DNA of 64,000 nt from Nocardia arthritidis (lineage in GTDB: Bacteria; Actinomycetota; Actinomycetes; Mycobacteriales; Mycobacteriaceae): the NCBI RefSeq assembly GCF_011801145.1, contig NZ_CP046172.1, positions 2,294,001 to 2,358,000 of the forward strand. The letters run 5' to 3'. Positions 1 to 64,000 of the stretch are shown here, piece after piece; the first letter of the stretch is position 1; each line of letters begins with the position of its first letter. The notes under the pieces were generated by a model that searched no databases, was not told where the DNA came from, and worked only from the letters and a program-made list of their open reading frames with translations. Position numbers and translations under genes: made by a program.

Positions 1-799
1 TCGGGGCGCGGTTCGGCGGCCACAGCACGGCGATATCGTTGCGGGTGCCGTAGGCGGCGGAGCCGGTCTTGTCGGCGACCTGCCAGTCCGCGGGGACGCC
101 GGCGCGGATCAGTTCGCCGCCGGTGGTGTTGCGGCGCATCATGTCGGTGAGAATGGCGCGGGCCTCGGGGGTGAGTGCGGAGTCCAGCAGGTACTTCCGG
201 AGATCGGCCGCCAGGGCGCGGGGTGTGCTGGTATCCCGGGTGTCGCCCGGTATCGCCTCGTTCAACGCGGTTTCGGTGCGGTCCATCTGGGTGACGTTGT
301 CGCCGAGGGCGCGTAGGTTCCGCTCGACGCCCTTGGGGCCGCCGAGCCGCGCGAACATGTGGTTGGCCGCGGTGTTGTCGCTGTATCGCAGCGCCGCGTC
401 GAGCACTTCGCGCAGCGTTATCCCGTCGGCGAGGTGTTGTTCACTGATCGGTGAGTTGGCCACCAGGTCGGCCGAGGTGTACTTGATCCGCAGTTCCAGA
501 TCGGCAGGTGCGGTCGTGGCGAGTATCACGCCCGCGAGCAAGGCCTTCGAGGTCGACGCGTAGGCGAACCGTTCGTCGGCGCGGTGCTCCACGGTGCGGC
601 CGGAGCCGGTGTCGATGCCGAAAACTCCCAGATGCGCGTCGAATTCGGTTTCCAGCGCGTCGAATTCGCCGGATATCGGCGTCGTCGCGGTGGAGGTCGG
701 GGCGGGCGCCGCGTTATCGGTCGCGCATGCGGCGAGCGGAAGCAGCAGGGCCGCCGTGATCGCAACGGCGGCGGATCGGGCGGTGCGAAACCTCGTCAT
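1..799 (-). CDS. bla: class A beta-lactamase, lipoprotein (3' end cut by window edge)
   Basis: Secreted serine beta-lactamase hydrolysing beta-lactams at the cell surface. The reading frame runs from ATG at 799 off the left edge (266 codons seen, stop not included). Residues 1-25 form a lipoprotein signal ending in a lipobox LPLAAC (Cys25). All class A motifs are present: S82-T-S-K85 (nucleophile and general base), S140-D-N142, E176-x-x-L-N180 (the Glu166 region) and K244-T-G246. An RBS-like GGAG lies 6 nt before the ATG. It is transcribed divergently from the LysR gene at 914, the AmpR-type arrangement, so it may be inducible. The motif set and length match the chromosomal beta-lactamases known from Nocardia; substrate range cannot be read from sequence. 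Confidence 0.95.
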
Positions 800-885
800 T
801 CGGATCTCCATTCGTCGCGGTTGTTGCCGATGGGCAGCCTCGCACCCGGTGCCGTATGCCGTCCAAGACACAAATGCGGGTATCA

Positions 886-900
886 ATGCTGAATTGGCAT
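886..900. promoter_or_regulatory. LysR-type box (T-N11-A dyad) between bla and lysR
   Basis: ATGC and GCAT half sites separated by seven bases (886-900) give the T-N11-A dyad typical of LysR-family binding sites. It overlaps a -10-like TACACT at 900-905 that sits 8 nt before the LysR GTG, so binding could both repress lysR and act on the divergent bla promoter. Binding is inferred. Confidence 0.5.
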
Positions 901-913
901 ACACTGCGGTGCC

Positions 914-1807
914 GTGGATATGGTCGCCGCGTGCCGCGCCTTCGTCGCCGTCAGCAGCAACGGCAGCTTCACCGTCGGCGCCGCGGCGGCCCGGATTCCG
1001 CAGTCGGTGGCCAGCCGCCGGATCGCGGCGCTCGAACAGCACTTCGGCGCCCGGCTGCTGAACCGGACCTCGCGCAGCGCCACGTTGACGTCGTTCGGGC
1101 GGGAGATGCTGCCTTCGGCCCGGCGGCTCGTCGAACTCGCCGAGGCGATGGAGCACGAGGCGGAGCGCGCGAAGCTGCGGCCGTTCCGGATGGCGATACC
1201 CCAGATATGCGCGCCGCTGCCGCTTGCCCGCTGCGTCGCGGTGGCGCGCGAGGGCGGGCTGAACCTCGACCTGCATTCGGCCGGACCTAGGGAACGCGCG
1301 GAACTCGTTCGGACGCAAGAGGTTCGGGCCGCGCTGAGCGCGGTGACGCCGGACCGGGCCAGCTGGCGGGTGCCGCTCGGCCTCGCGGCCACCGCGGGCC
1401 CGCATCCGACCCCGCTCTATCTGGAGACATTGCGCGCGGGCCGCGCCGACCGGGACGCCAGGCGTCGCCGGGTCTGGATCCAGCCGGAGGACGATATGCC
1501 GCACCTGCGCGACCCGCTCACCCGGCTGCGTGACGCACTCGGTCTGCAACCGGCGCAGGTAATGGTGGCCGATTCGCTGATCACCGCGGTGGCCGAGGTG
1601 CTCGGCTCCGACGATCTGCTGCTCGCCTCGCGGCGGCAGGCCGATGAGCTCGGATTACATTGGCGGCCGATCGGTGAGTTGGAGCTATCCCGCGGCTACG
1701 AGATCGCGGCCGGGCAGCGCGCGGACGCCGAACGCGTCAGATCGTTGCCGGCGCGCGCGATCGGCGCCTGCCTCGGCGCACCAGAGGACGAGAGCGAGGA
1801 ACGGTGA
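914..1807 (+). CDS. LysR family transcriptional regulator
   Basis: DNA-binding regulator of about 297 residues, the usual LysR length. The N-terminus has the winged helix-turn-helix (residues about 3-62: [20 protein letters not shown], then [20 protein letters not shown]), followed by an effector-binding domain. Start GTG 914; ATG 920 is an alternative. TACACT at 900-905 suggests a leaderless transcript. It is divergent from the class A beta-lactamase and its stop overlaps the start of a second beta-lactamase-fold gene, so it probably controls one or both. The inducer is unknown; AmpR-like sensing of cell-wall fragments is an analogy only. Confidence 0.88.
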
Positions 1808-2724
1808 TGGGGATGAGCACGGCGCTGCGCGAGGTACGCCGAGTGCTCGACGACGCGGGCCTGCGCGGCTCATTCCTGGTGCGCGACTTGGATTCCGGCG
1901 ACGAACTCGGGGTCGACGCCGAGGCGGAGTGGCCGATCGCATCGCTGGTCAAGGTGCCGCTCGCGGTGGTGACGCTGCTGCGGATCGCCCGCGGTGAACT
2001 CGACCCGGCGGCCAGGATCGAGGTCGAGCCGGGCCGCATCGCGACGGCGGGGCCGATGGGTCTCGGCAAATTCCGGCATCCGGCCGGCATCGCGCTCGAC
2101 GACCTGCTGTATCTGAGCACATCGATCAGCGACGGCATCGCCGCGGACGCCCTGTTCGCGCTGACCCCGCCCGCCGCCGTCACCGCGGAGCTGCGGCGGC
2201 TCGGCCACGACGGAATCGCGGTGCGGCATCTGATGGGCGAGCTCACCCGGACACCGGTCGAACGCTTCGAACCCGCGCAGGCGCATCTGGCGCATACGCT
2301 CGCCATCGAGGCGGGCACCGCCGGGCACGGTCATCCGGTGCCGCAACTCGATATCAGTTGGGCCAACGCGGGTTCGGCGCGGGCGTTCGTCGACCTGATG
2401 CGGGATCTGTGGCGGCCGAGCGCCATTCATCCGGATGCGGCGGCGCGGGTGCGGGAACTGATGGCGGACAACGTGGTCCGGCAGCGACTCGCGCCCGACT
2501 TCAGCTCCGATGCGGCCCGCTGGTCGTCGAAGACCGGAACCCTGCTCAACCTGCGCCACGAGGTGGGCGTCGTCGAGCATGCGGACGGCCAGGTGCTCGC
2601 GGTGGCCGCGCTCACCGAATCGCGGGTTCCGGCGGCCAATCAGCCCGGTGCCGAGGCGAGCATGGCCAAGGCGGCCAGGATCCTGCACGACGAATTGCGG
2701 ACCGGGCCATGGAATCGACTGTGA
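1807..2724 (+). CDS. serine hydrolase of the class A beta-lactamase fold
   Basis: About 305 residues with an S-L-V-K active-site motif (residues about 47-50), an S-I-S motif where SDN would stand, and K-T-G near residue 239, so it belongs to the beta-lactamase/transpeptidase-like superfamily (beta-lactamase2 type). It has no signal peptide and no clear E-x-x-L-N omega-loop motif, so true beta-lactamase activity is doubtful; a cytoplasmic esterase- or peptidase-like role is possible. ATG 1807 overlaps the LysR stop codon (TGATG); ATG 1813 is also possible. The overlap with the regulator and the divergent lipoprotein beta-lactamase suggest a common regulon. Confidence 0.8.
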   Translation: MGMSTALREVRRVLDDAGLRGSFLVRDLDSGDELGVDAEAEWPIASLVKVPLAVVTLLRIARGELDPAARIEVEPGRIATAGPMGLGKFRHPAGIALDDLLYLSTSISDGIAADALFALTPPAAVTAELRRLGHDGIAVRHLMGELTRTPVERFEPAQAHLAHTLAIEAGTAGHGHPVPQLDISWANAGSARAFVDLMRDLWRPSAIHPDAAARVRELMADNVVRQRLAPDFSSDAARWSSKTGTLLNLRHEVGVVEHADGQVLAVAALTESRVPAANQPGAEASMAKAARILHDELRTGPWNRL

Positions 2725-2788
2725 CGCAGGTCATATCGTGGGGGTGCGCATCCGGAGATGGGACGAATCGCCTATCTTTGAAGTTGCT

Positions 2789-2872
2789 GTGAATCTTTCT
2801 GTGACGGTTGTGCACCTGGTGGCCAGGCTGCACGTGGATCTCGGTCGGCTGGCCGCCCAGCTGTGTCGCTGA
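2789..2872 (+). CDS. cysteine-type leader peptide (uORF) upstream of the DAACS symporter
   Basis: A short frame of 27 codons (GTG 2789) or 24 codons (GTG 2801) ends at 2872, 46 nt before the symporter ATG. Its C-terminal half reads RLHVDLGRLAAQLCR. This closely resembles the small actinobacterial putative leader peptides of pattern (R)HVDLxRxxxxLC that precede cysteine, sulfate and other sulfur-assimilation genes, where stalling or termination at the terminal Cys codon is thought to regulate the downstream gene. A -10-like TATCTT lies at 2773-2778. The Cys codon TGT is the penultimate sense codon. The role as a cysteine sensor is inference from the motif and position. Confidence 0.7.
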   Translation: MNLSVTVVHLVARLHVDLGRLAAQLCR

Positions 2873-2918
2873 CGCGTACCCACACCATGTTCCACCCTGA
2901 CCGTCTCGGAGTTCTGCT

Positions 2919-4235
2919 ATGTCCACACCCCTTTCGCGCGGCCGTGCCCTCAATCCGGCGCGCTGGCCGTTCGGTGTCCAGATCCTGCTCGGCCTCGTGG
3001 TCGGCATCGCCGCCGGCTTTATCGCCCGCGCCACCGGATCCGCCTGGCTCACCAGCACATTGACGCAGGTCGGCGGCATCTTCGTGCAGCTGCTCAAGCT
3101 CGCCGTCCCGCCGCTGGTATTCACCGCGGTGCTGGTGAGCATCGCGGGCCTGCGCCACGTCACCAATGCCGCCCGGCTGGCGGGCCGCACACTGCTCTGG
3201 TTCATGGGCACCTCGCTGATCGCGGTGGTCGTCGGGATCGCGCTCGGCCTGATCACCAATCCGGGTCGCGGCGTCGACCTGACCCTCACCGGCGCCAAGG
3301 CGCCCGACAGCAAGGGCGGCTGGACCGACTTCCTCACCGGCATCATCCCCACCAACGTCATCGGCGCGTTCACCAACGGCAATGTGCTGCAATTGGTTTT
3401 CCTCGGCGCCGTGCTCGGGGTGGCCGCGCTGAAGCTCGGTGAGGCCGCCAAACCCTTTGTCGGGCTGGCTGAATCGGTGCTACAGCTGGTGCAGAAGGCG
3501 CTCTGGTGGGTGATCCGGCTCGCGCCGATCGGCACCGCGGGACTCATCGGCAAGGCCATCGCCAGCTACGGCTGGAATCTGTTGCGGCCGTTGGCCACCT
3601 TCACCGTCGCGGTCTACGTCGGCTGCCTCATCGTGCTCGTCGTGGTGTACCCGATCCTGCTGCGCGTCGTCGGCGGAGTGAACCCGATTCGCTTCTACGC
3701 GAAGGTCTGGCCCGCGGTCGAATTGGCATTCGTCTCGCGCTCGTCGATCGGCACCATGCCGCTCACCCAGCGGATGGTCACCGAAAGGCTCGGCGTCCCA
3801 GGCGAATACGCCTCGTTCGCGGTGCCGTTCGGCGCGACGACCAAGATGGACGGCTGCGCCGCCGTCTACCCGGCGCTGGCCGCCATCTTCGTCGCCCAGA
3901 TCACCGGCACCCACCTCGGCATCCGGGATTACCTGCTGATCGCCTTCGTCTCCGTGGTCGGCTCCGCGGCGACCGCCGGACTCACCGGCGCCATCGTCAT
4001 GCTGACGCTCACCCTGTCCACCCTCGGCCTGCCGCTCGCGGGCGCCGGACTGCTGCTCGCCATCGATCCGATACTCGACATGATCCGCACCGCAACCAAT
4101 GTCGCGGGTCAGATGGTGATCCCGGTGCTGGTCGCCAAGCGCGAGGGCATCCTCGAACGCGAGGTCTTCGACCGCCCGTCGGCGCCGCTCACGACGGCCG
4201 CGCCGATCGCGGAACCGATCCCCGCGGCCGCCTGA
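2919..4235 (+). CDS. DAACS family cation symporter, probable cystine transporter
   Basis: 438-residue polytopic membrane protein of the dicarboxylate/amino acid:cation symporter (SDF, PF00375) family. It has about 8 membrane segments plus hairpins, the serine-rich re-entrant loop around residues 270-277 (VSRSSIGTMPLT) and the substrate/cation region FAVPFGATTKMDG and IRTATNVAGQ. ATG 2919 has GGAG 7 nt upstream. The family carries C4-dicarboxylates, glutamate or cystine (TcyP-like). The leader peptide just upstream carries the signature of cysteine-responsive uORFs, so cystine is the likeliest substrate. A strong terminator follows, so the unit is uORF plus transporter alone. Confidence 0.85.
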   Translation: MSTPLSRGRALNPARWPFGVQILLGLVVGIAAGFIARATGSAWLTSTLTQVGGIFVQLLKLAVPPLVFTAVLVSIAGLRHVTNAARLAGRTLLWFMGTSLIAVVVGIALGLITNPGRGVDLTLTGAKAPDSKGGWTDFLTGIIPTNVIGAFTNGNVLQLVFLGAVLGVAALKLGEAAKPFVGLAESVLQLVQKALWWVIRLAPIGTAGLIGKAIASYGWNLLRPLATFTVAVYVGCLIVLVVVYPILLRVVGGVNPIRFYAKVWPAVELAFVSRSSIGTMPLTQRMVTERLGVPGEYASFAVPFGATTKMDGCAAVYPALAAIFVAQITGTHLGIRDYLLIAFVSVVGSAATAGLTGAIVMLTLTLSTLGLPLAGAGLLLAIDPILDMIRTATNVAGQMVIPVLVAKREGILEREVFDRPSAPLTTAAPIAEPIPAAA

Positions 4236-4240
4236 TCGCG

Positions 4241-4272
4241 CCGGGTCGATCGCGAACGCGCGATCGACCCGG
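4241..4272 (+). terminator. Rho-independent terminator after the DAACS gene
   Basis: Perfect 14-bp inverted repeat (4241-4254 and 4259-4272) with an AACG tetraloop, followed by TTTCGC. It lies 6 nt after the symporter stop. Confidence 0.85.
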
Positions 4273-4326
4273 TTTCGCGCTAGTCCGAACCGTGTCTCCG
4301 CAGGTGGGAGAGGCATTCGGCAAGTT

Positions 4327-4342
4327 TAGGTCAGATGACCTA
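4327..4342. promoter_or_regulatory. 16-bp operator palindrome overlapping a -10 box
   Basis: TAGGTCA-GA-TGACCTA is a perfect inverted repeat (7-bp arms, 2-nt spacer). It abuts and overlaps a -10-like TATATT (4341-4346), which is 7 nt before GTG 4354. The layout fits a TetR-type operator that blocks a leaderless promoter; the TetR encoded by the second gene of the operon (5436) is the obvious candidate ligand. Confidence 0.65.
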
Positions 4343-4353
4343 TATTGGGTTTC

Positions 4354-5439
4354 GTGAACGACGCACTCGACTTCGATCCACACGGTCCGGTACTTCTCGT
4401 CGGCGGCTACGGGACGGTCGGCGCGGAGCTGGCGCGCCTGGCCGCACCGGCCTTCCCGCTGTTGCTCACCGGGCGCAGCCTGGCTCGGGGGCGTGATCTC
4501 GCCATGGAAGTCGGTGCGCAGCTTCGGGTTTGGGATCTCGCCGCGCCGGACCCGTTCCGGGCGGGCGTGCGCGCGGTGGTCGGCGTGGTCAATGATCCGG
4601 ACGACCGCGTGCTGCGTGCCGCGATCACGGGCGGGGTGCCGTTCGTCGACGTCACGCGGTGGACCAGCCGCCTACAGCGCGCCGCGACAGTGGCCGCGCT
4701 GCTCGACCCGCGCGCCCCGGTGCTGCTCTCCTCGGCCTGGATGGGCGGTGTGACGAGTCTTGTTGCCGCACACCTGGGTTCGAGCCTGGGCGGCGCCGAT
4801 GCGGTGGAGGTGGCGATCCGCTGGGATCTGCGCGATCGGGCGGGCGCCGACTCGGTCGAATTCCTGGACCGGCTCGGCCTGGACTACGAGGTGATCGAGG
4901 ACGGCACGCGCCGGACCATCATGCCGCTGAGCGGTGTGCGCCGGGTCCGCATCGGCGACGCCGTCACGCGGGTCGCCCGCATCGACACCCCGGAACAATT
5001 CACCCTCCCGCTTACCCTCGACGCGGCAACGGTCGCCACCCGCATCGGATTCAGTTCCGGCGCATCGACTTCCGCACTGTTGGCGGTCAAGCGGCTCGGC
5101 TTCTTCCGCTGGGGCCGCAGTGACCGGTTCACCGGCGCACGCCGAGCGCTGCTGTACGCACCGGGTGACGGCGGCGTCGCCGCCCTGCGGATCGACGTCA
5201 CCCACGGCGGGCGCACCGCCACCGCCACCGTCACCGACCCCGCCGGACAGGCGCACCTCACCGCGGTCGGCGCGCTGCTGGGTCTGCGCCGGGTGCTCGG
5301 ACTCGACGGGGCGGCACCCGATTCCGGCGTGCGCTTTCCGGAACAGACACCGGTCCCCGCGGAGGTACCGGCCATGCTCGCGGCGCACGGCATCGATCTG
5401 CAAGTCGACATCGAAAGCGAAATCGGCAGTGCCGCATGA
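4354..5439 (+). CDS. saccharopine dehydrogenase-like NAD(P)-binding protein
   Basis: About 361 residues. The N-terminus has a Rossmann nucleotide-binding motif (GPVLLVGGYGTVGAELARLA, residues about 9-28) typical of the saccharopine dehydrogenase NADP-binding family; the C-terminal half is less conserved. These proteins are putative oxidoreductases, often of unknown substrate. GTG 4354 was chosen because TATATT lies 7 nt upstream, giving a leaderless start; TTG 4345 would overlap the -10. The stop overlaps the TetR start (ATGA), so the two are translationally coupled and probably autoregulated through the palindrome at 4327. A role in lysine metabolism is not implied. Confidence 0.75.
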   Translation: MNDALDFDPHGPVLLVGGYGTVGAELARLAAPAFPLLLTGRSLARGRDLAMEVGAQLRVWDLAAPDPFRAGVRAVVGVVNDPDDRVLRAAITGGVPFVDVTRWTSRLQRAATVAALLDPRAPVLLSSAWMGGVTSLVAAHLGSSLGGADAVEVAIRWDLRDRAGADSVEFLDRLGLDYEVIEDGTRRTIMPLSGVRRVRIGDAVTRVARIDTPEQFTLPLTLDAATVATRIGFSSGASTSALLAVKRLGFFRWGRSDRFTGARRALLYAPGDGGVAALRIDVTHGGRTATATVTDPAGQAHLTAVGALLGLRRVLGLDGAAPDSGVRFPEQTPVPAEVPAMLAAHGIDLQVDIESEIGSAA

Positions 5440-6026
5440 CCGAACATGCCGCCAGCACCGACAAGGGCGCGCAACGGCGGGTCCTGCTGCTCGATGTGGC
5501 CGAGCGGATCCTGACCGAATCCGGTTACGGTCAACTGACGATGCGCGCGGTCGCGGCCGCCGCGCAGGTGCGGCTGGGGCATCTCCAGTACTACTTTCCC
5601 AACCGCGCCGACCTCATCGTCGCCGTATTGAACCGTGCGCTGACTCGCTCGCTCGAGCGGCTCGCCCCACTGCTCGGCTCGCCAGCGCCCGCCGCCGACA
5701 TGGTGCGAAAGGTGTTGGCGGAGCAGGACGATCGGGAACTGGTCCGGATATACACCGAGATCTGGGCGCTCGCGGGCCGCGACGAATCCATCGCCGCGGC
5801 CGTGCGCGAGTTCTACCGCGCCTACCAGGGGCAGGTCGCCGACGTCATCCGAACGCGGAATCCCGAAGCCTCCGAAAAGATCTGCCGCACCAACGCGCGC
5901 ATCTTCACCATGCTCGTCGAGGGTGCGGCGCTGTTCCGGTCGGGTATCGCCGACCATGCCGATCCGGTCACCGATACCGCGCTGACCGAAATCGCGGCGG
6001 CTCTCCTCGATCCGATGGTTCGTTGA
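5436..6026 (+). CDS. TetR family transcriptional regulator
   Basis: 196 residues. The N-terminal helix-turn-helix spans about residues 15-60 (ILTESGYGQLTMRAVAAAAQ followed by LGHLQYYFPNRADLI), with a variable ligand-binding C-terminus containing a TetR_C-like helix set. The ATG overlaps the preceding dehydrogenase stop by 4 nt. It most likely represses its own operon through the palindrome at 4327-4342. The ligand is unknown. Confidence 0.88.
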   Translation: MTEHAASTDKGAQRRVLLLDVAERILTESGYGQLTMRAVAAAAQVRLGHLQYYFPNRADLIVAVLNRALTRSLERLAPLLGSPAPAADMVRKVLAEQDDRELVRIYTEIWALAGRDESIAAAVREFYRAYQGQVADVIRTRNPEASEKICRTNARIFTMLVEGAALFRSGIADHADPVTDTALTEIAAALLDPMVR

Positions 6027-6521
6027 TGATGAGGCCGAATGTGCCGCTGCGGCCGGGTATCTCCCGGAGTTGCGGTGAACCGCCGCGTCCTATCTGATCG
6101 AAAGCACGAACTCACATATGCGAAATCGCCGCGCCGCCGTCGGTGGCCGAGGCGATATCGATCTGCCGCGTGACGCTCGACAGGCGACTTGCGGTTGGCG
6201 TACGAAGGGCGGAACCTCAATGGCCACAACAATTCCCGTCGGAGTCGTAGTCGCCGCCTGCTCGCCCTGCACGAGGCGGGTGCCGACGAAATCGCGGCCG
6301 CACAAATCCCGGTGGGCGATCCACAGCGCGACGAAGCCGCGTTCCTGAAGCTCATCGCCGAGATCTCCACGTAACCCGTTGCGCCGCAGTGACTTTGATC
6401 CGCCATGGTCGGACTCATGCAGGAGGATCCACGCGGCCCCTTTCAAGGTCCGAACGACGTGGCCATCACCTGACCGATGACGTCTTCAGGTGATGCGGGC
6501 GCCGCGGGCTCGGGCCGGGTT
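6027..6521. other. 495-bp stretch without a convincing gene; possible gene debris
   Basis: Only short frames occur. One plus-strand frame (about 6189-6374) ends in a protein-like segment with residues AAQIPVGDPQRDEAAFLKLI, preceded by Arg/Ser-rich low-complexity sequence that does not look native. This suggests the 3' end of a degraded gene of unknown family. No terminator or RNA was recognised. Confidence 0.3.
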
Positions 6522-7130
6522 TCAGGCCGCCGTGGCCTCCCATACGAACCCGTCTGGGTCGGTGAACGGTCCGGCGTCGCTGTCGATGACGATCCCGTGT
6601 GAATCGCCGCCCTCCGGGGCGACGCCCGCATCCTTCGCGGCGGTGTGGCGCGGGTACATGGCCAGCTTGACGTTCGATCCAGGGGTCGCGAACTCGACGT
6701 ACTTGCCTCCGAAGCTTTTCGCGACGGTTAGGCCGCGGTCGACGTAGAACCGCTTGCTGGCCTTCACATCGTCGACGCCGAGCAGCAGCACGACATCGTC
6801 GATCTCCCGGGTGACCGGGCCGGTGTCCTTCTTCTGTGAGGTGCTGATCTTCCAGATCGTCCCGTCCGGGCCCTGGATGACGCCGCCGTAACCCCAGAAG
6901 CTCTTCTTCGCCGGCTTCAGCGCGGTGAAACCGGCGTCGAGCGCGGTGCCGATCAGGCTGTCCACGGTGCCCGGCTGGGATACGACCAGCGAGAGCATGA
7001 ATCCGCGGAAGCCGGACGTCGGCGCCGACGCGGCACGGAACTTCAGTCGCTCGCCCAATCCGAAGGCGGCGGCGTAGCTGGCCTCGATGGCCGCTCGATC
7101 GGAAACTTCGAGGTAGATGTCGATGTTCAT
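6522..7130 (-). CDS. VOC-superfamily (glyoxalase/bleomycin-resistance-like) protein
   Basis: About 202 residues forming two VOC-like halves: residues 1-90 with a beta-alpha-beta start (MNIDIYLEVSDRAAIEASYA) and a second unit starting near residue 100 (EIDDVVLLLGVDDVKASKRF) with a GPFTDPDGFVWE end typical of the fold. Such proteins bind small molecules or metals; no catalytic function can be assigned. ATG 7130 was chosen over the longer frame because a -10-like TAGCGT lies 7 nt upstream on the minus strand (leaderless). It lies head-to-tail with another VOC gene at 7222-7614. Confidence 0.75.
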   Translation of the reverse strand: MNIDIYLEVSDRAAIEASYAAAFGLGERLKFRAASAPTSGFRGFMLSLVVSQPGTVDSLIGTALDAGFTALKPAKKSFWGYGGVIQGPDGTIWKISTSQKKDTGPVTREIDDVVLLLGVDDVKASKRFYVDRGLTVAKSFGGKYVEFATPGSNVKLAMYPRHTAAKDAGVAPEGGDSHGIVIDSDAGPFTDPDGFVWEATAA

Positions 7131-7221
7131 ACGGGTAACGCTAGGTTCGGCGGGACGTGGCCACATCCGTGCCGAATACGGAACGCGCCACGGAACCGGA
7201 CACCCAGCGCGCCCCGGAGGA

Positions 7222-7614
7222 TCAGGGCTCGGCAGGGGTGACGAGCTGGATCAGATTTCCGCAGGTGTCGTCGAAGATCGCCGTTGTCACCGGTCCGGCC
7301 GCCATGGGTTCCTGCGTGAACCGCACCCCGAGCGCGTCCAGCCGCTTGTACTCCGCTCGCACATCGGTGACCTGGAACGAGGCGGCCGGAATACCGTCGG
7401 CGACGAGTGCGGCCTTGTACGGCTTCACCGCGGGGTGCCCGTCCGGTTCGAGCAGCAGTTCGGTGCCGTCGGGATCCTCCGGCGAGACCACCGTCAGCCA
7501 CCGGGCCGCGCCGAGCGGGACGTCGTGCCGCTTCGTGAAGCCGAGTTTCTCGGTGTAGAAGTCGAGTGCCTTCTGCTGGTCGTCGACGAACACGCTGGTG
7601 ATGTAGATCCGCAC
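7222..7614 (-). CDS. VOC family protein (glyoxalase-like)
   Basis: 130-residue single VOC domain: RIYITSVFVDDQQKALDFYT at the N-terminus, then WLTVVSPEDPDGTELLLEP and a C-terminal FDDTCGNLIQLV. The pattern is that of the common actinobacterial VOC proteins related to lactoylglutathione lyase and extradiol dioxygenases; substrate unknown. The start is GTG 7614, preceded by AGGAAGG at about 10 nt; longer upstream frames run into the divergent gene at 7709. The next gene on this strand (6522) is also VOC, so the pair may be an old duplication. Confidence 0.85.
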   Translation of the reverse strand: MRIYITSVFVDDQQKALDFYTEKLGFTKRHDVPLGAARWLTVVSPEDPDGTELLLEPDGHPAVKPYKAALVADGIPAASFQVTDVRAEYKRLDALGVRFTQEPMAAGPVTTAIFDDTCGNLIQLVTPAEP

Positions 7615-7708
7615 GGTGCCTGTCCCTTCCTGGTGTTGGACTCTCCCGCCACTGGAGCCCCCACCATGATGGCAGTGCGAGTTCGATCGTTGCGCAGAAA
7701 GGCATCGC

Positions 7709-8704
7709 ATGACCACGGTGACCGGCATCGACGCCCCCGGTACGCAGCACTGTGAGACGACGGCGCTGGCGGTGCTGTTGCGGCACCAGGGAATCGAGCT
7801 GTCCGAACCCATGCTCTTCGGCCTCGGTTCCGGCCTTTCCTTCGTCTACTGGGACAGCAAGGCCATGGGTTTTCCCTTTCTCGGGGGCCGGGTCAAACCC
7901 TTCGAGCTCACCCGAAATCTGGCCGCCGGGCTCGGGTTGGAGTTGCGGGTCCAGGAGACCACCTCTGCCCGCAAGGCTTGGGAGAACGTTGTCGCCGGGA
8001 TCGACGACGGTCGCCCTGTCGGCCTGCAGCTCGACAGCCACTACCTCGACTACTTCACCTCTGACGTGCATTTCGGCGGCCATTTCGTCGCCATGTACGG
8101 CTACGACGACCACGACGCCTACCTGGTGGATACCGATCAGCAGGGCGGAACGGTGTCCACCAGCCTGACCGGCCTCGCTATGGCCAGGGCCGCGCGCGGT
8201 CCGATGACCGCCAGGCACCGATCCTTCACCTTGACCGCCCCGAAGTCCCTACCCGCGCTACGAGAGATCGTCGTCCCGGCCATCACCGCCTGCGCCGACG
8301 CCTTTCTCGAGCCGCCCATCGCCAACCTCGGCCACCGGGGCATCGAGAAGGCGGGCAGGTTGGTGCGCACCTGGCTCGAGCGGTCCGACGACCCGCGGCG
8401 GGACCTACCGCAGGCCGCCCTGCTGATGGAGCGGGGCGGCACCGGCGGCGCCCTGTTCCGCAACTTCTACCGCGACTTCCTCGCCGAGTGCACCCGGCTG
8501 CTCGATAACCGCCACCTGCGCGCCGGTCACGAGCGGTACACCGAGTCGGCCACACTGTGGACCGAAGTAGCGGCACTGATCACCCGGGCCGGAGAATCCG
8601 GCGATGCGCGATACTTCGCGGAGGCGGGCGACCTTCTCGGCGATCTTTCACGTATCGAACGCGAGGCCATGCGCTGTCTGGCCGAGGTGAGCGTAACCCC
8701 TTAG
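7709..8704 (+). CDS. BtrH N-terminal domain protein with DUF4872-type C-terminus
   Basis: 331 residues. The N-terminal half resembles BtrH/papain-like acyltransferases: it begins near an early Cys (QHCETTALAVLLRH, Cys15) and has a later His/Asp region (GGHFVAMYGYDDHDAYLVDT, residues about 117-136), a plausible Cys-His-Asp triad. The C-terminal half is helical (DUF4872-like). BtrH itself transfers an acyl side chain in butirosin biosynthesis; most homologues are uncharacterised, and no biosynthetic cluster surrounds this one. ATG 7709. It is divergent from the VOC gene at 7614. Function is inferred from the fold only. Confidence 0.75.
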   Translation: MTTVTGIDAPGTQHCETTALAVLLRHQGIELSEPMLFGLGSGLSFVYWDSKAMGFPFLGGRVKPFELTRNLAAGLGLELRVQETTSARKAWENVVAGIDDGRPVGLQLDSHYLDYFTSDVHFGGHFVAMYGYDDHDAYLVDTDQQGGTVSTSLTGLAMARAARGPMTARHRSFTLTAPKSLPALREIVVPAITACADAFLEPPIANLGHRGIEKAGRLVRTWLERSDDPRRDLPQAALLMERGGTGGALFRNFYRDFLAECTRLLDNRHLRAGHERYTESATLWTEVAALITRAGESGDARYFAEAGDLLGDLSRIEREAMRCLAEVSVTP

Positions 8705-8779
8705 GAATACCTCTATTACGAATGGCAGCTCACGATCGGCCAAGTGCGGCAACGGCTTTCGAACTATTGTTGTCCGTGA

Positions 8780-9631
8780 TCACGCGGCGGATACACCACG
8801 AGGCCGCAATTCCGCGATGAAGTCGAGTATTTCGCGGTTGTAGCGCTCCGGATCACCCATGAACAGCCCGTGTCCCGCGCCCTCGATCACCACGAGCCGG
8901 GAATCCGGAAGCAGCGCGTGGGTGCGGCGGCCGGTGTGCTCCAACGCCGCCGAGCGGTCGGCGTCGCCATGAATGATCAGGGCGGGCACGGTGATTCCGG
9001 TGAGTTCGGCGCGCTGGTCCGCGGTGATGAACACCTGGTTCGTCGACAGCAGCACCCGCAGTGGGGTGTCGAAGAACTGACGGCGGGTCCAGTCGCCGAG
9101 GCCCGCCGAAACCCGGTAGCCGGGCCCGAACCAGTCGGCGGGCGTCGTGGCCTCGACGAAGGCGCCGATATCGCGGCGCATCACCGCACGGACGGCCTCG
9201 GCCGCGGCGGCGTCGACCGGGCCTTCCGGATTGTCGTCGGTGCGCAGGAGAAAAGGCGTGGTCGGGGCGCCGAGTACGATGCCGGACACCCGCTCGTCCG
9301 AATGCCGGGACAGGTAGCGGATGATCTCCGCCGAGCCCATCGAGTGCCCGACCAGCACCGCGTCGCGCAGATCCAGGTGTGCGAGCAGTTCGGCCAGATC
9401 GTCGGCGAGGCGGTCGAGGTCGTAGCCCCCGCCGGGTAGATCGGAGCGACCGTGTCCGCGCCGGTCGAAAACCACACAGCGCATGTCCGCGGACAGAACC
9501 GCGGGCACCTGGTAATTCCACATCCCGCTGTTCAACGCCCACGCGTGCAGGAATACGACCGGCTGGGCCGCGGGCGCACCCGCCTGTGCGTAGAACAGCC
9601 GGGTCCCGTCGCTGGTGTCGAGGTATGGCAT
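8780..9631 (-). CDS. alpha/beta hydrolase (chloroperoxidase/arylesterase-like)
   Basis: 283 residues, standard length for the family. The nucleophile elbow is G-H-S-M-G (Ser about residue 96), an oxyanion segment sits at FLHAWALN, and the C-terminal acid/His region reads IIHGDADRSA and GAGHGLFMGD. It hydrolyses an ester-like substrate or acts as a cofactor-free haloperoxidase; the substrate is unknown. ATG 9631 with AAGGAAT about 8 nt upstream. It is divergent from a broken XRE-type regulator gene at 9742, which may once have controlled it. Confidence 0.88.
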   Translation of the reverse strand: MPYLDTSDGTRLFYAQAGAPAAQPVVFLHAWALNSGMWNYQVPAVLSADMRCVVFDRRGHGRSDLPGGGYDLDRLADDLAELLAHLDLRDAVLVGHSMGSAEIIRYLSRHSDERVSGIVLGAPTTPFLLRTDDNPEGPVDAAAAEAVRAVMRRDIGAFVEATTPADWFGPGYRVSAGLGDWTRRQFFDTPLRVLLSTNQVFITADQRAELTGITVPALIIHGDADRSAALEHTGRRTHALLPDSRLVVIEGAGHGLFMGDPERYNREILDFIAELRPRGVSAA

Positions 9632-9730
9632 TGCCGAATTCCTTTCTGGAGTAAGGGAACTCGGTAATCGTGCGGTCGTGTTCGGCGGAAAGCGATTACC
9701 TCACAGGTATGCCGGTATCGGCCCGGCTAT

Positions 9731-9747
9731 TGTCACGCGTTGTGACA
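9731..9747. promoter_or_regulatory. inverted repeat TGTCAC-N5-GTGACA at the start of the broken regulator gene
   Basis: Perfect 6-bp arms with spacer GCGTT. It overlaps the GTG (9742) of the XRE remnant and lies about 100 nt from the divergent hydrolase start, as expected for an autoregulatory operator. Confidence 0.45.
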
Positions 9748-10025
9748 CCTCCGGCCGTTGGCGAACTGATCCGCCTGCGGCGCGCTCTAGCCGGATGGAG
9801 CTCGCACACGCGATCGGAATCTCGCCCCGCCACCTGAGTTTCGTCGAATTGGGCAAATCGAATCCCAGCCGCGGCCTGCTCATGACGATCGCCGATGAGG
9901 TCGCGACCTGGCCCGCCATCCCGGAGCGCCACTCGTGGAACCGGCTGTTCCCCGACGAACCCGATGGCCCGGTGCTGTTCTTCCCCCGCGCAAGAAGCCC
10001 GAATCGCACCGCCCGGAAGGAGCAT
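9742..10025 (+). pseudogene. frameshifted XRE-type HTH regulator remnant
   Basis: From GTG 9742 one frame reads VTPPAVGELIRLRRALAG and then loses homology. The next frame supplies the expected continuation MELAHAIGISPRHLSFVELG and KSNPSRGLLMTIADEV, the helix-turn-helix of XRE/MmyB-type regulators. A single frameshift near 9785-9795 would join them. After about residue 60 the recognisable sequence stops and the ligand-binding part is not recognisable, so the gene is broken even if the frameshift were a sequencing error. The 3' boundary is approximate. Confidence 0.65.
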
Positions 10026-10196
10026 GACCTGCGGGTATCGGTGCGCGGTGTGGCGGACGTCACCTTCGCGTGCTCTGATCCTCCGCTCGAGTCACAGTGG
10101 ATTGTCGGGAGCGCAAGCCCGAGAAAGAGGATCGTTCACGGTCTCCGTGATCGGTTGTCGACCGGAGTCCTATTGCTGACCCAAGGCGGTAACTGG

Positions 10197-11330
10197 ATGG
10201 CCGATATCGGATCGTTGTTGCGAGCCTGGTGGCGAGACGGGGTCGATTATCGCTGGCTGATCGAGACGTTCGAATCGCATTCGGCCCTCGCTCCGATGAA
10301 GATCATGATCGGGTCCGCGGGCATCGTCATGGCGTCGATAACCGCCCTGGCCCTGCTGTCGCAGGCGGGGCAGCGCGGTGTGGTGGGAGTGACTCAGGCG
10401 GTCGTCGCGATCACGCTCGCCCTGGCGTGGACGCTGAGGTGGTGGTTGCTGCCGTGGCCGCGCGAAGGCGAGTCGCTCGTGTGGATCGCGGCCATCGATA
10501 TCACCGTCACCGCCAACAACGTGCTGGTCCAGGACCGCCTACTGGGGGCCTTGGGCATCGTGCTGCTGGTGACGACCGGCGGATACGCCACGATCTTCCA
10601 CGGTCCGCGGATTCTGGCCCTGCACGTCGGCTGGTCGTTTGTGTCCTTGGTATTGGTGGGGATCTTGATGTTCGTCGGAAAGCCGGGGAACACCGGACAT
10701 GGGAAGGGCGACCTGCTCCTGTGCGTCGGAGTCATGATGTCCAACATCTGTGTGACCGGCGTCGTGCTCCCCATCGTGCATTTCTCGCATTGGCTGGTGC
10801 AGCGGGACGCGCAATCGGATCCGCTGACCAAGCTGCTGAACCGGCGCGGTCTCGACAGTCGCCTGTCGCGATTCTTCGACCCCGCCGTGCGCGGGGGCGT
10901 GTACGCGGTGACCTTCGACCTGGATCGGTTCAAATCCGTCAACGACACCTTCGGCCATTCGCTGGGCGACGAGGTGCTGGTGCGCACCGCGAAATGCCTA
11001 CGCGAAGCGGCCCCGCCGGGCGCCGTCGTCGCGCGCACCGGCGGCGAGGAATTCGCGGTCGTCGGATACCTGAAGGACGACTGCGTCGGGGCTATCGCGG
11101 AACGGCTGCGCGGCGCGATCGAAACTATGACCGATCTGCCGATCACCATCACCGCCAGCGTCGGAGCCGCCGTCACCGCGCTGAACGGAACCGGCGAAAC
11201 CCGCACGGCCCCACTGCGCCAAAGCCTGTTCCGCTCCGCCGATACGGCCATGTACGAGGCAAAACGCTTGGGCGGCAACAGCGTTGTGATCGCCGAAACC
11301 CCGGCCGGTGCGCAAACAAGCCCGAACTGA
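10197..11330 (+). CDS. membrane-anchored GGDEF diguanylate cyclase
   Basis: 377 residues. The N-terminal half (about residues 35-205) has roughly six hydrophobic membrane segments; the C-terminal half is a GGDEF domain with FDLDRFKSVNDTFGHSLGDE and the active-site variant GGEEF. It makes c-di-GMP from two GTP at the inner face of the membrane. The RxxD inhibitory site expected five residues before the GG motif is absent (PPGA there), so product inhibition by that site is unlikely. ATG 10197 follows AAGGCGG; the open frame reaches back to 9615, but that part is debris of the XRE gene. No EAL partner is nearby. Confidence 0.85.
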   Translation: MADIGSLLRAWWRDGVDYRWLIETFESHSALAPMKIMIGSAGIVMASITALALLSQAGQRGVVGVTQAVVAITLALAWTLRWWLLPWPREGESLVWIAAIDITVTANNVLVQDRLLGALGIVLLVTTGGYATIFHGPRILALHVGWSFVSLVLVGILMFVGKPGNTGHGKGDLLLCVGVMMSNICVTGVVLPIVHFSHWLVQRDAQSDPLTKLLNRRGLDSRLSRFFDPAVRGGVYAVTFDLDRFKSVNDTFGHSLGDEVLVRTAKCLREAAPPGAVVARTGGEEFAVVGYLKDDCVGAIAERLRGAIETMTDLPITITASVGAAVTALNGTGETRTAPLRQSLFRSADTAMYEAKRLGGNSVVIAETPAGAQTSPN

Positions 11331-11357
11331 CGAGGCCGTGTCAGGTCCATGAGCTCA

Positions 11358-11975
11358 TCAGTTGTGTAGCGATAGGACCGCCAATTCTTCCCAGCGGAAT
11401 TGAAGATTTTCGAAGTCGACCAGGACGTCTACCAGGCGAATGTTGTTCACCGTGAGTGGCGCTCTGCGGTCGGTCGCATTGCGCAATCTGGTCTGGAGCG
11501 GCCCGGAGTCGCCTTTTCCTCGGGCATAGGCCAACGTGATGTGCGGGCGGCCGTTCTGGTACCGAACTGCCTCCGGTCCGAAGATTTCACCGGCCGCGGT
11601 TGTCACACGGTTACGGAGTTCGGTGAAATCGCGATCGGGCACCAGATCAAGGGCGATACTGCTGCGACCCGCAACCGCAGGCCCGCATGTCACCTCGAAG
11701 GACGGCACCTCGGCGGCGGCCCGCTGAAGCCGCTCAACCAATTCCGCTCGCTGGGGGCCGGGCACATCCCGTGCCGCGATGCCATCGACCACCATGAGAG
11801 TGGCGTGCAGCCACTCGTCCGGCTGTGGCGATACGAACTCCACGTCGTCGATGATGCCGCGGTAAGCATCGACCAGGGGTTTGATCTCGGCCGAATCCGG
11901 CACGAAATAGATATGCAATTTGGTCCAATCCACCGGCCAGCGACGCTTCAGCTGGTCGACCATGAACATGTCCAC
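11358..11975 (-). CDS. 2'-5' RNA ligase superfamily protein
   Basis: About 205 residues with the two HxTx motifs of the 2H phosphoesterase fold: H-A-T-L (within DEWLHATLMVVDG) and H-I-T-L (within GRPHITLAYARG). Members are RNA ligases or cyclic phosphodiesterases acting on 2',3'-cyclic or 2'-5' bonds; the true bacterial substrate is unclear. Start GTG 11975 lies 12 nt after GGAGGAG; ATG 11969 is the alternative. It converges with the diguanylate cyclase gene; no operon partners. Confidence 0.82.
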   Translation of the reverse strand: MDMFMVDQLKRRWPVDWTKLHIYFVPDSAEIKPLVDAYRGIIDDVEFVSPQPDEWLHATLMVVDGIAARDVPGPQRAELVERLQRAAAEVPSFEVTCGPAVAGRSSIALDLVPDRDFTELRNRVTTAAGEIFGPEAVRYQNGRPHITLAYARGKGDSGPLQTRLRNATDRRAPLTVNNIRLVDVLVDFENLQFRWEELAVLSLHN

Positions 11976-12134
11976 AGGTTGTCTTGTCTCCTCCGGATCG
12001 CGACCTAGCTCGGCCTCCCGGCAGTCATCTTGGGCCCTCATCCTTATCGTTGCCCACGGGTGGACGACAACCAGAACAGGGGCTTTCGGTTGCCCGATGC
12101 GAGGTCAGGTGGGTTCCGGTTCGAGCGATACCGA

Positions 12135-12551
12135 TTACTCGACGATCGTTGTCATCCGCTCGTCGTAACCGGTGCGGGCGTCGATCACGCGACCGGCCGC
12201 CCACCAGTTCTCGCGCGCGGTCTCCACGATGCGGAACGCGACGTCCTCCGGGGGCACTCCGGCCTTTTCCCGCAGTTGGTCGACCAGCGACTCGAACAGG
12301 GCCTTCTTGGTGTCGGCCGTGCGGTTGTTGAACGACAGCGTGATGCACATCAGGCGGTTCGAACGAGGGAGTCCGAACACGACGTCCTCGTGAAAAGCTG
12401 TGCCCTCCGGGAATTCGTGGAAATAGTGGAAGCGATCGTCGTCGGGGATGTGGAGTGTATCGACCATCGCGGCGTGGATGGCGTCGGAGATGGCTTTGCG
12501 CTGGTCGCGAGTGGTCACGCCCTGGTGAAGGTAGATGTCGGCCAATGGCAT
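12135..12551 (-). CDS. 4-oxalocrotonate tautomerase-like protein
   Basis: 138 residues beginning MPLADIYLHQG, so Pro2 becomes the N-terminal catalytic base after Met removal, as in the tautomerase superfamily. Length fits the longer tautomerase_2-like members with an internal repeat. ATG 12551 is preceded by a strong AGGAG at 7 nt. The reading frame upstream is open and in phase with the chimeric gene 12552-13412, so a read-through fusion is possible, but the RBS argues for independent initiation here. Confidence 0.82.
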   Translation of the reverse strand: MPLADIYLHQGVTTRDQRKAISDAIHAAMVDTLHIPDDDRFHYFHEFPEGTAFHEDVVFGLPRSNRLMCITLSFNNRTADTKKALFESLVDQLREKAGVPPEDVAFRIVETARENWWAAGRVIDARTGYDERMTTIVE

Positions 12552-13412
12552 CGCGTTACTCCTGATGGTGAGTCGGGTCGAGAATTGGGCAGGGCAAGCG
12601 CCGGGCGCGGGCACGCGAAAGCACGTGACCACGGCGCATGTTGCGAGGTATTGGCCGATGAGGGCGAGCAGTGCGACCGCCCGCGTCTCGCCGAAATCCG
12701 ACAGGAACTCGGCGTACAGGCCGTCCGATACGTCGTGGTCGCGTACGAGCGCGAGCGCCACGTCGTGGGCCAGCTGAGCGGTCCGGTCGAGGCCCTCGGG
12801 AGTGCGCGCGGCGACGAGGTCCTCGATGGCATCGTCGCTCAGGCCGGCGCCACGTGCGGCTGCGCTGTGGGCGCCGACATCCACGGCGAATTCGGCACTG
12901 CCGACGTCGATCAGCGGTATCGCGCTGCGGATCACGGGAGCCGACAGCTCGGTCATCGCCGCGCTGAAGATCTCCGCCTCCTCGGCGTGCTGTCCGAAAT
13001 AGTCGAACAGCTCGGATCCGAGCGCCTCGACCACTTGGGAACGACCCGTCCTGACTGTTTCGGGAAAACGCAGCGCGGACTGCCAGATGGCCGGGCCGGC
13101 GCCGTTCTGGACCGCGTATTTCAGTGAATTGGGCGCGTCCTTGTGTAGCACCCGAAGCATCGACGTGCCCGAGAAGGCCGATGTGGTGGGATCGTACCGG
13201 AGGAAGCCGAGGGCAGCACCGGCCCGAAGCAGTCGGTATGTCATATCCGGGTCACTGGACACGCGGCTCGCCAACTCTGCCGCTGTGCTCGATCCCACCT
13301 CGTCGAGATGTTCGGCGATCGAAAGCATAGCCATGGTTCGCACGACCTGACTCGCGTTCTGCCCCAACGACATCAGGTACACCTTTTCGAATTCTCCGGA
13401 TCCGCTACTCAC
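12552..13412 (-). pseudogene. deletion chimera: O-methyltransferase N-terminus joined to carboxymuconolactone decarboxylase C-terminus
   Basis: From GTG 13412, about 180 residues match the dimerisation domain and start of the catalytic domain of an O-methyltransferase (MAMLSIAEHLDEVGSSTAAE, later GPAIWQSALRFPETVRTG). The sequence is cut within SAM motif I (FAVDVG) near 12872. It continues in frame as the C-terminal ~107 residues of a carboxymuconolactone decarboxylase-like protein (AHSAAARGAGLSDDAIEDLV, GLYAEFLSDFGETRAVALLA). Neither enzyme is complete: no SAM site, and only about half of the AhpD-like fold. There is no stop before the tautomerase. This looks like an in-frame deletion that removed the 3' part of one gene and the 5' part of the next. 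Confidence 0.75.
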
Positions 13413-13785
13413 GGTGTCCACCCATCTTCGCCGTTGATCAACGCGCCCGCCTCGTCCATCGCATCCCACGCCTGCGCGGGATCGGTGCGCGTTTCCCACC
13501 CGCCGGGTTGTGATCGGCACCGCGGTGAAGTCGAGGGGCTCGATTCGTCGGCCGGGTCCGGCGCAGTGGAATATGCCCGCGACCGGACCCAGCACGAATC
13601 AGCTTGCCGCCGAAGCGGATGAGGTGGCATCACCCCGTCGGGGTGATATTCGATCGCCAGTGGCGGCCGGGTTCCGGCGAGATATCCGGAGCGTGGGCAT
13701 CATCCATCCCACCCGGCGGAACTGGGCGCGGGCCTTCTCCCGCCCTGCCGTGCCAGGAAGTTCGACTCACAAGAAACGCGAATAG
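13413..13785. other. gap with a truncated minus-strand tail and a small hairpin
   Basis: A minus-strand frame ending at 13409 (TGA overlapping the chimera's GTG) has the protein-like tail PAQAWDAMDEAGALINGEDG, suggesting the 3' end of a lost upstream gene of the same operon. Inverted repeat ATCACCCC-GTC-GGGGTGAT (13629-13647) could be a weak terminator. No full gene is supported. Confidence 0.35.
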
Positions 13786-13815
13786 TCGAACATATGTTCT
13801 ACGCCAGGGTAGACT
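13786..13815 (+). promoter_or_regulatory. SOS (LexA) box over a leaderless promoter
   Basis: TCGAACATATGTTCTA (13786-13801) matches the actinobacterial LexA operator consensus TCGAACN4GTTCGA at all but one or two outer positions; the core GAACATATGTTC is a perfect palindrome. It lies where the -35 of the downstream promoter should be: TAGACT at 13810-13815 is the -10, 7 nt before GTG 13823. Confidence 0.75.
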
Positions 13816-13822
13816 GGCTCGG

Positions 13823-14140
13823 GTGAATACACATTCGACCGCGCTGGCGCCGGATGCTCGAGCACGAGGATGGCCGGACCTGGCCGATGTCGACTTGCTG
13901 CGCACCCTAGTCGAAACCGAACGCCGTCGAAGGCGACTGGATGCTGCCATGCGCGCGGCCGTCGCGGAAGCCGAGCGTCGTGGCCTCGCCGCGGACACCG
14001 GCTACCGGGACACCGTGGAGCTATTGACCGATCTGCTGCGGATCAGTGTCCACGAAGCGCGCCGGCGAATCGAATACGCGGCCCCGCAGGCCCGCTCGCG
14101 TTCCAGAAAGGTGTGGAGGGTGCTGGCGGCGGCAAGCTGA
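13823..14140 (+). pseudogene. truncated DUF222 (13E12-type) protein
   Basis: 105 residues matching only the N-terminus of DUF222/HNH endonuclease-repeat proteins: an acidic-basic helical segment (LADVDLLRTLVETERRRRRL, then AADTGYRDTVELLTDLLRIS and VHEARRRIEYA). Full members run to about 400-500 residues and end in an HNH nuclease domain, which is not visible downstream. In mycobacteria several 13E12 genes are LexA-controlled, in agreement with the SOS box here. The start is leaderless GTG 13823. From 14141 to 14393 no gene was recognised, so this is a decayed stump whose promoter survives. Confidence 0.7.
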
Positions 14141-14393
14141 GGCCGGGCGCCTCGACTTCTGTTCGGAGGTTCGAGTCGAAGAGTTCGAGCCAGGTCAGAA
14201 ATTTGCATGGACTTCCAGCGATCGCCCCGTATTGCACGCCCCGGCGACCACGGTTCATCACGCCCACTGAGGACACGTGTGAGGCCGACCCGCGCTATCG
14301 GACAAACCGCCGGTCGGCCTCCGCGTACTCCGGGACTTGCGGCGAGCCACCCCGAAGTCGAGGCCGACAGGAGCTGCCTGCGAAAATGAGAAA

Positions 14394-14426
14394 GCGCGAA
14401 CCGATCCGCTTCGGATCGGCTCGCGC
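14394..14426 (-). terminator. terminator downstream of tRNA-His
   Basis: Stem GCGCGA...TCGCGC plus CCGATCC...GGATCGG around loop GCTTC with one A-C mismatch; on the minus strand it is followed by a T-rich stretch (TTTCTCATTTTC). It lies 9 nt past the tRNA 3' end. Confidence 0.8.
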
Positions 14427-14435
14427 CCTCGCACT

Positions 14436-14511
14436 TGGGGTGAGCGACGGGACTCGAACCCGCGACAGCCAGGATCACAACCTGGTGCTCTACCAACTGA
14501 ACTACGCTCAC
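14436..14511 (-). tRNA. tRNA-His (anticodon GTG)
   Basis: 76-nt cloverleaf on the minus strand: acceptor GTGAGCG/CGCTCAC, D arm AGTTCAGTTGGTAGAGC, anticodon arm CCAGG-TTGTGAT-CCTGG with GTG anticodon, T arm CGGGTTCGAGTCCCG, discriminator C73 and an encoded CCA (14436-14438). Base 14512 would give the extra G-1 typical of tRNA-His, pairing with C73. Confidence 0.97.
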
Positions 14512-14566
14512 CATCGCCGGTGATTATCCGGCGCGGTCGATACTAGCGCGAAACTGGTTACAAACC

Positions 14567-15202
14567 CTAATCGGTTTCCGACGTGCTGTTTTGTGGGGCC
14601 GGGGGGCCGCTGAGGTCGGCGGCGACGGCGGCGATGTCGGCGGTGGAGGGGCCGGGGGCGGGGACGAAGGCGGTGCGCCGGTAGTACTCGAGCTCCCGGA
14701 TGGATTCCTTGATGTCGGCTAGCGCGCGGTGCGAGAGGCCCTTCTCCGGCTGGCCGAAGTAGATGCGCGGATACCAGCGGCGGCACAGCTCTTTGATGGA
14801 GCTCACATCGATCATCCGGTAGTGCAGGTGCTCGTCCAGCAGCGGCATGTCGCGGGCGATGAAGCCCCGATCGGTCGCGATGGAGTTGCCTGCCAGCGGC
14901 ACGGTGCCGGGGGTCGGCACGTATTCGCGGATGTAGTCGAGGATCTTCTGCTCGGCGTCGGCGAGCGTGACGGTGGAGTTTCGGACCTCGTCGGTGAGGC
15001 CGGATCGCGCGTGCATCTCGGCGACGACGGGGGGCATGGCGGCCAGGGCCGCGTCGTCGGCGTGGATCACGATGTCCACGCCCTCACCGAGGATGTTCAG
15101 ATCACTGTCGGTAACCAGCGCGGCCACCTCGATCAGCTTGTCGCTGTCGAGCCGCAGCCCGGTCATCTCGCAATCCATCCACACCACATATTTGTCGGAC
15201 AC
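14567..15202 (-). CDS. orn: oligoribonuclease
   Basis: 211 residues. A 3'-5' exonuclease of the DEDDh family that degrades 2-5 nt RNA oligomers (nanoRNA, pGpG) to nucleotides. Motifs seen: Exo I D-x-E in [11 protein letters not shown] (near residue 10), Exo II in [17 protein letters not shown], and Exo III H-R-A-L-x-D-I. Start GTG 15202 has TAATGT 7 nt upstream on the minus strand, a leaderless pattern; the longer open frame upstream is not protein-like. It lies next to tRNA-His and is divergent from the HerA-like ATPase gene. Because pGpG is its substrate it links functionally to c-di-GMP turnover. Confidence 0.95.
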
Positions 15203-15400
15203 CTGGGCAACATTAGTCAGCCGCCATCGCGGTGTGTCCGATTGCCTCCATTGTGTGATGACCCGCCCGCATCGGCTTCGCCTCCTGCCGTCACCGGGTG
15301 GCGGCGATAGAGTGGCGACCAGCATCCCGTGTGTGCGTTTCGGTGCGACAGCAGTACTTGCGTTCAGCAGTCGGAGTCAGACCAAGACGGAGGACGTGCG

Positions 15401-17122
15401 ATGACCAGCCCCCAGGAGAAAGCGGCCGCGGCCAGGAAAGCGGCGGAGGAGGCGGCCAGGAAGGCGGCGGAGGCGGCGGCTGCCGCGGAAGCCGCCGAGG
15501 CGGAGGCGGCCGCGCAGAAGGCCGATGCGGAAACAACTCCGCCACAAGAAAGTTCCGCGTCGCAAAAGGAATCGAAAACGTCTGCGTCGCAGGCCGATTC
15601 GAAACCCGGTGCCGCGCAGGAGATCGCCGCCGGATACGCATTCGACGGCGCCGCACTGGAATTGGGCACGGTCCTGGTCGACGGACGGGTGGATCCCACT
15701 GCGCGGGTGCGGATTCCGATGCGCACCATGAACCGCCACGGGTTGGTCGCGGGCGCCACCGGCACCGGTAAGACCAAAACGCTGCAGGGCATCGCCGAGC
15801 AGCTCTCCCGCGCCGGTATTCCGGTGGTGCTCGCCGACGTCAAGGGTGATCTGTCCGGATTGAGCAAACCGGGTGAGTCCAATGACAAGATCGTCGCCCG
15901 CGCCGCGGAGACCGGCGACCCGGACTGGCAGCCGACGGGCTATCCGGTCGAATTCGTCTCGCTCGGCACCAACGGCATCGGCGTGCCGATCCGTGCGACC
16001 ATCACCTCCTTCGGCCCGGTTCTGCTCAGTAAGGTGTTGGGGCTCAACGAGACTCAGGAATCGACGCTGGGGCTGATCTTCCACTGGGCGGATAAGAACG
16101 GCCTGGCGCTGCTCGACCTGAAGGATCTGCGCGCCGTCATCACCCACCTCACCAGTCCGGAGGGCAAGGAGGATCTGAAGGGCATCGGCGGCGTCTCGGC
16201 GGCCACCGCGGGCGTGATCCTGCGTTCGCTGGTGAACCTGGAGTCCGACGGCGGCGACACCTTTTTCGGTGAGCCGGAACTGGATCCGGCGGATCTGTTG
16301 CGCACCGCGGGCGGACAGGGCGTTATCACGCTGTTCGAATTGGGCGCGCAGGCGGCGCGGCCGGTGATGTTCTCCACCTTCCTGATGTGGGTGCTCGCCG
16401 ACCTGTTCCAGACGCTGCCCGAGGTCGGTGATATGGATAAACCCAAGCTGGTGTTCATCTTCGACGAGGCGCACCTGCTGTTCGCCGACGCCTCGAAGGC
16501 GTTCCTCGATCAGGTGGAGCAGACCGTCAAGCTGATCCGCTCCAAGGGCGTCGGCGTATTCTTCTGCACCCAGCTGCCGACGGATATCCCGAATCCCGTT
16601 CTCTCCCAATTGGGTGCGCGCATCCAGCACGCGCTGCGCGCGTTCACGCCCGACGATCAGAAGGCGCTGTCCAAGACGGTCCGCACCTATCCGAAGACCG
16701 GAAACTACGATCTGGAAAAGGCTTTGACCTCACTCGGCACGGGTGAGGCCGTCGTGACGGTGCTTTCGGAGAAGGGCGCGCCGACTCCGGTGGCGTGGAC
16801 CAGGATCGCGCCGCCGCGCTCGCTGATGGACACCATCGGCGATGACGCGATCAAATCCCGGTCGCTGTCCAGTTCGCTGTACAGCAAGTACGGCCAAACC
16901 ATCGACCGGGAGTCGGCATACGAGATCCTGGCCGCGAAAGTCGCTGCGGCGCAACAGACTCCGGAGGCGCCGCCGGCGCCGGGGCGTACCTCGAAGAAGG
17001 AGGAGGAGACCACCGCGGAGCGGATCATGAACAATCCGGCGGTGAAGAACTTCCTGCGCTCGGCGGCGACGGCGGCGGGCCGGGAGATCAGCCGCAGCAT
17101 CTTCGGCACCCGGCGGCGCTGA
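15401..17122 (+). CDS. HerA-like ATPase / DUF853 family protein
   Basis: 573 residues. N-terminal 65 residues are Ala/Lys/Glu-rich and probably helical coiled coil or disordered. The core has a Walker A GATGTGKTKTL (residues about 118-128) and a Walker B-like region LVFIFDEAHLLF, as in the helicase HerA-like C-terminal (DUF853) family of hexameric P-loop translocases. The cellular role is poorly known; DNA processing is presumed. ATG 15401 with GGAGG at 8 nt. It faces away from orn and ends at a shared terminator with lysA. Confidence 0.88.
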   Translation: MTSPQEKAAAARKAAEEAARKAAEAAAAAEAAEAEAAAQKADAETTPPQESSASQKESKTSASQADSKPGAAQEIAAGYAFDGAALELGTVLVDGRVDPTARVRIPMRTMNRHGLVAGATGTGKTKTLQGIAEQLSRAGIPVVLADVKGDLSGLSKPGESNDKIVARAAETGDPDWQPTGYPVEFVSLGTNGIGVPIRATITSFGPVLLSKVLGLNETQESTLGLIFHWADKNGLALLDLKDLRAVITHLTSPEGKEDLKGIGGVSAATAGVILRSLVNLESDGGDTFFGEPELDPADLLRTAGGQGVITLFELGAQAARPVMFSTFLMWVLADLFQTLPEVGDMDKPKLVFIFDEAHLLFADASKAFLDQVEQTVKLIRSKGVGVFFCTQLPTDIPNPVLSQLGARIQHALRAFTPDDQKALSKTVRTYPKTGNYDLEKALTSLGTGEAVVTVLSEKGAPTPVAWTRIAPPRSLMDTIGDDAIKSRSLSSSLYSKYGQTIDRESAYEILAAKVAAAQQTPEAPPAPGRTSKKEEETTAERIMNNPAVKNFLRSAATAAGREISRSIFGTRRR

Positions 17123-17133
17123 ATCGCACAAGA

Positions 17134-17169
17134 ACTCGCGGCCGCACCGGGGCAGGTGCGACCGCGAGT
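17134..17169. terminator. bidirectional terminator between the HerA-like gene and lysA
   Basis: Stem ACTCGCGG/CCGCGAGT and CGCACC/GGTGCG with one internal mismatch and a 6-nt loop, located between two convergent stop codons. Confidence 0.65.
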
Positions 17170-17195
17170 CCCGATGCGGGACAACAGGTCCGGAT

Positions 17196-18539
17196 CTAGC
17201 AGCCGACCTCGCGGGCCAGCAGATCCTCGACGGTCTCCCGGCGGATCAGCTCCCGGCAGCGCCCGTCGCGCACCGCGATGATCGGCGGGCGTCCGACGCT
17301 GTTGTACGCCGAGGCCAGGCTGTGGTGGTAGGCGCCGGTGCACGGCATGGCGAGCACCTCACCCGGCCGCAGATCGGCGGGCAGTTGCACGTCGACGGCG
17401 AGCACGTCGCCCGCCTCGCAGTAGCGGCCCGCGACCGTCGCGGTCATCTGCGGTCCGCACGGGTGCCGGTTGGCCACCACCACGTGGTAGCGGGCGCCGT
17501 ACAGCGCGACCCGCGCGTTATCGCCCATACCGCCGTCGACGGTGACGTAGGAGTGCCCGTCCGCGACATGTTTGATGGACAGCACCCGGTACAGCGTCAC
17601 CCCGGCGCGGGCCACGATCGCCCGGCCCGGTTCCATCGCGATGGCGGGTCGCGGGAAGTGGTGGCGGGCGCAGGCCGCGTCGAGCGCGTCGTCGATGATG
17701 TCGGCCAGTTCGGACAGGTTCATCTCGGCGTCGCCCGCGCGGTAGGCCACCGCATGGCCGCCGCCGAGGTCGAGTTCGGTCAGGATGATGCCGTGATCCT
17801 GGCGGACGTGCGCCATCTCGGCGACCATCCGGCGCACCGCCTCGCCGTAGTGGTCGGGGTCGTGGATCTGCGAGCCGAGGTGGCAGTGGAAGCCGACCAG
17901 TCGCAGATTCGACTGCCGCAGTATGCGCTCCACCGCCTCGGCGGCCGTGTCGCTGCCGATCGGGAAGCCGAATTTCTGGTCCAGCACACCGGTTTTCACG
18001 GCCGGGTGCCCGTGCACGTCGATGCCGGGGGACAGGCGCAGCAGCACCTTCTGCGGCTTGGTGGCCAGCGCGGACAGCAGGGTGATCTCGGTGAGCGAGT
18101 CCACCACGATGCGCCCGACGCCCGCCTTGACCGCGGTTTCCAGCTCGTCGAAGGATTTGCCGTTGCCGTGCATGACGATTCGCTGCGGGTCGACGCCCGC
18201 GGCGAGTGCGATGGCGAGTTCGCCCGCCGAGCACACATCTACCGAGAGGCCTTCCTGGGTGACCCATTCCGCCACCGCCCGGATCATCAATGCCTTACCC
18301 GCGTAGATGATTTCGGCCTCGGGGAAGGCCTTGCGGTAGGCCCGGCAGCGAGCCCGCACCTCGTCCTCGTCGAGGACGTAGGTCGCGGTGCCGTATTGAT
18401 CGGCGATATCGGCGAGCGCGACACCGCCGAGGGTGATCCTGCCGTCGCCGTCATAGTGCGTGTCCTGCGGCCATACCGCGGGATCGAGGCGCGAAGGCAT
18501 TCCCGTCTTCAACGAGGGGAATATGTCGAGCAGCGTCAC
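17196..18539 (-). CDS. lysA: diaminopimelate decarboxylase-like PLP enzyme
   Basis: 447 residues. A fold-type III PLP decarboxylase converting meso-diaminopimelate to lysine, the last step of lysine synthesis. Seen: PLP lysine in IIYAGKALM (about residue 82), HGNGKS, FHCHLGSQI, the glycine-rich LDLGGGHAVAY, EPGRAIVARAG and the C-terminal CTGAYHHSLASAYN with the substrate-interface Cys. GTG 18539 has AGGAG at 10 nt. The position near orn rather than in the usual hom-thr-argS context suggests it could be a second copy or a related D-amino-acid/ornithine-type decarboxylase; diaminopimelate remains the best call. Confidence 0.82.
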   Translation of the reverse strand: MTLLDIFPSLKTGMPSRLDPAVWPQDTHYDGDGRITLGGVALADIADQYGTATYVLDEDEVRARCRAYRKAFPEAEIIYAGKALMIRAVAEWVTQEGLSVDVCSAGELAIALAAGVDPQRIVMHGNGKSFDELETAVKAGVGRIVVDSLTEITLLSALATKPQKVLLRLSPGIDVHGHPAVKTGVLDQKFGFPIGSDTAAEAVERILRQSNLRLVGFHCHLGSQIHDPDHYGEAVRRMVAEMAHVRQDHGIILTELDLGGGHAVAYRAGDAEMNLSELADIIDDALDAACARHHFPRPAIAMEPGRAIVARAGVTLYRVLSIKHVADGHSYVTVDGGMGDNARVALYGARYHVVVANRHPCGPQMTATVAGRYCEAGDVLAVDVQLPADLRPGEVLAMPCTGAYHHSLASAYNSVGRPPIIAVRDGRCRELIRRETVEDLLAREVGC

Positions 18540-18693
18540 GGTATTTGTTCTCCTGGGTGCGTCCCCGCTTTCTCGGAATGCGGGGCCGCTGTCAGGACTA
18601 CGCCTGATAGTAGGCGTGTGGTCAGGCGTTAGCGGCTTCCTGACCAGCGATGATGCGATCTTGACGGGTCTTTGATACGCGTTGTGAGCGCCG

Positions 18694-19497
18694 TCATCCG
18701 CCCAGTTTTTTGTAGAAGGCGCCCGCGATGGGCGCGGTGAGCGCGCGCGGGCCGTACTGGCCTGCGACGCTCATACCCTTGCTGATGAGTCCGGGCACCA
18801 CCCGCATCTTGTTGCGGGCCAGCGCGTCGATGGACATCCGCGCGGTGGTCTCGGCGGATACCCAGATGAATTCGGGAATCTTGTTGGAGGCGACGAAGGC
18901 CTCGGTCTGTTCGGGCGCGTCGGTGCGCACCGGGCCCGGGGCCAGCAGCGTGACGTTGATACCGCTGCCCTTCAGCTCGCCGCGCAGCGATTCGGCGAAG
19001 CTGTTGGTGAACGCCTTGCTCGCCGCGTATGTGGCGTTGTTCGGGATGGGCATATTTCCGGCCGCCGAACCGGTGATCAGGATGCCGCCACCGCCGCGGG
19101 CGATCATCCCCGGTAGGACGGCGAGCGTGAGATCGTGCACGGCGACCGCGTTCAGCTCCATTACCGCGCGCTCGTGCGCCAGGTCCAGTCCGGCGATCGG
19201 GCCGAAGGTGGCGACGCCGGCGTTGTTGCACAGGATCGCGATATCGCGGGCGGCCAATTCCTCGGCGAGTCCGCCGCGCTGGTCGCGGTCGGACAGGTCG
19301 ACCGCGCGCACCTCGGCGGTGACGCCGTGCGCGAGGGTCAACCGTTGGGCCAGTTCGGTGAGCAATTCGCCGCGGCGGGCGATCAGGATCAGCGAATAGC
19401 CGCGGGCGGCCAGTTCCGCGGCGAGGGCGGTGCCGATGCCGGAGGAGGCGCCGGTGACGACGGCGCGATTGTCCGCGGTGGGGGAGGGCAGGCTCAC
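18694..19497 (-). CDS. short-chain dehydrogenase/reductase
   Basis: 267 residues. Classical SDR: TGASSGIG (TGxxxGxG, near residue 16), CNNAGVA, the catalytic Ser in ITGSAAGN and Y-x-x-x-K in ATYAASKAF. NADP preference is suggested by IARRGEL. Substrate unknown. GTG 19497 has TAAGCT 7 nt upstream (leaderless), overlapping the region shared with the divergent TetR gene; the repeat at 19545 may control both. Confidence 0.88.
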   Translation of the reverse strand: MSLPSPTADNRAVVTGASSGIGTALAAELAARGYSLILIARRGELLTELAQRLTLAHGVTAEVRAVDLSDRDQRGGLAEELAARDIAILCNNAGVATFGPIAGLDLAHERAVMELNAVAVHDLTLAVLPGMIARGGGGILITGSAAGNMPIPNNATYAASKAFTNSFAESLRGELKGSGINVTLLAPGPVRTDAPEQTEAFVASNKIPEFIWVSAETTARMSIDALARNKMRVVPGLISKGMSVAGQYGPRALTAPIAGAFYKKLGG

Positions 19498-19544
19498 GGG
19501 AGCGAGCTTAGGTGAGCCGCATATCGCGATCACGGCGTGGTTCC

Positions 19545-19564
19545 TCTTGCTCGGCTGAGCAAGA
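19545..19564. promoter_or_regulatory. TetR operator: TCTTGCTC-N4-GAGCAAGA
   Basis: Perfect 8-bp arms between the divergent SDR (19497) and TetR (19583) starts. Further TTGCT/AGCAA half sites occur at about 19578-19595 and 19607-19612, suggesting several sites for the adjacent TetR. Confidence 0.65.
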
Positions 19565-19582
19565 AGGACTATCGTTTTGCTC

Positions 19583-20209
19583 ATGCAAGCAAGAAGCAGC
19601 TCGACTAAGCAAGATCGCACTTTCACCGAGAACGCGCGCCGCGCGCAGGTGGTGGAGGCCGCGATCGAGGTGATCGCCGAGCACGGCATGCCGAACGCTT
19701 CATTCGCGAAAATCGCCAAACACGCCGGGTTGAGCAGTACCGGCATGATCTCGTACCACTTCCGCGGCAAGGATGACCTGATCCGCGAGGTGGTTGCCGA
19801 AATCATGCGCATCGCAATCGGATTCGTGACCACCGAACTCGAGGGCGAGACCGACTACATGGCCCGGCTGCGCGGAAGCATCACCGCCAACCTGGCTTTG
19901 CTCGACGAGTACCCCAAACATATGCGGGCGCTGAACAGCATCGTCGCCAATGCCCAGCCCGATGATCTGAGCAAATTCGGCCTGCTCGAACGCGTCGCCG
20001 AATTCGGCCGTATCCAGGCGGAGCGGATCCGGGAGGCGCAGCGCGCGGGGGTGTTCCGGGAATTCGACGCCGAGATCATGGTGCTGGCCATGCGGGGCGC
20101 GATCGATGCCGCCATCGGCCGCGCCGCCATCGACCCCGGGTTCGACACCGCGGCCTGCGCCCGCGAACTCGCCGACCTCTTCGAAAATGCGACAAGGAAA
20201 CAAGTATGA
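19583..20209 (+). CDS. TetR family transcriptional regulator
   Basis: 208 residues; HTH at about residues 14-60 (VVEAAIEVIAEHGMPNASFA, then GMISYHFRGKDDLI). ATG 19583 with TATCGT 7 nt upstream (leaderless). It is divergent from an SDR gene and overlaps a downstream membrane-protein gene by 4 nt, so it probably controls both through the TTGCTC repeats. Ligand unknown. Confidence 0.9.
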   Translation: MQARSSSTKQDRTFTENARRAQVVEAAIEVIAEHGMPNASFAKIAKHAGLSSTGMISYHFRGKDDLIREVVAEIMRIAIGFVTTELEGETDYMARLRGSITANLALLDEYPKHMRALNSIVANAQPDDLSKFGLLERVAEFGRIQAERIREAQRAGVFREFDAEIMVLAMRGAIDAAIGRAAIDPGFDTAACARELADLFENATRKQV

Positions 20210-20892
20210 GCACCACCGGAGCCGACATCATGAACGAGCAGATCATCGCGGCATCGCGCACGCCGGAACAGAAACGCGCCGCGCTGCGCCGCCACCTCGC
20301 GCGCCAGTTGATCGTCGAGCTGGTGCTGCCGATCGGCGGCTACTACGGCCTGCGGGCGGCCGGTGTGAATCCGTGGCTCGCGCTGATCGCGCCCGGCCTG
20401 CTCGTCGGGCTGTTCATCGCCTACCGCGCGATCAGGGAGCGTCGCGTCGATATGATGGCGCTGTTCGCGCTCGCCATGATCGCGGTAGGTGCGGTGACGT
20501 CATTGCTGACCGGTGATCCCCGCACGCTGTTCCTGCGTGACAGCCTGATCTTCGGCGCCATCGGCCTGTGGATGCTGGGCACCCTGCTCACCGAGCATCC
20601 GTCCATGCGCAGCGCCGCCCGCGCGATCGTCACCGCGAAGATCGGCGAGGAAGGCTACCGGCAGTGGGATGCCCGCTGGGACAACGACTCCCGTTTCCGC
20701 AGCCAGCTGCGGCTACTGACGTTGGTGTGGGGCCTCGGCTTCACCCTCGACGCCCTGGTGCGCGCGGTGCTCGCCTACACCCTCCCGGTCGACGCGGTCC
20801 CGCTGGTGAGCACCCTGCAGTGGCTGGTCGTCCTCGGCGGTCTGCTGACCTTCCACATCGTCTACGTCACCAAGAAGGGCCTGAAGGTCTGA
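20206..20892 (+). CDS. VC0807-family integral membrane protein
   Basis: 228 residues with about five to six hydrophobic segments (residues about 35-85, 90-110, 118-135, 175-200, 205-222) and a cytoplasmic-looking loop WDARWDNDSRFRSQLR. This matches the VC0807 family, a set of uncharacterised proteins often beside a TetR gene. The start overlaps the TetR stop (ATGA), so the two are co-translated. Function unknown; transport or stress response to the TetR ligand is a guess. Confidence 0.72.
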   Translation: MSTTGADIMNEQIIAASRTPEQKRAALRRHLARQLIVELVLPIGGYYGLRAAGVNPWLALIAPGLLVGLFIAYRAIRERRVDMMALFALAMIAVGAVTSLLTGDPRTLFLRDSLIFGAIGLWMLGTLLTEHPSMRSAARAIVTAKIGEEGYRQWDARWDNDSRFRSQLRLLTLVWGLGFTLDALVRAVLAYTLPVDAVPLVSTLQWLVVLGGLLTFHIVYVTKKGLKV

Positions 20893-20909
20893 TCCTCCCG
20901 CATACCGAA

Positions 20910-20946
20910 TCGCTTCCCGCGCAACCGATTGCTTGCGCGGGAAGCG
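20910..20946. terminator. bidirectional terminator hairpin
   Basis: Perfect 15-bp arms TCGCTTCCCGCGCAA / TTGCGCGGGAAGCGA around an 8-nt loop, between convergent genes ending at 20892 (+) and 20971 (-). Confidence 0.85.
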
Positions 20947-20970
20947 AATCGTTCTGCGGGAGAGGTCACC

Positions 20971-21741
20971 TCATCGCGCTTCGGGATCCAGGGCGAGCAC
21001 GGATCGGCCGCCATCGACCGGGATGCTCGCACCGTTGACGAAACTCGCCGCGGGAGACAGCAGGAAGGCGACGACGGCCGCTACCTCGTCGGTGGTGGCG
21101 ACCCGGCCGATCGGGTGCAGTGTCGCCATCTGGTCCCGCACCCGTTCGGCTATTGAATTATCCAGTCCGGCAAGGAATTCCGTATAGCGCTCGGTCTCGA
21201 CCGAACCCGGCGCGACGGCGTTGGCCCTGATTCCCCTGCCGCCGTACTCCACCGCCACCGCCCGGGTGAGCCCTTCGATCGCGGCCTTCGCGGTGCTGTA
21301 GGGCAGGGCGCCCGGTACGGCCCGCTGTGCCTGATGCGATGTCATATTGACGATCGAGCCGCCGGTTCCGGCGGCCAGGAAGCGTTGGACGGCCGTTGTG
21401 CAACCGACAACCGCCGGTGCGAGATTGGCGTTGATCAATTCCAAGGTCCTTGTGGCGGAGGCCGAATCAATCGAGGCGTCCGCGAATACGGCCGCGTTGT
21501 TGACCCATCCGGCGAATGTTCCCGCCCGCTGGGCGAGATCGGCGGCCCGCTCTGCGGTTTCCGCCGACGTCGCGTCACCGATGACCGGAATCACCTGCCC
21601 GCCAGCCCATTCGAATGACTGCTCGTCTCGTTCGACCACTACGACGGCATGCCCGGCGTCGAGCAATCGCGTCACGATCGCCTGCCCGATTCCGCGCCCA
21701 CCGCCGGTTACCACATATGCGTTCGCCACCAGCTCGAGCAT
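20971..21741 (-). CDS. short-chain dehydrogenase/reductase
   Basis: 256 residues. TGGGRGIG cofactor motif (residues about 12-19), VNNAAVF, catalytic Ser in IVNMTSHQ and Y-S-T-A-K, plus the C-terminal VAPGSVET and NGASIPVDGG typical of 3-oxoacyl-ACP reductase/glucose-dehydrogenase-like SDRs. Substrate unknown. ATG 21741. It stands alone; a 228-nt gap to the next gene holds no obvious feature. Confidence 0.88.
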   Translation of the reverse strand: MLELVANAYVVTGGGRGIGQAIVTRLLDAGHAVVVVERDEQSFEWAGGQVIPVIGDATSAETAERAADLAQRAGTFAGWVNNAAVFADASIDSASATRTLELINANLAPAVVGCTTAVQRFLAAGTGGSIVNMTSHQAQRAVPGALPYSTAKAAIEGLTRAVAVEYGGRGIRANAVAPGSVETERYTEFLAGLDNSIAERVRDQMATLHPIGRVATTDEVAAVVAFLLSPAASFVNGASIPVDGGRSVLALDPEAR

Positions 21742-21969
21742 AGTTCGAACCGCTGAATGTTCGGGCCGCTCGGCGGGACCCGGTGGAACTCGGGCGCGTC
21801 ATCAGGTACACGGCACCGCGAAAACGATTGCGCCTCGGGGCTTCCGGGTACATCGCAGAAGTATCTCGCTCTTGCCGCACGCCGATGGACGTGACACCAT
21901 CCATTACACAGCCGAGTCTTCGTGGGAATTACGAACTCCTCCATTTCGACATGCGATCGGCGGGACCCA

Positions 21970-22260
21970 GTGAACGTGGATTTTGGTGCGCACCCGGGTC
22001 TTTCGTGGTACCCAGTACTGCTACTGGTGAGCGGACTCATCCTGCTGGCGTTGGCCATCCCGCGGTCGTTGGACTGGTGGTGGCGTAGCGTCAATGCGGC
22101 CAGCGGAGCCCTGTTCGTCGGCTACGGAATCTATCTCGCCTTCTTCTTCCACACCGGCACCTACCTGGTGCTCTTGAAGGTGTTCGTGCTGCCGCCCATC
22201 CTGATCGCCATATCCCTCTCGACGCTGCTCGGCAAGCGCAAGAACAAACCCGGTCGATGA
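21970..22260 (+). CDS. small integral membrane protein, unknown
   Basis: 96 residues with three hydrophobic segments (about 13-30, 42-60, 66-85) and a basic tail RKNKPGR. GTG 21970 starts just before the first segment; a longer frame to 21922 exists but adds no hydrophobic sequence. Not recognised. The following 158 nt (22261-22418) hold nothing clear. Confidence 0.55.
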   Translation: MNVDFGAHPGLSWYPVLLLVSGLILLALAIPRSLDWWWRSVNAASGALFVGYGIYLAFFFHTGTYLVLLKVFVLPPILIAISLSTLLGKRKNKPGR

Positions 22261-22418
22261 GCCGGGACACGATCGAGACTTCCTTTCGCACTCCACCCAG
22301 TCGGTGACCCCCTGATGTCACAGTCGCGGCCCCTGCGTCGTCGATCAGGCAAGCGAGCAGGAAATGCTGAAAGGAAAAGGATTCCACCGGCCGCGGCCAC
22401 GCTGGTTTTGCAGCTGGC

Positions 22419-23747
22419 TCACTGATGGTCGCGCCGGGGCGGCCGGATCGGGAGCACCGCGACCAGTCCGGCCACCAGGACGAGCAGGATTCCGGCGATA
22501 CCGGCCCGCTCGGTGCCGAAGGCCCACACGAAGAATCCGAAAAGTGTTGGGGCAAGGAAGGATACGGCGCGGCCGGTGGTCGTGTAGAGGCCGAAGAGCT
22601 GCCCTTCGCGACCGGGCGGCGCCACCCGGGTGAGGAAGGAGCGGGCCGACGCCTGGGCCGGGCCGACGAAGATGCACAGCAGCAGGCCGAAGATCCAGAA
22701 CATGAGCGGTCCGGACACCATGAGCAGGATGGAGCCGAATACCACCATGGCGGCCAGCGAGCAGACGATCACCCGCTTCGGCCCGAGCCGGTCGTCGAAC
22801 AGGCCGGCCGTCACCGCGCCAAGCGCCGCAACGACATTCGCGGCGACGCCGAAGAGCAGCACATCCGAATCGGCGATACCGTACACCCGCACGGCGAGGA
22901 TCGCGCCGAAGGTGAATACGCCGACCAGCCCGTCGCGAAATATGGCGCTGGCCAACAGGAATCCGACGGTGTTGCGGTCGACGCGCCACAATTCACAGAT
23001 ATCGCGAAACAGCACCCGGTAGGACCCGAAGAATCCGGCGGTCGCCGCGCCGGGATCCGCGCCGGTGCGCGGTAATTCGGGCACGGAGAAGAAGATCGGC
23101 AGCGCGAAGCCCGCGAACCACACCGCCGCGAGCAGCGTCACCAGCCGGATATTGAGCCCCTCGTCGGTGGGCACACCGAACAGGCCGCGATTGTCCCCGT
23201 GTCCGGAGATGAAGCCGAAATAGCAGATCAGCAGCAGCACGATGCCGCCGAAATAGCCCATGGACCAACCGAATCCGGAGACCCGGCCGACATTCGCCGG
23301 TGTCGAGACCTGGCGCAGCATGGCGTTGTAGGGCACCGTCGCCAGCTCGTGGAAGGTCGCGCCGAACGCCAGCAGGACCAGACCGAGCCACAGATAGTGG
23401 TAGTCGGCGCGCACGAAGAACATGGCCGCCATGGTGACGATCGTCAGCGCGGTGAGCAGGCCGAGTGACCGTTTACGTTTCGCGGTGGCGTCGAAGCGTT
23501 GCCCGCTGACCGGCGCGGTCACCGCGACCACGAGCCCGGCGAGGCCGAGCGCCCAGCCGAGCCACGCGCTCGCGGATATACCGCCGGGCAGATCGGCGCC
23601 GACCTTGTCGGTGAGGTACACCGAGAATACGAAGGTGAGGATGACGGCGTTGAACGCCGAGACGCCCCAGTCCCACAGCCCCCACGCCACCACCTGTCCG
23701 CGCCCGGCCGCCTGTCCGACGGTGGCCGTCGCGTTCGCCTCGGTCAT
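22419..23747 (-). CDS. MFS transporter of the UMF1/Atg22-like family
   Basis: 442 residues with about 12 membrane segments. N-terminal WGLWDWGVSAFNAVILTFVF, the loop FHELATVPYNAML and GFGWSMGYFGGIVLLL are typical of UMF1-type MFS proteins (Atg22-like vacuolar effluxers and bacterial relatives). Substrate unknown. ATG 23747 has TATGCT 6 nt upstream on the minus strand (leaderless). It is divergent from a PadR regulator; the PadR operator at 23813 lies between them. Confidence 0.85.
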   Translation of the reverse strand: MTEANATATVGQAAGRGQVVAWGLWDWGVSAFNAVILTFVFSVYLTDKVGADLPGGISASAWLGWALGLAGLVVAVTAPVSGQRFDATAKRKRSLGLLTALTIVTMAAMFFVRADYHYLWLGLVLLAFGATFHELATVPYNAMLRQVSTPANVGRVSGFGWSMGYFGGIVLLLICYFGFISGHGDNRGLFGVPTDEGLNIRLVTLLAAVWFAGFALPIFFSVPELPRTGADPGAATAGFFGSYRVLFRDICELWRVDRNTVGFLLASAIFRDGLVGVFTFGAILAVRVYGIADSDVLLFGVAANVVAALGAVTAGLFDDRLGPKRVIVCSLAAMVVFGSILLMVSGPLMFWIFGLLLCIFVGPAQASARSFLTRVAPPGREGQLFGLYTTTGRAVSFLAPTLFGFFVWAFGTERAGIAGILLVLVAGLVAVLPIRPPRRDHQ

Positions 23748-23812
23748 GCGCGCAGCATAGTGGCCGTTTTTCCGGCGCACCCCGGCTTTTCGCCGAGCCG
23801 AAACCGGTTATG

Positions 23813-23836
23813 CACTCAGTTGCATAGTACTGAGTG
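23813..23836. promoter_or_regulatory. PadR operator: CACTCAGT-N8-ACTGAGTG
   Basis: Perfect 8-bp inverted repeat with 8-nt spacer, upstream of the -10-like TACTCT (23844-23849) of the PadR gene and facing the divergent MFS promoter. PadR proteins bind such ATGT/ACTC-type dyads; the assignment is inferred from position. Confidence 0.6.
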
Positions 23837-23855
23837 TTACGTCTACTCTTGCGAC

Positions 23856-24425
23856 ATGGCCCTCGAGCATGCGTTGCTGGTTTCGCTGACCGAGCGCGCC
23901 GGTTCGGGATACGAGCTGGCGCGCCGGTTCGACCGGTCGATCGGCTACTTCTGGAGCGCCACCCACCAGCAGATCTATCGCGTGCTCAAGCGGATGGAGG
24001 AATCCGGTTGGGTCACCGGCGAATCGGTGACGCAGGAGGGTAGGCCCGATAAGAAGGTCTACTCGGTGAGCCGGGCGGGCCGCGCCGAATTGGCCCGCTG
24101 GATCGCCGAACCCACCGATTCCGAGATCCCGCGCATCGAACTCGGCGTGAAGATCCGCGCCGCCGCGTACGGCGATATGGACGCCCTGCGCGCCGAGGTC
24201 GCCCGGCACCGCGAGCAGCACACACAGCGGCTCGAGGTGTATCGCCTCATCGAGAAGAAAGACTTCCCGGCGCCGGAGCGACTTTCCGGCACCGCCCTGC
24301 ACCAATATCTGGTCCTGCGCGCGGGCATCCGCGTCGAGTCCGGATTCGTCGAATGGTGCGACGAAGTTCTACACGCCCTCACCCCGCGCGCGTCAGCCCC
24401 GCCCGCGGATACCGGAGAAAGGTAA
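23856..24425 (+). CDS. PadR family transcriptional regulator
   Basis: 189 residues: an N-terminal winged helix (MALEHALLVSLTERAGSGYE, HQQIYRVLKRMEESGWV) and a C-terminal helical dimerisation domain (vir_act_alpha_C type) around residues 90-180. ATG 23856; TACTCT 6 nt upstream (leaderless). The next gene, a FadH-like reductase, starts 9 nt after its stop, so it very likely represses its own operon. Phenolic or lipid ligands are known for the family; the ligand here is unknown. Confidence 0.9.
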   Translation: MALEHALLVSLTERAGSGYELARRFDRSIGYFWSATHQQIYRVLKRMEESGWVTGESVTQEGRPDKKVYSVSRAGRAELARWIAEPTDSEIPRIELGVKIRAAAYGDMDALRAEVARHREQHTQRLEVYRLIEKKDFPAPERLSGTALHQYLVLRAGIRVESGFVEWCDEVLHALTPRASAPPADTGER

Positions 24426-26465
<2,040 letters not shown>

Positions 26466-26545
26466 CGGTTACGCAAATACCTGCTATTCCGGTGCCCCTG
26501 GCGTTCATCGGCGGTTAAGCTCGCCGTGGTTGGGGAGGAACCGAG

Positions 26546-27262
26546 ATGAAGTTTATTTTGAACGCAGGGTGGGTATTGCTGATGCTCGTGCCGATCGCGG
26601 GATGCGCGGCGGTAGGGCAGCCACCGGAACCGTCGACGCTGGTGGCCCGCCAGTCACCGGATACGCCCGCGGCGCGGCGGAATCTGACGCAGGCGGATCT
26701 GCCTGCCGGATACCAGCTTTCGAGCGATTCACCGGTGCCGCCGAATCCGGCCGATACGACGCGGGCCGAGCGGCCGGGCGACTACGCGGTCGATCCGGCC
26801 CGCTGTCCGCTTTCGCCGTTGCTGCCGGACGCCGAATTCCACGGCCGGTTCACCCGGACCTCAGCGGATAACCGGGCCGCGGCGAGCGGATTCGCCTTCG
26901 GCTGGTCCACCGACACCGCGGCGGCATTCAATTTCGTTGCGCTGGAACGGGATCTGGCGCAATGCGACCATGTGCTCGCGACCAGGCCCGACGGCTCGTA
27001 CCGCGATATCACCAGCACCCGGCTCGACACCCGCAAGCTGGGCGCCGACGAATGCTTCGGCGTCTCGACGATCACGCTGCGCGCCACCGCCGCCGATGCG
27101 CCGCCGCGGTCGGAGAAGGCGGCCCGCATCGGGTGCCGGGTCGGGGCGGTCTCGGTGTTCGGGGTACTCGGCGAGAGCAGCCGGGGGGAGAAGCTCTCCA
27201 GCATGGGCGATTTCGTCGACACCATGCGGGTCCAGGTGCGCAAGGTGCGCGAGGCCGGTTGA
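26546..27262 (+). CDS. putative lipoprotein, unknown function
   Basis: 238 residues. Lipoprotein signal with lipobox PIAGC (Cys about 20), then a Pro/Ala linker and a globular domain with a few Cys residues (about 88, 139, 172 and 196) suggesting disulfides outside the membrane. The domain resembles the small sensor or penicillin-binding-linked lipoproteins of mycobacteria only loosely; no family is claimed. ATG 26546 follows GGAGGAACC (GGAGG 8 nt upstream). It converges with the TetR gene at 27275. Confidence 0.7.
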   Translation: MKFILNAGWVLLMLVPIAGCAAVGQPPEPSTLVARQSPDTPAARRNLTQADLPAGYQLSSDSPVPPNPADTTRAERPGDYAVDPARCPLSPLLPDAEFHGRFTRTSADNRAAASGFAFGWSTDTAAAFNFVALERDLAQCDHVLATRPDGSYRDITSTRLDTRKLGADECFGVSTITLRATAADAPPRSEKAARIGCRVGAVSVFGVLGESSRGEKLSSMGDFVDTMRVQVRKVREAG

Positions 27263-27274
27263 GAACGGTTGTGC

Positions 27275-27895
27275 TCAGCGGTCTTTCGCGGGCCACCAGG
27301 CCGCCATGCCGAGGGCGATGATGCGGACCTGGGCGACGGTGCGGTCGATCACCGCGGTGCGTTCGCGCGGCACGGCGGAGATGTAGGCGGCGATACCGTC
27401 GGCGACCGTGGCGACGATGAGGTCGGCCGCGGTCTCCAATTCCGTGGGCGCCCAAGCGTCCAGCGCGCGTAGCCGGGAGAGATCGGCCACCAGCTCGCGC
27501 ACGATCAGCTGCAATTCCAGTGCGATGGCGTGGCGCAGCGCCGCGGAGCCGCCGTGCCGCTCCCGGGTGAGGAAGCCGAACAGCTCGCGTTTGGGCTCCA
27601 CTTGATCGAAGACGAAGCGCACGCTGTCCGACAGCCGGGCGTCCGGTTTGCGGCGCACCTCGCGCAGGGCCAGCCGCAGCGCGGTGACGCTCTCGTCGAC
27701 CAGGGTGGCGCCGAGATCGTCGAGCGAGCCGAAATGCCGATAGAAGGCGGTGGGCACGATACCGGCCGAGCGGGCGATCTCGCGCAGGCTCAGCGCGGCG
27801 AAGCCACGGTCGGCGGCCAGTGCGAGGGTGCCGTCCATGAGGGCCTGCCGGGTGCGCTCCTTGCGCTCGTTACGGGTTTCCGCCTGCTCGCTCAT
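27275..27895 (-). CDS. TetR family regulator beside the desaturase operon
   Basis: 206 residues with HTH (DRGFAALSLREIARSAGIVP, AFYRHFGSLDDLGATLVDES). ATG 27895 has TATGCT 7 nt upstream (leaderless). It is divergent from a ferredoxin-reductase/desaturase operon; in mycobacteria and Pseudomonas, related TetR proteins (DesT-type) tune acyl desaturases to the acyl-CoA pool, a plausible role here. Direct evidence is position only. Confidence 0.88.
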   Translation of the reverse strand: MSEQAETRNERKERTRQALMDGTLALAADRGFAALSLREIARSAGIVPTAFYRHFGSLDDLGATLVDESVTALRLALREVRRKPDARLSDSVRFVFDQVEPKRELFGFLTRERHGGSAALRHAIALELQLIVRELVADLSRLRALDAWAPTELETAADLIVATVADGIAAYISAVPRERTAVIDRTVAQVRIIALGMAAWWPAKDR

Positions 27896-27965
27896 TACCG
27901 TGAGCATACATCCGTTCACTATGCGCTCATTCCTTGGATGTTGCCCGGGTCACACGTTTTGCCGG

Positions 27966-28002
27966 TTGACACCGACATGTGTCTATCAGTCACACTTACT
28001 GA
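27966..28002 (+). promoter_or_regulatory. promoter/operator region of the desaturase operon
   Basis: A -35-like TTGACA (27966-27971) is followed by the inverted repeat TCAGT-N7-ACTGA (27986-28002) and GTGTC/GTCACAC half sites. A good -10 at the normal spacing is not clear. The dyad is a candidate site for the divergent TetR. Confidence 0.45.
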
Positions 28003-28059
28003 GTGTACAGACGTGCACTGAAATCGGAATGCGCGTCAGCCGACGGAGCGGAGAACCTG

Positions 28060-29169
28060 ATGGTGGATCTCATCGATCTCGTGCAGACCTTGACCACGCC
28101 GCATCCCCTGGATCGGTACCTGGAGCTGGTCCGGCCGACCCTGACCGTCCGGCAGCTGCGCGCCGAGATCGTCGGCGTCGACCGCTCGACACCCGGCTCG
28201 GTGACGCTCACGCTGCGGCCCACCCGGCGCTGGCGCGGCCACGCCGCGGGCCAGTTCGTCCAGATCGGCGTGGTGATCGACGGTGTGCGGCACACCCGCT
28301 GCTATTCGCCGATCGACCCGGAAGGGCTCGGCGACAAGCACATTCGGCTCACCGTCAAATCGCATCCCGGCGGGCTCGTCTCGCATCACCTCTACCGGAA
28401 CGCCGCGCCGGGCATGGTGGTCGACCTGGCCCCGGCCGCCGGCGTCTTCCGGCTGCCCGAGCCGCGACCGGGCCGGGTGCTGCTGATCAGCGGCGGCAGC
28501 GGTATCACCCCGGTGCTCTCGATGCTGCGCACCCTGGCCGCCGAGGGCTATCGCGGCGAGCTGACCTTCCTGCACTACGCGAAATCGCCGGTGCACGTGC
28601 CGCATCGCGCCGAGCTGGAGTCGATTGCCAAGGCGCACGGTAACTTCCGGATCGAGCTGCGCTATCCGCGGCGTCATCCGGAGCCGCCGCGGGCGGACGC
28701 GCCGGTGGGTTGTACGGAGATCAGCGGCGGCGGGCACTTCGACTACGACGAGCTGACGCGGGTCGCGCCCTGGTTCGCCGACGCGCAGACCTACCTGTGC
28801 GGGCCGCCGGCGCTGATGGCGGCGGTGCGCCGGGTGTACGAGGCCGAGGAATTGGCCGATCGGCTGCACACCGAGGAATTCACCGTCGCGCTCGCGCCGT
28901 CGCCCGACGCCGAGGCCACCGGGACGGTGAGCTTCTCGGCCAGCGGCGTCACCGCGGCCAACAACGGGGCCAGCCTGCTCGAACAGGCCGAATCCGCCGG
29001 GCTGACACCCGAATTCGGCTGCCGGATGGGAATCTGCTTCTCCTGCACCGCGGTCCGGCGCTCCGGTTGTACCCGCAACCTGCGCACCGGCGAAACCGAC
29101 AGCGATCCGGATCAACCCGTCCAGCTGTGCATCAACGCACCCGTGGGCGACGTCGACATCGCCATCTGA
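28060..29169 (+). CDS. ferredoxin reductase for fatty acyl desaturase (Rv3230c-like)
   Basis: 369 residues. FAD-binding domain with R-x-Y-S (RCYSP), NAD(P)H domain with GGSGITPVLSMLR and YLCGPPALM, then a plant-type 2Fe-2S ferredoxin domain at the C-terminus (C-x4-C-x2-C: CRMGICFSC, then a further Cys near residue 360). It passes electrons from NADPH to the desaturase encoded 31 nt downstream, like Rv3230c with DesA3 in M. tuberculosis. Start ATG 28060 follows GGAG; an earlier GTG 28003 lies inside the operator. Confidence 0.9.
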   Translation: MVDLIDLVQTLTTPHPLDRYLELVRPTLTVRQLRAEIVGVDRSTPGSVTLTLRPTRRWRGHAAGQFVQIGVVIDGVRHTRCYSPIDPEGLGDKHIRLTVKSHPGGLVSHHLYRNAAPGMVVDLAPAAGVFRLPEPRPGRVLLISGGSGITPVLSMLRTLAAEGYRGELTFLHYAKSPVHVPHRAELESIAKAHGNFRIELRYPRRHPEPPRADAPVGCTEISGGGHFDYDELTRVAPWFADAQTYLCGPPALMAAVRRVYEAEELADRLHTEEFTVALAPSPDAEATGTVSFSASGVTAANNGASLLEQAESAGLTPEFGCRMGICFSCTAVRRSGCTRNLRTGETDSDPDQPVQLCINAPVGDVDIAI

Positions 29170-29200
29170 GATCAGTCCGAAAACCTAAGGGGATGAACCG

Positions 29201-30349
29201 ATGACAATTCTGACCGTAACCGAGGACGGACCGCTGGTCCTCAGCCCGCAGGACGTCGAGGAACTGGGCAAGGCGCTCGACGAGCTGCGCGCCCGCATCG
29301 TCGCCGACCTGGGCGACCGGGATCGCGAGTACATCTACTCGATCATCAAGGCGCAGCGCGGATTCGAGATCGCGGGCCGCGGCCTGCTGTATCTCGGGTT
29401 CCTGCCGCCGTTCTGGCTGGCCAGCGTCGCCGCGCTGAGCCTGTCCAAGATCCTGGACAATATGGAGATCGGCCACAACGTCATGCACGGCCAGTACGAC
29501 TGGATGCGTGAGCCCGGCCTGAATTCCCGTGAGTTCGAATGGGATACGGTCTGCCCGGCGGATCAGTGGAAGCATTCGCACAACTACATGCACCACACCT
29601 ACACCAATATCCACGGCCGCGACCGCGACATCGGCTACGGCATCCTGCGGATCGACCAGGGCCAGAAGTGGAATCCCTACTACCTGGGCAACCCGGTCTA
29701 CGCGTTCCTGCTGATGCTGCTGTTCGAGTGGGGTGTGATGGTGCACGACCTCGAGGTCGACAACATCCTGCAGGGCAAGCGGAAGTGGTCCGATATCAAG
29801 CGACTTGTCAAGGGACAGTGGCGCAAAGCGGGCAGGCAGGTGCTCAAGGACTACGTGGTGTTCCCGCTGCTGAGCGGTCCGCTGTTCGTGACGACGCTGG
29901 CGGGCAATGTCACCGCGAACCTGGTGCGCAATGTGTGGGCGTACTCGATCATCTTCTGCGGCCACTTCCCCTCCGGCGTACAGACGTTCACCGAGGACGA
30001 GACCGCCGAGGAGACGCGCGGCGAATGGTACGTCCGGCAGATGCTCGGATCGGCGAACATCAGCGGCAGCAGGCTGTTTCACATATTGTCCGGCAATCTG
30101 TCCCATCAGATCGAACACCATCTGTTCCCGGACCTGCCCTCGAATCGTTACCCGGAGATCGCGCCGGAGGTAAGGGCATTGTGCGAAAAATACGGCCTGC
30201 CCTACAACACCGGACCGCTGCACCGGCAAATCGGATCGGTGTGGGCGAAGATCTTCCGGCTCGCATTGCCGGACCGGCTGACGCGGAGTGATTCAACTCC
30301 CGATGTTATCGTGATGCGTCAGCGGAAGGCGACCGAAGTGGGCGTGTGA
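29201..30349 (+). CDS. acyl-CoA/fatty acid desaturase (DesA3-like)
   Basis: 382 residues. Membrane di-iron desaturase with the three histidine boxes: H-N-V-M-H (GHNVMHGQ), H-S-H-N-Y-M-H-H, and H-Q-I-E-H-H, with hydrophobic segments between. It probably introduces the delta-9 double bond into stearoyl/palmitoyl-CoA at the membrane, as in Rv3229c. ATG 29201 is preceded by AAGGGGATGAACCG. Stop at 30349 abuts the next gene start. Confidence 0.92.
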
Positions 30350-30727
30350 ATGGTGATTGGGAAATTCGAAAGTCGTAAGGATTTGATTCAGGAATTGACC
30401 GCCTCCGGGGCGCGTCATATCGGTAATATCGCCACGATCATCACGGGTACCGTCGCCGAGGTGACCAGGGAGATCGGCGAGTGGATCACCGACGCGATCG
30501 AGATGAACGAGGCGGCCGCGGCGGCCCGGCGCGATGCCGCGGCGCACGAAGTGGCTGTGCCGGAAGACGATTCGGCGCCGGACGCCGGAGCCGAATCGCC
30601 TGTTGACGGAAACGGCCACGGCGCCAACGATATTCGGGCCGAGTCGGCTGCTCCGGCGTCGGAGGTCGTCGACGCCGAGGTGGTCGATCCGGAGACCGAA
30701 CGGCCGGACGAGCACCAGCCGGGGTGA
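30350..30727 (+). CDS. small acidic protein of the desaturase operon, unknown
   Basis: 125 residues. The first 45 residues look helical (HIGNIATIITGTVAEVTREI), and the rest is Asp/Glu/Ala/Pro-rich and probably disordered. ATG 30350 directly follows the desaturase stop, so the two are coupled. No family recognised; a regulatory or stabilising partner of the desaturase is a guess. Confidence 0.7.
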   Translation: MVIGKFESRKDLIQELTASGARHIGNIATIITGTVAEVTREIGEWITDAIEMNEAAAAARRDAAAHEVAVPEDDSAPDAGAESPVDGNGHGANDIRAESAAPASEVVDAEVVDPETERPDEHQPG

Positions 30728-31249
30728 TCACCAGACCGGCAGCCTGCGCCGGTGCTCGGTCACATCGGTGATCAGATCCTTGTAGCCGTCCGCCAGTTCG
30801 GCGAGCCTGCACCACTGCAGATGGACTTCCCCGTCGGTCTGCGGCCGGTGCGGTGTGACCCCCAAAGCCTGTTGTGCCGCAATCCATTTCGCGGCCATAC
30901 GGTCGATGACCGCACCGAGGGTCTCGGTATGCAGCGAGGCCCCGGTGCGGTGCGGCACATTGGCCGCCACCCAGTTGTCGATGGAACCGACCAATTCGGC
31001 TCGATGCCCGTCGATATCCTCGACCACTTGACTGCATTTGGCCACCAGCCCGCTCGGCGCATCGGGATCGTGCGCGGCGAGTAGCGCGTTTTGTCGTCGT
31101 TCATGGCATTCGACCAGTTCGCGGGCCGCTGCCAGCACTCGATGCTTGCGGCGATTCGGATCTTCTGGTTCCCGGAATGCGCGCAGTAGCGCCGACGCTG
31201 GCGGCAGCTCGCCGGCTCCGATACGGCTTTCGGCGTATTCGGTTGGCAT
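30728..31249 (-). CDS. DUF4254 family protein
   Basis: 173 residues. The segment LHTETLGAVIDRMAAKWIAA matches the hallmark (N/H)TETxGxIIDRL of DUF4254, and RRKHRVLAAARELVECHERR and VVEDIDGHRAELVGSIDNWV fit the upstream helices. DUF4254 genes often sit beside glycosyltransferases; here the neighbours are a desaturase operon (convergent) and a short gene, so no role can be inferred. ATG 31249 with AGGGG about 9 nt upstream on the minus strand. Confidence 0.75.
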   Translation of the reverse strand: MPTEYAESRIGAGELPPASALLRAFREPEDPNRRKHRVLAAARELVECHERRQNALLAAHDPDAPSGLVAKCSQVVEDIDGHRAELVGSIDNWVAANVPHRTGASLHTETLGAVIDRMAAKWIAAQQALGVTPHRPQTDGEVHLQWCRLAELADGYKDLITDVTEHRRRLPVW

Positions 31250-31648
31250 GGTGCATACCCCTGCACTGTGGCTCTCGATTCGATACTTGGATGCGCCAGG
31301 GCCGAGGAGGATTTCGGGGAGGGGCACCCCTCGGCTCCGGCGCAGCCCCGAGTCCGAAGCGTCCCCCCATAGTCCACCAACACGGCAAAGTAACCGGGAA
31401 ATCCGCGACGATGCGATGAGGAAGACGGCCCGAAAAATCGGGACTCTTTCAGGAAAGCGCGGTCGCCGAATCGGCGCAATAGTATGGTGTACGAACGCAT
31501 AAGCTGCCGGTAAATCGTTATCCTCCGTTACGGATCGGTCACACACCTGCCATCTTGGTGAGGGCGTCCTGATCGCGGAGCGCACCGGCAGCAATCGGGG
31601 CGGCAAGCCGCATGCGTCGACACCGTCGATGGGCTAGCCTCGATATTC
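31250..31648. other. 400-bp non-coding stretch
   Basis: No convincing frame; holds the divergent upstream regions of the DUF4254 gene and the 31649 gene. A GC-rich hairpin (GAGGGGCACCCCTC near 31317-31330) is present. Nothing else recognised. Confidence 0.3.
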
Positions 31649-31969
31649 GTGCCCGCCTACGTATCGTCGCCGGAGCTGCGTTTCGGATTCATGTTCGCCC
31701 TGGAAGACCCCGAGCGAATTGCGGAGGTCGTGCGCACGCTCATGATCCGCAAAACGGTGTCGGTGTTCCGGATCGCCCGCCTCTCCGACGACGACGGGCC
31801 GCCCGAACGCTACGTGGTGAACTGGGCCGCGCTGCCGCAGATCTCGATCACCACCGCGGCCCCGAGCCGGGAGGAGCTGGCGGCCAACCGCACCATGCTG
31901 GTCAATGCGTTCCTCGGCGAGGACGGGGAAGTGAGCCTGTACTCGTCCCAGGGCGCCGCACCGAAATAG
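31649..31969 (+). CDS. small protein of unknown function
   Basis: 106 residues, no signal or membrane segment. N-terminus MPAYVSSPELRFGFMFALED; mixed alpha/beta. TAGCCT lies 8 nt before GTG 31649, consistent with a leaderless start. No family recognised. Confidence 0.6.
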   Translation: MPAYVSSPELRFGFMFALEDPERIAEVVRTLMIRKTVSVFRIARLSDDDGPPERYVVNWAALPQISITTAAPSREELAANRTMLVNAFLGEDGEVSLYSSQGAAPK

Positions 31970-32003
31970 GCGGCTCGCACCGGAAACCCGGCGCGCCGTG
32001 AGC

Positions 32004-32169
32004 CTAGGCCCTGTGTCGAAGTCCCATCCGGCGCCTCCGTGGTCCAGCTCGCCGCCTGGCCGCGTTGTCGTCGTCGCCGATACAAACCCGGTATCGGCTC
32101 CTCCTCCGCCTTGCCAGGCGACGAGCTGGACCACGGATGCATCCGGCCGGACTTCGACACAGGGCCTAG
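32004..32169. mobile_element. 166-bp near-perfect hairpin, MITE-like
   Basis: Ends CTAGGCCCTGTGTCGAAG (from 32004) and CTTCGACACAGGGCCTAG (to 32169) are perfect inverted repeats continuing as 21-bp arms. The interior is also largely self-complementary: TGGTCCAGCTCG/CGAGCTGGACCA and GCCGATAC/GTATCGGC around a 7-nt loop (32084-32090). The outer CTAG (or TA) could be a target duplication, which fits a miniature inverted-repeat element lacking a transposase, of IS5/IS630-like type; family unproven. It lies between the 31649 gene and the DUF4389 gene and could also fold as RNA. Confidence 0.65.
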
Positions 32170-32290
32170 CCGTCGAACTGTTGGCGTGTCGGTACCGGAA
32201 CGTGCCGATCAGGGGTGTCCGGTTTGGGAGAATCTTGGAATTCCCAGCGGTTTGTCGCTCGACTCGAAAGCACCTGAAGGAGCGTCGATC

Positions 32291-32986
32291 ATGCAACCCG
32301 ACAACCCCGGTTACCCGGTCCGCGTCCGTGGCGATCTCGACCCCGCACTTTCGCGGTGGTTATGGCTGGTCAAATGGATTCTGGCGATTCCGCACTACAT
32401 CGTGCTGATCTTCCTGCACATCGCCTACTTCGTGGTCACGGTGATCGCGTTCTTCGCGATCCTGTTCACCGGGAGATATCCCCGTGGGTTGTTCGATTTC
32501 AATGTCGGCGTCATGCGTTGGTCGTGGCGGGTGACGTTCTATTCCTGCACCGCGCTCGGCACCGACAAATATCCGCCGTTCAGCCTGGCGGCCAGCGAGG
32601 ACTATCCGGCCGACCTGGCCGTCGACTATCCGGAGCGGCTGCATCGCGGGCTGGTGCTGGTGAAGTGGTGGCTGCTGGCCATTCCGCATTACCTGATCCT
32701 CGGCGTCTTCTTCAGCGGCCTCATGGTCAACGCCGGCTACGACGATGATTCGGACGGCTGGCGCGGCATGGGCGTCCCGCTGATCTTCGTCGTGCTGCTG
32801 ATCGCGGTGATCGCGCTGCTGTTCACCGCGCGCTACCCACAGGGCCTCTACGATTTCGTGCTCGGCATGAACCGGTGGCGGTACCGGGTGCGGGCCTACT
32901 CTTCGCTGATGACCGACGCGTATCCGCCGTTCCGGCTGGATATGGGCGGCCGTGAAGCCGAAAACACCGCTGCCCCAACCGAATAG
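32291..32986 (+). CDS. DUF4389 membrane protein
   Basis: 231 residues with two tandem DUF4389 units. Unit one reads WLWLVKWILAIPHYIVLIFL and FTGRYPRGLFDFNVGVMRWS; unit two repeats the pattern with KWWLLAIPHYLILGVF and FTARYPQGLYDFVLGMNRWR. Four membrane helices in all. Function unknown. ATG 32291 with GGAGCG about 9 nt upstream. Confidence 0.85.
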   Translation: MQPDNPGYPVRVRGDLDPALSRWLWLVKWILAIPHYIVLIFLHIAYFVVTVIAFFAILFTGRYPRGLFDFNVGVMRWSWRVTFYSCTALGTDKYPPFSLAASEDYPADLAVDYPERLHRGLVLVKWWLLAIPHYLILGVFFSGLMVNAGYDDDSDGWRGMGVPLIFVVLLIAVIALLFTARYPQGLYDFVLGMNRWRYRVRAYSSLMTDAYPPFRLDMGGREAENTAAPTE

Positions 32987-32999
32987 CGCACGGTAACGG

Positions 33000-33030
33000 T
33001 CCGCCCGCCGGTTCACCCCCGGCGGGCGGA
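33000..33030. terminator. terminator between DUF4389 gene and ABC ATPase
   Basis: Perfect stem TCCGCCCGCCGG/CCGGCGGGCGGA with 7-nt loop, overlapping the last codons of the ABC gene (stop at 33013) between convergent genes. Confidence 0.7.
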
Positions 33031-33993
33031 TTCGTATATCCGGCGCACCACGTCCTCGATACCCGGCTCGTCGATGGACAGATCCCGCACCTCGGCCCGC
33101 TCCGATACGGCCGCGAGCAGCTGTGCGGCGGTGGTGATTTCGGCATCGAAGGCGAGACGCTGACGCATCCCGCCCGCCTCGCTGGACAGCAGCCGCGCAT
33201 TGGGGAGATCGTCGAGATCCGGTGTCGGCTCCGCGAGATCGACCACGAGCACCCGGCGCGCGCCGACCGTTCCGGCCAGCCCGGTGAGGGTGCCGTCGTA
33301 GACCAGCCTGCCGTGATCGACGACGAGCACCCGCTCGCAGAGACGTTCGATATCGCCCATATCGTGGGTGGTGAGCAGCAGCGATGTGCCGCGTTCGGTC
33401 CGCTCGGCCCGCAGGAATTCGCGTAATCGCTGCTTGGACAGCACATCGAGGCCGATGGTCGGCTCGTCCAGGATCACCAGCTCGGGGGAGTGCAGCAGCG
33501 CGGCGGCCACCTCGGCGCGCATGCGCTGGCCGAGCGAGAGCTGGCGCACCGGCGTGTCGAGGGTTTCGGCCATCTCCAATTGTTCGACGAGTTCGTATGT
33601 GCGCTTGCGGGCCTGGTCCGGATCGAGCCGGTGGATGGCGGCCAGGATCGAAAACGATTCGCGCAGCGGCAGATCCCACCACAGCTGGGAGCGCTGCCCG
33701 AAGACGACGCCGATCCGCCCGGCGAGCTCGCGGCGCCGCCCGACCGGCTCGAGGCCGCAGGTGCGCACCCGGCCCGCGGTGGGCACCAGGATGCCGGTGA
33801 GCATCTTGATGGTTGTCGACTTGCCCGCGCCGTTCGCGCCGATATAGCCGACGGCGGAGCCCCTTTCGATGCGGAAGGTCATCCGGTCCACCGCGGTGAG
33901 GGTTTCGCGACGGCGTCGCCAGCGGCGCGAGTCCTTGCGGTAGAGAGTGAATTCCTTTGTGAGATCTTCGATATCGACGATTGGTTCGGCCAT
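33013..33993 (-). CDS. ABC-2 type transporter ATP-binding protein
   Basis: 326 residues: Walker A GANGAGKST (residues about 52-60), Q-loop FGQRSQLWW, signature LSLGQRMRAE, Walker B LVILDEPTIGLD and the switch His in LLTTHDMGD. C-terminal 90 residues form an accessory domain. It powers export with the two permeases upstream (33995, 34803), which share short junctions or overlaps. Substrate unknown; the trio resembles the YbhF/ABC-2 or Rv-type exporters of lipids or drugs. Confidence 0.93.
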   Translation of the reverse strand: MAEPIVDIEDLTKEFTLYRKDSRRWRRRRETLTAVDRMTFRIERGSAVGYIGANGAGKSTTIKMLTGILVPTAGRVRTCGLEPVGRRRELAGRIGVVFGQRSQLWWDLPLRESFSILAAIHRLDPDQARKRTYELVEQLEMAETLDTPVRQLSLGQRMRAEVAAALLHSPELVILDEPTIGLDVLSKQRLREFLRAERTERGTSLLLTTHDMGDIERLCERVLVVDHGRLVYDGTLTGLAGTVGARRVLVVDLAEPTPDLDDLPNARLLSSEAGGMRQRLAFDAEITTAAQLLAAVSERAEVRDLSIDEPGIEDVVRRIYESARRG

Positions 33994-33994
33994 G

Positions 33995-34810
33995 TCAGCC
34001 GCCCCCTCCCTGATAGTGCCGAGTGCCGCGCCGCCACAAAGCCATGGCCAGCAACCACACCCAGGCCGCGGCCAGCGGAACGCACCAGGCCAACCAGGAC
34101 GGCAGCAGCGCGGGACCGGGCAGGCGCAGCAGCGCGATGGTGGGCAGATACGAGGTGAAGGCGACCGGAATCGCCAGGCCGAACACCAATTTCAGCGGCG
34201 TCGGGAACACCGAGGTGGGTTGGGCGGCGGCGAATGATCCGCCGTAGGTGAAGCTGTTGGTGAGCTCCGCGCCGTCGATGAGGTAGAACTGCAGGCCGGC
34301 CGCGCAGACGAACAGGCCGCCGAACAGTACGATCCCCCCGACGAGGGTGAGCGTGAGAAGTGTGAAAGATCTTGCGCCCCAGTCGATATCGTTGCGGATC
34401 AGACCGAGTGCCAGGATGACCGTCGCGACGGCGGCCCTGGCGAGGCGGCGCAGCGAGATATCGCTGGTGATCAGCTGCAGCAGCAGCGGCTGCGGGCGCA
34501 GGTGGAACGCGTCGAGCGTGCCCATCCGGATCAGCGTCGGCAAACCGTCCAGATGCCCGAAAATCACCTGGCACAGGGCGAATGCGGTATTGCTCAAGCC
34601 GAACAGCAGCAGCGCGCCGTCCAGGTCGAGGCCGCCGAGCACCCGCGCATTGTGGAAGATCACCCAGACCTCGGCGAATTCGACCAGCCCGATCAGGAAT
34701 GCGCTGAAAACCTCGCTGAGGAAGGACAGCGGGTACGCCCGCTGGGAACGTATGCGCGAGCGCAGCACCGCGGCGTACGGGGTGAACCAGGTGCCGGACA
34801 GTTCAGCCAC
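33995..34810 (-). CDS. ABC-2 family permease
   Basis: 271 residues, about six membrane segments; GTG 34810 overlaps the upstream permease stop by 8 nt. Its stop is followed 1 nt later by the ATPase ATG 33993. Pattern of the PF06182-type (ABC-2, six-helix) permeases that come as a pair with one ATPase. Confidence 0.85.
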   Translation of the reverse strand: MAELSGTWFTPYAAVLRSRIRSQRAYPLSFLSEVFSAFLIGLVEFAEVWVIFHNARVLGGLDLDGALLLFGLSNTAFALCQVIFGHLDGLPTLIRMGTLDAFHLRPQPLLLQLITSDISLRRLARAAVATVILALGLIRNDIDWGARSFTLLTLTLVGGIVLFGGLFVCAAGLQFYLIDGAELTNSFTYGGSFAAAQPTSVFPTPLKLVFGLAIPVAFTSYLPTIALLRLPGPALLPSWLAWCVPLAAAWVWLLAMALWRRGTRHYQGGGG

Positions 34811-35627
34811 CCTGCACCTCCAGCTTGCGCCGCCCCGCCGCCAGTGCGATGCGCCCGAGCGTGCCCATCAACAACAACCAGAACACCTGGGTGCCAACGA
34901 TTTCCAGTGCGGGCATACCGACGATGCGTCCGGAGAACACGTCGATCGGGGCCTGCAGCATCGACGGGAACGGGGTGGCGTGTGCGATGGTCCGCAGCCA
35001 GGCCGGGAACATGTGCACCGGCACGAAGAGCCCCGCGAGGAACGTTCCGAGGGTTTGGTACAGCAGGCGGACGCCGCGGGTCTCGACCACCCAGAACCCG
35101 ACGAGGCCGACCAGGAACAGCGACAGGAACGAAATCATCACCGCCAGCACGATGCTCGCCGCACCCAGCAGATACGGTCCGACGGTTGTCGGCAGCGCGA
35201 GCCCGAACGTCAGCGAGCCGACCAGTACGCTGGGCACCCCGCGCGGCAGGATGGTCGCCGCGGCGCGACCCAGATCGGTTGCCATATAACTGAATTGGAC
35301 ATCGACCGGGCGCAGGAAGTCGATCGCGACGTCACCGTTGCGGATCCGCTCCATCAGATCCGTTGCCGGAGCCATGAATTGCAGTGCGCCCAGCAACCCC
35401 TGTGAGAGCCACACATACGCCCCCATCGTTCCCGCGGTATACCCGCCGAACGATCCGGCGGAGTGCACCGCCGCCATCATCACCGCGGCACGGACGAATC
35501 CGAATACACAGTTGGTGGCCAGCCCGGCGAACATCGCCATCCGATATCGCGCCTGCCGCCGGAATCCGGCAACCACCAGCCGCCGGTACACCTCGATTCC
35601 ATCCGCCCTGGCCAACGCCGCACCCAT
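34803..35627 (-). CDS. ABC-2 family permease
   Basis: 274 residues, about six membrane segments; first gene of the exporter operon. ATG 35627 (MGAALARADGIEVYRRLVVA) has GGAGGGG about 5 nt upstream on the minus strand. The half-size, unequal pair of permeases plus one ATPase implies a heterodimeric exporter. Confidence 0.85.
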   Translation of the reverse strand: MGAALARADGIEVYRRLVVAGFRRQARYRMAMFAGLATNCVFGFVRAAVMMAAVHSAGSFGGYTAGTMGAYVWLSQGLLGALQFMAPATDLMERIRNGDVAIDFLRPVDVQFSYMATDLGRAAATILPRGVPSVLVGSLTFGLALPTTVGPYLLGAASIVLAVMISFLSLFLVGLVGFWVVETRGVRLLYQTLGTFLAGLFVPVHMFPAWLRTIAHATPFPSMLQAPIDVFSGRIVGMPALEIVGTQVFWLLLMGTLGRIALAAGRRKLEVQGG

Positions 35628-35719
35628 CCGACCCCTCCGCTCGGCAACGCACAAGCAATCCAGCCTAGGGTGCCGTGCCGGTCCGCGCAAGGTTCGGCGG
35701 GTCCGCCAGGATGGGGCCG

Positions 35720-36331
35720 CTACTCGCCGGCTTGTGAATGATGGTGGCCCGCAAGGGTTAACAGGTCGGCGGGCGCGCGGTGATCGAGGTTGAATATCTG
35801 ATGCCGGCCGGGGTGGATGGAGTCGAGGGCGCGCAGGTGGGCGCGCGCGTGGGAATGGTCCGCATCGGGATTGTCCGATGTGACGAGGCAGCGCAGCGAG
35901 ACGGCCCCGAGGCCGCAGCAGCGGGAGTAACTGGTTATCGCTCGCTCGATGGGGAGTTTTGTGTCCGCAGGTGAATCGTAAGTTGTTGTCGTGCAGGAGA
36001 ATACGAGCTTGCCGATACCTGCCTCACTCATCGCGTCGAGCAGGGCGAGGGTGGCGCTCGTCGCGCTGTCCCACTGCCATTGCGGCTGCGTCGTCGAAGA
36101 ATCCGCCGCGAACTCGCCCGCGAAATGCAGCACCGCGTCGAAACCTGCTGTATCCGTGAGGAATTGGGCGATATCATGCAGTCGCACCGGTACCGATCTG
36201 ACCTCCGGCGGAAATTGCCCGACACTGTCCGCCGCGTCATCCGCGACGACGATTTCGTGCCCGGCATCCGACAGCAGACGGACGACGGTATTACCGATGG
36301 TTCCGGCGCATCCGGTGACGAGCAACTTCAT
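35720..36331 (-). pseudogene. internally deleted GalE-like NAD-dependent epimerase
   Basis: 203 residues in one open frame, against about 320 for the family. The N-terminus is intact (MKLLVTGCAGTIGNTVVRLL with GxxGxxG, FDAVLHFAGE). After the catalytic Thr/Ser strand (VFSCTTTTYD) the YxxxK region is missing: the text jumps from LPIERAI to RCCGLGAVSLR. A further deletion joins to HLRALDSIHPGRHQIFNLDH near the C-terminus. The active-site Tyr/Lys are gone, so epimerase activity is not expected, although the frame is kept open. It lies between the exporter operon and an HTH gene. Confidence 0.6.
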
Positions 36332-36400
36332 CGATCCGGCCTCCGATCGGGAACAGGTCTCGCACGGGAACGGGTCTTGGGTCTACCAGGGACTATAGGG

Positions 36401-37423
36401 CTATGCGGTGCGCAGGCCGGTATCGAGGTCCCCATCGAGCAGTGCGGCGCCGAGTCCGGTGAGCTCGTGCCGCATGGCGTTGCGCTGCCGCGTGCTCTCG
36501 ATCAGCCCGGCCTCGCGCAGGATCGATGCGTGTTCGCTCGCGGTGGCGAGCGAGACGCCGAGCTGTCGGGCCAGCTCACTGGTGGAGCAGCCGTCGGCGA
36601 TCACCTGGAGCGCGGCGGCGCGGGTCCGGCCGAGCAGCGCGTTCAACGCCTCGTTGGCCGGGCGCGGACCCCATGCCGCGGCCAGGTCGGCGATATCGCG
36701 CAGCGCCGGAATCACCAGCATCTTCGGTGCGTCCCGATCCACGGCCGAGCGCAGCACGATCGGTCGCGGCCAGACGAACAGCGACGGTATGAGCACCAGC
36801 CCGTGTCCGTGCAGGAATTCATCGTGGCAACTGGTGGACAGCGGCACCTCGAGCATCGGCTCCCGCCAGCGCACATGCGGTTGCAGCGTGGCGAATAACG
36901 CCTCGACGCCCTCGGTGGCCATCGTCCTCGCCCACCGGTCGGCAATTCCGTCGAGGTAGGACTGGACGTGTGCCCAGCGTCCCGCGAACGCGACCTCGTG
37001 GAAGTCCTGGACGGCGGTGGCGATGCACCGGCGCACCGCTGCGTCCCGCAGCGTCAGCCCAGCCGTCCACGAAGGCAGTGGCGGGTACCCGTCCCGCGCG
37101 CGATGTTTGACGGTGCTCGCGAGTTCGAGGCCGAGTTCGTCGCGGGAGGCGAGGTGCAGCGCCTCGATACCGGCGCTCATCGATCTGGTGCCCCGGGTCG
37201 GCGTGATGAGATCGACGAAATGCGCCTCGGGCGGGGCGATATCGGCGAGCACACCGAAGTTCTCCGGAATGGCTCGCCGCACCTGGCTGCGCCAGCCCGC
37301 GAACACCGTCGTGTCGCACCGCTGCAACTCCCGGCCCGCCAGCATGGTTTCGCCGAGCGCGCCCAGTGGCGCGCCGATCCGGATCCGCAGCAGATCGTGA
37401 GAGGTGAGGTGGATTCGTTTCAT
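36401..37423 (-). CDS. ArsR-like winged-helix regulator with large N-terminal domain
   Basis: 340 residues. The C-terminal winged helix is clear: AALQVIADGCSTSELARQLG followed by VSLATASEHASILREAGLIE. The N-terminal 250 residues are an unassigned domain with only weak resemblance to DUF5937-type sensors. ATG 37423. It is a lone regulator; nearest target candidates are the 76-residue gene and the decayed GalE. Ligand unknown. Confidence 0.78.
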   Translation of the reverse strand: MKRIHLTSHDLLRIRIGAPLGALGETMLAGRELQRCDTTVFAGWRSQVRRAIPENFGVLADIAPPEAHFVDLITPTRGTRSMSAGIEALHLASRDELGLELASTVKHRARDGYPPLPSWTAGLTLRDAAVRRCIATAVQDFHEVAFAGRWAHVQSYLDGIADRWARTMATEGVEALFATLQPHVRWREPMLEVPLSTSCHDEFLHGHGLVLIPSLFVWPRPIVLRSAVDRDAPKMLVIPALRDIADLAAAWGPRPANEALNALLGRTRAAALQVIADGCSTSELARQLGVSLATASEHASILREAGLIESTRQRNAMRHELTGLGAALLDGDLDTGLRTA

Positions 37424-37514
37424 ATGCTGTCTCGCCCCGTCGTGCCGCGCTCTGCCAACAGCATCGCACAGCGGTTCCGCTAGGGGTGATGGGTGGGCTG
37501 AAGGGTAACCACGA

Positions 37515-37745
37515 TCACCGGGGGCCGCGCCACGGAGCGGCGACCATCGGATCCAGCCGGGTCACCAACTCCGCCACCGTTTTCGGCACGGCGACGGGTT
37601 CGCACGCCGGTCGCTTGTTCGTCCGGGGCCGACCGGAGCGCACACCCTGCACCATCCGCAGCAACGCCGCCGACACCCCGTCGGCCGTATCCTCCACCGC
37701 CCGCACGACCCCGTCGCACCGCGGTGCCGCCACATCCTTGATCAT
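37515..37745 (-). CDS. 76-residue hypothetical protein divergent from the encapsulin operon
   Basis: Short, basic, with an amphipathic middle (DTADGVSAALLRMVQGV) and two Cys (residues 10 and about 52). ATG 37745 has a textbook AGGAG at 7 nt, and a -10-like TACGCT lies about 35 nt upstream on this strand. Not recognised. It is separated from the encapsulin start by 374 nt holding the inverted repeat at 37810 and the palindrome at 38010. Confidence 0.6.
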   Translation of the reverse strand: MIKDVAAPRCDGVVRAVEDTADGVSAALLRMVQGVRSGRPRTNKRPACEPVAVPKTVAELVTRLDPMVAAPWRGPR

Positions 37746-37809
37746 TTGTGAACTCCTGTTTTTCGCTCCTGAACAGCAGCGTAAGGAGGGGTGGGCGGCG
37801 CTGGCACCC

Positions 37810-37831
37810 TGTTTCGGCTGAGGCCGAAACA
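37810..37831. promoter_or_regulatory. inverted repeat TGTTTCGGC-TGAG-GCCGAAACA
   Basis: Perfect 9-bp arms with a 4-nt spacer, about 30 nt upstream of the putative -10 of the 76-residue gene and 290 nt upstream of the encapsulin gene. An operator, or a small hairpin; the position suits an operator for the minus-strand gene. Confidence 0.45.
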
Positions 37832-38009
37832 CCCGGCTCGGCGGCGGGAAAACGGTTGCTGCACAGTCGCGGATCGTCGGCCGGGCGGCTTGTGCGCGAT
37901 CGGCGCGGGTCCGGTGCGACACGGTCGGCGGACGCGAATAGCCACATAGTTGCTTAATGCCCTGAATTCGGGAATTTGTGATACGTTCCGAGCATCATCG
38001 GGCGCTCGT

Positions 38010-38027
38010 CGAGCCGTACGCGGCTCG
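38010..38027. promoter_or_regulatory. 18-bp palindrome upstream of the encapsulin operon
   Basis: CGAGCCG-TACG-CGGCTCG is a perfect palindrome 92 nt before the shell ATG. A candidate operator or 5'-UTR hairpin for the encapsulin operon; family 2A encapsulins are known to be sulfur-responsive elsewhere, but no known motif was recognised here. Confidence 0.4.
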
Positions 38028-38119
38028 GCCGTGCGACGCCCGCGACGGATTTCCAGGCTTCACGAATTCGCTTGTGCCGGACCCGCAGTGGTGTTCTCTG
38101 AAGAGAGCAAGGAGTGTCG

Positions 38120-39052
38120 ATGACGCGCGCTGTACGACAACCGATGGCGCTTGGTGACGAGGCCGCCCGGCGGCTCGCCAATACCACCAAGACCGTGCCG
38201 CAGATGGGCACGATCACCCCGCGCTGGCTGGTGCATCTGCTGAACTGGGTGCCGGTGGAGGCGGGCATCTATCGGGTGAACAAGGTGGTGCACCCGGAAT
38301 CGGTCGATATCCAATGCGACAACTTCGACGAGTCGCCGCTGCCGGATACATTTGTCGACTACGAAAAGCAGCCGGACGAATACCGGCTCAAGGCGGTGCA
38401 CACCATCCTCGATGTGCACACCCGTGTTTCAGACCTCTATTCCAGCCCGCACGATCAGATTGCCCAGCAATTGCGGTTGACGATTGAGGCAATCAAGGAG
38501 CATCAGGAAGGCGAGCTGATCAACAGCCCGGAGTACGGGCTGATCGCCAAAACCGCGAAAGACCAGCGGATTTCGACCATCGCGGGTCCGCCGACGCCGG
38601 ACGACCTGGACAATCTCATCGCCAAATGCTGGAAGGAGCCCGGCTTCTTCCTGACCCACCCGCAGGGCATCGCCGCGTTCGGCCGGGAATGCACCCGGCG
38701 CGGGGTGCCGCCGCCGACGGTCAGCATGTTCGGCTCGCAGTTCGTCACCTGGCGCGGCATTCCGATCGTCCCGTCGGACAAGGTGCCGGTGGAGAAGGGT
38801 AAGACGAAATTCCTGTTGATCCGGACCGGTGAGGCGCGCCAGGGCGTCGTCGGTCTGTACCAGCAGGGGCTGGCGGGTGAGCAGAGTCCGGGGCTTTCGG
38901 TGAAGTTCATGGGCATCGATCGCAGCGCGATCGCGTCCTACCTGGTCTCGCTGTACTGCTCGCTGGCCATCCTCACCCCCGATGCGACGGCGCTGCTGGA
39001 AGGCGCGGAGGTCGGCAAGTTCCATGACTACGCACCGCAGTACCGGAAGTGA
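38120..39052 (+). CDS. family 2A encapsulin nanocompartment shell protein
   Basis: 310 residues, right length for family 2A shells (about 305-310), which have an HK97 phage-capsid fold and assemble a T=1 protein cage. The sequence matches the family 2A/mycobacterial MMP-I type: TTKTVPQMGTITPRWLVHLL, VHPESVDIQCDNFDESPLPD, SDLYSSPHDQIAQQLRLTIE and the C-terminal YLVSLYCSLAILTPDATALL. No cyclic-nucleotide domain, so 2A rather than 2B. ATG 38120 has AAGGAG 5 nt upstream; the in-frame GTG 38114 would lie within that RBS. The cargo gene starts inside its 3' end. Confidence 0.92.
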   Translation: MTRAVRQPMALGDEAARRLANTTKTVPQMGTITPRWLVHLLNWVPVEAGIYRVNKVVHPESVDIQCDNFDESPLPDTFVDYEKQPDEYRLKAVHTILDVHTRVSDLYSSPHDQIAQQLRLTIEAIKEHQEGELINSPEYGLIAKTAKDQRISTIAGPPTPDDLDNLIAKCWKEPGFFLTHPQGIAAFGRECTRRGVPPPTVSMFGSQFVTWRGIPIVPSDKVPVEKGKTKFLLIRTGEARQGVVGLYQQGLAGEQSPGLSVKFMGIDRSAIASYLVSLYCSLAILTPDATALLEGAEVGKFHDYAPQYRK

Positions 39053-40892
39053 GCCGGACGGCGCCGTCCCCGGTGTGGACGGCGCCGTTCCCGGCGTCGA
39101 CGGTGTTGTGCCCCCGGCAGCCGACGTCGCGCTGCCGGGCCTCGATGGCGCGGTGCCGAGCTGGCTGCCCGACGAGGCGACGCTGAACCGGCTTGCCGGA
39201 GAGTTTTTTTCGGGGCTGCCCGGCGCCGCGCCGCAGCAATTCGGCACCGAGGCGGTGCCGGGCGCGGACCGGTTCGGACTTGTGCCGCAACACCTTTCGG
39301 CTCCGCCCGGACAACCTGCGCAGCCCGGCTTCGATTCCCGGCCGCCGACGCCCGGGCTCGCGGGCAGCGCGATCGAACCCGAGGTGCCCGAGGGTATCGC
39401 CGGTACCGACCCGTTCGGCATTGTGCCGCAAGATGTTCCGGAGTTCGCGCCGCGCGTGCCGACGCCCACCGGGTTCGATACCGCGCTGCCCGCCCTGCCG
39501 ATCCCGGCGATCGCCTCGGCGCCGCGGCACGCCCAGTCGGCCGGGTTCTATTTCCTCACCGAGCCGAATCCGTATCGTGCTGCGGCACCGGCGAATTCGG
39601 CGCCGGATTTCTATTTCCTCGACGGCGCCTCCGAGCGCCGCCGGGTGGCCTCGACCGATCCGCATCCGATCTTCGATGTGAACGCGGTGCGCCGGGATTT
39701 CCCGATCCTGCAGGAGCGGATCAACGGATATCCGCTGGCCTGGTTCGACAATGCCGCGACAACGCAGAAGCCACAGGCGGTGATCGACCGGCTGAGTTAC
39801 TTCTATCGGCACGAGAATTCGAATATCCACCGAGCCGCGCACGAGCTGGCGGCACGGTCCACCGACGCGTATGAGAACGCCCGCGCCATCATCGCCCGCT
39901 TCCTCGGTGCGGCGTCGGCCGAGCAGATCGTCTTCGTGCGCGGCGCGACCGAGGGCATCAACTTCGTCGCGCAAACATGGGGCCGCAAGCATATTCGTGA
40001 AGGCGACGAGATCCTCATCTCGCACCTGGAACATCACGCGAATATCGTGCCGTGGCAGATGCTCGCCGCCGAGACCGGTGCGCTGCTGAAGGTGATCCCG
40101 GTGGACGATACGGGGCAGCTGCGCATGGACGAGTACACCAGGCTGCTCTCCGACAAGACCAAACTCGTTGCGGTGGCCCATGTTTCGAATGCGCTCGGCA
40201 CCATAACGCCGGTCGAGGAGATCGTGGCGCAGGCCAAGCGGGCCGGTGCGGTGACGCTGATCGACGGTGCGCAATCCGTGCCGCACACCAGGATCGACGT
40301 CACCGGACTCGGCACCGATTTCTTCGTCTTCTCCGGGCACAAGCTGTACGGGCCGACCGGAATCGGCGCGGTGTACGGCGCGGCCGAGGTGCTGCGTGAT
40401 CTGCCGCCATGGCAGGGCGGCGGCAATATGATCACCGATGTCACGCTGGAACATTCGACCTATCAGCCGCCGCCCGCGCGTTTCGAGGCGGGCACCGGAA
40501 ATATCGCCGATGCGGTGGGTCTCGGCGCGGCCATCGAATACGTCGAGCGCATCGGCATCGAAAATATCGCGGCCTACGAGCATTTCCTGCTCGAGTACGC
40601 CACGGCGGGGTTGCGCGAGGTGCCGGGGCTGCGGCTGATCGGCACCGCCGAGGCGAAGGCGAGCGTGATGTCGTTCGTGCTCGACGGCTATCAACCCGAT
40701 CAGGTCGGCAGGGCGTTGAACGAGAAGGGCATCGCCGTGCGCGCCGGACACCATTGCGCCCAACCGATTCTGCGGCGCTTCGGGCTGGAGGCGACGGTCC
40801 GGCCGTCGCTGGCGTTCTATAACACCTGCGCGGAGGTGGATCGGCTGGTCGCCGCGCTGCACCAGCTGTCAGCCGACGCCGGAAACCGGTAG
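39024..40892 (+). CDS. encapsulin cargo cysteine desulfurase (SufS-type) with long N-terminal arm
   Basis: 622 residues. Residues 217-620 are a class II cysteine desulfurase: FDNAATTQKP, SHLEHHANIVPWQ, PLP Lys440 in FSGHKLYGPTGIG and the persulfide Cys578 in RAGHHCAQPIL. It removes sulfur from cysteine to give alanine and a persulfide. Residues 1-215 are Pro/Ala/Gly-rich and disordered-looking, with paired motifs: WLPDEATLNRLAGEFF (47-62), D-R-F-G-L-V-P-Q (82-89) and D-P-F-G-I-V-P-Q (129-136), and F-Y-F-L at 175 and 196. Such arms load the enzyme into family 2A shells. ATG 39024 overlaps the shell gene by 29 nt; no SUF genes are adjacent, so sulfur storage or mobilisation rather than routine Fe-S assembly is implied. 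Confidence 0.92.
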   Translation: MTTHRSTGSEPDGAVPGVDGAVPGVDGVVPPAADVALPGLDGAVPSWLPDEATLNRLAGEFFSGLPGAAPQQFGTEAVPGADRFGLVPQHLSAPPGQPAQPGFDSRPPTPGLAGSAIEPEVPEGIAGTDPFGIVPQDVPEFAPRVPTPTGFDTALPALPIPAIASAPRHAQSAGFYFLTEPNPYRAAAPANSAPDFYFLDGASERRRVASTDPHPIFDVNAVRRDFPILQERINGYPLAWFDNAATTQKPQAVIDRLSYFYRHENSNIHRAAHELAARSTDAYENARAIIARFLGAASAEQIVFVRGATEGINFVAQTWGRKHIREGDEILISHLEHHANIVPWQMLAAETGALLKVIPVDDTGQLRMDEYTRLLSDKTKLVAVAHVSNALGTITPVEEIVAQAKRAGAVTLIDGAQSVPHTRIDVTGLGTDFFVFSGHKLYGPTGIGAVYGAAEVLRDLPPWQGGGNMITDVTLEHSTYQPPPARFEAGTGNIADAVGLGAAIEYVERIGIENIAAYEHFLLEYATAGLREVPGLRLIGTAEAKASVMSFVLDGYQPDQVGRALNEKGIAVRAGHHCAQPILRRFGLEATVRPSLAFYNTCAEVDRLVAALHQLSADAGNR

Positions 40893-40942
40893 CGGTCGGT
40901 ACCGGCGACAGGACATTCGCGGTGGCGAGTAGAGTCCGCACT

Positions 40943-41866
40943 ATGTCGCGCGTCATTCGCATCGCCACCCGGTCCAGTCCGATGGCGCTGGCGCAGGCGG
41001 AGCAGGTGGCCGGGTTGCTGGCCGCGGCGGGCGCCGAGAGCGAACTGGTCAAGGTCACCACGGCGGGCGACCGCTGGATGGGCGACCTGTCGAAGCTCGG
41101 CGGGAAGGGCGCGTTCGTCAAGGAGATCGATCGCGCCCTGCTCGACCGCGAGGCCGATCTGGCGGTGCACTGCCTCAAGGACATTCCCGGCGATATCCCG
41201 GTGCCGGAGGGGCTCGCCTTCGCCGGATATCTGCCGCGCGACGATATCCACGACGCGGTGATCAGCCGGTCCGGCGCACCGCTCGCCGAGCTGCCCGCTG
41301 GCGCCGTCGTCGGGACGAGTTCGGTGCGCCGCACCGCGCAACTGCTGCTGCACTACCCGCACCTGACCGTGAAACCGTTGCGCGGCAACGTGAATACCCG
41401 GTTGGCCCGGCTGGAGGACGGGTACGTCGACGTGCTGATCGCGGCGGTGTCCGGATTGCACCGGGTGGGCCGGGCCGACAGCATCACCGAAACGCTGGAC
41501 CTGGAGACCATGTGCCCGCCCATCGGCGCGGGCATCATCGCATTGCATTGCCGGGCCGATGACACCGAAATGCTGGATCTGGCAAAGCGATTCGATCATC
41601 CGGAGACGAGGCGGCTGGCCGATGCGGAGCGGGCGATGCTGCATGCGCTGCAGGGGCACTGCAATTCGCCGATCGCCGGATTCGCGCGCACCGAGCCCAC
41701 CGGCCGACTGACCTTGTACGGCAAGGTTTTCAGCGCCGATGGCAGCCGCTGGCTGGATTCACACCAGTGGGGTGTGCCGGAGGAGCCGCAGGCGCTCGGC
41801 TTCTTCGTCGGCGCCGATCTGCTGCGCCAGGGCGCCCGTGCCATTATCGACGCGATACCGCACTGA
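40943..41866 (+). CDS. hemC: hydroxymethylbilane synthase (porphobilinogen deaminase)
   Basis: 307 residues (E. coli HemC 313). It polymerises four porphobilinogens into hydroxymethylbilane for haem, sirohaem and B12. Seen: N-terminal IRIATRSSPMALAQA, the catalytic Lys-Asp in VHCLKDIPGD (Asp84 equivalent) and cofactor Cys240 in LQGHCNSPIAG. TAGAGT sits 7 nt before ATG 40943, so it has its own leaderless promoter 50 nt after the desulfurase. It stands apart from hemA, hemD and hemB, so it may be a second copy; sirohaem (for sulfite reductase) would link it to sulfur metabolism, but that is inference. Confidence 0.9.
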   Translation: MSRVIRIATRSSPMALAQAEQVAGLLAAAGAESELVKVTTAGDRWMGDLSKLGGKGAFVKEIDRALLDREADLAVHCLKDIPGDIPVPEGLAFAGYLPRDDIHDAVISRSGAPLAELPAGAVVGTSSVRRTAQLLLHYPHLTVKPLRGNVNTRLARLEDGYVDVLIAAVSGLHRVGRADSITETLDLETMCPPIGAGIIALHCRADDTEMLDLAKRFDHPETRRLADAERAMLHALQGHCNSPIAGFARTEPTGRLTLYGKVFSADGSRWLDSHQWGVPEEPQALGFFVGADLLRQGARAIIDAIPH

Positions 41867-41876
41867 CTCTCGAAAA

Positions 41877-42797
41877 TTACTGCGGCAGTTGGGTTCCGGT
41901 GAGCTGTTCGGCCATGGCCCACAGCCGCTCGCCGACCTCGCGGTCCTGTGCGCGCCGGTTGATCCGGACGGGTCCGGCAGGGCCGACAGAGCCGAAACGC
42001 CTAGTGGGACCGTAGTATCCGCCATTGCGCGCCGCCGGATCGGTGGCCGCGATGAGCAGCGATTCGACACCCTGCGCCACATCCATCGACGGCATGACCC
42101 GCATGCCGACCGCGTTGAGCATTCCGAGAAGTGCGGTGTTACGACCCATATTCGGGCCGGTGGTCTGGAGATTGGTGCGGGTGTAACCGGGGTGGGCCGC
42201 GATGCTGAGCAGCGGCCAGCCGCGCCGTGTGGCGATCTCGGCGAGCCGGACGCTCAGGATCAGATCGGCCAGTTTGGACTGCGCGTACGCGCGGTATCCG
42301 CTGTAGCCGCGCTCGAACTGCGGATCGTCGAGCCGGATCCGGCCGAAGTCGGCGAAGCCGCTGCTCATGGTGACGACGCGGGGGCTGTCCGCGCGCAGTA
42401 GCTGCAGCAGCAGCCGCATGGTGAGTGCGAACGGGCCGAGGAAATTGCTGCCGAATTGGAGTTCGAAGCCGTCCGCGGTGGTGTGCCGTTCGGGCGGGGC
42501 CATCACGCCCGCGTTGTTGACCAGCACGTCGAGCCGGGTGCCGGTGGCGATGAGATCGTCGGCGAATTCGCGCACCGAGGCCAGTTCGGCGAGGTCGAGC
42601 CTGCGGACCTCCAGCTTGGCGGCGGGGTGGCGGTCGAGGATTTCGGCCTTGGCCGCCTCACCCTTGGCGGGGGTGCGCACGGCCATGATCACCTGCGCGC
42701 CCGCACCGGCGAGCCGGGCGGTGGCCTCCTTGCCGAGGCCGCTGTTCGCCCCGGTGACGACGATCGTTTTACCGGTTTGATCGGGAATTTCGAACAT
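41877..42797 (-). CDS. short-chain dehydrogenase/reductase
   Basis: 306 residues: [18 protein letters not shown], Ser in VTMSSGFAD and YxxxK in [15 protein letters not shown]. This length and motif set match WW-domain-oxidoreductase/retinol-dehydrogenase-like SDRs. Substrate unknown. ATG 42797 with AGGGAG 6 nt upstream. It is divergent from a TetR gene and covered by the three AGACC-type operators. Confidence 0.88.
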
Positions 42798-42823
42798 CTT
42801 GCACTCCCTGGATTCGGGGTAAA

Positions 42824-42891
42824 AGACCAATGGTCTATTGCGCTCTCAACGCTAAGAGACCAATGGTCTGATGTCAATAGACCGATGGTCT
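42824..42891. promoter_or_regulatory. three 13-bp operators AGACC(A/G)ATGGTCT for the adjacent TetR
   Basis: Copies at 42824-42836, 42857-42869 and 42879-42891 (the last has one central change, G for A). Their centres are 33 and 22 nt apart, that is three and two helical turns, so proteins could bind on one face of the DNA. They lie between the divergent SDR and TetR starts. Confidence 0.8.
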
Positions 42892-42905
42892 GAAATAATC
42901 GCGGC

Positions 42906-43565
42906 ATGGGTTTCCAACGGGCACGCAGCGAGGAGCAGCGCCAGGCGCGCAGACGCACGATTCTGGATACCGCGGCCGCCATGCTCGCCGACCGTCCGGT
43001 GGCCGATATCGGCCTCAACGAGCTGGCCAGGTGTGTCGGGCTGGCGAAATCGAATGTGCTGCGCTACTTCGAATCCCGGGAGGCGGTGCTGCTGGAGCTG
43101 CTGGACCTGACCTACCGGGAATGGCTGGCGGAGTTGCGGCCCAAGCTGTCCGGCGCCACGGGCGAATTGCCCGCCCGGCGCAAGTGGGTGATCGACGCGG
43201 TGGTGTCGACCCTGGTCGCGAAGCCGATGCTGTGCGAGCTCTGGAGTTCCCAGGCCGCCGTGCTGGAGCGCAATGTGTCGCCCGAGGTCGCGGCCCGCTT
43301 CAAACGCTCCTGGCTCGCCGCCACCGCGGAGCTGTCCGAACTGGTGCGCGGCGCGCTACCTGAGCTCGGCCCCGACGATGCGATGAAATTCGCTGGGGTG
43401 CTTGTCTTTTCGGCGGGCAGCCTGTGGAGCCACACCAATCCGTCGGCGGCCATGCTGACCGCGTACGAGCGGAATCCGGACCTGGCCGCCGTCCGCCTCG
43501 ACTTCGCCACCGCGCTCACCGAACTGCTGACCGTTATCGCGAAGGGAGTGCTCGCGCCGGAGTGA
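42906..43565 (+). CDS. TetR family transcriptional regulator
   Basis: 219 residues, HTH about residues 16-62 (TILDTAAAMLADRPVADIGL, AKSNVLRYFESREAVLLELL). AATAAT ends 6 nt before ATG 42906. Three identical-type operators separate it from the divergent SDR, so autorepression and control of the SDR are very likely. Stop codon abuts the convergent MDR stop at 43566. Confidence 0.92.
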   Translation: MGFQRARSEEQRQARRRTILDTAAAMLADRPVADIGLNELARCVGLAKSNVLRYFESREAVLLELLDLTYREWLAELRPKLSGATGELPARRKWVIDAVVSTLVAKPMLCELWSSQAAVLERNVSPEVAARFKRSWLAATAELSELVRGALPELGPDDAMKFAGVLVFSAGSLWSHTNPSAAMLTAYERNPDLAAVRLDFATALTELLTVIAKGVLAPE

Positions 43566-44558
43566 TCACACGGTGAGAACCACTTTCGCGCGCGCGTGTT
43601 CGGATTCCAGGTAGCGGATCGCATCGGGCGCCCGGTCCAGCGGGTAGGTGCGGTCGATAACCGGTCTTACGCTTCCGGATTCGATGAGTTCGCGCAGTGT
43701 CGCGAGTTTGTCCCGCCCCGGCTTCTCCATCAGTTGCCGTGCCCGCACCCGGCCGAAGCGCGCCGCCAACTGGCCCTTGATGGACAGCGCAATCGGCCCG
43801 AGGAAGCTGCCGCCGGTGAAGACGCCGCCGCCGGATATGACGAGTACGCCCTCGGGCCGCAGCGCGTTCTTCAGTGCGCCGAGCGAGCGATTGGCTACCA
43901 GGTCGAAGACTATGTCGTAGCGTTTTCCGTTGGCGGCGAAGTCTTCTCGGGTGTAGTCGACGATATCGTCGGCGCCGAGTGAGCGCACCAGCTCGGCATT
44001 GCGGGTGCTGCACACGCCGGTGACCTGTGCCCCGAACGCCTTGGCCAGTTGTACGGCGAATGTGCCGACGCCACCCGATGCGCCGTTGATCAGCACCTGC
44101 TGGCCCGGCCGTACCTGCCCGACATCGCGCAGGCCCATGAGCGCGGTGATACCGGCCAGCGGCACCGCCGCCGCCTGCTCGAACGTCAGTCCGGCCGGTT
44201 TGATATCGACGAGTTCCGCTGGGGCGCAAACATATTCGGCGAACGCGCCATCCGCCTCGCCCAGGTCGCCGTATACCTCGTCGCCGACCCGCAACAGCGT
44301 GACCGCGCTGCCCACCGCGGTGACCCGGCCCGCGAAATCCCGGCCGCGGATCGGGCGTTTGGGTCCGCGCAGCCCACAGGTCGGTGAAATCAGCCGCATC
44401 ACCCGGGGATCGCCGCGCAGCACATGCCAGTCGTATGCGTTCACGCTCGCGGCGTGCACCCTGACCCGCACCTCGTCGGCTCCCGGCTGCGGAACCGGAA
44501 CATCGCGCAGCGTCAGGACATCCGGCGCGCCGTAGCGCTCCTGCACGATCGCCTTCAT
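43566..44558 (-). CDS. quinone oxidoreductase-like MDR dehydrogenase
   Basis: 330 residues. Medium-chain dehydrogenase/reductase, zinc-independent type: N-terminal GroES-like fold (MKAIVQERYGAPDVLTLRDV), then NADPH motif INGASGGVGTFAVQLAKAFG near residue 150. It lacks the zinc-ligand Cys set, so it is a NADPH:quinone- or enone-reductase type. ATG 44558. No clear operon; it converges with the TetR gene. Confidence 0.88.
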   Translation of the reverse strand: MKAIVQERYGAPDVLTLRDVPVPQPGADEVRVRVHAASVNAYDWHVLRGDPRVMRLISPTCGLRGPKRPIRGRDFAGRVTAVGSAVTLLRVGDEVYGDLGEADGAFAEYVCAPAELVDIKPAGLTFEQAAAVPLAGITALMGLRDVGQVRPGQQVLINGASGGVGTFAVQLAKAFGAQVTGVCSTRNAELVRSLGADDIVDYTREDFAANGKRYDIVFDLVANRSLGALKNALRPEGVLVISGGGVFTGGSFLGPIALSIKGQLAARFGRVRARQLMEKPGRDKLATLRELIESGSVRPVIDRTYPLDRAPDAIRYLESEHARAKVVLTV

Positions 44559-44660
44559 GGCGGCCTCCGTGGCGCCGGAGGCAGACCCGCCGACCGGGCT
44601 GTCGCAACCTCGGCGCTCCAGCTGATGGTAGGTCCGAGAAAGGTTTCGCGGCAGGGGTAT

Positions 44661-45338
44661 TCAGTCACCGGATGCGGCGAGCATGCGCTCCTTGCCGGAG
44701 CGGATATGCGCCTCCATCAGCGTGCCCGCCGCGGTGTCGCCGGCCGCGAGCCGGTCCAGGATCTCGGCGTGCTGCGCATTGGAAGTACGCCTGGCGGTTG
44801 CGGTTTCGAGCCCGTGCCGCCGGAACAGGTGCAGTTCCTTGGAGATATCGTCGTAGAGCTGGCACAGGCGCGGATTGCTGGACAGTGCCACGAGTTCGCG
44901 GTGCAGATCGACATTGCCCGGGTAGTAGTCGTCCACCTTCGGGATGGCTTTTTCGAGCCGCCGCACCGCCTTTCGGAGCTCGGCGACCTGCTCGGGGGTG
45001 ACGCGTTCGGCGGCGAGCCGGCCCGCGAGCCCGAACAAGCCGGCCCGGATGTCGTAGAGCTGGGCGGCCTCGTCGATGGAGATCTCGCGCACGAACATGC
45101 CGCGGTTGGTGCGGAATTCGACGAGCCTGCCGCGTTCCAGCTGACGGCAGGCCTCGCGCACCGGGCCCCGGCTCACCCCGAGCCGCAGAGCCAGCGCGGA
45201 TTCGTTGATCCGGTCGCCGCCCTTCAGTGCGCCGGTGATGATCATTCGCTCCAATTCCTCGGCGATCAGGCCGAGTAGGGATGGGCGCTCGGCGACCCGG
45301 CGCTGTAGCGCGCTCATTGCTTCCGTGTGCTCCGGCAT
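44661..45338 (-). CDS. GntR family (FCD) regulator of the tartrate-type locus
   Basis: 225 residues: winged helix (SLLGLIAEELERMIITGALK, ESALALRLGVSRGPVREACR) and a C-terminal FCD domain with helices and metal/ligand His residues (DLHRELVALSSNPRLCQLYD, NAQHAEILDRLAAGD, EAHIRSG). FadR/VanR-type proteins sense sugar acids or organic acids. ATG 45338 has GGAG 5 nt upstream. It is divergent from the dehydratase operon, which it probably represses through the GTCAATTG/CAATTGAC repeat at 45395-45428. Confidence 0.9.
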   Translation of the reverse strand: MPEHTEAMSALQRRVAERPSLLGLIAEELERMIITGALKGGDRINESALALRLGVSRGPVREACRQLERGRLVEFRTNRGMFVREISIDEAAQLYDIRAGLFGLAGRLAAERVTPEQVAELRKAVRRLEKAIPKVDDYYPGNVDLHRELVALSSNPRLCQLYDDISKELHLFRRHGLETATARRTSNAQHAEILDRLAAGDTAAGTLMEAHIRSGKERMLAASGD

Positions 45339-45394
45339 CGGCACTCCAACTCGCATCACCTGGACGACAGCTCCGCATGCTCGCACAGTCGATC

Positions 45395-45428
45395 GTCAAT
45401 TGCAAATCGTTGACAGTTGACAATTGAC
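45395..45428. promoter_or_regulatory. GntR operator candidate: GTCAATTG ... CAATTGAC
   Basis: Perfect 8-bp inverted repeat (45395-45402, 45421-45428) between the divergent GntR and dehydratase starts, with overlapping TTGACA direct repeats (TTGACAGTTGACAA). Confidence 0.6.
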
Positions 45429-45473
45429 CGGTGCAGACTCGGGCCACCGTCCAATGCGAACGAAGGAGGACGG

Positions 45474-46589
45474 ATGAAAATCAAGGACATCCGGGCCAGC
45501 GTGCATACCACATCGATCTCGGTGCCGCTGATGAGCGAACAGGTCAGGGGCTACGGCCGCGAGGAGCAGAAGGAATTCGTCTTCTGCGAGGTGGAAACCG
45601 ATCAGGGGCTCACCGGCGTCGCGCTCACCGGACATTTCCTCGCCAGATCCGTGGTGGTCGCGCTGGAGCGGCACTTCCTGCCGGTCGTGCGGGACATGGA
45701 TCCGACGGAGACCGAGGCCATCCACCAAAAGGTCTGGCGCACACTGAATCCGCGCACGATGACGGGCGTGGTGTCCAGCGCCCTTTCGCTGCTCGACATC
45801 GCGCTGTGGGATATCAAGGGCAAGATCGCCGGGCGTTCGGTGGCCAGCCTGCTCGGCGGCGCGCGCACCGAGGTGCCCATCTACGTGACGTTCGGATTCC
45901 CGCAGTACGACCGGGAAACGCTGGCCGCCGCCGCTCGGCTGCAACTGGATCAGGGTGTGCGCGCGCTGAAACTCGTTGTGGCCGTTGACAAGGGCGGCTG
46001 GAGGGAGGACGCGGCGCGCGTCCGTGCGGTGCGGGCGGAGGTCGGTGACGACATCGATCTGATGATCGACGCCAACTACCTGTTCACTCCGGTCGAGGCC
46101 GGATTCCTCTGTCGCGCCGTGGAAGATGTCGGCCTGACGTGGTTCGAGGAACCGCTACACCAGAACGACGCGCGCGCCATGGCGGATCTGCGGCGGCACA
46201 CCCGAATTCCGCTGGCGGCCGGGCAGATGGAGGGCCATCGCTGGCGGCTGCGCGAGCTGGTCGAACATCAGGCCGTCGACATCCTGCAGCCGAATGTCTG
46301 CTACTGCGGCGGATTCACCGAGGCGCGCAAGGCCGCCCACCTCGCGCAGATCTACAACCTGCCGCTGGCGCACGGCGGCGGCTGGCCACTGTTCAACCTG
46401 CACACCCTGGCCGGGCTGATGAACGGCTGGATCCTGGAGTGGCATCTGGGCATGGTGCAGGTGGGCGAACTGCTCTTCCCCGACGCGCCGAAACCGGTGG
46501 ACGGTCGCATCGCCGTGCCGGACCGGCCGGGCCTCGGCCTGACCGTCGACCGCGCCGCGCTGCGCGAAACCCTCGTGCCGGATCTGTGA
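45474..46589 (+). CDS. mandelate racemase/muconate lactonizing enzyme family dehydratase
   Basis: 371 residues, enolase superfamily (capping domain plus modified TIM barrel). Seen: base Lys in RALKLVVAV, metal ligands in LMIDANY and WFEEPL, GQMEGH in place of the usual third-ligand GE motif, and catalytic His in LAHGGGW. Acid-sugar dehydratase or racemase acting on an alpha-hydroxy acid; exact substrate not readable. ATG 45474 follows GGAGGACGG. First gene of an operon with a C4-dicarboxylate symporter and a tartrate dehydratase, so a tartrate-like diacid is likely. Confidence 0.85.
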   Translation: MKIKDIRASVHTTSISVPLMSEQVRGYGREEQKEFVFCEVETDQGLTGVALTGHFLARSVVVALERHFLPVVRDMDPTETEAIHQKVWRTLNPRTMTGVVSSALSLLDIALWDIKGKIAGRSVASLLGGARTEVPIYVTFGFPQYDRETLAAAARLQLDQGVRALKLVVAVDKGGWREDAARVRAVRAEVGDDIDLMIDANYLFTPVEAGFLCRAVEDVGLTWFEEPLHQNDARAMADLRRHTRIPLAAGQMEGHRWRLRELVEHQAVDILQPNVCYCGGFTEARKAAHLAQIYNLPLAHGGGWPLFNLHTLAGLMNGWILEWHLGMVQVGELLFPDAPKPVDGRIAVPDRPGLGLTVDRAALRETLVPDL

Positions 46590-46607
46590 TGACGCGGGGT
46601 AATTCAC

Positions 46608-47930
46608 ATGAGCAGCACGACAATCGACGTCACGCCGGAGTCGGCCGCCGGTCCGTCCCGGTGGCGCCGGCTGGTCACCAACACCAGCTTCCAGGTGCTC
46701 GTCGCGGCGATCGCCGCAGCGATATTCGGCATCCTCGCGCCGAAGGCGGGTGCGGCGATGCAGCCGGTCGCCACCTCGTTCATCGCGCTCATCCAGATGT
46801 TGATCGCGCCGATCGTATTCCTGGTGACGGTCACCGGGATCGTGACCGCGGGCGGTATGAAAGCCGTTGGGCGCATTGCCGTTCGGGCGCTGATCTACTT
46901 CGAGGTGGTCACCACCATCGGCATGTTGATCGGGCTGGGCGCGGTGAACCTGCTGCGGCCGGGCGCGGGCGTGGCGCCGCCCGCACACGCCTCCGGTGAC
47001 ATCAACAGTTACGTGAGCGGTGCTGCCAAGAACACCTCGTTCTCGGCCTTCCTCGCGGATCTGGTGCCGAACAACGCCGTGGGCGCCTTCGCGGGCGGCC
47101 ACATCCTGCAGGTGCTGATCTTCGCGGTGCTGTTCGCCGTCGCACTACTTCGCCTGCCGGACAACGTATCCCAGCCGATCGTCACGGGCTGCGCCAGGCT
47201 CGGCGCCGCGCTGTTCCGGATGATCGCGATGATCATGCTGCTCGCGCCGATCGGCACCTTCGGCGCGGTCGCGGCCACGGTCGGCAAGTACGGTCCGCAA
47301 ACGCTGACCGCGCTGATGCGGCTGGTGGCCGTATCCGCGCTGGCGCTGGCGGTTTTCGTGCTCGTCGTGCTCGGCGGCGTCGCGCTGCTCGCCGGATTCT
47401 CGCTGTTCCGGTTGATCAAGGTGCTGCGCGGGGAACTGCTGGTGGTGCTCGGCACCTCGTCGTCGGAGGCCGTGCTGCCGCGGCTGATGGAGCGGTTGGA
47501 GGGCGTCGGGTGCCGGCGCAGCGTGGTGGGACTCGTTGTGCCGACCGGGTTTTCGTTCAACCTCGACGGTGTCGCCGTGGTGGTGCCGATCTGTGTGGTG
47601 TTCATCGGGCAGGTGTACGGGACGCCGCTGAGCTTCGGCGATCAGCTGACGCTGTTCCCGGCGTTCCTTTTGCTGTCCAAGGGCACCGCGGGCATCAGCG
47701 GGTCGGCCTTCGTCACCCTGGCCAATACGGTGGCCGCCACCGCGCTCGTCCCGGTCGCCGGACTCGCGCTGGTGCTGTCCGTCGACCGATTCCTTTCGCT
47801 GGTAAGGGCTTTGACGAATGTGCTCGGCAACGCGGTGGCCACCATCGTCGTCGCGCGGTGGGAGCCCGGCGGGCTGGACCGGGCGGCGGCCGCCGCGAGC
47901 ATCGGCCTGCGACATTCGAAAGATAGTTAA
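46608..47930 (+). CDS. DAACS dicarboxylate symporter (DctA-like)
   Basis: 440 residues, about 8 membrane segments with re-entrant hairpins; SDF family. Serine-rich hairpin LGTSSSEAVLPRL and the substrate segment PTGFSFNLDGVAVV are closer to the C4-dicarboxylate carrier DctA than to glutamate or cystine members. The position between two acid dehydratases supports tartrate or a related C4 diacid as substrate. ATG 46608 with GGGG about 10 nt upstream. Confidence 0.88.
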   Translation: MSSTTIDVTPESAAGPSRWRRLVTNTSFQVLVAAIAAAIFGILAPKAGAAMQPVATSFIALIQMLIAPIVFLVTVTGIVTAGGMKAVGRIAVRALIYFEVVTTIGMLIGLGAVNLLRPGAGVAPPAHASGDINSYVSGAAKNTSFSAFLADLVPNNAVGAFAGGHILQVLIFAVLFAVALLRLPDNVSQPIVTGCARLGAALFRMIAMIMLLAPIGTFGAVAATVGKYGPQTLTALMRLVAVSALALAVFVLVVLGGVALLAGFSLFRLIKVLRGELLVVLGTSSSEAVLPRLMERLEGVGCRRSVVGLVVPTGFSFNLDGVAVVVPICVVFIGQVYGTPLSFGDQLTLFPAFLLLSKGTAGISGSAFVTLANTVAATALVPVAGLALVLSVDRFLSLVRALTNVLGNAVATIVVARWEPGGLDRAAAAASIGLRHSKDS

Positions 47931-47942
47931 GGAGAACAAGAT

Positions 47943-49115
47943 ATGCCTCGTATCGTCGCGATACACGAGGGCACCGTCCCGATCAGTTCCTCGATGAGCA
48001 ATGCCTTCATCGACTTCAGCGCGATGGACTGCTCCATCGTCGCGGTGGTCAGCGATGTGATTCGGGACGGCGAACCGGTGGTCGGCTACGGATTCAACTC
48101 CAACGGCCGCTACAGCGCGGGTGAAATCCTGCGCCGCCGCATCATTCCCCGGCTCATGCAGGCGGCCCCGGACGATCTGCTGACCGACGACGGCCGCGCC
48201 ATCGATCCGGCGCGCGCGTGGGATGTGATGCTGCGCAACGAGAAACCCGGCGGGCACGGGGAACGGTCGGTGGCGGTCGGTGTCATCGATATGGCGCTGT
48301 TCGATCTCGCGGCCAAATTGGCCGGGCTGCCGCTGTACCGGTGGCTCGCCGAGCATTACCGGCTCGGCGCGCCCGACGACGACGTATTCGTCTATGCCGC
48401 AGGCGGTTACTACGCGCCAGGCAAGGGGCTGCCGCAACTCCAGGACGAGATGCGCGGGTTCCTGGATCAGGGCTACGACGTGGTGAAGATGAAGATCGGC
48501 GGCGCGAGCCTGTCCGATGACCTCGAGCGCGTCGAGGCGGTGCTGGAGGTGTTGGACGGCAACGGATCCCGGCTCGCGGTGGACGCGAACGGCCGCTTCG
48601 ACCTGGATACCGCGCTCGCCTACGGCCGGGCGCTGGAACCGTATGGACTGTTCTGGTACGAGGAACCGGGCGATCCGCTCGACTTCGCCCTGCACGCAAC
48701 GCTTTCCGAGCGCTACCCCGGGCCGCTGGCTACGGGGGAGAACCTTTTCTCGGTGGCCGATGCCAGGAACCTGATCCGCTACGCGGGTATGCGGCCCGAC
48801 CGCGATTACCTGCAATTCGATCCGGTGCTCGGCTACGGGCTGGTGGAATATCTGCGGATCCAGCAGATGCTGCGGCAGCACGGCTGGTCGGCGCGGCGCT
48901 GCATACCGCATGGCGGGCACCAGTTCTCGCTGCACATCGCGGCGGCGCTGAAGTTGGGCGGTAACGAGTCGTATCCGGGTGAGTTCCAGCCGACGGGCGG
49001 ATTCGCCGACAACGCCGTCATCGCGGGCGGCCGGATCGGGCTCGGTGACACGCCCGGTATCGGATTCGAGGACAAGGAGAAGCTGTACCGGGTGTTTCGC
49101 GCACTGCACGCCTGA
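47943..49115 (+). CDS. tarD: D(-)-tartrate dehydratase (TarD-like)
   Basis: 390 residues (family about 389). Enolase-superfamily enzyme dehydrating D-tartrate to oxaloacetate (enol form). Motifs as in Bradyrhizobium TarD: GFNSNGRYS, MLRNEKPGGHGERSVAVG, FVYAAGGYY, KxK in VVKMKIGGA, metal ligands DANGRF, YEEPGDPLDF and TGENLFS, and His in CIPHGGHQFSLH. ATG 47943 follows the symporter by 12 nt with AAGGAG upstream. Last gene of the GntR-controlled locus. Confidence 0.9.
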   Translation: MPRIVAIHEGTVPISSSMSNAFIDFSAMDCSIVAVVSDVIRDGEPVVGYGFNSNGRYSAGEILRRRIIPRLMQAAPDDLLTDDGRAIDPARAWDVMLRNEKPGGHGERSVAVGVIDMALFDLAAKLAGLPLYRWLAEHYRLGAPDDDVFVYAAGGYYAPGKGLPQLQDEMRGFLDQGYDVVKMKIGGASLSDDLERVEAVLEVLDGNGSRLAVDANGRFDLDTALAYGRALEPYGLFWYEEPGDPLDFALHATLSERYPGPLATGENLFSVADARNLIRYAGMRPDRDYLQFDPVLGYGLVEYLRIQQMLRQHGWSARRCIPHGGHQFSLHIAAALKLGGNESYPGEFQPTGGFADNAVIAGGRIGLGDTPGIGFEDKEKLYRVFRALHA

Positions 49116-49286
49116 GTGTGCTTGTGAACCGCGCATGCCACGCCACCGCGCGAAGCGGCGAGCCCGGCTGACACGCCGAAGGGGTACGGACAATTCCGAC
49201 CACTTACCGCGAATTCGCGGGCGAGTCGCAGCGACTTCGACTACCCCTGTGGGCGACCTGAAGGCAACCCGTACGGGGGAGGGCTG

Positions 49287-50264
49287 TTGCGCAGCTTCGC
49301 GAACACCGCGCCGGTGGCGACCGCCAGAACGTTCATCGACACCGCGGTGCACCGGGCCGGGCCCTCGGTGGCCGTGCGGGCGGCCGGAATCCTACGTTCC
49401 ACCCGGGTGTGGACGCGGCTCTGGTTCGATGTGCTGGCCCCGCTGACCATGTTCAGCGTGCTGTTCACGCACTGGGTTCCGCTATGGAAGATCCTGGTGT
49501 CCGGCATTGTCCTGGGCGCGATCCACCTGGGCTCGACGCTGATCAACGACGCGATGGACGTCGATATCGACAGCGCCAGTTCGGAACGGTCGCGATACGC
49601 GCGGGTGCTGGTCACCGGGCGGGGCCGCGCGGGCGATTTCATCGTCTGCGGCGCGCTGCTCAGCCTGCTCGGAATCGGCCTCGCATTCCTGCTATCCGAA
49701 TTCGTCGCCGCGCTGGTCGCGGGGGCGGTGGCCGTCGCGACCGCGTACAACGTTCCGCCGCTGCGGCTTTCGGGCAGGCCGATCTGGCCGCAGCTGATGT
49801 GGCCCACCATCTGGCTGCTGATGTTCGGTATCGCGGGACAGGTGATCGATACCGACAAATGGTCGCGCGCATGGCCTTTCGCGATATTCGTCGCGCTGTT
49901 CATGGGCGTCGGCGAGGGCATCACCCAGGACGTGCGCGACCTGGACAACGACGCGGCGGGCGGGCGGCGCACCACCCCGGTGGTTTTCGGCGTCACCCGC
50001 GTCTGCCTGGTGGCGCTGGCGGCACAGGCGGCGGGCGCCGCCTTCTGGGTCTGGTTCTGTCTGAGTTATCCGTTGCCGGTGGGGATCCTGATCGCCGGGG
50101 TCGCGGCGCTCGCGAGCTGGCTGACCCAGTTGGCAGGGTTGGTCCGCCGCCTCGACGCCGAATTCGACAAGGACACCGCGAAATACACGCACGTCGGATC
50201 GATCTACGTCTTCGGCGCGCTGAATGTGATTACCATTCTCGGTGTGCTGCTCGGCCAGTCGTAG
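49287..50264 (+). CDS. UbiA family prenyltransferase
   Basis: 325 residues, about 8-9 membrane segments. Two Asp-rich motifs that bind Mg-prenyl diphosphate: N-D-A-M-D-V-D-I-D (near residue 91) and D-V-R-D-L-D-N-D (near residue 214). Transfers a prenyl chain to an aromatic or sugar acceptor in the membrane; acceptor unknown. TTG 49287 was chosen from the [12 protein letters not shown]-like stretch just upstream; this start is less certain. The ATP-grasp gene follows by 20 nt but has its own -10. Confidence 0.82.
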   Translation: MRSFANTAPVATARTFIDTAVHRAGPSVAVRAAGILRSTRVWTRLWFDVLAPLTMFSVLFTHWVPLWKILVSGIVLGAIHLGSTLINDAMDVDIDSASSERSRYARVLVTGRGRAGDFIVCGALLSLLGIGLAFLLSEFVAALVAGAVAVATAYNVPPLRLSGRPIWPQLMWPTIWLLMFGIAGQVIDTDKWSRAWPFAIFVALFMGVGEGITQDVRDLDNDAAGGRRTTPVVFGVTRVCLVALAAQAAGAAFWVWFCLSYPLPVGILIAGVAALASWLTQLAGLVRRLDAEFDKDTAKYTHVGSIYVFGALNVITILGVLLGQS

Positions 50265-50284
50265 TGGGGCAATATCATCGAGCG

Positions 50285-51175
50285 GTGCCGAGACTCGCCA
50301 TCGCGACCTGCGTCAAGTATCCGACCCTGCTCCCGCAAGACGCCGGTTTGATATCGGGCCTGCGCGCGGCGGGCATCGATGCGCGGTTCCTGCCGTGGGA
50401 CGATCCGACGGCCGAGTGGTCGGGTTTCGATGCCGTTGTCCTGAACGGGGTTTGGGGGTACCACCGGCGCTGCGATGATTTCCACGAATGGCTCGGCCAG
50501 CTCGGCTGGACCGGTGCGGCCGTGTGGAATTCGCCGGACCTGGTGCGCTGGAACAGCGATAAGACATATCTGCGGCAGCTGGAGGAACGCGGCGTCCGCA
50601 TCGTCCCGACCGTATTCGTGCCGCAGGGCGCGGCGGTGCGGTTGACGGATCTGCTGGATGCCAGGGGCTGGGCCGATGCCGTTGTGAAACCGGCGATTTC
50701 GGCGGGCGCGGACGACACCGTGCGGATCTCGCGCGGCGTGAGCGCGGCGGACGCGGGACAGCGCACGCTCGATGCGATCACCGCCTCCGGGACCGCGCTG
50801 GTGCAGGCCTTCGTTCCCGAGGTGCGCACCGAGGGGGAGTGGTCGCTGTACTTCTTCGACGGTGTGCCCAGTCACGCGGTGATCAAGCGGCCCAGCGGAT
50901 CCGATTACCGGGTCCAGCCGATGTTCGGCGGCGCGGCCGAACTGGCGGATCCGCCCGCGTGGTTGTCGGAGCAGGCGCGCGCCACGCTCGACGCGCTGCC
51001 GGAACCACCCGTCTACGCCAGGGTCGACGGGGTGTGCCGGGGGCGCGAATTCCTGCTGATGGAAGTGGAACTCATCGAACCGGCGATGTTCTTCGACCTG
51101 GCGCCGTCGGCGCTCGACCGCTTCACCGACGTTATCGCGGCCCGCGTACATTCGCTCCCGCCTGCGCCTCGCTAG
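50285..51175 (+). CDS. ATP-grasp domain protein
   Basis: 296 residues. A RimK/glutathione-synthetase-like ATP-grasp fold: N-terminal Rossmann-like half (PRLAIATCVKYPTLLPQDAG), the linker NSPDLVRWNSDKTYLRQLEE, ATP-binding Lys in ADAVVKPAISAGADDT and catalytic acid cluster FLLMEVELIEPAMFFDL. It would form an amide or thioester bond using ATP; partner unknown. GTG 50285 has TATCAT 6 nt upstream (leaderless). Confidence 0.82.
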   Translation: MPRLAIATCVKYPTLLPQDAGLISGLRAAGIDARFLPWDDPTAEWSGFDAVVLNGVWGYHRRCDDFHEWLGQLGWTGAAVWNSPDLVRWNSDKTYLRQLEERGVRIVPTVFVPQGAAVRLTDLLDARGWADAVVKPAISAGADDTVRISRGVSAADAGQRTLDAITASGTALVQAFVPEVRTEGEWSLYFFDGVPSHAVIKRPSGSDYRVQPMFGGAAELADPPAWLSEQARATLDALPEPPVYARVDGVCRGREFLLMEVELIEPAMFFDLAPSALDRFTDVIAARVHSLPPAPR

Positions 51176-51186
51176 CGGGCGTTCGC

Positions 51187-51804
51187 TCACTCCGGAACGG
51201 TCATGATCAACAGTCCGATCACGATCAGCAGAATATTGCTGGCGACGGCCAGCCCGCGGGTGATGGACTCCGCGCCCGGCCGCAGCCAGCCGCACAGCGC
51301 GATCGCCGCGAGCTGCGGCAGCGCCAGGATCGCGCCGTAGATCACGACCAGCGGTGAGCGGGCCGGGAATTCGGTGACGACGGCGGTGACGGTGATCAAC
51401 TTGGTCAGCGTCACGGCCGAAAAGGGCAGGCTGACAACGTAATACGAGATGGCGACCGGCACCGTAGCCAAGGTGCGGCACGGCAGCGGCGGCAATGTTC
51501 GGTGGCCCCGGCACAATTCGTAGCCGCCCGCAGCCACCAGCAGCAGCCCGAGCAGCGGCCGGAATTCGGCGATGGTGCGCAGCGCGTCGAGCAGCAGCGG
51601 CCGGTGGAATCCGGAGGTGATCGCCACGCCGACACCGACGCTCAGCGTCGCGAGCGTCGCGGTGAAGGTGACGGCCGAACAGATGCGCCGGTGCGCGGCG
51701 ACGGTGGTGGCGACTATGGCGAGCGCGACCGGATCGAAGCTGTCGACCACGGCCAGCCCGACGACCCGAACCGCAGCCGAATCCATTGCCGCCCAGTCGA
51801 TCAC
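51187..51804 (-). CDS. GAP/LysE-like small membrane transporter
   Basis: 205 residues, about six membrane segments. The N-terminal AVVDSFDPVALAIVATTVAA is close to the (S/D)xxPxxL motif of the GAP/Sap (glycopeptidolipid- or sulfolipid-addressing) family within the LysE superfamily. Export of lipids or small molecules is presumed. GTG 51804 has TATAGT 6 nt upstream on the minus strand (leaderless). It converges with the ATP-grasp gene. Confidence 0.68.
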   Translation of the reverse strand: MIDWAAMDSAAVRVVGLAVVDSFDPVALAIVATTVAAHRRICSAVTFTATLATLSVGVGVAITSGFHRPLLLDALRTIAEFRPLLGLLLVAAGGYELCRGHRTLPPLPCRTLATVPVAISYYVVSLPFSAVTLTKLITVTAVVTEFPARSPLVVIYGAILALPQLAAIALCGWLRPGAESITRGLAVASNILLIVIGLLIMTVPE

Positions 51805-51921
51805 ACCCGGACTATACCGGCCCCCATGCTGCGGTTATAGCGGTCGGCACTGAGCTGTGACCAGGCCGATCCCGTACTGCGCGCAGGTCGCGCGATCCGG
51901 CTGATCGCCGGAGGACGCGAA

Positions 51922-53250
51922 TCAGTTCGGTTGGTCCGGGTATCGCTCGGGGCTCGGGTCGACGAGCGCGCGGTAGCGGCGCAGTACGTCCTCGCGGTCG
52001 GCCGGTTCCGGCACCGACGCGCGGGCCGAGCGCTCGATCATCGCGGCCTGATCCAGCAGCACCTGACGCTGTTCGAGGGTGGTGGTGCGATCCATGATGG
52101 TGGCCAGCGTGTCCAACTGCCGGATCATCACGGCGGGCATGCCGACACCGGATTGCCGGATCTTCTCGAAGGCGCGCTGCACCAGGCGTTCATAGCCGGC
52201 GTGGGTGGCGATCACCCGGATGGAGCCGTCCCTGCCGCGGCGGACCGGATCCGGATCCCAGGAGGTGGTGATCCGGCATAGGCAATCGCCGAGCCAATCT
52301 ATGCAGGCGAGGGTCGTGAAAATATCGTTGGTCGCCGGGCCGAGCGCGCGCAGTGCGATCTCGACCAACTGGTCGATGCCGAAGGAGATGTCCTGGGTGA
52401 GGGTTCGGGTCGAACCCGCGACATGTACGCGGGCGAACTGCTCGGTGACCTGATCGGCGGCGGACGCGGGCCAGACGGTGGCGACCACCTGCCCCTGGGT
52501 CAGGAAGTGGCCGGGCCGGTAGGGGAGGTGGATCACCGCGTCGGCCTCGGTGGCGATGCGCACCAGCTTCTCGTACCGGATGTACTGCAGGTAGCCGCTG
52601 CCCGCGACCCGGACCTCGCCGCCCTCCGCGGCCAGCAGGCGCAGCAGTTCATCGGCCGACGGTCCCCGCTCGGGCGCGCCGGTGGTCGACCGGTTCACCT
52701 CGACCGCGCTGGACACCTCGGCCGCGATTCCGGCGATCACATTCGGCAGCTGGATCTGCATCGCGACGTGGTTGATGAAATAGATCAGCACCGTCAGATC
52801 GATGACGAGCGAGGCGATCGAGACGGTGGTGCAGATATGCGGCACGAAATCGGGTCCGATCGACACCAGCGCGGCGATCGCGTAGACGAAGCTCGCGACG
52901 AAGGTGCCGAGGGTGAGCTGGGTGCCCCGATCGCGGATGAAGGTGCGCAGCATGCGCGGGCCGAATTGGGTGGAGGCCAGGGTGAGCGCGACGATGGTGA
53001 TCGAGAAGACAACGCCGACAACGGTGATGATGGCCGCCGCGATGGCGGTGAGCAGTTGCCGCGCCGCGTCGGGGGTGCCGCCGATCACCCAGGACGGGAC
53101 GGTGAACACCGCCCGGTACGCGGCGCGGTCGAGGGCGAAGGTGATTGCGAAAAGCCCGATCGCCGCCAGTACCTCGACGGCGGGCACGAACCAGAGATTG
53201 GTGCGCAGCGCGTCCCGGCGACGGTCGATTTCCAGATAACTGCCAGGCAC
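51922..53250 (-). CDS. DUF2254 family membrane protein
   Basis: 442 residues: four N-terminal membrane segments (about 25-165; FGPRMLRTFIRDRGTQLTLG lies between two of them) and a cytoplasmic domain of 270 residues. This is the DUF2254 layout. Function unknown; homologues sit in stress or ion-related contexts. It starts 8 nt after the TOBE mini-gene, so the two are one operon. Confidence 0.85.
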   Translation of the reverse strand: MPGSYLEIDRRRDALRTNLWFVPAVEVLAAIGLFAITFALDRAAYRAVFTVPSWVIGGTPDAARQLLTAIAAAIITVVGVVFSITIVALTLASTQFGPRMLRTFIRDRGTQLTLGTFVASFVYAIAALVSIGPDFVPHICTTVSIASLVIDLTVLIYFINHVAMQIQLPNVIAGIAAEVSSAVEVNRSTTGAPERGPSADELLRLLAAEGGEVRVAGSGYLQYIRYEKLVRIATEADAVIHLPYRPGHFLTQGQVVATVWPASAADQVTEQFARVHVAGSTRTLTQDISFGIDQLVEIALRALGPATNDIFTTLACIDWLGDCLCRITTSWDPDPVRRGRDGSIRVIATHAGYERLVQRAFEKIRQSGVGMPAVMIRQLDTLATIMDRTTTLEQRQVLLDQAAMIERSARASVPEPADREDVLRRYRALVDPSPERYPDQPN

Positions 53251-53258
53251 GATGCCCG

Positions 53259-53468
53259 CTATTCGACGCCGAGCGCGACCTCTGTCGACTTGATCAGCAC
53301 CTTGACCGGCGATCCGGTGCCGAGCCCGAGATCGTCGGCGGCGTCGCGGGTGATGGAGGAGGTGATCTCGTCACCGCCGTTGAGCCGGACGCGGATCACG
53401 GCCATGGCCTCGCCGCGGGTCACCGAGATGACGGTGCCGTCCAGTTGGTTTCGGGTGCTCAATCGCAT
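53259..53468 (-). CDS. TOBE domain (Mop-like) small protein
   Basis: 69 residues: a single TOBE/Mop domain (MRLSTRNQLDGTVISVTRGE, LGLGTGSPVKVLIKSTEVAL) that in molbindins binds molybdate or tungstate as an oligomer. TAAGCT lies 7 nt before ATG 53468 (leaderless). Fusion partners (ModE, ModC) are absent; the next gene is DUF2254. Either a molybdate store or a regulator. Confidence 0.85.
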   Translation of the reverse strand: MRLSTRNQLDGTVISVTRGEAMAVIRVRLNGGDEITSSITRDAADDLGLGTGSPVKVLIKSTEVALGVE

Positions 53469-53536
53469 GCGGGTGAGCTTACGCAGCCGAGGTCGGTTCG
53501 AAACGGATGCCGTGCCGATGTCGCGATAGCGCTCGG

Positions 53537-55150
53537 CTATTGTTCGCTGCCATGCGGCTGTCGGTATGCGATGCACGGGTGTGGGCGATTGTGGTCGCGG
53601 TGCTGATCATCGGGGCGGATAACGGCGTCGCCGAGGCCGCGCCGCTCTGTCGCGCGCCAGGGCAGGGTTGTTCGGGTGAAGAAGATCAGGGTCAGGCCGG
53701 TGGTGGCGGCGGCCGCGGCGGCCAGGGCTACCGCGAAGGGGGATTGGTACTCCGAGCCGCTTGGTACCTGTAGGAACGAGAAGAGCACTGTTGTGCCGAT
53801 GACGGCGCGTTGGTAGCCGGTCGTGGTCGCCCAGGCGGCGAGCGGGAGGATGGCCCAGAGCAGGTACCAGGGGTGCATCACCGGGAAGAGGATGACGATG
53901 GCGGCTATCGAAAGGCCTAGTCCGCCAACGGGATGTAACCGGCCCCGGTAGACCGAGAACAGGAGTCGCACGGTGATCGCCGCCGCGATGAGTTCGCCGA
54001 GAGGGCGGGTGAAACCGAGCACGGCGGTGGTGTGATCGCCCAGTCCGAGCAGTACGCCGCCGAATCCGGTGATCATGCCGAGCGCGGTGGACGGGGACAG
54101 CCAGCTGCGGATGGCGGTCGCGATATCGAGGGTGCCGAGCCAGCCGAAGCCGAGTCCGCTGACGGTGCTCGTCACCAGCATCACCGTGCCCGCGACCGCC
54201 GCGGTGAGCGCCGCGGCGGCGGGCAGTGCGAGCAATGGCGTCATACTGCGGCGAATCCAGCGCCGCGCCAACGCCATTCCGATGAAACCGAGCGCGACCA
54301 GGGCGGGGATCTTCACCATCGCCGCCAGTGCGATCAACGCGCAGCCGCCGGTCAACAGCGCCGCCGTCCGGACGTTCGGCGGGCCGTCCGCTTCGATCGC
54401 GGTGAGCGCCGCGACAACGCCGGTGAGCATCAGCCCCATCATCAGCGCCTCGTTGTGCACGCCCGCGACGAGATGGAAAAGCACCAGCGGATTGGCCGCG
54501 CCGAGCCACAGCGCCCGCACCGGCTCGATCCGACACCGCACGGCCAAATGCGGTAGCGCCCAGGCGATCAGCGCGATACCGATCAGCGCGACGGCCCGGT
54601 GCATGAGGATGCTCGCGACGATATCGTCGCCGGTGAGCCGGGAAATCCCGCGACCGAGCGAGAGGAACAGCGGACCGTACGGTGCGGGCGTGTCCCGCCA
54701 GATCGTCGGCACGGCCCTGGTGAGCACGTTGTCGATGCCGAGCGCGGGGCCCGGCCCGAGCGCGTACGGATCCAGTCCGCGCGCGCTGATTTCCCCCTGT
54801 GCCAGATAGGAATAGACGTCCTGGCTGAACAGCGGCGGCGCGACGACCAGCGGGGCCGTCCAGAGCCCGACCGTGCCGAGCAGCTGTGCCCGGCTCAGGT
54901 CCGTCAAGAATCGGCCGAGCAGGAGCCAGGCCGCGACGATCATCGCGATGCCGAGCAGACACATGGTCATGGCCGAGGTCGGCACCCGGGCGAACAAGCC
55001 GATGAACCGCACGCCCTGCGTCGGGTCCTGCAGCACCGGTTGCGCTCCCGCGCCGAGCGCGCCGATCGCCAGCAGTACGCTGCCGGTGGCGCCGAACAGG
55101 CGGATACGACGGGTCTGCTCCGTCACTTCCTCGGGTCCGCGCGCTGCCAC
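53537..55150 (-). CDS. alpha-(1->6)-mannopyranosyltransferase (MptB-like GT-C)
   Basis: 537 residues, about 12-13 membrane segments. GT-C polyprenol-phosphate mannosyltransferase with the loop-1 acid motif FSQDVYSYLAQGEISARGLD and the conserved loop APYGPLFLSLGRG, as in MptB, which builds the alpha-1,6 mannan core of lipomannan/LAM in mycolata. GTG 55150 has TACGGT 7 nt upstream (leaderless). The last 37 residues are hydrophilic. This cell-envelope gene supports a mycolic-acid actinobacterial host. Confidence 0.85.
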   Translation of the reverse strand: MAARGPEEVTEQTRRIRLFGATGSVLLAIGALGAGAQPVLQDPTQGVRFIGLFARVPTSAMTMCLLGIAMIVAAWLLLGRFLTDLSRAQLLGTVGLWTAPLVVAPPLFSQDVYSYLAQGEISARGLDPYALGPGPALGIDNVLTRAVPTIWRDTPAPYGPLFLSLGRGISRLTGDDIVASILMHRAVALIGIALIAWALPHLAVRCRIEPVRALWLGAANPLVLFHLVAGVHNEALMMGLMLTGVVAALTAIEADGPPNVRTAALLTGGCALIALAAMVKIPALVALGFIGMALARRWIRRSMTPLLALPAAAALTAAVAGTVMLVTSTVSGLGFGWLGTLDIATAIRSWLSPSTALGMITGFGGVLLGLGDHTTAVLGFTRPLGELIAAAITVRLLFSVYRGRLHPVGGLGLSIAAIVILFPVMHPWYLLWAILPLAAWATTTGYQRAVIGTTVLFSFLQVPSGSEYQSPFAVALAAAAAATTGLTLIFFTRTTLPWRATERRGLGDAVIRPDDQHRDHNRPHPCIAYRQPHGSEQ

Positions 55151-55221
55151 CGCTCGGACCGTAGCGGTGGCAGTCGTCCGTCAGATGACGGCCGAATGGC
55201 CACCGGCGAAACGCGCCGGGT

Positions 55222-55863
55222 TCAGTACTCGTGCCACTGCCGGAACGCGCCCGCGGCATTGCCCACCGGTGCGGGCGCGGCCTTGTGCGCGCCGCGCCGT
55301 GCCGCGACGACGAGTGTGGTTGCCAGGCAGGCGAGCAGGCCGGTGAAGATCAGTGCGCCGCCGATGACGAGCGGACCGACGAACGACGCGCCGACGCCGG
55401 GTCCGATGGCGGCCGAGATGTCCTCACCGTCCATCGCGACCTGGTACGTGCCGGGCCGGGATGTGGTGAACGCGTAGGCGACTCGGCCCTCGTGGCCGTC
55501 GACGCGATAACCCATACTGGATTCGCGGTGGCGCAGTTGGACGGGTTTGCCGTCCGGGTCGGTGATTTCGACGGTGACGGGGTGCGCGGGTTCGGAGAGG
55601 CGAGCGCCCTGATATTCGAGGTAGACGTAGTAGTCACCGCCGTCGGTGAGCCGCACCTGTGCGGGGCCCGGCGCGTTCGCCCGCTGGAATGCGGCGATCC
55701 GGTCTACGGGCCGCACGAAACCCGTTGCCGCGTAAACGATTCCACCGACGATTCCGATCACCGCGAATAGTGCGCCGAGGGCGAACCACCAGCCGGACGG
55801 GGTGATGCGCTCGGGTTCGCGCCGGGTGCTCGGATAAGCGGACGGCGCATAAGGTTGTGGCAC
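55222..55863 (-). CDS. hypothetical membrane protein with extracytoplasmic domain
   Basis: 213 residues: Pro-rich N-terminus, one helix (about 24-48), a beta-rich domain (YYVYLEYQGARLSE...FTTSRPGTYQVAMDG) and a second helix (about 160-188) before a basic tail. The middle domain probably faces the outside. No family recognised. GTG 55863. Confidence 0.65.
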   Translation of the reverse strand: MPQPYAPSAYPSTRREPERITPSGWWFALGALFAVIGIVGGIVYAATGFVRPVDRIAAFQRANAPGPAQVRLTDGGDYYVYLEYQGARLSEPAHPVTVEITDPDGKPVQLRHRESSMGYRVDGHEGRVAYAFTTSRPGTYQVAMDGEDISAAIGPGVGASFVGPLVIGGALIFTGLLACLATTLVVAARRGAHKAAPAPVGNAAGAFRQWHEY

Positions 55864-56015
55864 AGGCGAGCCCTCCCGACTGCTGGCGATGTGGCGGCAG
55901 CCGACAGCCTACGACGCCGGCCGGCCGCCGCGTGCGCGGGTCGGCGGATCGGTGCGGTGTGTGCCGAATGCCCGGTGTGTCGTCGAGTGTCACAGTGACG
56001 CAACGGCATTGATCA

Positions 56016-56438
56016 TCATTCGGCGTTGTACCGGTGCAGGTAGTCGGCGAACCGGGTGATGTCGGCATCGGGCCACTCGCGCAGGCGTTCGGCGAAGGCG
56101 GTCCGCCGGGCGTCCTCCGCTTCGCGCGCGACGCGTTTGCCCTCGCGGGTCGGTCGCAGGATGTGGTTGCGGCGGTTGGCCGGATCGATATCGCGTGTGA
56201 GGTAGCCGAGCCGCTCCAATGCTGTGACCTGCCTGCTGACGGTGGACTTGTCGAGCAGGAAGTGGGTGGCCAGGTCGGTGGCCTGGCAGCCGTCGCGCTC
56301 GATCACCAGGTCCAGGATGCTGAACGCGACGAGCGACAGTTCCGGATGCAGTTCGGCGGCGCGGCCGCGGGCGCGCCGGGCGAATGCGGTGAGCTCGCGC
56401 TGGATGGTGTCGATCGCCACGTCCCTCGGTCCGGTCAT
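56016..56438 (-). CDS. MarR family transcriptional regulator
   Basis: 140 residues. Winged HTH: VIERDGCQATDLATHFLLDK, STVSRQVTALERLGYLTRD and the wing DPANRRNHILRPTREG. ATG 56438 overlaps the operator edge. Divergent from a membrane protein gene; the GTTGTAT-type palindromes lie between them, so it probably represses both. Ligand unknown. Confidence 0.9.
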   Translation of the reverse strand: MTGPRDVAIDTIQRELTAFARRARGRAAELHPELSLVAFSILDLVIERDGCQATDLATHFLLDKSTVSRQVTALERLGYLTRDIDPANRRNHILRPTREGKRVAREAEDARRTAFAERLREWPDADITRFADYLHRYNAE

Positions 56439-56439
56439 A

Positions 56440-56476
56440 GTTGTATGATACAACCATTATAGTTGTATTTACCAAC
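56440..56476. promoter_or_regulatory. two MarR operators, GTTGTAT-G-ATACAAC and a degenerate copy
   Basis: A perfect 15-bp palindrome at 56440-56454 and an imperfect one (GTTGTATTTACCAAC) at 56462-56476, 22 nt apart, between divergent genes. Confidence 0.7.
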
Positions 56477-56489
56477 CATTGGAGTGTGC

Positions 56490-57518
56490 ATGGTGCAGCA
56501 TCAACTCCGGCACGTCGCCGGACATCTACTGACGCCCCTGCTGATGTGCCTCGGCATGGCGCTGGCCTATCTGGGCGCCTTCCATCAGCCCGAGCCGAAC
56601 CATCTGAAGGTCGCGGTGATCGGGACGACGCCCCAGGTCAAGGTGCTTGCCCAGACCATGAAGGACCGGGCGGGCGACAAGCTGGAGGTGCTCACCCTGC
56701 CGACCCGCGACGACGCGGTGCGCGAATTGCGGGACCGCACCCTGTCCGGGGCGTATGTTCCGGACGGGCAGCGACCCGAACTACTGGTGGCCAAGGCCGG
56801 CTCGGATACCACGGCCATGGCGGTCGAGGTGGTGTTCCAGCAGGTGTCCGGGCAGCAGGGGGTACCGCTCACCGTCACCGATATCGCGCCGCCCACCGGC
56901 GGTGATCCGACCGCGCAGGGCATCTTCTTCCTGCTCGTCGCGCTGAGCGTCGGATCGTACGGCAGCGTCGCGGCGATAGGTGCCGCCGGCGCCGGGCTGC
57001 GAATGGGCGTGCGCGCACTGCTCGGCCTCGGGGCCGCGCTGGCGGTCAGCGTGATCGGAATCGTCGTCGCCGGACCGGTTTTCCACGTCGTCGACCACGA
57101 TCAGGCCGCCGTGTGGGCGCTGGCCCTGCTGTACTGCGCCGGAATCGTGCTGGTCGGCCTCGGCCTGCACACCTTCCTGCAGCGCTGGACGACGCTGGTG
57201 CTGATGATGTTGTTCGTCATGCTGAACTTCACCTCGTCCGGCGGTATCTACCGGCCCGAGTTGCAGAACGGCTTTTTCGGTGCGCTGCATGCGTTTTGGA
57301 ATGGGGCGGGCTTCGTCGAAGGGGTGCGCGCGCTGCTGTACTTCGATGCGGGCGCGGGCTTCGGTGCGCGGGTGGTCAGCCTGTTCCTTTGGCTCGCAGC
57401 GGGTTTGGCGCTGGTGGTGATTGCGAGCATTGCCGAGAAGAAGCGCCGGGTGCCCGTCGCGCGGCATTCGGTCGATCGTGCCGCCGAGGAGGAGATGGAA
57501 GAGGCGGTCGCCGTGTAA
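56490..57518 (+). CDS. ABC-2/YhgE-like membrane protein
   Basis: 342 residues: one N-terminal helix, a 130-residue extracytoplasmic domain, then five to six helices. This is the layout of YhgE/Pip- and DUF3533-type ABC-2 membrane proteins, often drug or cell-wall stress related. Acidic C-terminal tail. ATG 56490 with GGAG 5 nt upstream. Likely regulated by the divergent MarR. Confidence 0.75.
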   Translation: MVQHQLRHVAGHLLTPLLMCLGMALAYLGAFHQPEPNHLKVAVIGTTPQVKVLAQTMKDRAGDKLEVLTLPTRDDAVRELRDRTLSGAYVPDGQRPELLVAKAGSDTTAMAVEVVFQQVSGQQGVPLTVTDIAPPTGGDPTAQGIFFLLVALSVGSYGSVAAIGAAGAGLRMGVRALLGLGAALAVSVIGIVVAGPVFHVVDHDQAAVWALALLYCAGIVLVGLGLHTFLQRWTTLVLMMLFVMLNFTSSGGIYRPELQNGFFGALHAFWNGAGFVEGVRALLYFDAGAGFGARVVSLFLWLAAGLALVVIASIAEKKRRVPVARHSVDRAAEEEMEEAVAV

Positions 57519-57552
57519 TCGACACGGCATCCGGAATGCGTTGGGAGCCTTG

Positions 57553-58089
57553 TCAGTCCGGTTTCGCGGCCGTTTTGGTATCCAACGGCACCAGCAGCCG
57601 GTGCGGCGTGCGCAGCGCGCGCGACACCGGATCGTCGCGGATCGAGAAATCGGCCCCCGGACCTGGATGGATCTCGAGTTCGGCGGGCCCCGGGGTGTTC
57701 CGGCAGGCCGTGCAGTAGCCGGTGGGATCGACCGCGGTGCCGCATGTCGTATGGATCCAGAGCCTGCGCGGCGCGCCCGGTGAGGTCTGGATATCGCCCC
57801 ATTGGACCAGTGCGTAGAGGGCGGGCCACAGTGAGATGCCGCGCTCGGTGAGCACGTACTCGTCGCGGCCACCGTGCCGCTCCCTGGTCAGTAACCCATC
57901 CGCGACCAGCGCGGAAAGTCGTTGGGTGAGCACGGCTTTGGAGATGTCGAGATGTTCGGCGAAATCGGTGAACCGGCGCACGCCGTAGAAGGCGTCGCGC
58001 AGGATCAGCATCGTCCAGCGCTCACCGACCAGCTCCAGGGCGCGGGCCAGGCCGCAGTCCTGTCGTGCGTAGTCGACGCCGAGTGCCAT
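57553..58089 (-). CDS. HxlR family transcriptional regulator
   Basis: 178 residues. HxlR winged helix CGLARALELVGERWTMLILR and FTDFAEHLDISKAVLTQRLS; the C-terminal extension has a C-x6-C-x5-C-x2-C arrangement (TCGTAVDPTGYCTAC plus earlier Cys), which could bind a metal. TACACT lies 6 nt before ATG 58089 (leaderless). Divergent from an MFS gene with a 21-bp inverted repeat between. Confidence 0.88.
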   Translation of the reverse strand: MALGVDYARQDCGLARALELVGERWTMLILRDAFYGVRRFTDFAEHLDISKAVLTQRLSALVADGLLTRERHGGRDEYVLTERGISLWPALYALVQWGDIQTSPGAPRRLWIHTTCGTAVDPTGYCTACRNTPGPAELEIHPGPGADFSIRDDPVSRALRTPHRLLVPLDTKTAAKPD

Positions 58090-58107
58090 CCGCCCAGTGT
58101 AGCCGAA

Positions 58108-58170
58108 ATGGTCTGTTGACCGAACCATACCGCGGAACCTATAGTTCAAATGGTTCGGTCAACAGACCAT
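58108..58170. promoter_or_regulatory. 21-bp inverted repeat operator between HxlR and MFS genes
   Basis: Arms at 58108-58128 and 58150-58170 are perfect inverted copies, separated by exactly 21 bp. Each arm contains a smaller dyad GGTC-TGTT-GACC. This is a strong operator for HxlR, placed over the two divergent promoters. Confidence 0.8.
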
Positions 58171-58179
58171 AGGAGTGAT

Positions 58180-59580
58180 ATGCGCACCTCGGAATCGCGC
58201 ACCCTGGCCGTGGCATCCGGCGGCACCCTGATCGCGCTGATCGCCTTCTGCGTCCCCCTCACCGCGATCAACGAGACCGCCACCGCCCTCGGCGCCGACT
58301 CCGGCGGGCGCATCTGGATTCTCAGCTCGATGAGCGTCGGGCTCGGCGCGGCGCTGCTCTCGGCGGGCACCATCGCCGACGACTACGGCAGGCGGCGCAT
58401 TTTCGTCTCGGGTGCCGCGCTGTTCGCCGTCGCCTCCATCGCGGCGGCATTCGCGCCGGGCACAATTACATTCGTCATCGCGCGCATCGCCGAGGGTGTC
58501 GGTGGCGCGGCGTTGATCGCCGCCAGCCTCGGTCTGATCGCACACGCCTTTCCCGCGGGTCCGGCGCGCGCGGCGGCCAGCGGGGTGTGGGGCGCGTCCG
58601 TCGGCGGCGGAATCGCCCTGGGCCCCTTGCTCGCCGGCGTATCGGGTCGCTTCGCCGATTGGCGTGCGGCGTATTGGGTGATCGCGGCGGTGGCCGCCGT
58701 CATCGCGGTGGCCGCGGGCAAACTACTGGACGAATCCCGGGTCGAGCATCCGAGCAGGCTCGACGTGCCCGGCACGCTGCTGCTGGCCGCCGGGATGAGC
58801 GCACTGCTCGCCGCGCTCATCGAGGGCCGGTCCGGCGGTATCCGGCCCATCGTGGTCGGGCTCGCCGTCGCGGCGCCGGTGCTGCTCATCGCCTTCTTCG
58901 TCGTCGAATTGCGCAGCAGGGCGGCGATGCTCGATCCGCGGCTGTTCACCAGGCCCGCCTTCCTGGCCGCCACCGGCGCCGCCTTCGCCACCGGTATGGG
59001 CATCATCGCGCTCATGTCCTACTTGTCCGGCTTCGTCGGTGCGGCGCTGGGGATTTCGGTGCTCGGCGCGGCCTGGCTCATCTTCGCCTGGTCGGCGACC
59101 AGCGTCGTCACCGCGCTGTTCGCCCGCAGGATCCGGTTGTCCGGCCGGATCCAGCTCGCCATCGGACTCGCCGCCGTCGGAGTGGGTCAGCTCACACTGC
59201 TCGGGCTCGGGCCCGAATCCGGTTGGCAGCGCTTCGTGCCCAGCCTGATCGGCATCGGAATCGCCAGCGGCGTCGTCAATGCCGGACTCGGTCGCGAGGC
59301 GGTCGCCTCCGTTCCGGCGGGGCGCGGCAGCCTCGGCAGCGGCGCCAACAACACCGCCCGCTACGTCGGATCCGCCGTCGGCGTCACCGTTGTCTCGGTA
59401 ATCGCGAGCGGCCCGGCGCATTCCGATGCGTCGGCGCTGTTCACGGGTTGGAACCACGCGACGCTGTTCACCGCCGCCGCATCGTTCGCGGGTGCGCTGC
59501 TGGTGCTGGCCTGCCGCCGACGCGGTGTCGTCCCGGCGCCGATCGCGGCCGCCGCGATCGGCGATAGCCTGAAACTCTAA
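58180..59580 (+). CDS. MFS drug/metabolite efflux transporter
   Basis: 466 residues, about 14 membrane segments (DHA2-like). Motif A region [20 protein letters not shown] and motif C-like [19 protein letters not shown], as in drug:H+ antiporters. ATG 58180 with AGGAG 4 nt upstream. Placed directly behind the HxlR operator, so inducible efflux is the likely role; substrate unknown. Confidence 0.88.
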
Positions 59581-59689
59581 GTGCCGCAACGAACTTCCGC
59601 ATCGTGTAGTAGGGTTGGCCGCGAATTCGCCGGGCCCGGCAGTTTCGCCGCCGGGCCGGTTCGGCGATGCGACGATGGCAGGGGAGTGG

Positions 59690-60763
59690 ATGAGACAGAT
59701 CCTGTTCGCGGCGGGGATCGCCTTGGCGACGTCGATCCTATTGACACCGCTACTGATCAAGATCTTCACCAAACGCGGTTTCGGACAGGAGATCCGGCTG
59801 GAGGGACCGGCCAGTCATCAGGCCAAACGCGGCACGCCGACCATGGGCGGACTGGCCATCCTGATCGGCACCTGGACCGGATACCTGGGTTCACATCTGG
59901 TCGGCATGCGCTACGACGCCGACGGGCCGTCCGCATCGGCGCTGCTGGTGCTCGGCCTGGCCACCGCGCTCAGCGGGGTCGGCTTCATCGACGATTTCCT
60001 GAAACTACGAAATCGCCGCAATCTCGGGCTCACCGCCACCGGCAAATACATCGGACAGATCGGGTCCGCGCTGATCTTCGGCGTGCTGGCACTGCGGTTT
60101 CCGGGCGACCACGGGCTCACACCGGGGAGTAAACATCTCTCGCTCATCCGGGACGTGCCGACGATATCGCTCGGCGCACTCGGCTTTCTCGTCCTGGTCG
60201 GGCTCATCATCGTGTCCTGGTCCAATGCCGCCAACCTGACCGACGGCGCCGACGGATTGGCCGCGGGCTCCATCGGATTGGCGTTGGGCGGCTACACCAT
60301 CATCACTTTCTGGCAGTATCAGCATTCCTGTGCGGCCCGGCCGGAAGCCGGCTGCTACAACGTCCGCGACCCGCTGGACCTGGCCCTGGTCTGCGCCGCC
60401 GCCGCGGCCGCGTGCGTCGGATTTCTCTGGTGGAATGCCGCGCCCGCGCGAATCATCATGGGCGACACCGGATCACTCATGCTGGGTGGTCTGCTCGCCG
60501 GACTTTCCGTCACCACCCGCACCGAATTGCTGATGATGGTCGTCGGCGCACTGTTCGTCGCCGAAATCTTCTCGGTGGTCCTGCAGGTGGCCGTCTTCCG
60601 CACCACCCGCGCCCGCCTGTTCAAAATGGCGCCCTTCCATCACCATTTCGAACTGAGCAAATGGGCCGAAACCGCGGTCGTCATCCGCTTCTGGATACTG
60701 AGCGGAATAGCGACCGCGATCGGTCTCGCCCTCTTCTACGGCGAATATCTCGGCGAGATCTGA
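59690..60763 (+). CDS. mraY: phospho-N-acetylmuramoyl-pentapeptide transferase (MraY)
   Basis: 357 residues, normal MraY length, about 10 helices. It transfers phospho-MurNAc-pentapeptide from UDP to undecaprenyl phosphate, giving lipid I. Motifs: [31 protein letters not shown] (catalytic Asp pair), [14 protein letters not shown] and [15 protein letters not shown] (HHH). All active-site residues seen. ATG 59690 with GGGGAG about 5 nt upstream. The flanks are an MFS exporter and a TSUP permease, not murF, murD or ftsW, so this copy lies outside a dcw cluster and may be a paralogue or resistance copy. Confidence 0.92.
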
Positions 60764-60773
60764 CCTCGCCGGT

Positions 60774-61622
60774 TCAGGTGAATGCGGTCGCGGTCATGAC
60801 GATCAGCACGATGGTCAAGAACACCGGATATCCGATCGCGTGCAGGTGATCCGGAATCCTGACCACCGATCTCTTGACCAGCGCGATGGTCGGCAGCGCA
60901 CCGGCCAGCAGGGCAAGCGCGGCGACGAGGTCGACGTGGCCGAATAATCCCTGACGCGAATCGGACTGTGCGGCAAAGGTGTACACCAGCGTGGCGACCA
61001 GTGCCACGGGGATGCTCAGCGGGTTCGCCAGCGCGGCGGCCTCGGCCATCGATAATCCACGGCGGCGCAGCAGCGGTACGGTGACGACACTGCCGCCGAC
61101 GCCGAGAAATGCTGCGACAGTTCCGATTCCGACGCCGCCGAGCACCGACATCGTCTTCCCGAGTGGTTCGGGGCGGGCGGCGCGGGTGAGGAATCCGCCG
61201 CGCAGGACGATATCGGCGATCGCGACGAGCAGGTAGACGACGAACAGAATGTGCAATGTCTTGTCCGACACCGTATTCGCCGCCAGCGCGCCGATGACGG
61301 CGCCGACCGCGATGAAGCCCCAGAGGGGATGCAGATAGTCACGCCGCAACCCGCCGGAACGCGCGTGGGTGACGGTCGCGATCGTCGCGTTGACGACCAT
61401 GACCGCCGCCGATGTGGCGACCGCGACATGCATCGCCTCCGATCTGGACGCGGCCGCCGAGATGGCGTAGATGACGGGCACGGTGACGAAGCCGCCACCG
61501 AAGCCGAACAGGACCGTCGTTACACCCGTCAAACATCCGAAACCCATCATGACCAGCAGTGATATCCACACAGACGCACGGTACGGCCAGCGGGGTATGG
61601 CGCACATTCGATGCTCTGCCAT
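60774..61622 (-). CDS. TSUP family (TauE/SafE) permease
   Basis: 282 residues, about 8 membrane segments. Paired glycine-rich motifs FGFGGGFVTVPVIYAIS and FLGVGGSVVTVPLLRRRG mark the two halves of the TauE/SafE fold. Transports sulfite/sulfonates or other organic anions; substrate here unknown. ATG 61622 (ATG 61607 also possible). Divergent from the AraC gene. Confidence 0.85.
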   Translation of the reverse strand: MAEHRMCAIPRWPYRASVWISLLVMMGFGCLTGVTTVLFGFGGGFVTVPVIYAISAAASRSEAMHVAVATSAAVMVVNATIATVTHARSGGLRRDYLHPLWGFIAVGAVIGALAANTVSDKTLHILFVVYLLVAIADIVLRGGFLTRAARPEPLGKTMSVLGGVGIGTVAAFLGVGGSVVTVPLLRRRGLSMAEAAALANPLSIPVALVATLVYTFAAQSDSRQGLFGHVDLVAALALLAGALPTIALVKRSVVRIPDHLHAIGYPVFLTIVLIVMTATAFT

Positions 61623-61664
61623 TAGCTTTCGAGAATCCGGCACCTCCGGCGTACGCTCGTCGAA

Positions 61665-62495
61665 ATGCGGAACGTGCTGGTGGACGAGGTCGACTCGATC
61701 GAACGGGCCATCCTGGCCATCGGCACGGACTATCCGGCGCACCATTCGCTGCCGACCCATCGGCATCGCCGGGCGCAGGTTCTCTATGCGGCAGACGGCA
61801 TCATGCGGGTCGACACCGAACATGGGACATGGACGGTTCCGACCCGGCGAGCCGTGCTGATCCCGCCAGGCATCGATCATCGGGTCCTGATGGAGGGTGT
61901 CAGCACGCGCAGCCTGTATCTGGAACCCGGTGCGGTGCCGTGGTTTCCGGCGCGCTGCCAGGTGGTCGAGGTGTCGCCGCTGCTGCGCGAACTGATCTTG
62001 GCGGCGGTGGATATGCCGCCCGAGTACAACATCGGCGGTCGAGACGGTGCGCTGACCGATCTGATCCTCTACGAACTCCGGACGTTGACACCGCTACCCC
62101 TCGAACTGCCCCTACCGGTTCGCGCGGACCTGCGGGACCTGTGTGAGGCCTTCCAGCGGACCCCGTCGATTCGATCGACGCCCGAAAGTTGGGCCGGGCG
62201 AATGCGTGTCAGCACACGCACCTTCAACCGCGTCTTTCGCGCCGAAACCGGGCTCACCTTCCAACAGTGGCGGCAACGGGCCTGCGTCGCGCACGCCATG
62301 CGCGCGCTGATGTCGGGAGCGGCGGTCACCGCGGTCGCGGCCGAACTCGGCTACGAAACACCGGCCGCCTTCTCGGTCATGTTCCACCGGGAAATGCGAA
62401 CGCCGCCAAGCGCTTTCCGGCCCAGGTCCGGTGTCGAAGTCCGGGCGGGGGGTGCGCTGGGCGCGCGGGCGATGGATGATCGAGGGAGAGCGTGA
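61665..62495 (+). CDS. AraC family transcriptional regulator
   Basis: 276 residues: N-terminal cupin (LPTHRHRRAQVLYAADGIMR, LIPPGIDHRVL) and a C-terminal pair of HTH motifs (ESWAGRMRVSTRTFNRVFRA, VTAVAAELGYETPAAFSVMF). TACGCT is 7 nt before ATG 61665 (leaderless). Likely controls the divergent TSUP permease, and possibly the glutaminase-like gene 24 nt downstream. Confidence 0.9.
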   Translation: MRNVLVDEVDSIERAILAIGTDYPAHHSLPTHRHRRAQVLYAADGIMRVDTEHGTWTVPTRRAVLIPPGIDHRVLMEGVSTRSLYLEPGAVPWFPARCQVVEVSPLLRELILAAVDMPPEYNIGGRDGALTDLILYELRTLTPLPLELPLPVRADLRDLCEAFQRTPSIRSTPESWAGRMRVSTRTFNRVFRAETGLTFQQWRQRACVAHAMRALMSGAAVTAVAAELGYETPAAFSVMFHREMRTPPSAFRPRSGVEVRAGGALGARAMDDRGRA

Positions 62496-62519
62496 TTCCG
62501 GACGAACAGTGGGGTCGGA

Positions 62520-64000
62520 ATGAGTTCGCAATTCGGTGTGATTCGGCCGCCTGCCGTGCCGTTGGCGGTGCGGTCTCCTTATCTGTCCACCTGGCTGGCG
62601 GGGGATCGGTTGGCGGGGACGTGGGCGACATTATGGGCGGGGCAGATTACCGCGTTGACGGGTATCGTGCGGGTCGACGGGGCGGCGTATCTGTTCGCCG
62701 GTGCGGTTGGTTCACCGGAACTGCCTGTGCTGCAACAAGTTTCGATTTCGGTGACGGCGACCCGATCGATTTTCGTATTCGATGGCGGCGGTATCGAATT
62801 GACCGTGACGTTCTTCTCCCCGGTCGACCTGTCCGACCTGCGTCGCCAAAGCGTTCCGATGTCCTATATCACCGTGACGGCCCGCTGTGTCGACGGCGGT
62901 TCGCATGATGTCGCGGTCTACCTGGATATCACCGGCGAGTGGGCGCACGGCGATCGGAGCCGGAGCATCGACTGGGATGTGCGAGTGGCGGATTCGCAAC
63001 GCGCGCTGAGCTTCGCACCGGTCGACCCGGCCGTGCTGGCCGAGGACTCGGAGCAGGCATCGTGGGGGACGGTGGTATTCGCGACGGACGCGGATTCGGG
63101 GTTGACCTATCTGATCGCCGACGCGGACGCGGCGCGCGCCGCCGGTGCGGCGGGTCCGTTGGCCGATACGGTCGAGCCCGGTCCGCGCGGAATCGACGAC
63201 CGCTGGCCGGTTTTCGCGTTCAGCCGGGATCTCGGCACCGTCACCGCGCAGACGCCGAGCCCGGAAATGGTGGTGACGATCGGACATGTCCGCACACCCG
63301 CGGTCAGCTATCTCGGTGCGCCGCTTGCCCCTTGGTGGCACACGTACTGGGCGGACTGGCCGGATATGTTGGGCTGGTTCCGCGCCGACTACCCCGCCGC
63401 ACTCGCCGCGGCGAGCGGTATCGACGCCCGCATAATCGCGGATGCCGCAAGCATTTTCGGCGCGGGCGCCACCGCCGACCAATACGCGACGATCGCGGCG
63501 CTGGCCATGCGGCAGGCGGTCGGCGGCACCGAACTGGTCGATCACGACGGTGCGCCATGGGCATTTCTGAAGGAGATTTCCAGCGACGGCAACGTCTCCA
63601 CGGTCGACGTCGTGTATCCGGCCGCGCCCGCATTTCTGTATCTGGCGCCGAATTACCTTCGGCTGCTGCTGAATCCGCTGCTGGAGTACGTGCGGGCGGG
63701 CAATTGGCCGCAGCCGTTCGCGCCGCACGACCTGGGCGCGCGCTACCCGGTCGCGGACGGCCACAACGACGGCGGCGGCGAGAATATGCCGGTCGAGGAG
63801 TCGGCGAATCTGCTGATCATGTGCGCGGCCCTGATCGGGCGGCCGGCCACCGCCGACACGACCGCACTGCTCACCGAGTACTACCCGCAGCTGCGCGCCT
63901 GGGCCGAATACCTGGTGCCGAACGCGCTCGATCCGCCGCTGCAGAATCAGACCGACGATTTCGCCGGACCGATCGCGCACAGCTGTAACCTCGCGCTCAA
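62520..64000 (+). CDS. GtaA-like glutaminase family protein (3' end beyond window)
   Basis: 493 codons seen, open at the right edge. N-terminus RPPAVPLAVRSPYLSTWLAG is the hallmark of the fungal GtaA / bacterial DUF5127-DUF4965-DUF1793 glutaminase family; about 650-700 residues expected, so roughly 70 percent is present. The C-terminal six-hairpin-like catalytic part is under way (GGTELVDHDGAPWAFLKEIS, DGHNDGGGENMPVEESANLL). No signal peptide. The family is annotated as glutaminase, but activity is proven in few cases. ATG 62520. Confidence 0.85.
   Translation, partial: MSSQFGVIRPPAVPLAVRSPYLSTWLAGDRLAGTWATLWAGQITALTGIVRVDGAAYLFAGAVGSPELPVLQQVSISVTATRSIFVFDGGGIELTVTFFSPVDLSDLRRQSVPMSYITVTARCVDGGSHDVAVYLDITGEWAHGDRSRSIDWDVRVADSQRALSFAPVDPAVLAEDSEQASWGTVVFATDADSGLTYLIADADAARAAGAAGPLADTVEPGPRGIDDRWPVFAFSRDLGTVTAQTPSPEMVVTIGHVRTPAVSYLGAPLAPWWHTYWADWPDMLGWFRADYPAALAAASGIDARIIADAASIFGAGATADQYATIAALAMRQAVGGTELVDHDGAPWAFLKEISSDGNVSTVDVVYPAAPAFLYLAPNYLRLLLNPLLEYVRAGNWPQPFAPHDLGARYPVADGHNDGGGENMPVEESANLLIMCAALIGRPATADTTALLTEYYPQLRAWAEYLVPNALDPPLQNQTDDFAGPIAHSCNLAL

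Follow-up and report, generated by a model that had tools for sequence, protein, structure and literature searches.

The window analyzed here, a stretch of 64,000 nucleotides from Nocardia arthritidis, contained two overlapping genes that were predicted to encode an encapsulin shell protein and its cysteine desulfurase cargo. The features of this pair were as follows.

38120..39052, + strand: family 2A encapsulin shell protein, 310 amino acids, identified by NF041162, PF19307 and matches to solved structures
39007..39012, + strand: GGAGGT, a Shine-Dalgarno-like stretch for the cargo within shell codons, 11 nt before the cargo ATG, a spacing longer than usual
39024..39052, + strand: overlap of 29 nt, from the ORF coordinates, in which the C-terminal codons and stop of the shell gene and the N-terminus of the cargo are encoded in two frames
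39024..40892, + strand: cargo cysteine desulfurase, 622 amino acids, identified by NF041166, with 8kg1 as the best match in both sequence and fold
39024..39674, + strand: N-terminal arm of the cargo, residues 1-217, largely disordered by structure prediction and cysteine-free in sequence
39183..39212, + strand: loading motif 1, LNRLAGEFFS, residues 54-63, inside the predicted helix at 51-63, matching the published LARLANEFFS
39546..39557, + strand: loading motif 2, copy 1, FYFL, residues 175-178, corresponding to the published AASPYYFLDG
39609..39620, + strand: loading motif 2, copy 2, FYFL in SAPDFYFLDG, residues 196-199, corresponding to the same published motif
40341..40343, + strand: K440, the PLP lysine in SGHK, invariant in 18 aligned cargos
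40755..40757, + strand: C578, the catalytic cysteine in AGHHCA, invariant in 18 aligned cargos

The coordinates, reading frames and 29-nt overlap that a first-pass annotation had given for the shell and cargo genes were exact. For the shell gene, an in-frame GTG at 38114 is also present as an alternative start.

The shell protein scored 514.5 bits against the NCBIfam model encap_f2a (NF041162, cut-off 380), matching the full profile from position 1 to 295. The family 2B model was also passed (411.7 bits, cut-off 400), but the best stretch covered only model positions 211-449 of 450. In the Pfam search the SrpI-like domain was the only one placed on the shell (PF19307, 331.9 bits) and no cNMP-binding domain was found in it, while the same search detected cNMP_binding in the family 2B shell of the same genome. 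Membership in family 2B was therefore rejected, and the SrpI-like domain standing without a cNMP-binding domain identifies the shell as 2A, the family for which the first-pass annotation had advised an HMM check. The 2B encapsulin of this genome (locus L100) has the SrpI-like shell domain in common with the window shell but, unlike the window pair, carries a cNMP-binding domain and adjoins a terpene synthase.

Eight distinct solved sequences matched the shell, the best being 8t6r (E = 7e-152), with SrpI (6x8m) at 1.1e-136, and the solved shells named MMP-I or SrpI covered nearly its full length at E values from 7e-152 to 1e-136. Two shells deposited as Major membrane protein I, 8wol and 9ksl, which we take to be mycobacterial, matched at E values near 1e-145. 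The structure prediction of the shell was poor (mean pLDDT 48.5), so the HK97 fold of the shell is putative, predicted from sequence similarity. SrpI of Synechococcus elongatus PCC 7942 (6x8m/6x8t; PMC8049743) aligned without gaps to residues 8-305 of the window shell. Its pore residues G194 and P196 correspond to G195 and P197, and its cargo-contact residues F262 and Y273 to F263 and Y274, all four of which are invariant across 20 aligned shells. A further pore residue differs, R304 of SrpI being A305 in the window shell.

The cargo scored 845.9 bits against NF041166, the model for 2A cargo proteins (cut-off 800), with the best stretch beginning at residue 170, and 556 bits against the SufS family model (cut-off 475.1). 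It was 70% identical over the catalytic domain to 8kg1, the cargo cysteine desulfurase of Mycobacterium smegmatis, and 60.3% identical to the S. elongatus cargo (CyD) over the matched 78%. The first-pass annotation had described a cargo with the SufS-type catalytic residues K440 and C578 and a long N-terminal arm, and both descriptions hold, the arm comprising the 217 residues before the catalytic domain. The tests of family, solved structure, motif, alignment and cargo fold support the identification of this pair as a family 2A encapsulin with a cysteine desulfurase cargo. We consider it very probable that the locus is a complete system of this family, in both identity and packaging; assembly of the particle and loading of the cargo we infer by homology.

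The SrpI-CyD pair and the window pair have in common both arm motifs and the key pore and docking residues. The arrangement of the genes differs, however: the S. elongatus genes are 234 nt apart, whereas those in the window overlap, and the S. elongatus pair has cysK, epsC and a rhodanese gene as neighbors, while the window pair has none of these alongside it. There were also differences from the mycobacterial loci L036 and L038, in which the shell tails are shorter than that of the window and the cargo starts 13 bases before the shell stop, compared with 28 in the window. L038 is also missing strict motif 1, which the window cargo has.

In the structure prediction for the cargo, made with 18 aligned cargos, pLDDT was below 50 at residues 1-44 and 72-214. 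The helix at residues 51-63 was the only one predicted in the arm, with a mean pLDDT of 79 for residues 51-60. Both loading motifs have been published for the cargo arm of S. elongatus, as LARLANEFFS and AASPYYFLDG (PMC8049743). Their occurrence was counted in 44 arms, those of 43 relatives and the window; this set included L017, which was missed by tblastn and added by hand, while L039, for which the tblastn match ran beyond its stop, was left out of both the arm counts and the start counts. Strict motif 1 was present in 37 of the 44 arms (mean of 0.06 per 44 in shuffled arms), FYF in 42 (0.26 per 44), and two or more copies of FYF in 21 (0.000 per 44).

The arms ranged in length from 55 to 336 residues. 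The 55-residue arm is that of N. panacis (L009), which keeps both motifs, as does the window arm with its 217 residues. This locus occupies the same genomic site upstream as the window locus, with seven flanking genes in common, and its shell is the sister of the window shell in the shell tree (support 99/94). A second short arm was found at L088 in another genome of the same genus, and contained FYFL together with a variant of motif 1; its length is 61 residues on a measure by which the N. panacis arm has 60. In experiments with the S. elongatus arm, its first 100 residues could still load GFP, at reduced efficiency, and the motif 2 stretch by itself did not (PMC8049743). To judge from the natural short arms, the smallest loading signal may be motif 1 together with a single motif 2.

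The start codon of the cargo is drawn from the shell codons for Phe-His-Asp (TTC CAT GAC). The His codon that supplies the ATG was CAT in 39 of 42 loci, one of them the window, whereas elsewhere in these shells CAT made up 62 of 247 His codons (Fisher p of 2e-17). After the loci had been thinned by hand to 22, p was 2e-8; kinship among the loci is only partly removed from these statistics. Outside this count were L017 and two loci without the FHD motif, L039 and L040. The three loci with CAC (L024, L034 and L042) had an alternative cargo start at +5 or -3. Cargo starts were chosen by a rule that preferred TTCC-ATG or TACC-ATG between 45 nt before and 7 nt after the shell stop; the start so chosen preceded the end of the shell gene in 41 of 42 relatives, the exception being L024, and the overlap was exactly 29 nt in 23 of the 42 (24 of 43 if L017 is counted). 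On the strength of the conserved overlap and the bias towards CAT at this His codon, the overlapping start of the cargo appears to be real and to be maintained by selection in these lineages.

The overlap had also been taken to mean that the two genes are translationally coupled and their products made in a fixed ratio. While the overlap is indeed conserved, coupling to a fixed, equal ratio was not supported as stated. The cargo has a Shine-Dalgarno-like site of its own, with a duplex energy of -10.8, compared with -9.5 for the site of the shell, and SrpI particles loaded in vitro showed density for just one to two copies of the cargo (PMC8049743), so that equal synthesis is not implied. The long spacing between this site and the ATG, together with those one to two copies, would suit a low ratio of cargo to shell rather than an equal one.

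Cargo proteins over the cut-off were found in 27 of 150 genomes of the same genus, including the window genome, and named Nocardia with cargo loci include N. panacis, N. vinacea, N. yamanashiensis and N. suismassiliense. Many Nocardia proteins among the best 120 homologues already carry the name 'family 2A encapsulin nanocompartment cargo protein cysteine desulfurase'. PMC8346489 mentions Nocardia in connection with peroxidase and Flp encapsulins, and its tally of 2A desulfurase systems in actinobacteria is 193. The cargo was encoded directly downstream of the shell in all 44 relatives, which were found with the shell as query and include one locus with a cut shell (L042) and one with a cut cargo (L030). 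When 19 window proteins, shell and cargo among them, were used as queries at 45% identity over half of the length, only the shell and cargo recurred in the examined flanks, N. panacis excepted. Outside that species, what these loci share with the window is therefore the shell-cargo pair alone.

Upstream of the pair, on the opposite strand, were genes for an ArsR-type HTH protein, an epimerase-like protein and an ABC-2 transporter. Downstream, on the same strand, a gene for hydroxymethylbilane synthase (hemC) was found 50 nt past the cargo stop. The gap is 29 nt if the in-frame GTG at 40922 is used. Scans of the sequence yielded no promoter-like sites, compared with 0.5 in shuffled sequence, and three terminator-like sites, compared with 2.4, none of them between the cargo and hemC; an Rfam search of two leaders added nothing. 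A leader element common to much of the main Nocardia clade was absent at the window locus. A search for this element in six genomes, allowing one mismatch, returned 10 places, five of them the copies linked to a shell, as judged by their coordinates, and five elsewhere.

No match to rhodanese, SufB/D or cysE was found inside the window. In the genome as a whole, the best of four weak cysE matches scored 32 bits (cut-off 210.65). The cut-off was reached by none of 59 genomes of the same genus, one of which had a match at 1e-30, and by only eight of 14 control genomes, so the cut-off may overlook a divergent enzyme. The first-pass annotation had argued from the lack of cysE, rhodanese or a suf operon beside the pair that sulfur may be stored or released independently of Fe-S assembly. 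The lack of cysE in the window was borne out, but it says little as an argument because the enzyme falls short of the cut-off throughout those 59 genomes. The SufB/D genes of this genome are at 6.16 Mb, adjoined by a SufS-like gene, while the cargo gene is at 2.33 Mb; in the test for SUF SufS membership the cargo was found not to be encoded in a suf operon. A separate SUF locus with a SufS-like gene of its own fits a role for the cargo apart from Fe-S assembly. Rhodanese-domain matches elsewhere in the genome numbered 12.

Among the loci of relatives, hexapeptide repeats occurred in 0 of the 28 same-strand ORFs flanking 23 actinobacterial loci, compared with seven of 12 proteobacterial ones, in a set of 40 flanking ORFs from 44 loci that was built by a greedy caller with at most one ORF per side and that misses some true neighbors. 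One of the seven, all proteobacterial, also had a serine acetyltransferase N-terminal domain. In the plasmid loci examined, serine acetyltransferase genes were near the pair in three of three and rhodanese genes in two of three.

Cysteine was absent from the 44 arms, which total 9,669 residues; the frequency in other ORFs, itself taken from ORF calls containing wrong frames, would predict 76. The arms of 120 homologues, some of which are the same proteins, contained three cysteines in 23,901 residues. In a control of 57 Pro/Ala-rich segments from other ORFs there were 21 cysteines in 2,850 residues, a weak control in that one of the 57 segments is a cargo arm (L031) and several resemble exported proteins; the same Pro/Ala filter applied to the arms gave 155 segments with no cysteine. 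The first control had 29 cysteines in 2,040 residues, and it too was drawn from ORF calls containing wrong frames. The arms of four terpene-synthase-like ORFs beside 2B shells, one of the four confirmed by Pfam, also had no cysteine, in 300 residues. A cysteine-free arm may therefore not be special to sulfur cargo, and could reflect the composition of disordered sequence.

Outside the arms, no invariant or nearly invariant cysteine was found in the 20 aligned shells, and C578 was the only invariant cysteine in the 18 aligned cargos. Apart from C578, then, there is no conserved protein thiol in the shells, arms or cargos to carry sulfur. It has been proposed that the shell acts like SufE (PMC8049743), a role that would seem to require a thiol in the shell.

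By homology with SrpI, 60 copies of the shell protein would form a T=1 particle with a diameter of about 24.5 nm. The disordered arm would draw the desulfurase inside this particle, where the short helix of motif 1 and the two copies of motif 2 would probably dock against the inside of the shell, close to the three-fold axis. Cysteine would enter through the five-fold pores, and the PLP enzyme would remove its sulfur inside. That sulfur would most likely build up in the lumen, either as polysulfide or as elemental sulfur, and so serve as a reserve or sink apart from SUF. Storage in the lumen is the fate of the released sulfur towards which we lean, with some reserve, and the lack of a conserved thiol other than C578 is in its favor. 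Elemental sulfur storage was reportedly the subject of Benisch 2024. Cysteine desulfurase cargo is also listed under sulfur storage in a 2025 paper, PMC12407261, where Benisch 2024 and Nichols 2021 are cited. For S. elongatus itself, the cysK, epsC and rhodanese genes suggest assimilation or transfer there rather than storage, and knockouts are described as having no growth defect (PMC8049743).

The encapsulin might instead be a hub for sulfur transfer, with the shell limiting the acceptor, which could be a rhodanese, SufU or a thio-cofactor enzyme encoded elsewhere, and with encapsulation serving mainly to boost activity or to guard cytosolic cysteine. The rise in kcat of about sevenfold on encapsulation in S. 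elongatus (PMC8049743) is in keeping with such a hub, as are the serine acetyltransferase and rhodanese genes near the pair in plasmid loci and the rhodanese-domain proteins encoded elsewhere in this genome. However, the window has neither rhodanese, SufB/D nor cysE matches, the aligned shells share no cysteine, and pores like those of SrpI, at 3.7 Å (PMC8049743), would exclude protein acceptors, and we regard transfer as unlikely, if still worth weighing. A stronger form of the storage reading would make the encapsulin a free-standing sulfur reservoir that needs no partner gene, its thiol-avoiding parts retaining polysulfide or S0, and the dual-coded junction, where the shell tail lies near the five-fold vertex, fixing a low ratio of cargo to shell; no canonical cysE was seen in the genus. 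In this full form the proposal is speculative and would probably turn out to be wrong in some part.

Two further explanations concern whether the locus works at all and whether it works alone. Its genes could be intact yet functionless in this lineage, a decayed or silent locus, as its patchy distribution within the genus, the lack of the leader element seen in much of the main Nocardia clade, and the cut-down arm and long shell branch of the sister N. panacis might suggest. Yet both frames are intact, the catalytic, pore and docking residues, the motifs and the overlapping start have all been kept, and in the shell tree the end branch of the window shell is very short (0.0032), which makes decay very unlikely. 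The closeness of hemC on the same strand, and the failure to find a hairpin terminator before it, would allow an operon of shell, cargo and hemC that ties sulfur release to tetrapyrrole synthesis. This hemC is the second copy in the genome (40% identity to the other), and genes of its type, at 69% identity or more, are present in 51 of 149 other genomes of the genus. In the 15 genomes that have both this copy and a cargo over the cut-off, however, the two are more than 200 kb apart on the same contig in four (G078, G085, G086 and G155) and on different contigs in the other 11, and no hemC match was found in the examined flanks of the 44 relatives. The hemC-linked operon was rejected for this separation, and we give it hardly any credence.

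The system is a further example of a family already annotated by NCBI in many Nocardia, and not a new kind. To this family the analysis adds the conserved overlapping start, the absence of recurring neighbors outside N. panacis, and the cysteine-free arms, most of which have both motifs. In its bare two-gene form the locus is a clean test case, since its handling of sulfur cannot lean on a neighboring cysE or rhodanese gene. The natural series of arm lengths, with 217 residues in the window and 55 in the sister locus that shares its site, offers a route to the smallest loading signal, and the effect of the conserved dual-coded start on the ratio of cargo to shell can be measured.

A conserved leader element, GGTA[AG]CGGTNN(A/T)TTTGC, was found 35-36 nt upstream of the start of the shell gene, and in most copies it was preceded by a TAGCAT-like hexamer. 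The strict pattern was matched in 14 of the 44 loci, and those carrying the element were:

L001, L002, L003, L004, L007, L008, L010, L013, L014, L015, L022, L023, L037 and L043

No further copies were found in the 44 loci (1.38 Mb, both strands summed), the copy in L008 had no match in Rfam, and the shell gene of the window lacked the element upstream.

The cargo arm varied in length among the relatives. Naturally short arms, of only about 55-60 residues, were found in Nocardia panacis (L009, 8905-10269) and in another genome of the genus (L088), and both retained a form of motif 1 and FYF(L). A possible origin of changes in arm length is a repeat near the beginning of the cargo arm in the window:

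39056-39103, 21-nt tandem repeat, 2.3 copies

Downstream of the cargo gene was a second gene for hydroxymethylbilane synthase:

40943-41866, second hemC

Its product was 40% identical to that of the other hemC copy of the genome, at 9.17 Mb. This paralog was present in 51 of the 149 other genomes of the genus, 15 of which also contained the cargo, with hemC distant from it or on a different contig.

The genome of the window also encodes a family 2B encapsulin, which contains a cNMP-binding domain:

3779442-3780848 of the genome (L100, 7443-8849), family 2B encapsulin

Adjoining it is a terpene synthase with an N-terminal arm of low complexity.

Because none of the 59 genus genomes searched reached the cut-off for cysE, cysteine in this genus may come from another route or from a divergent enzyme.
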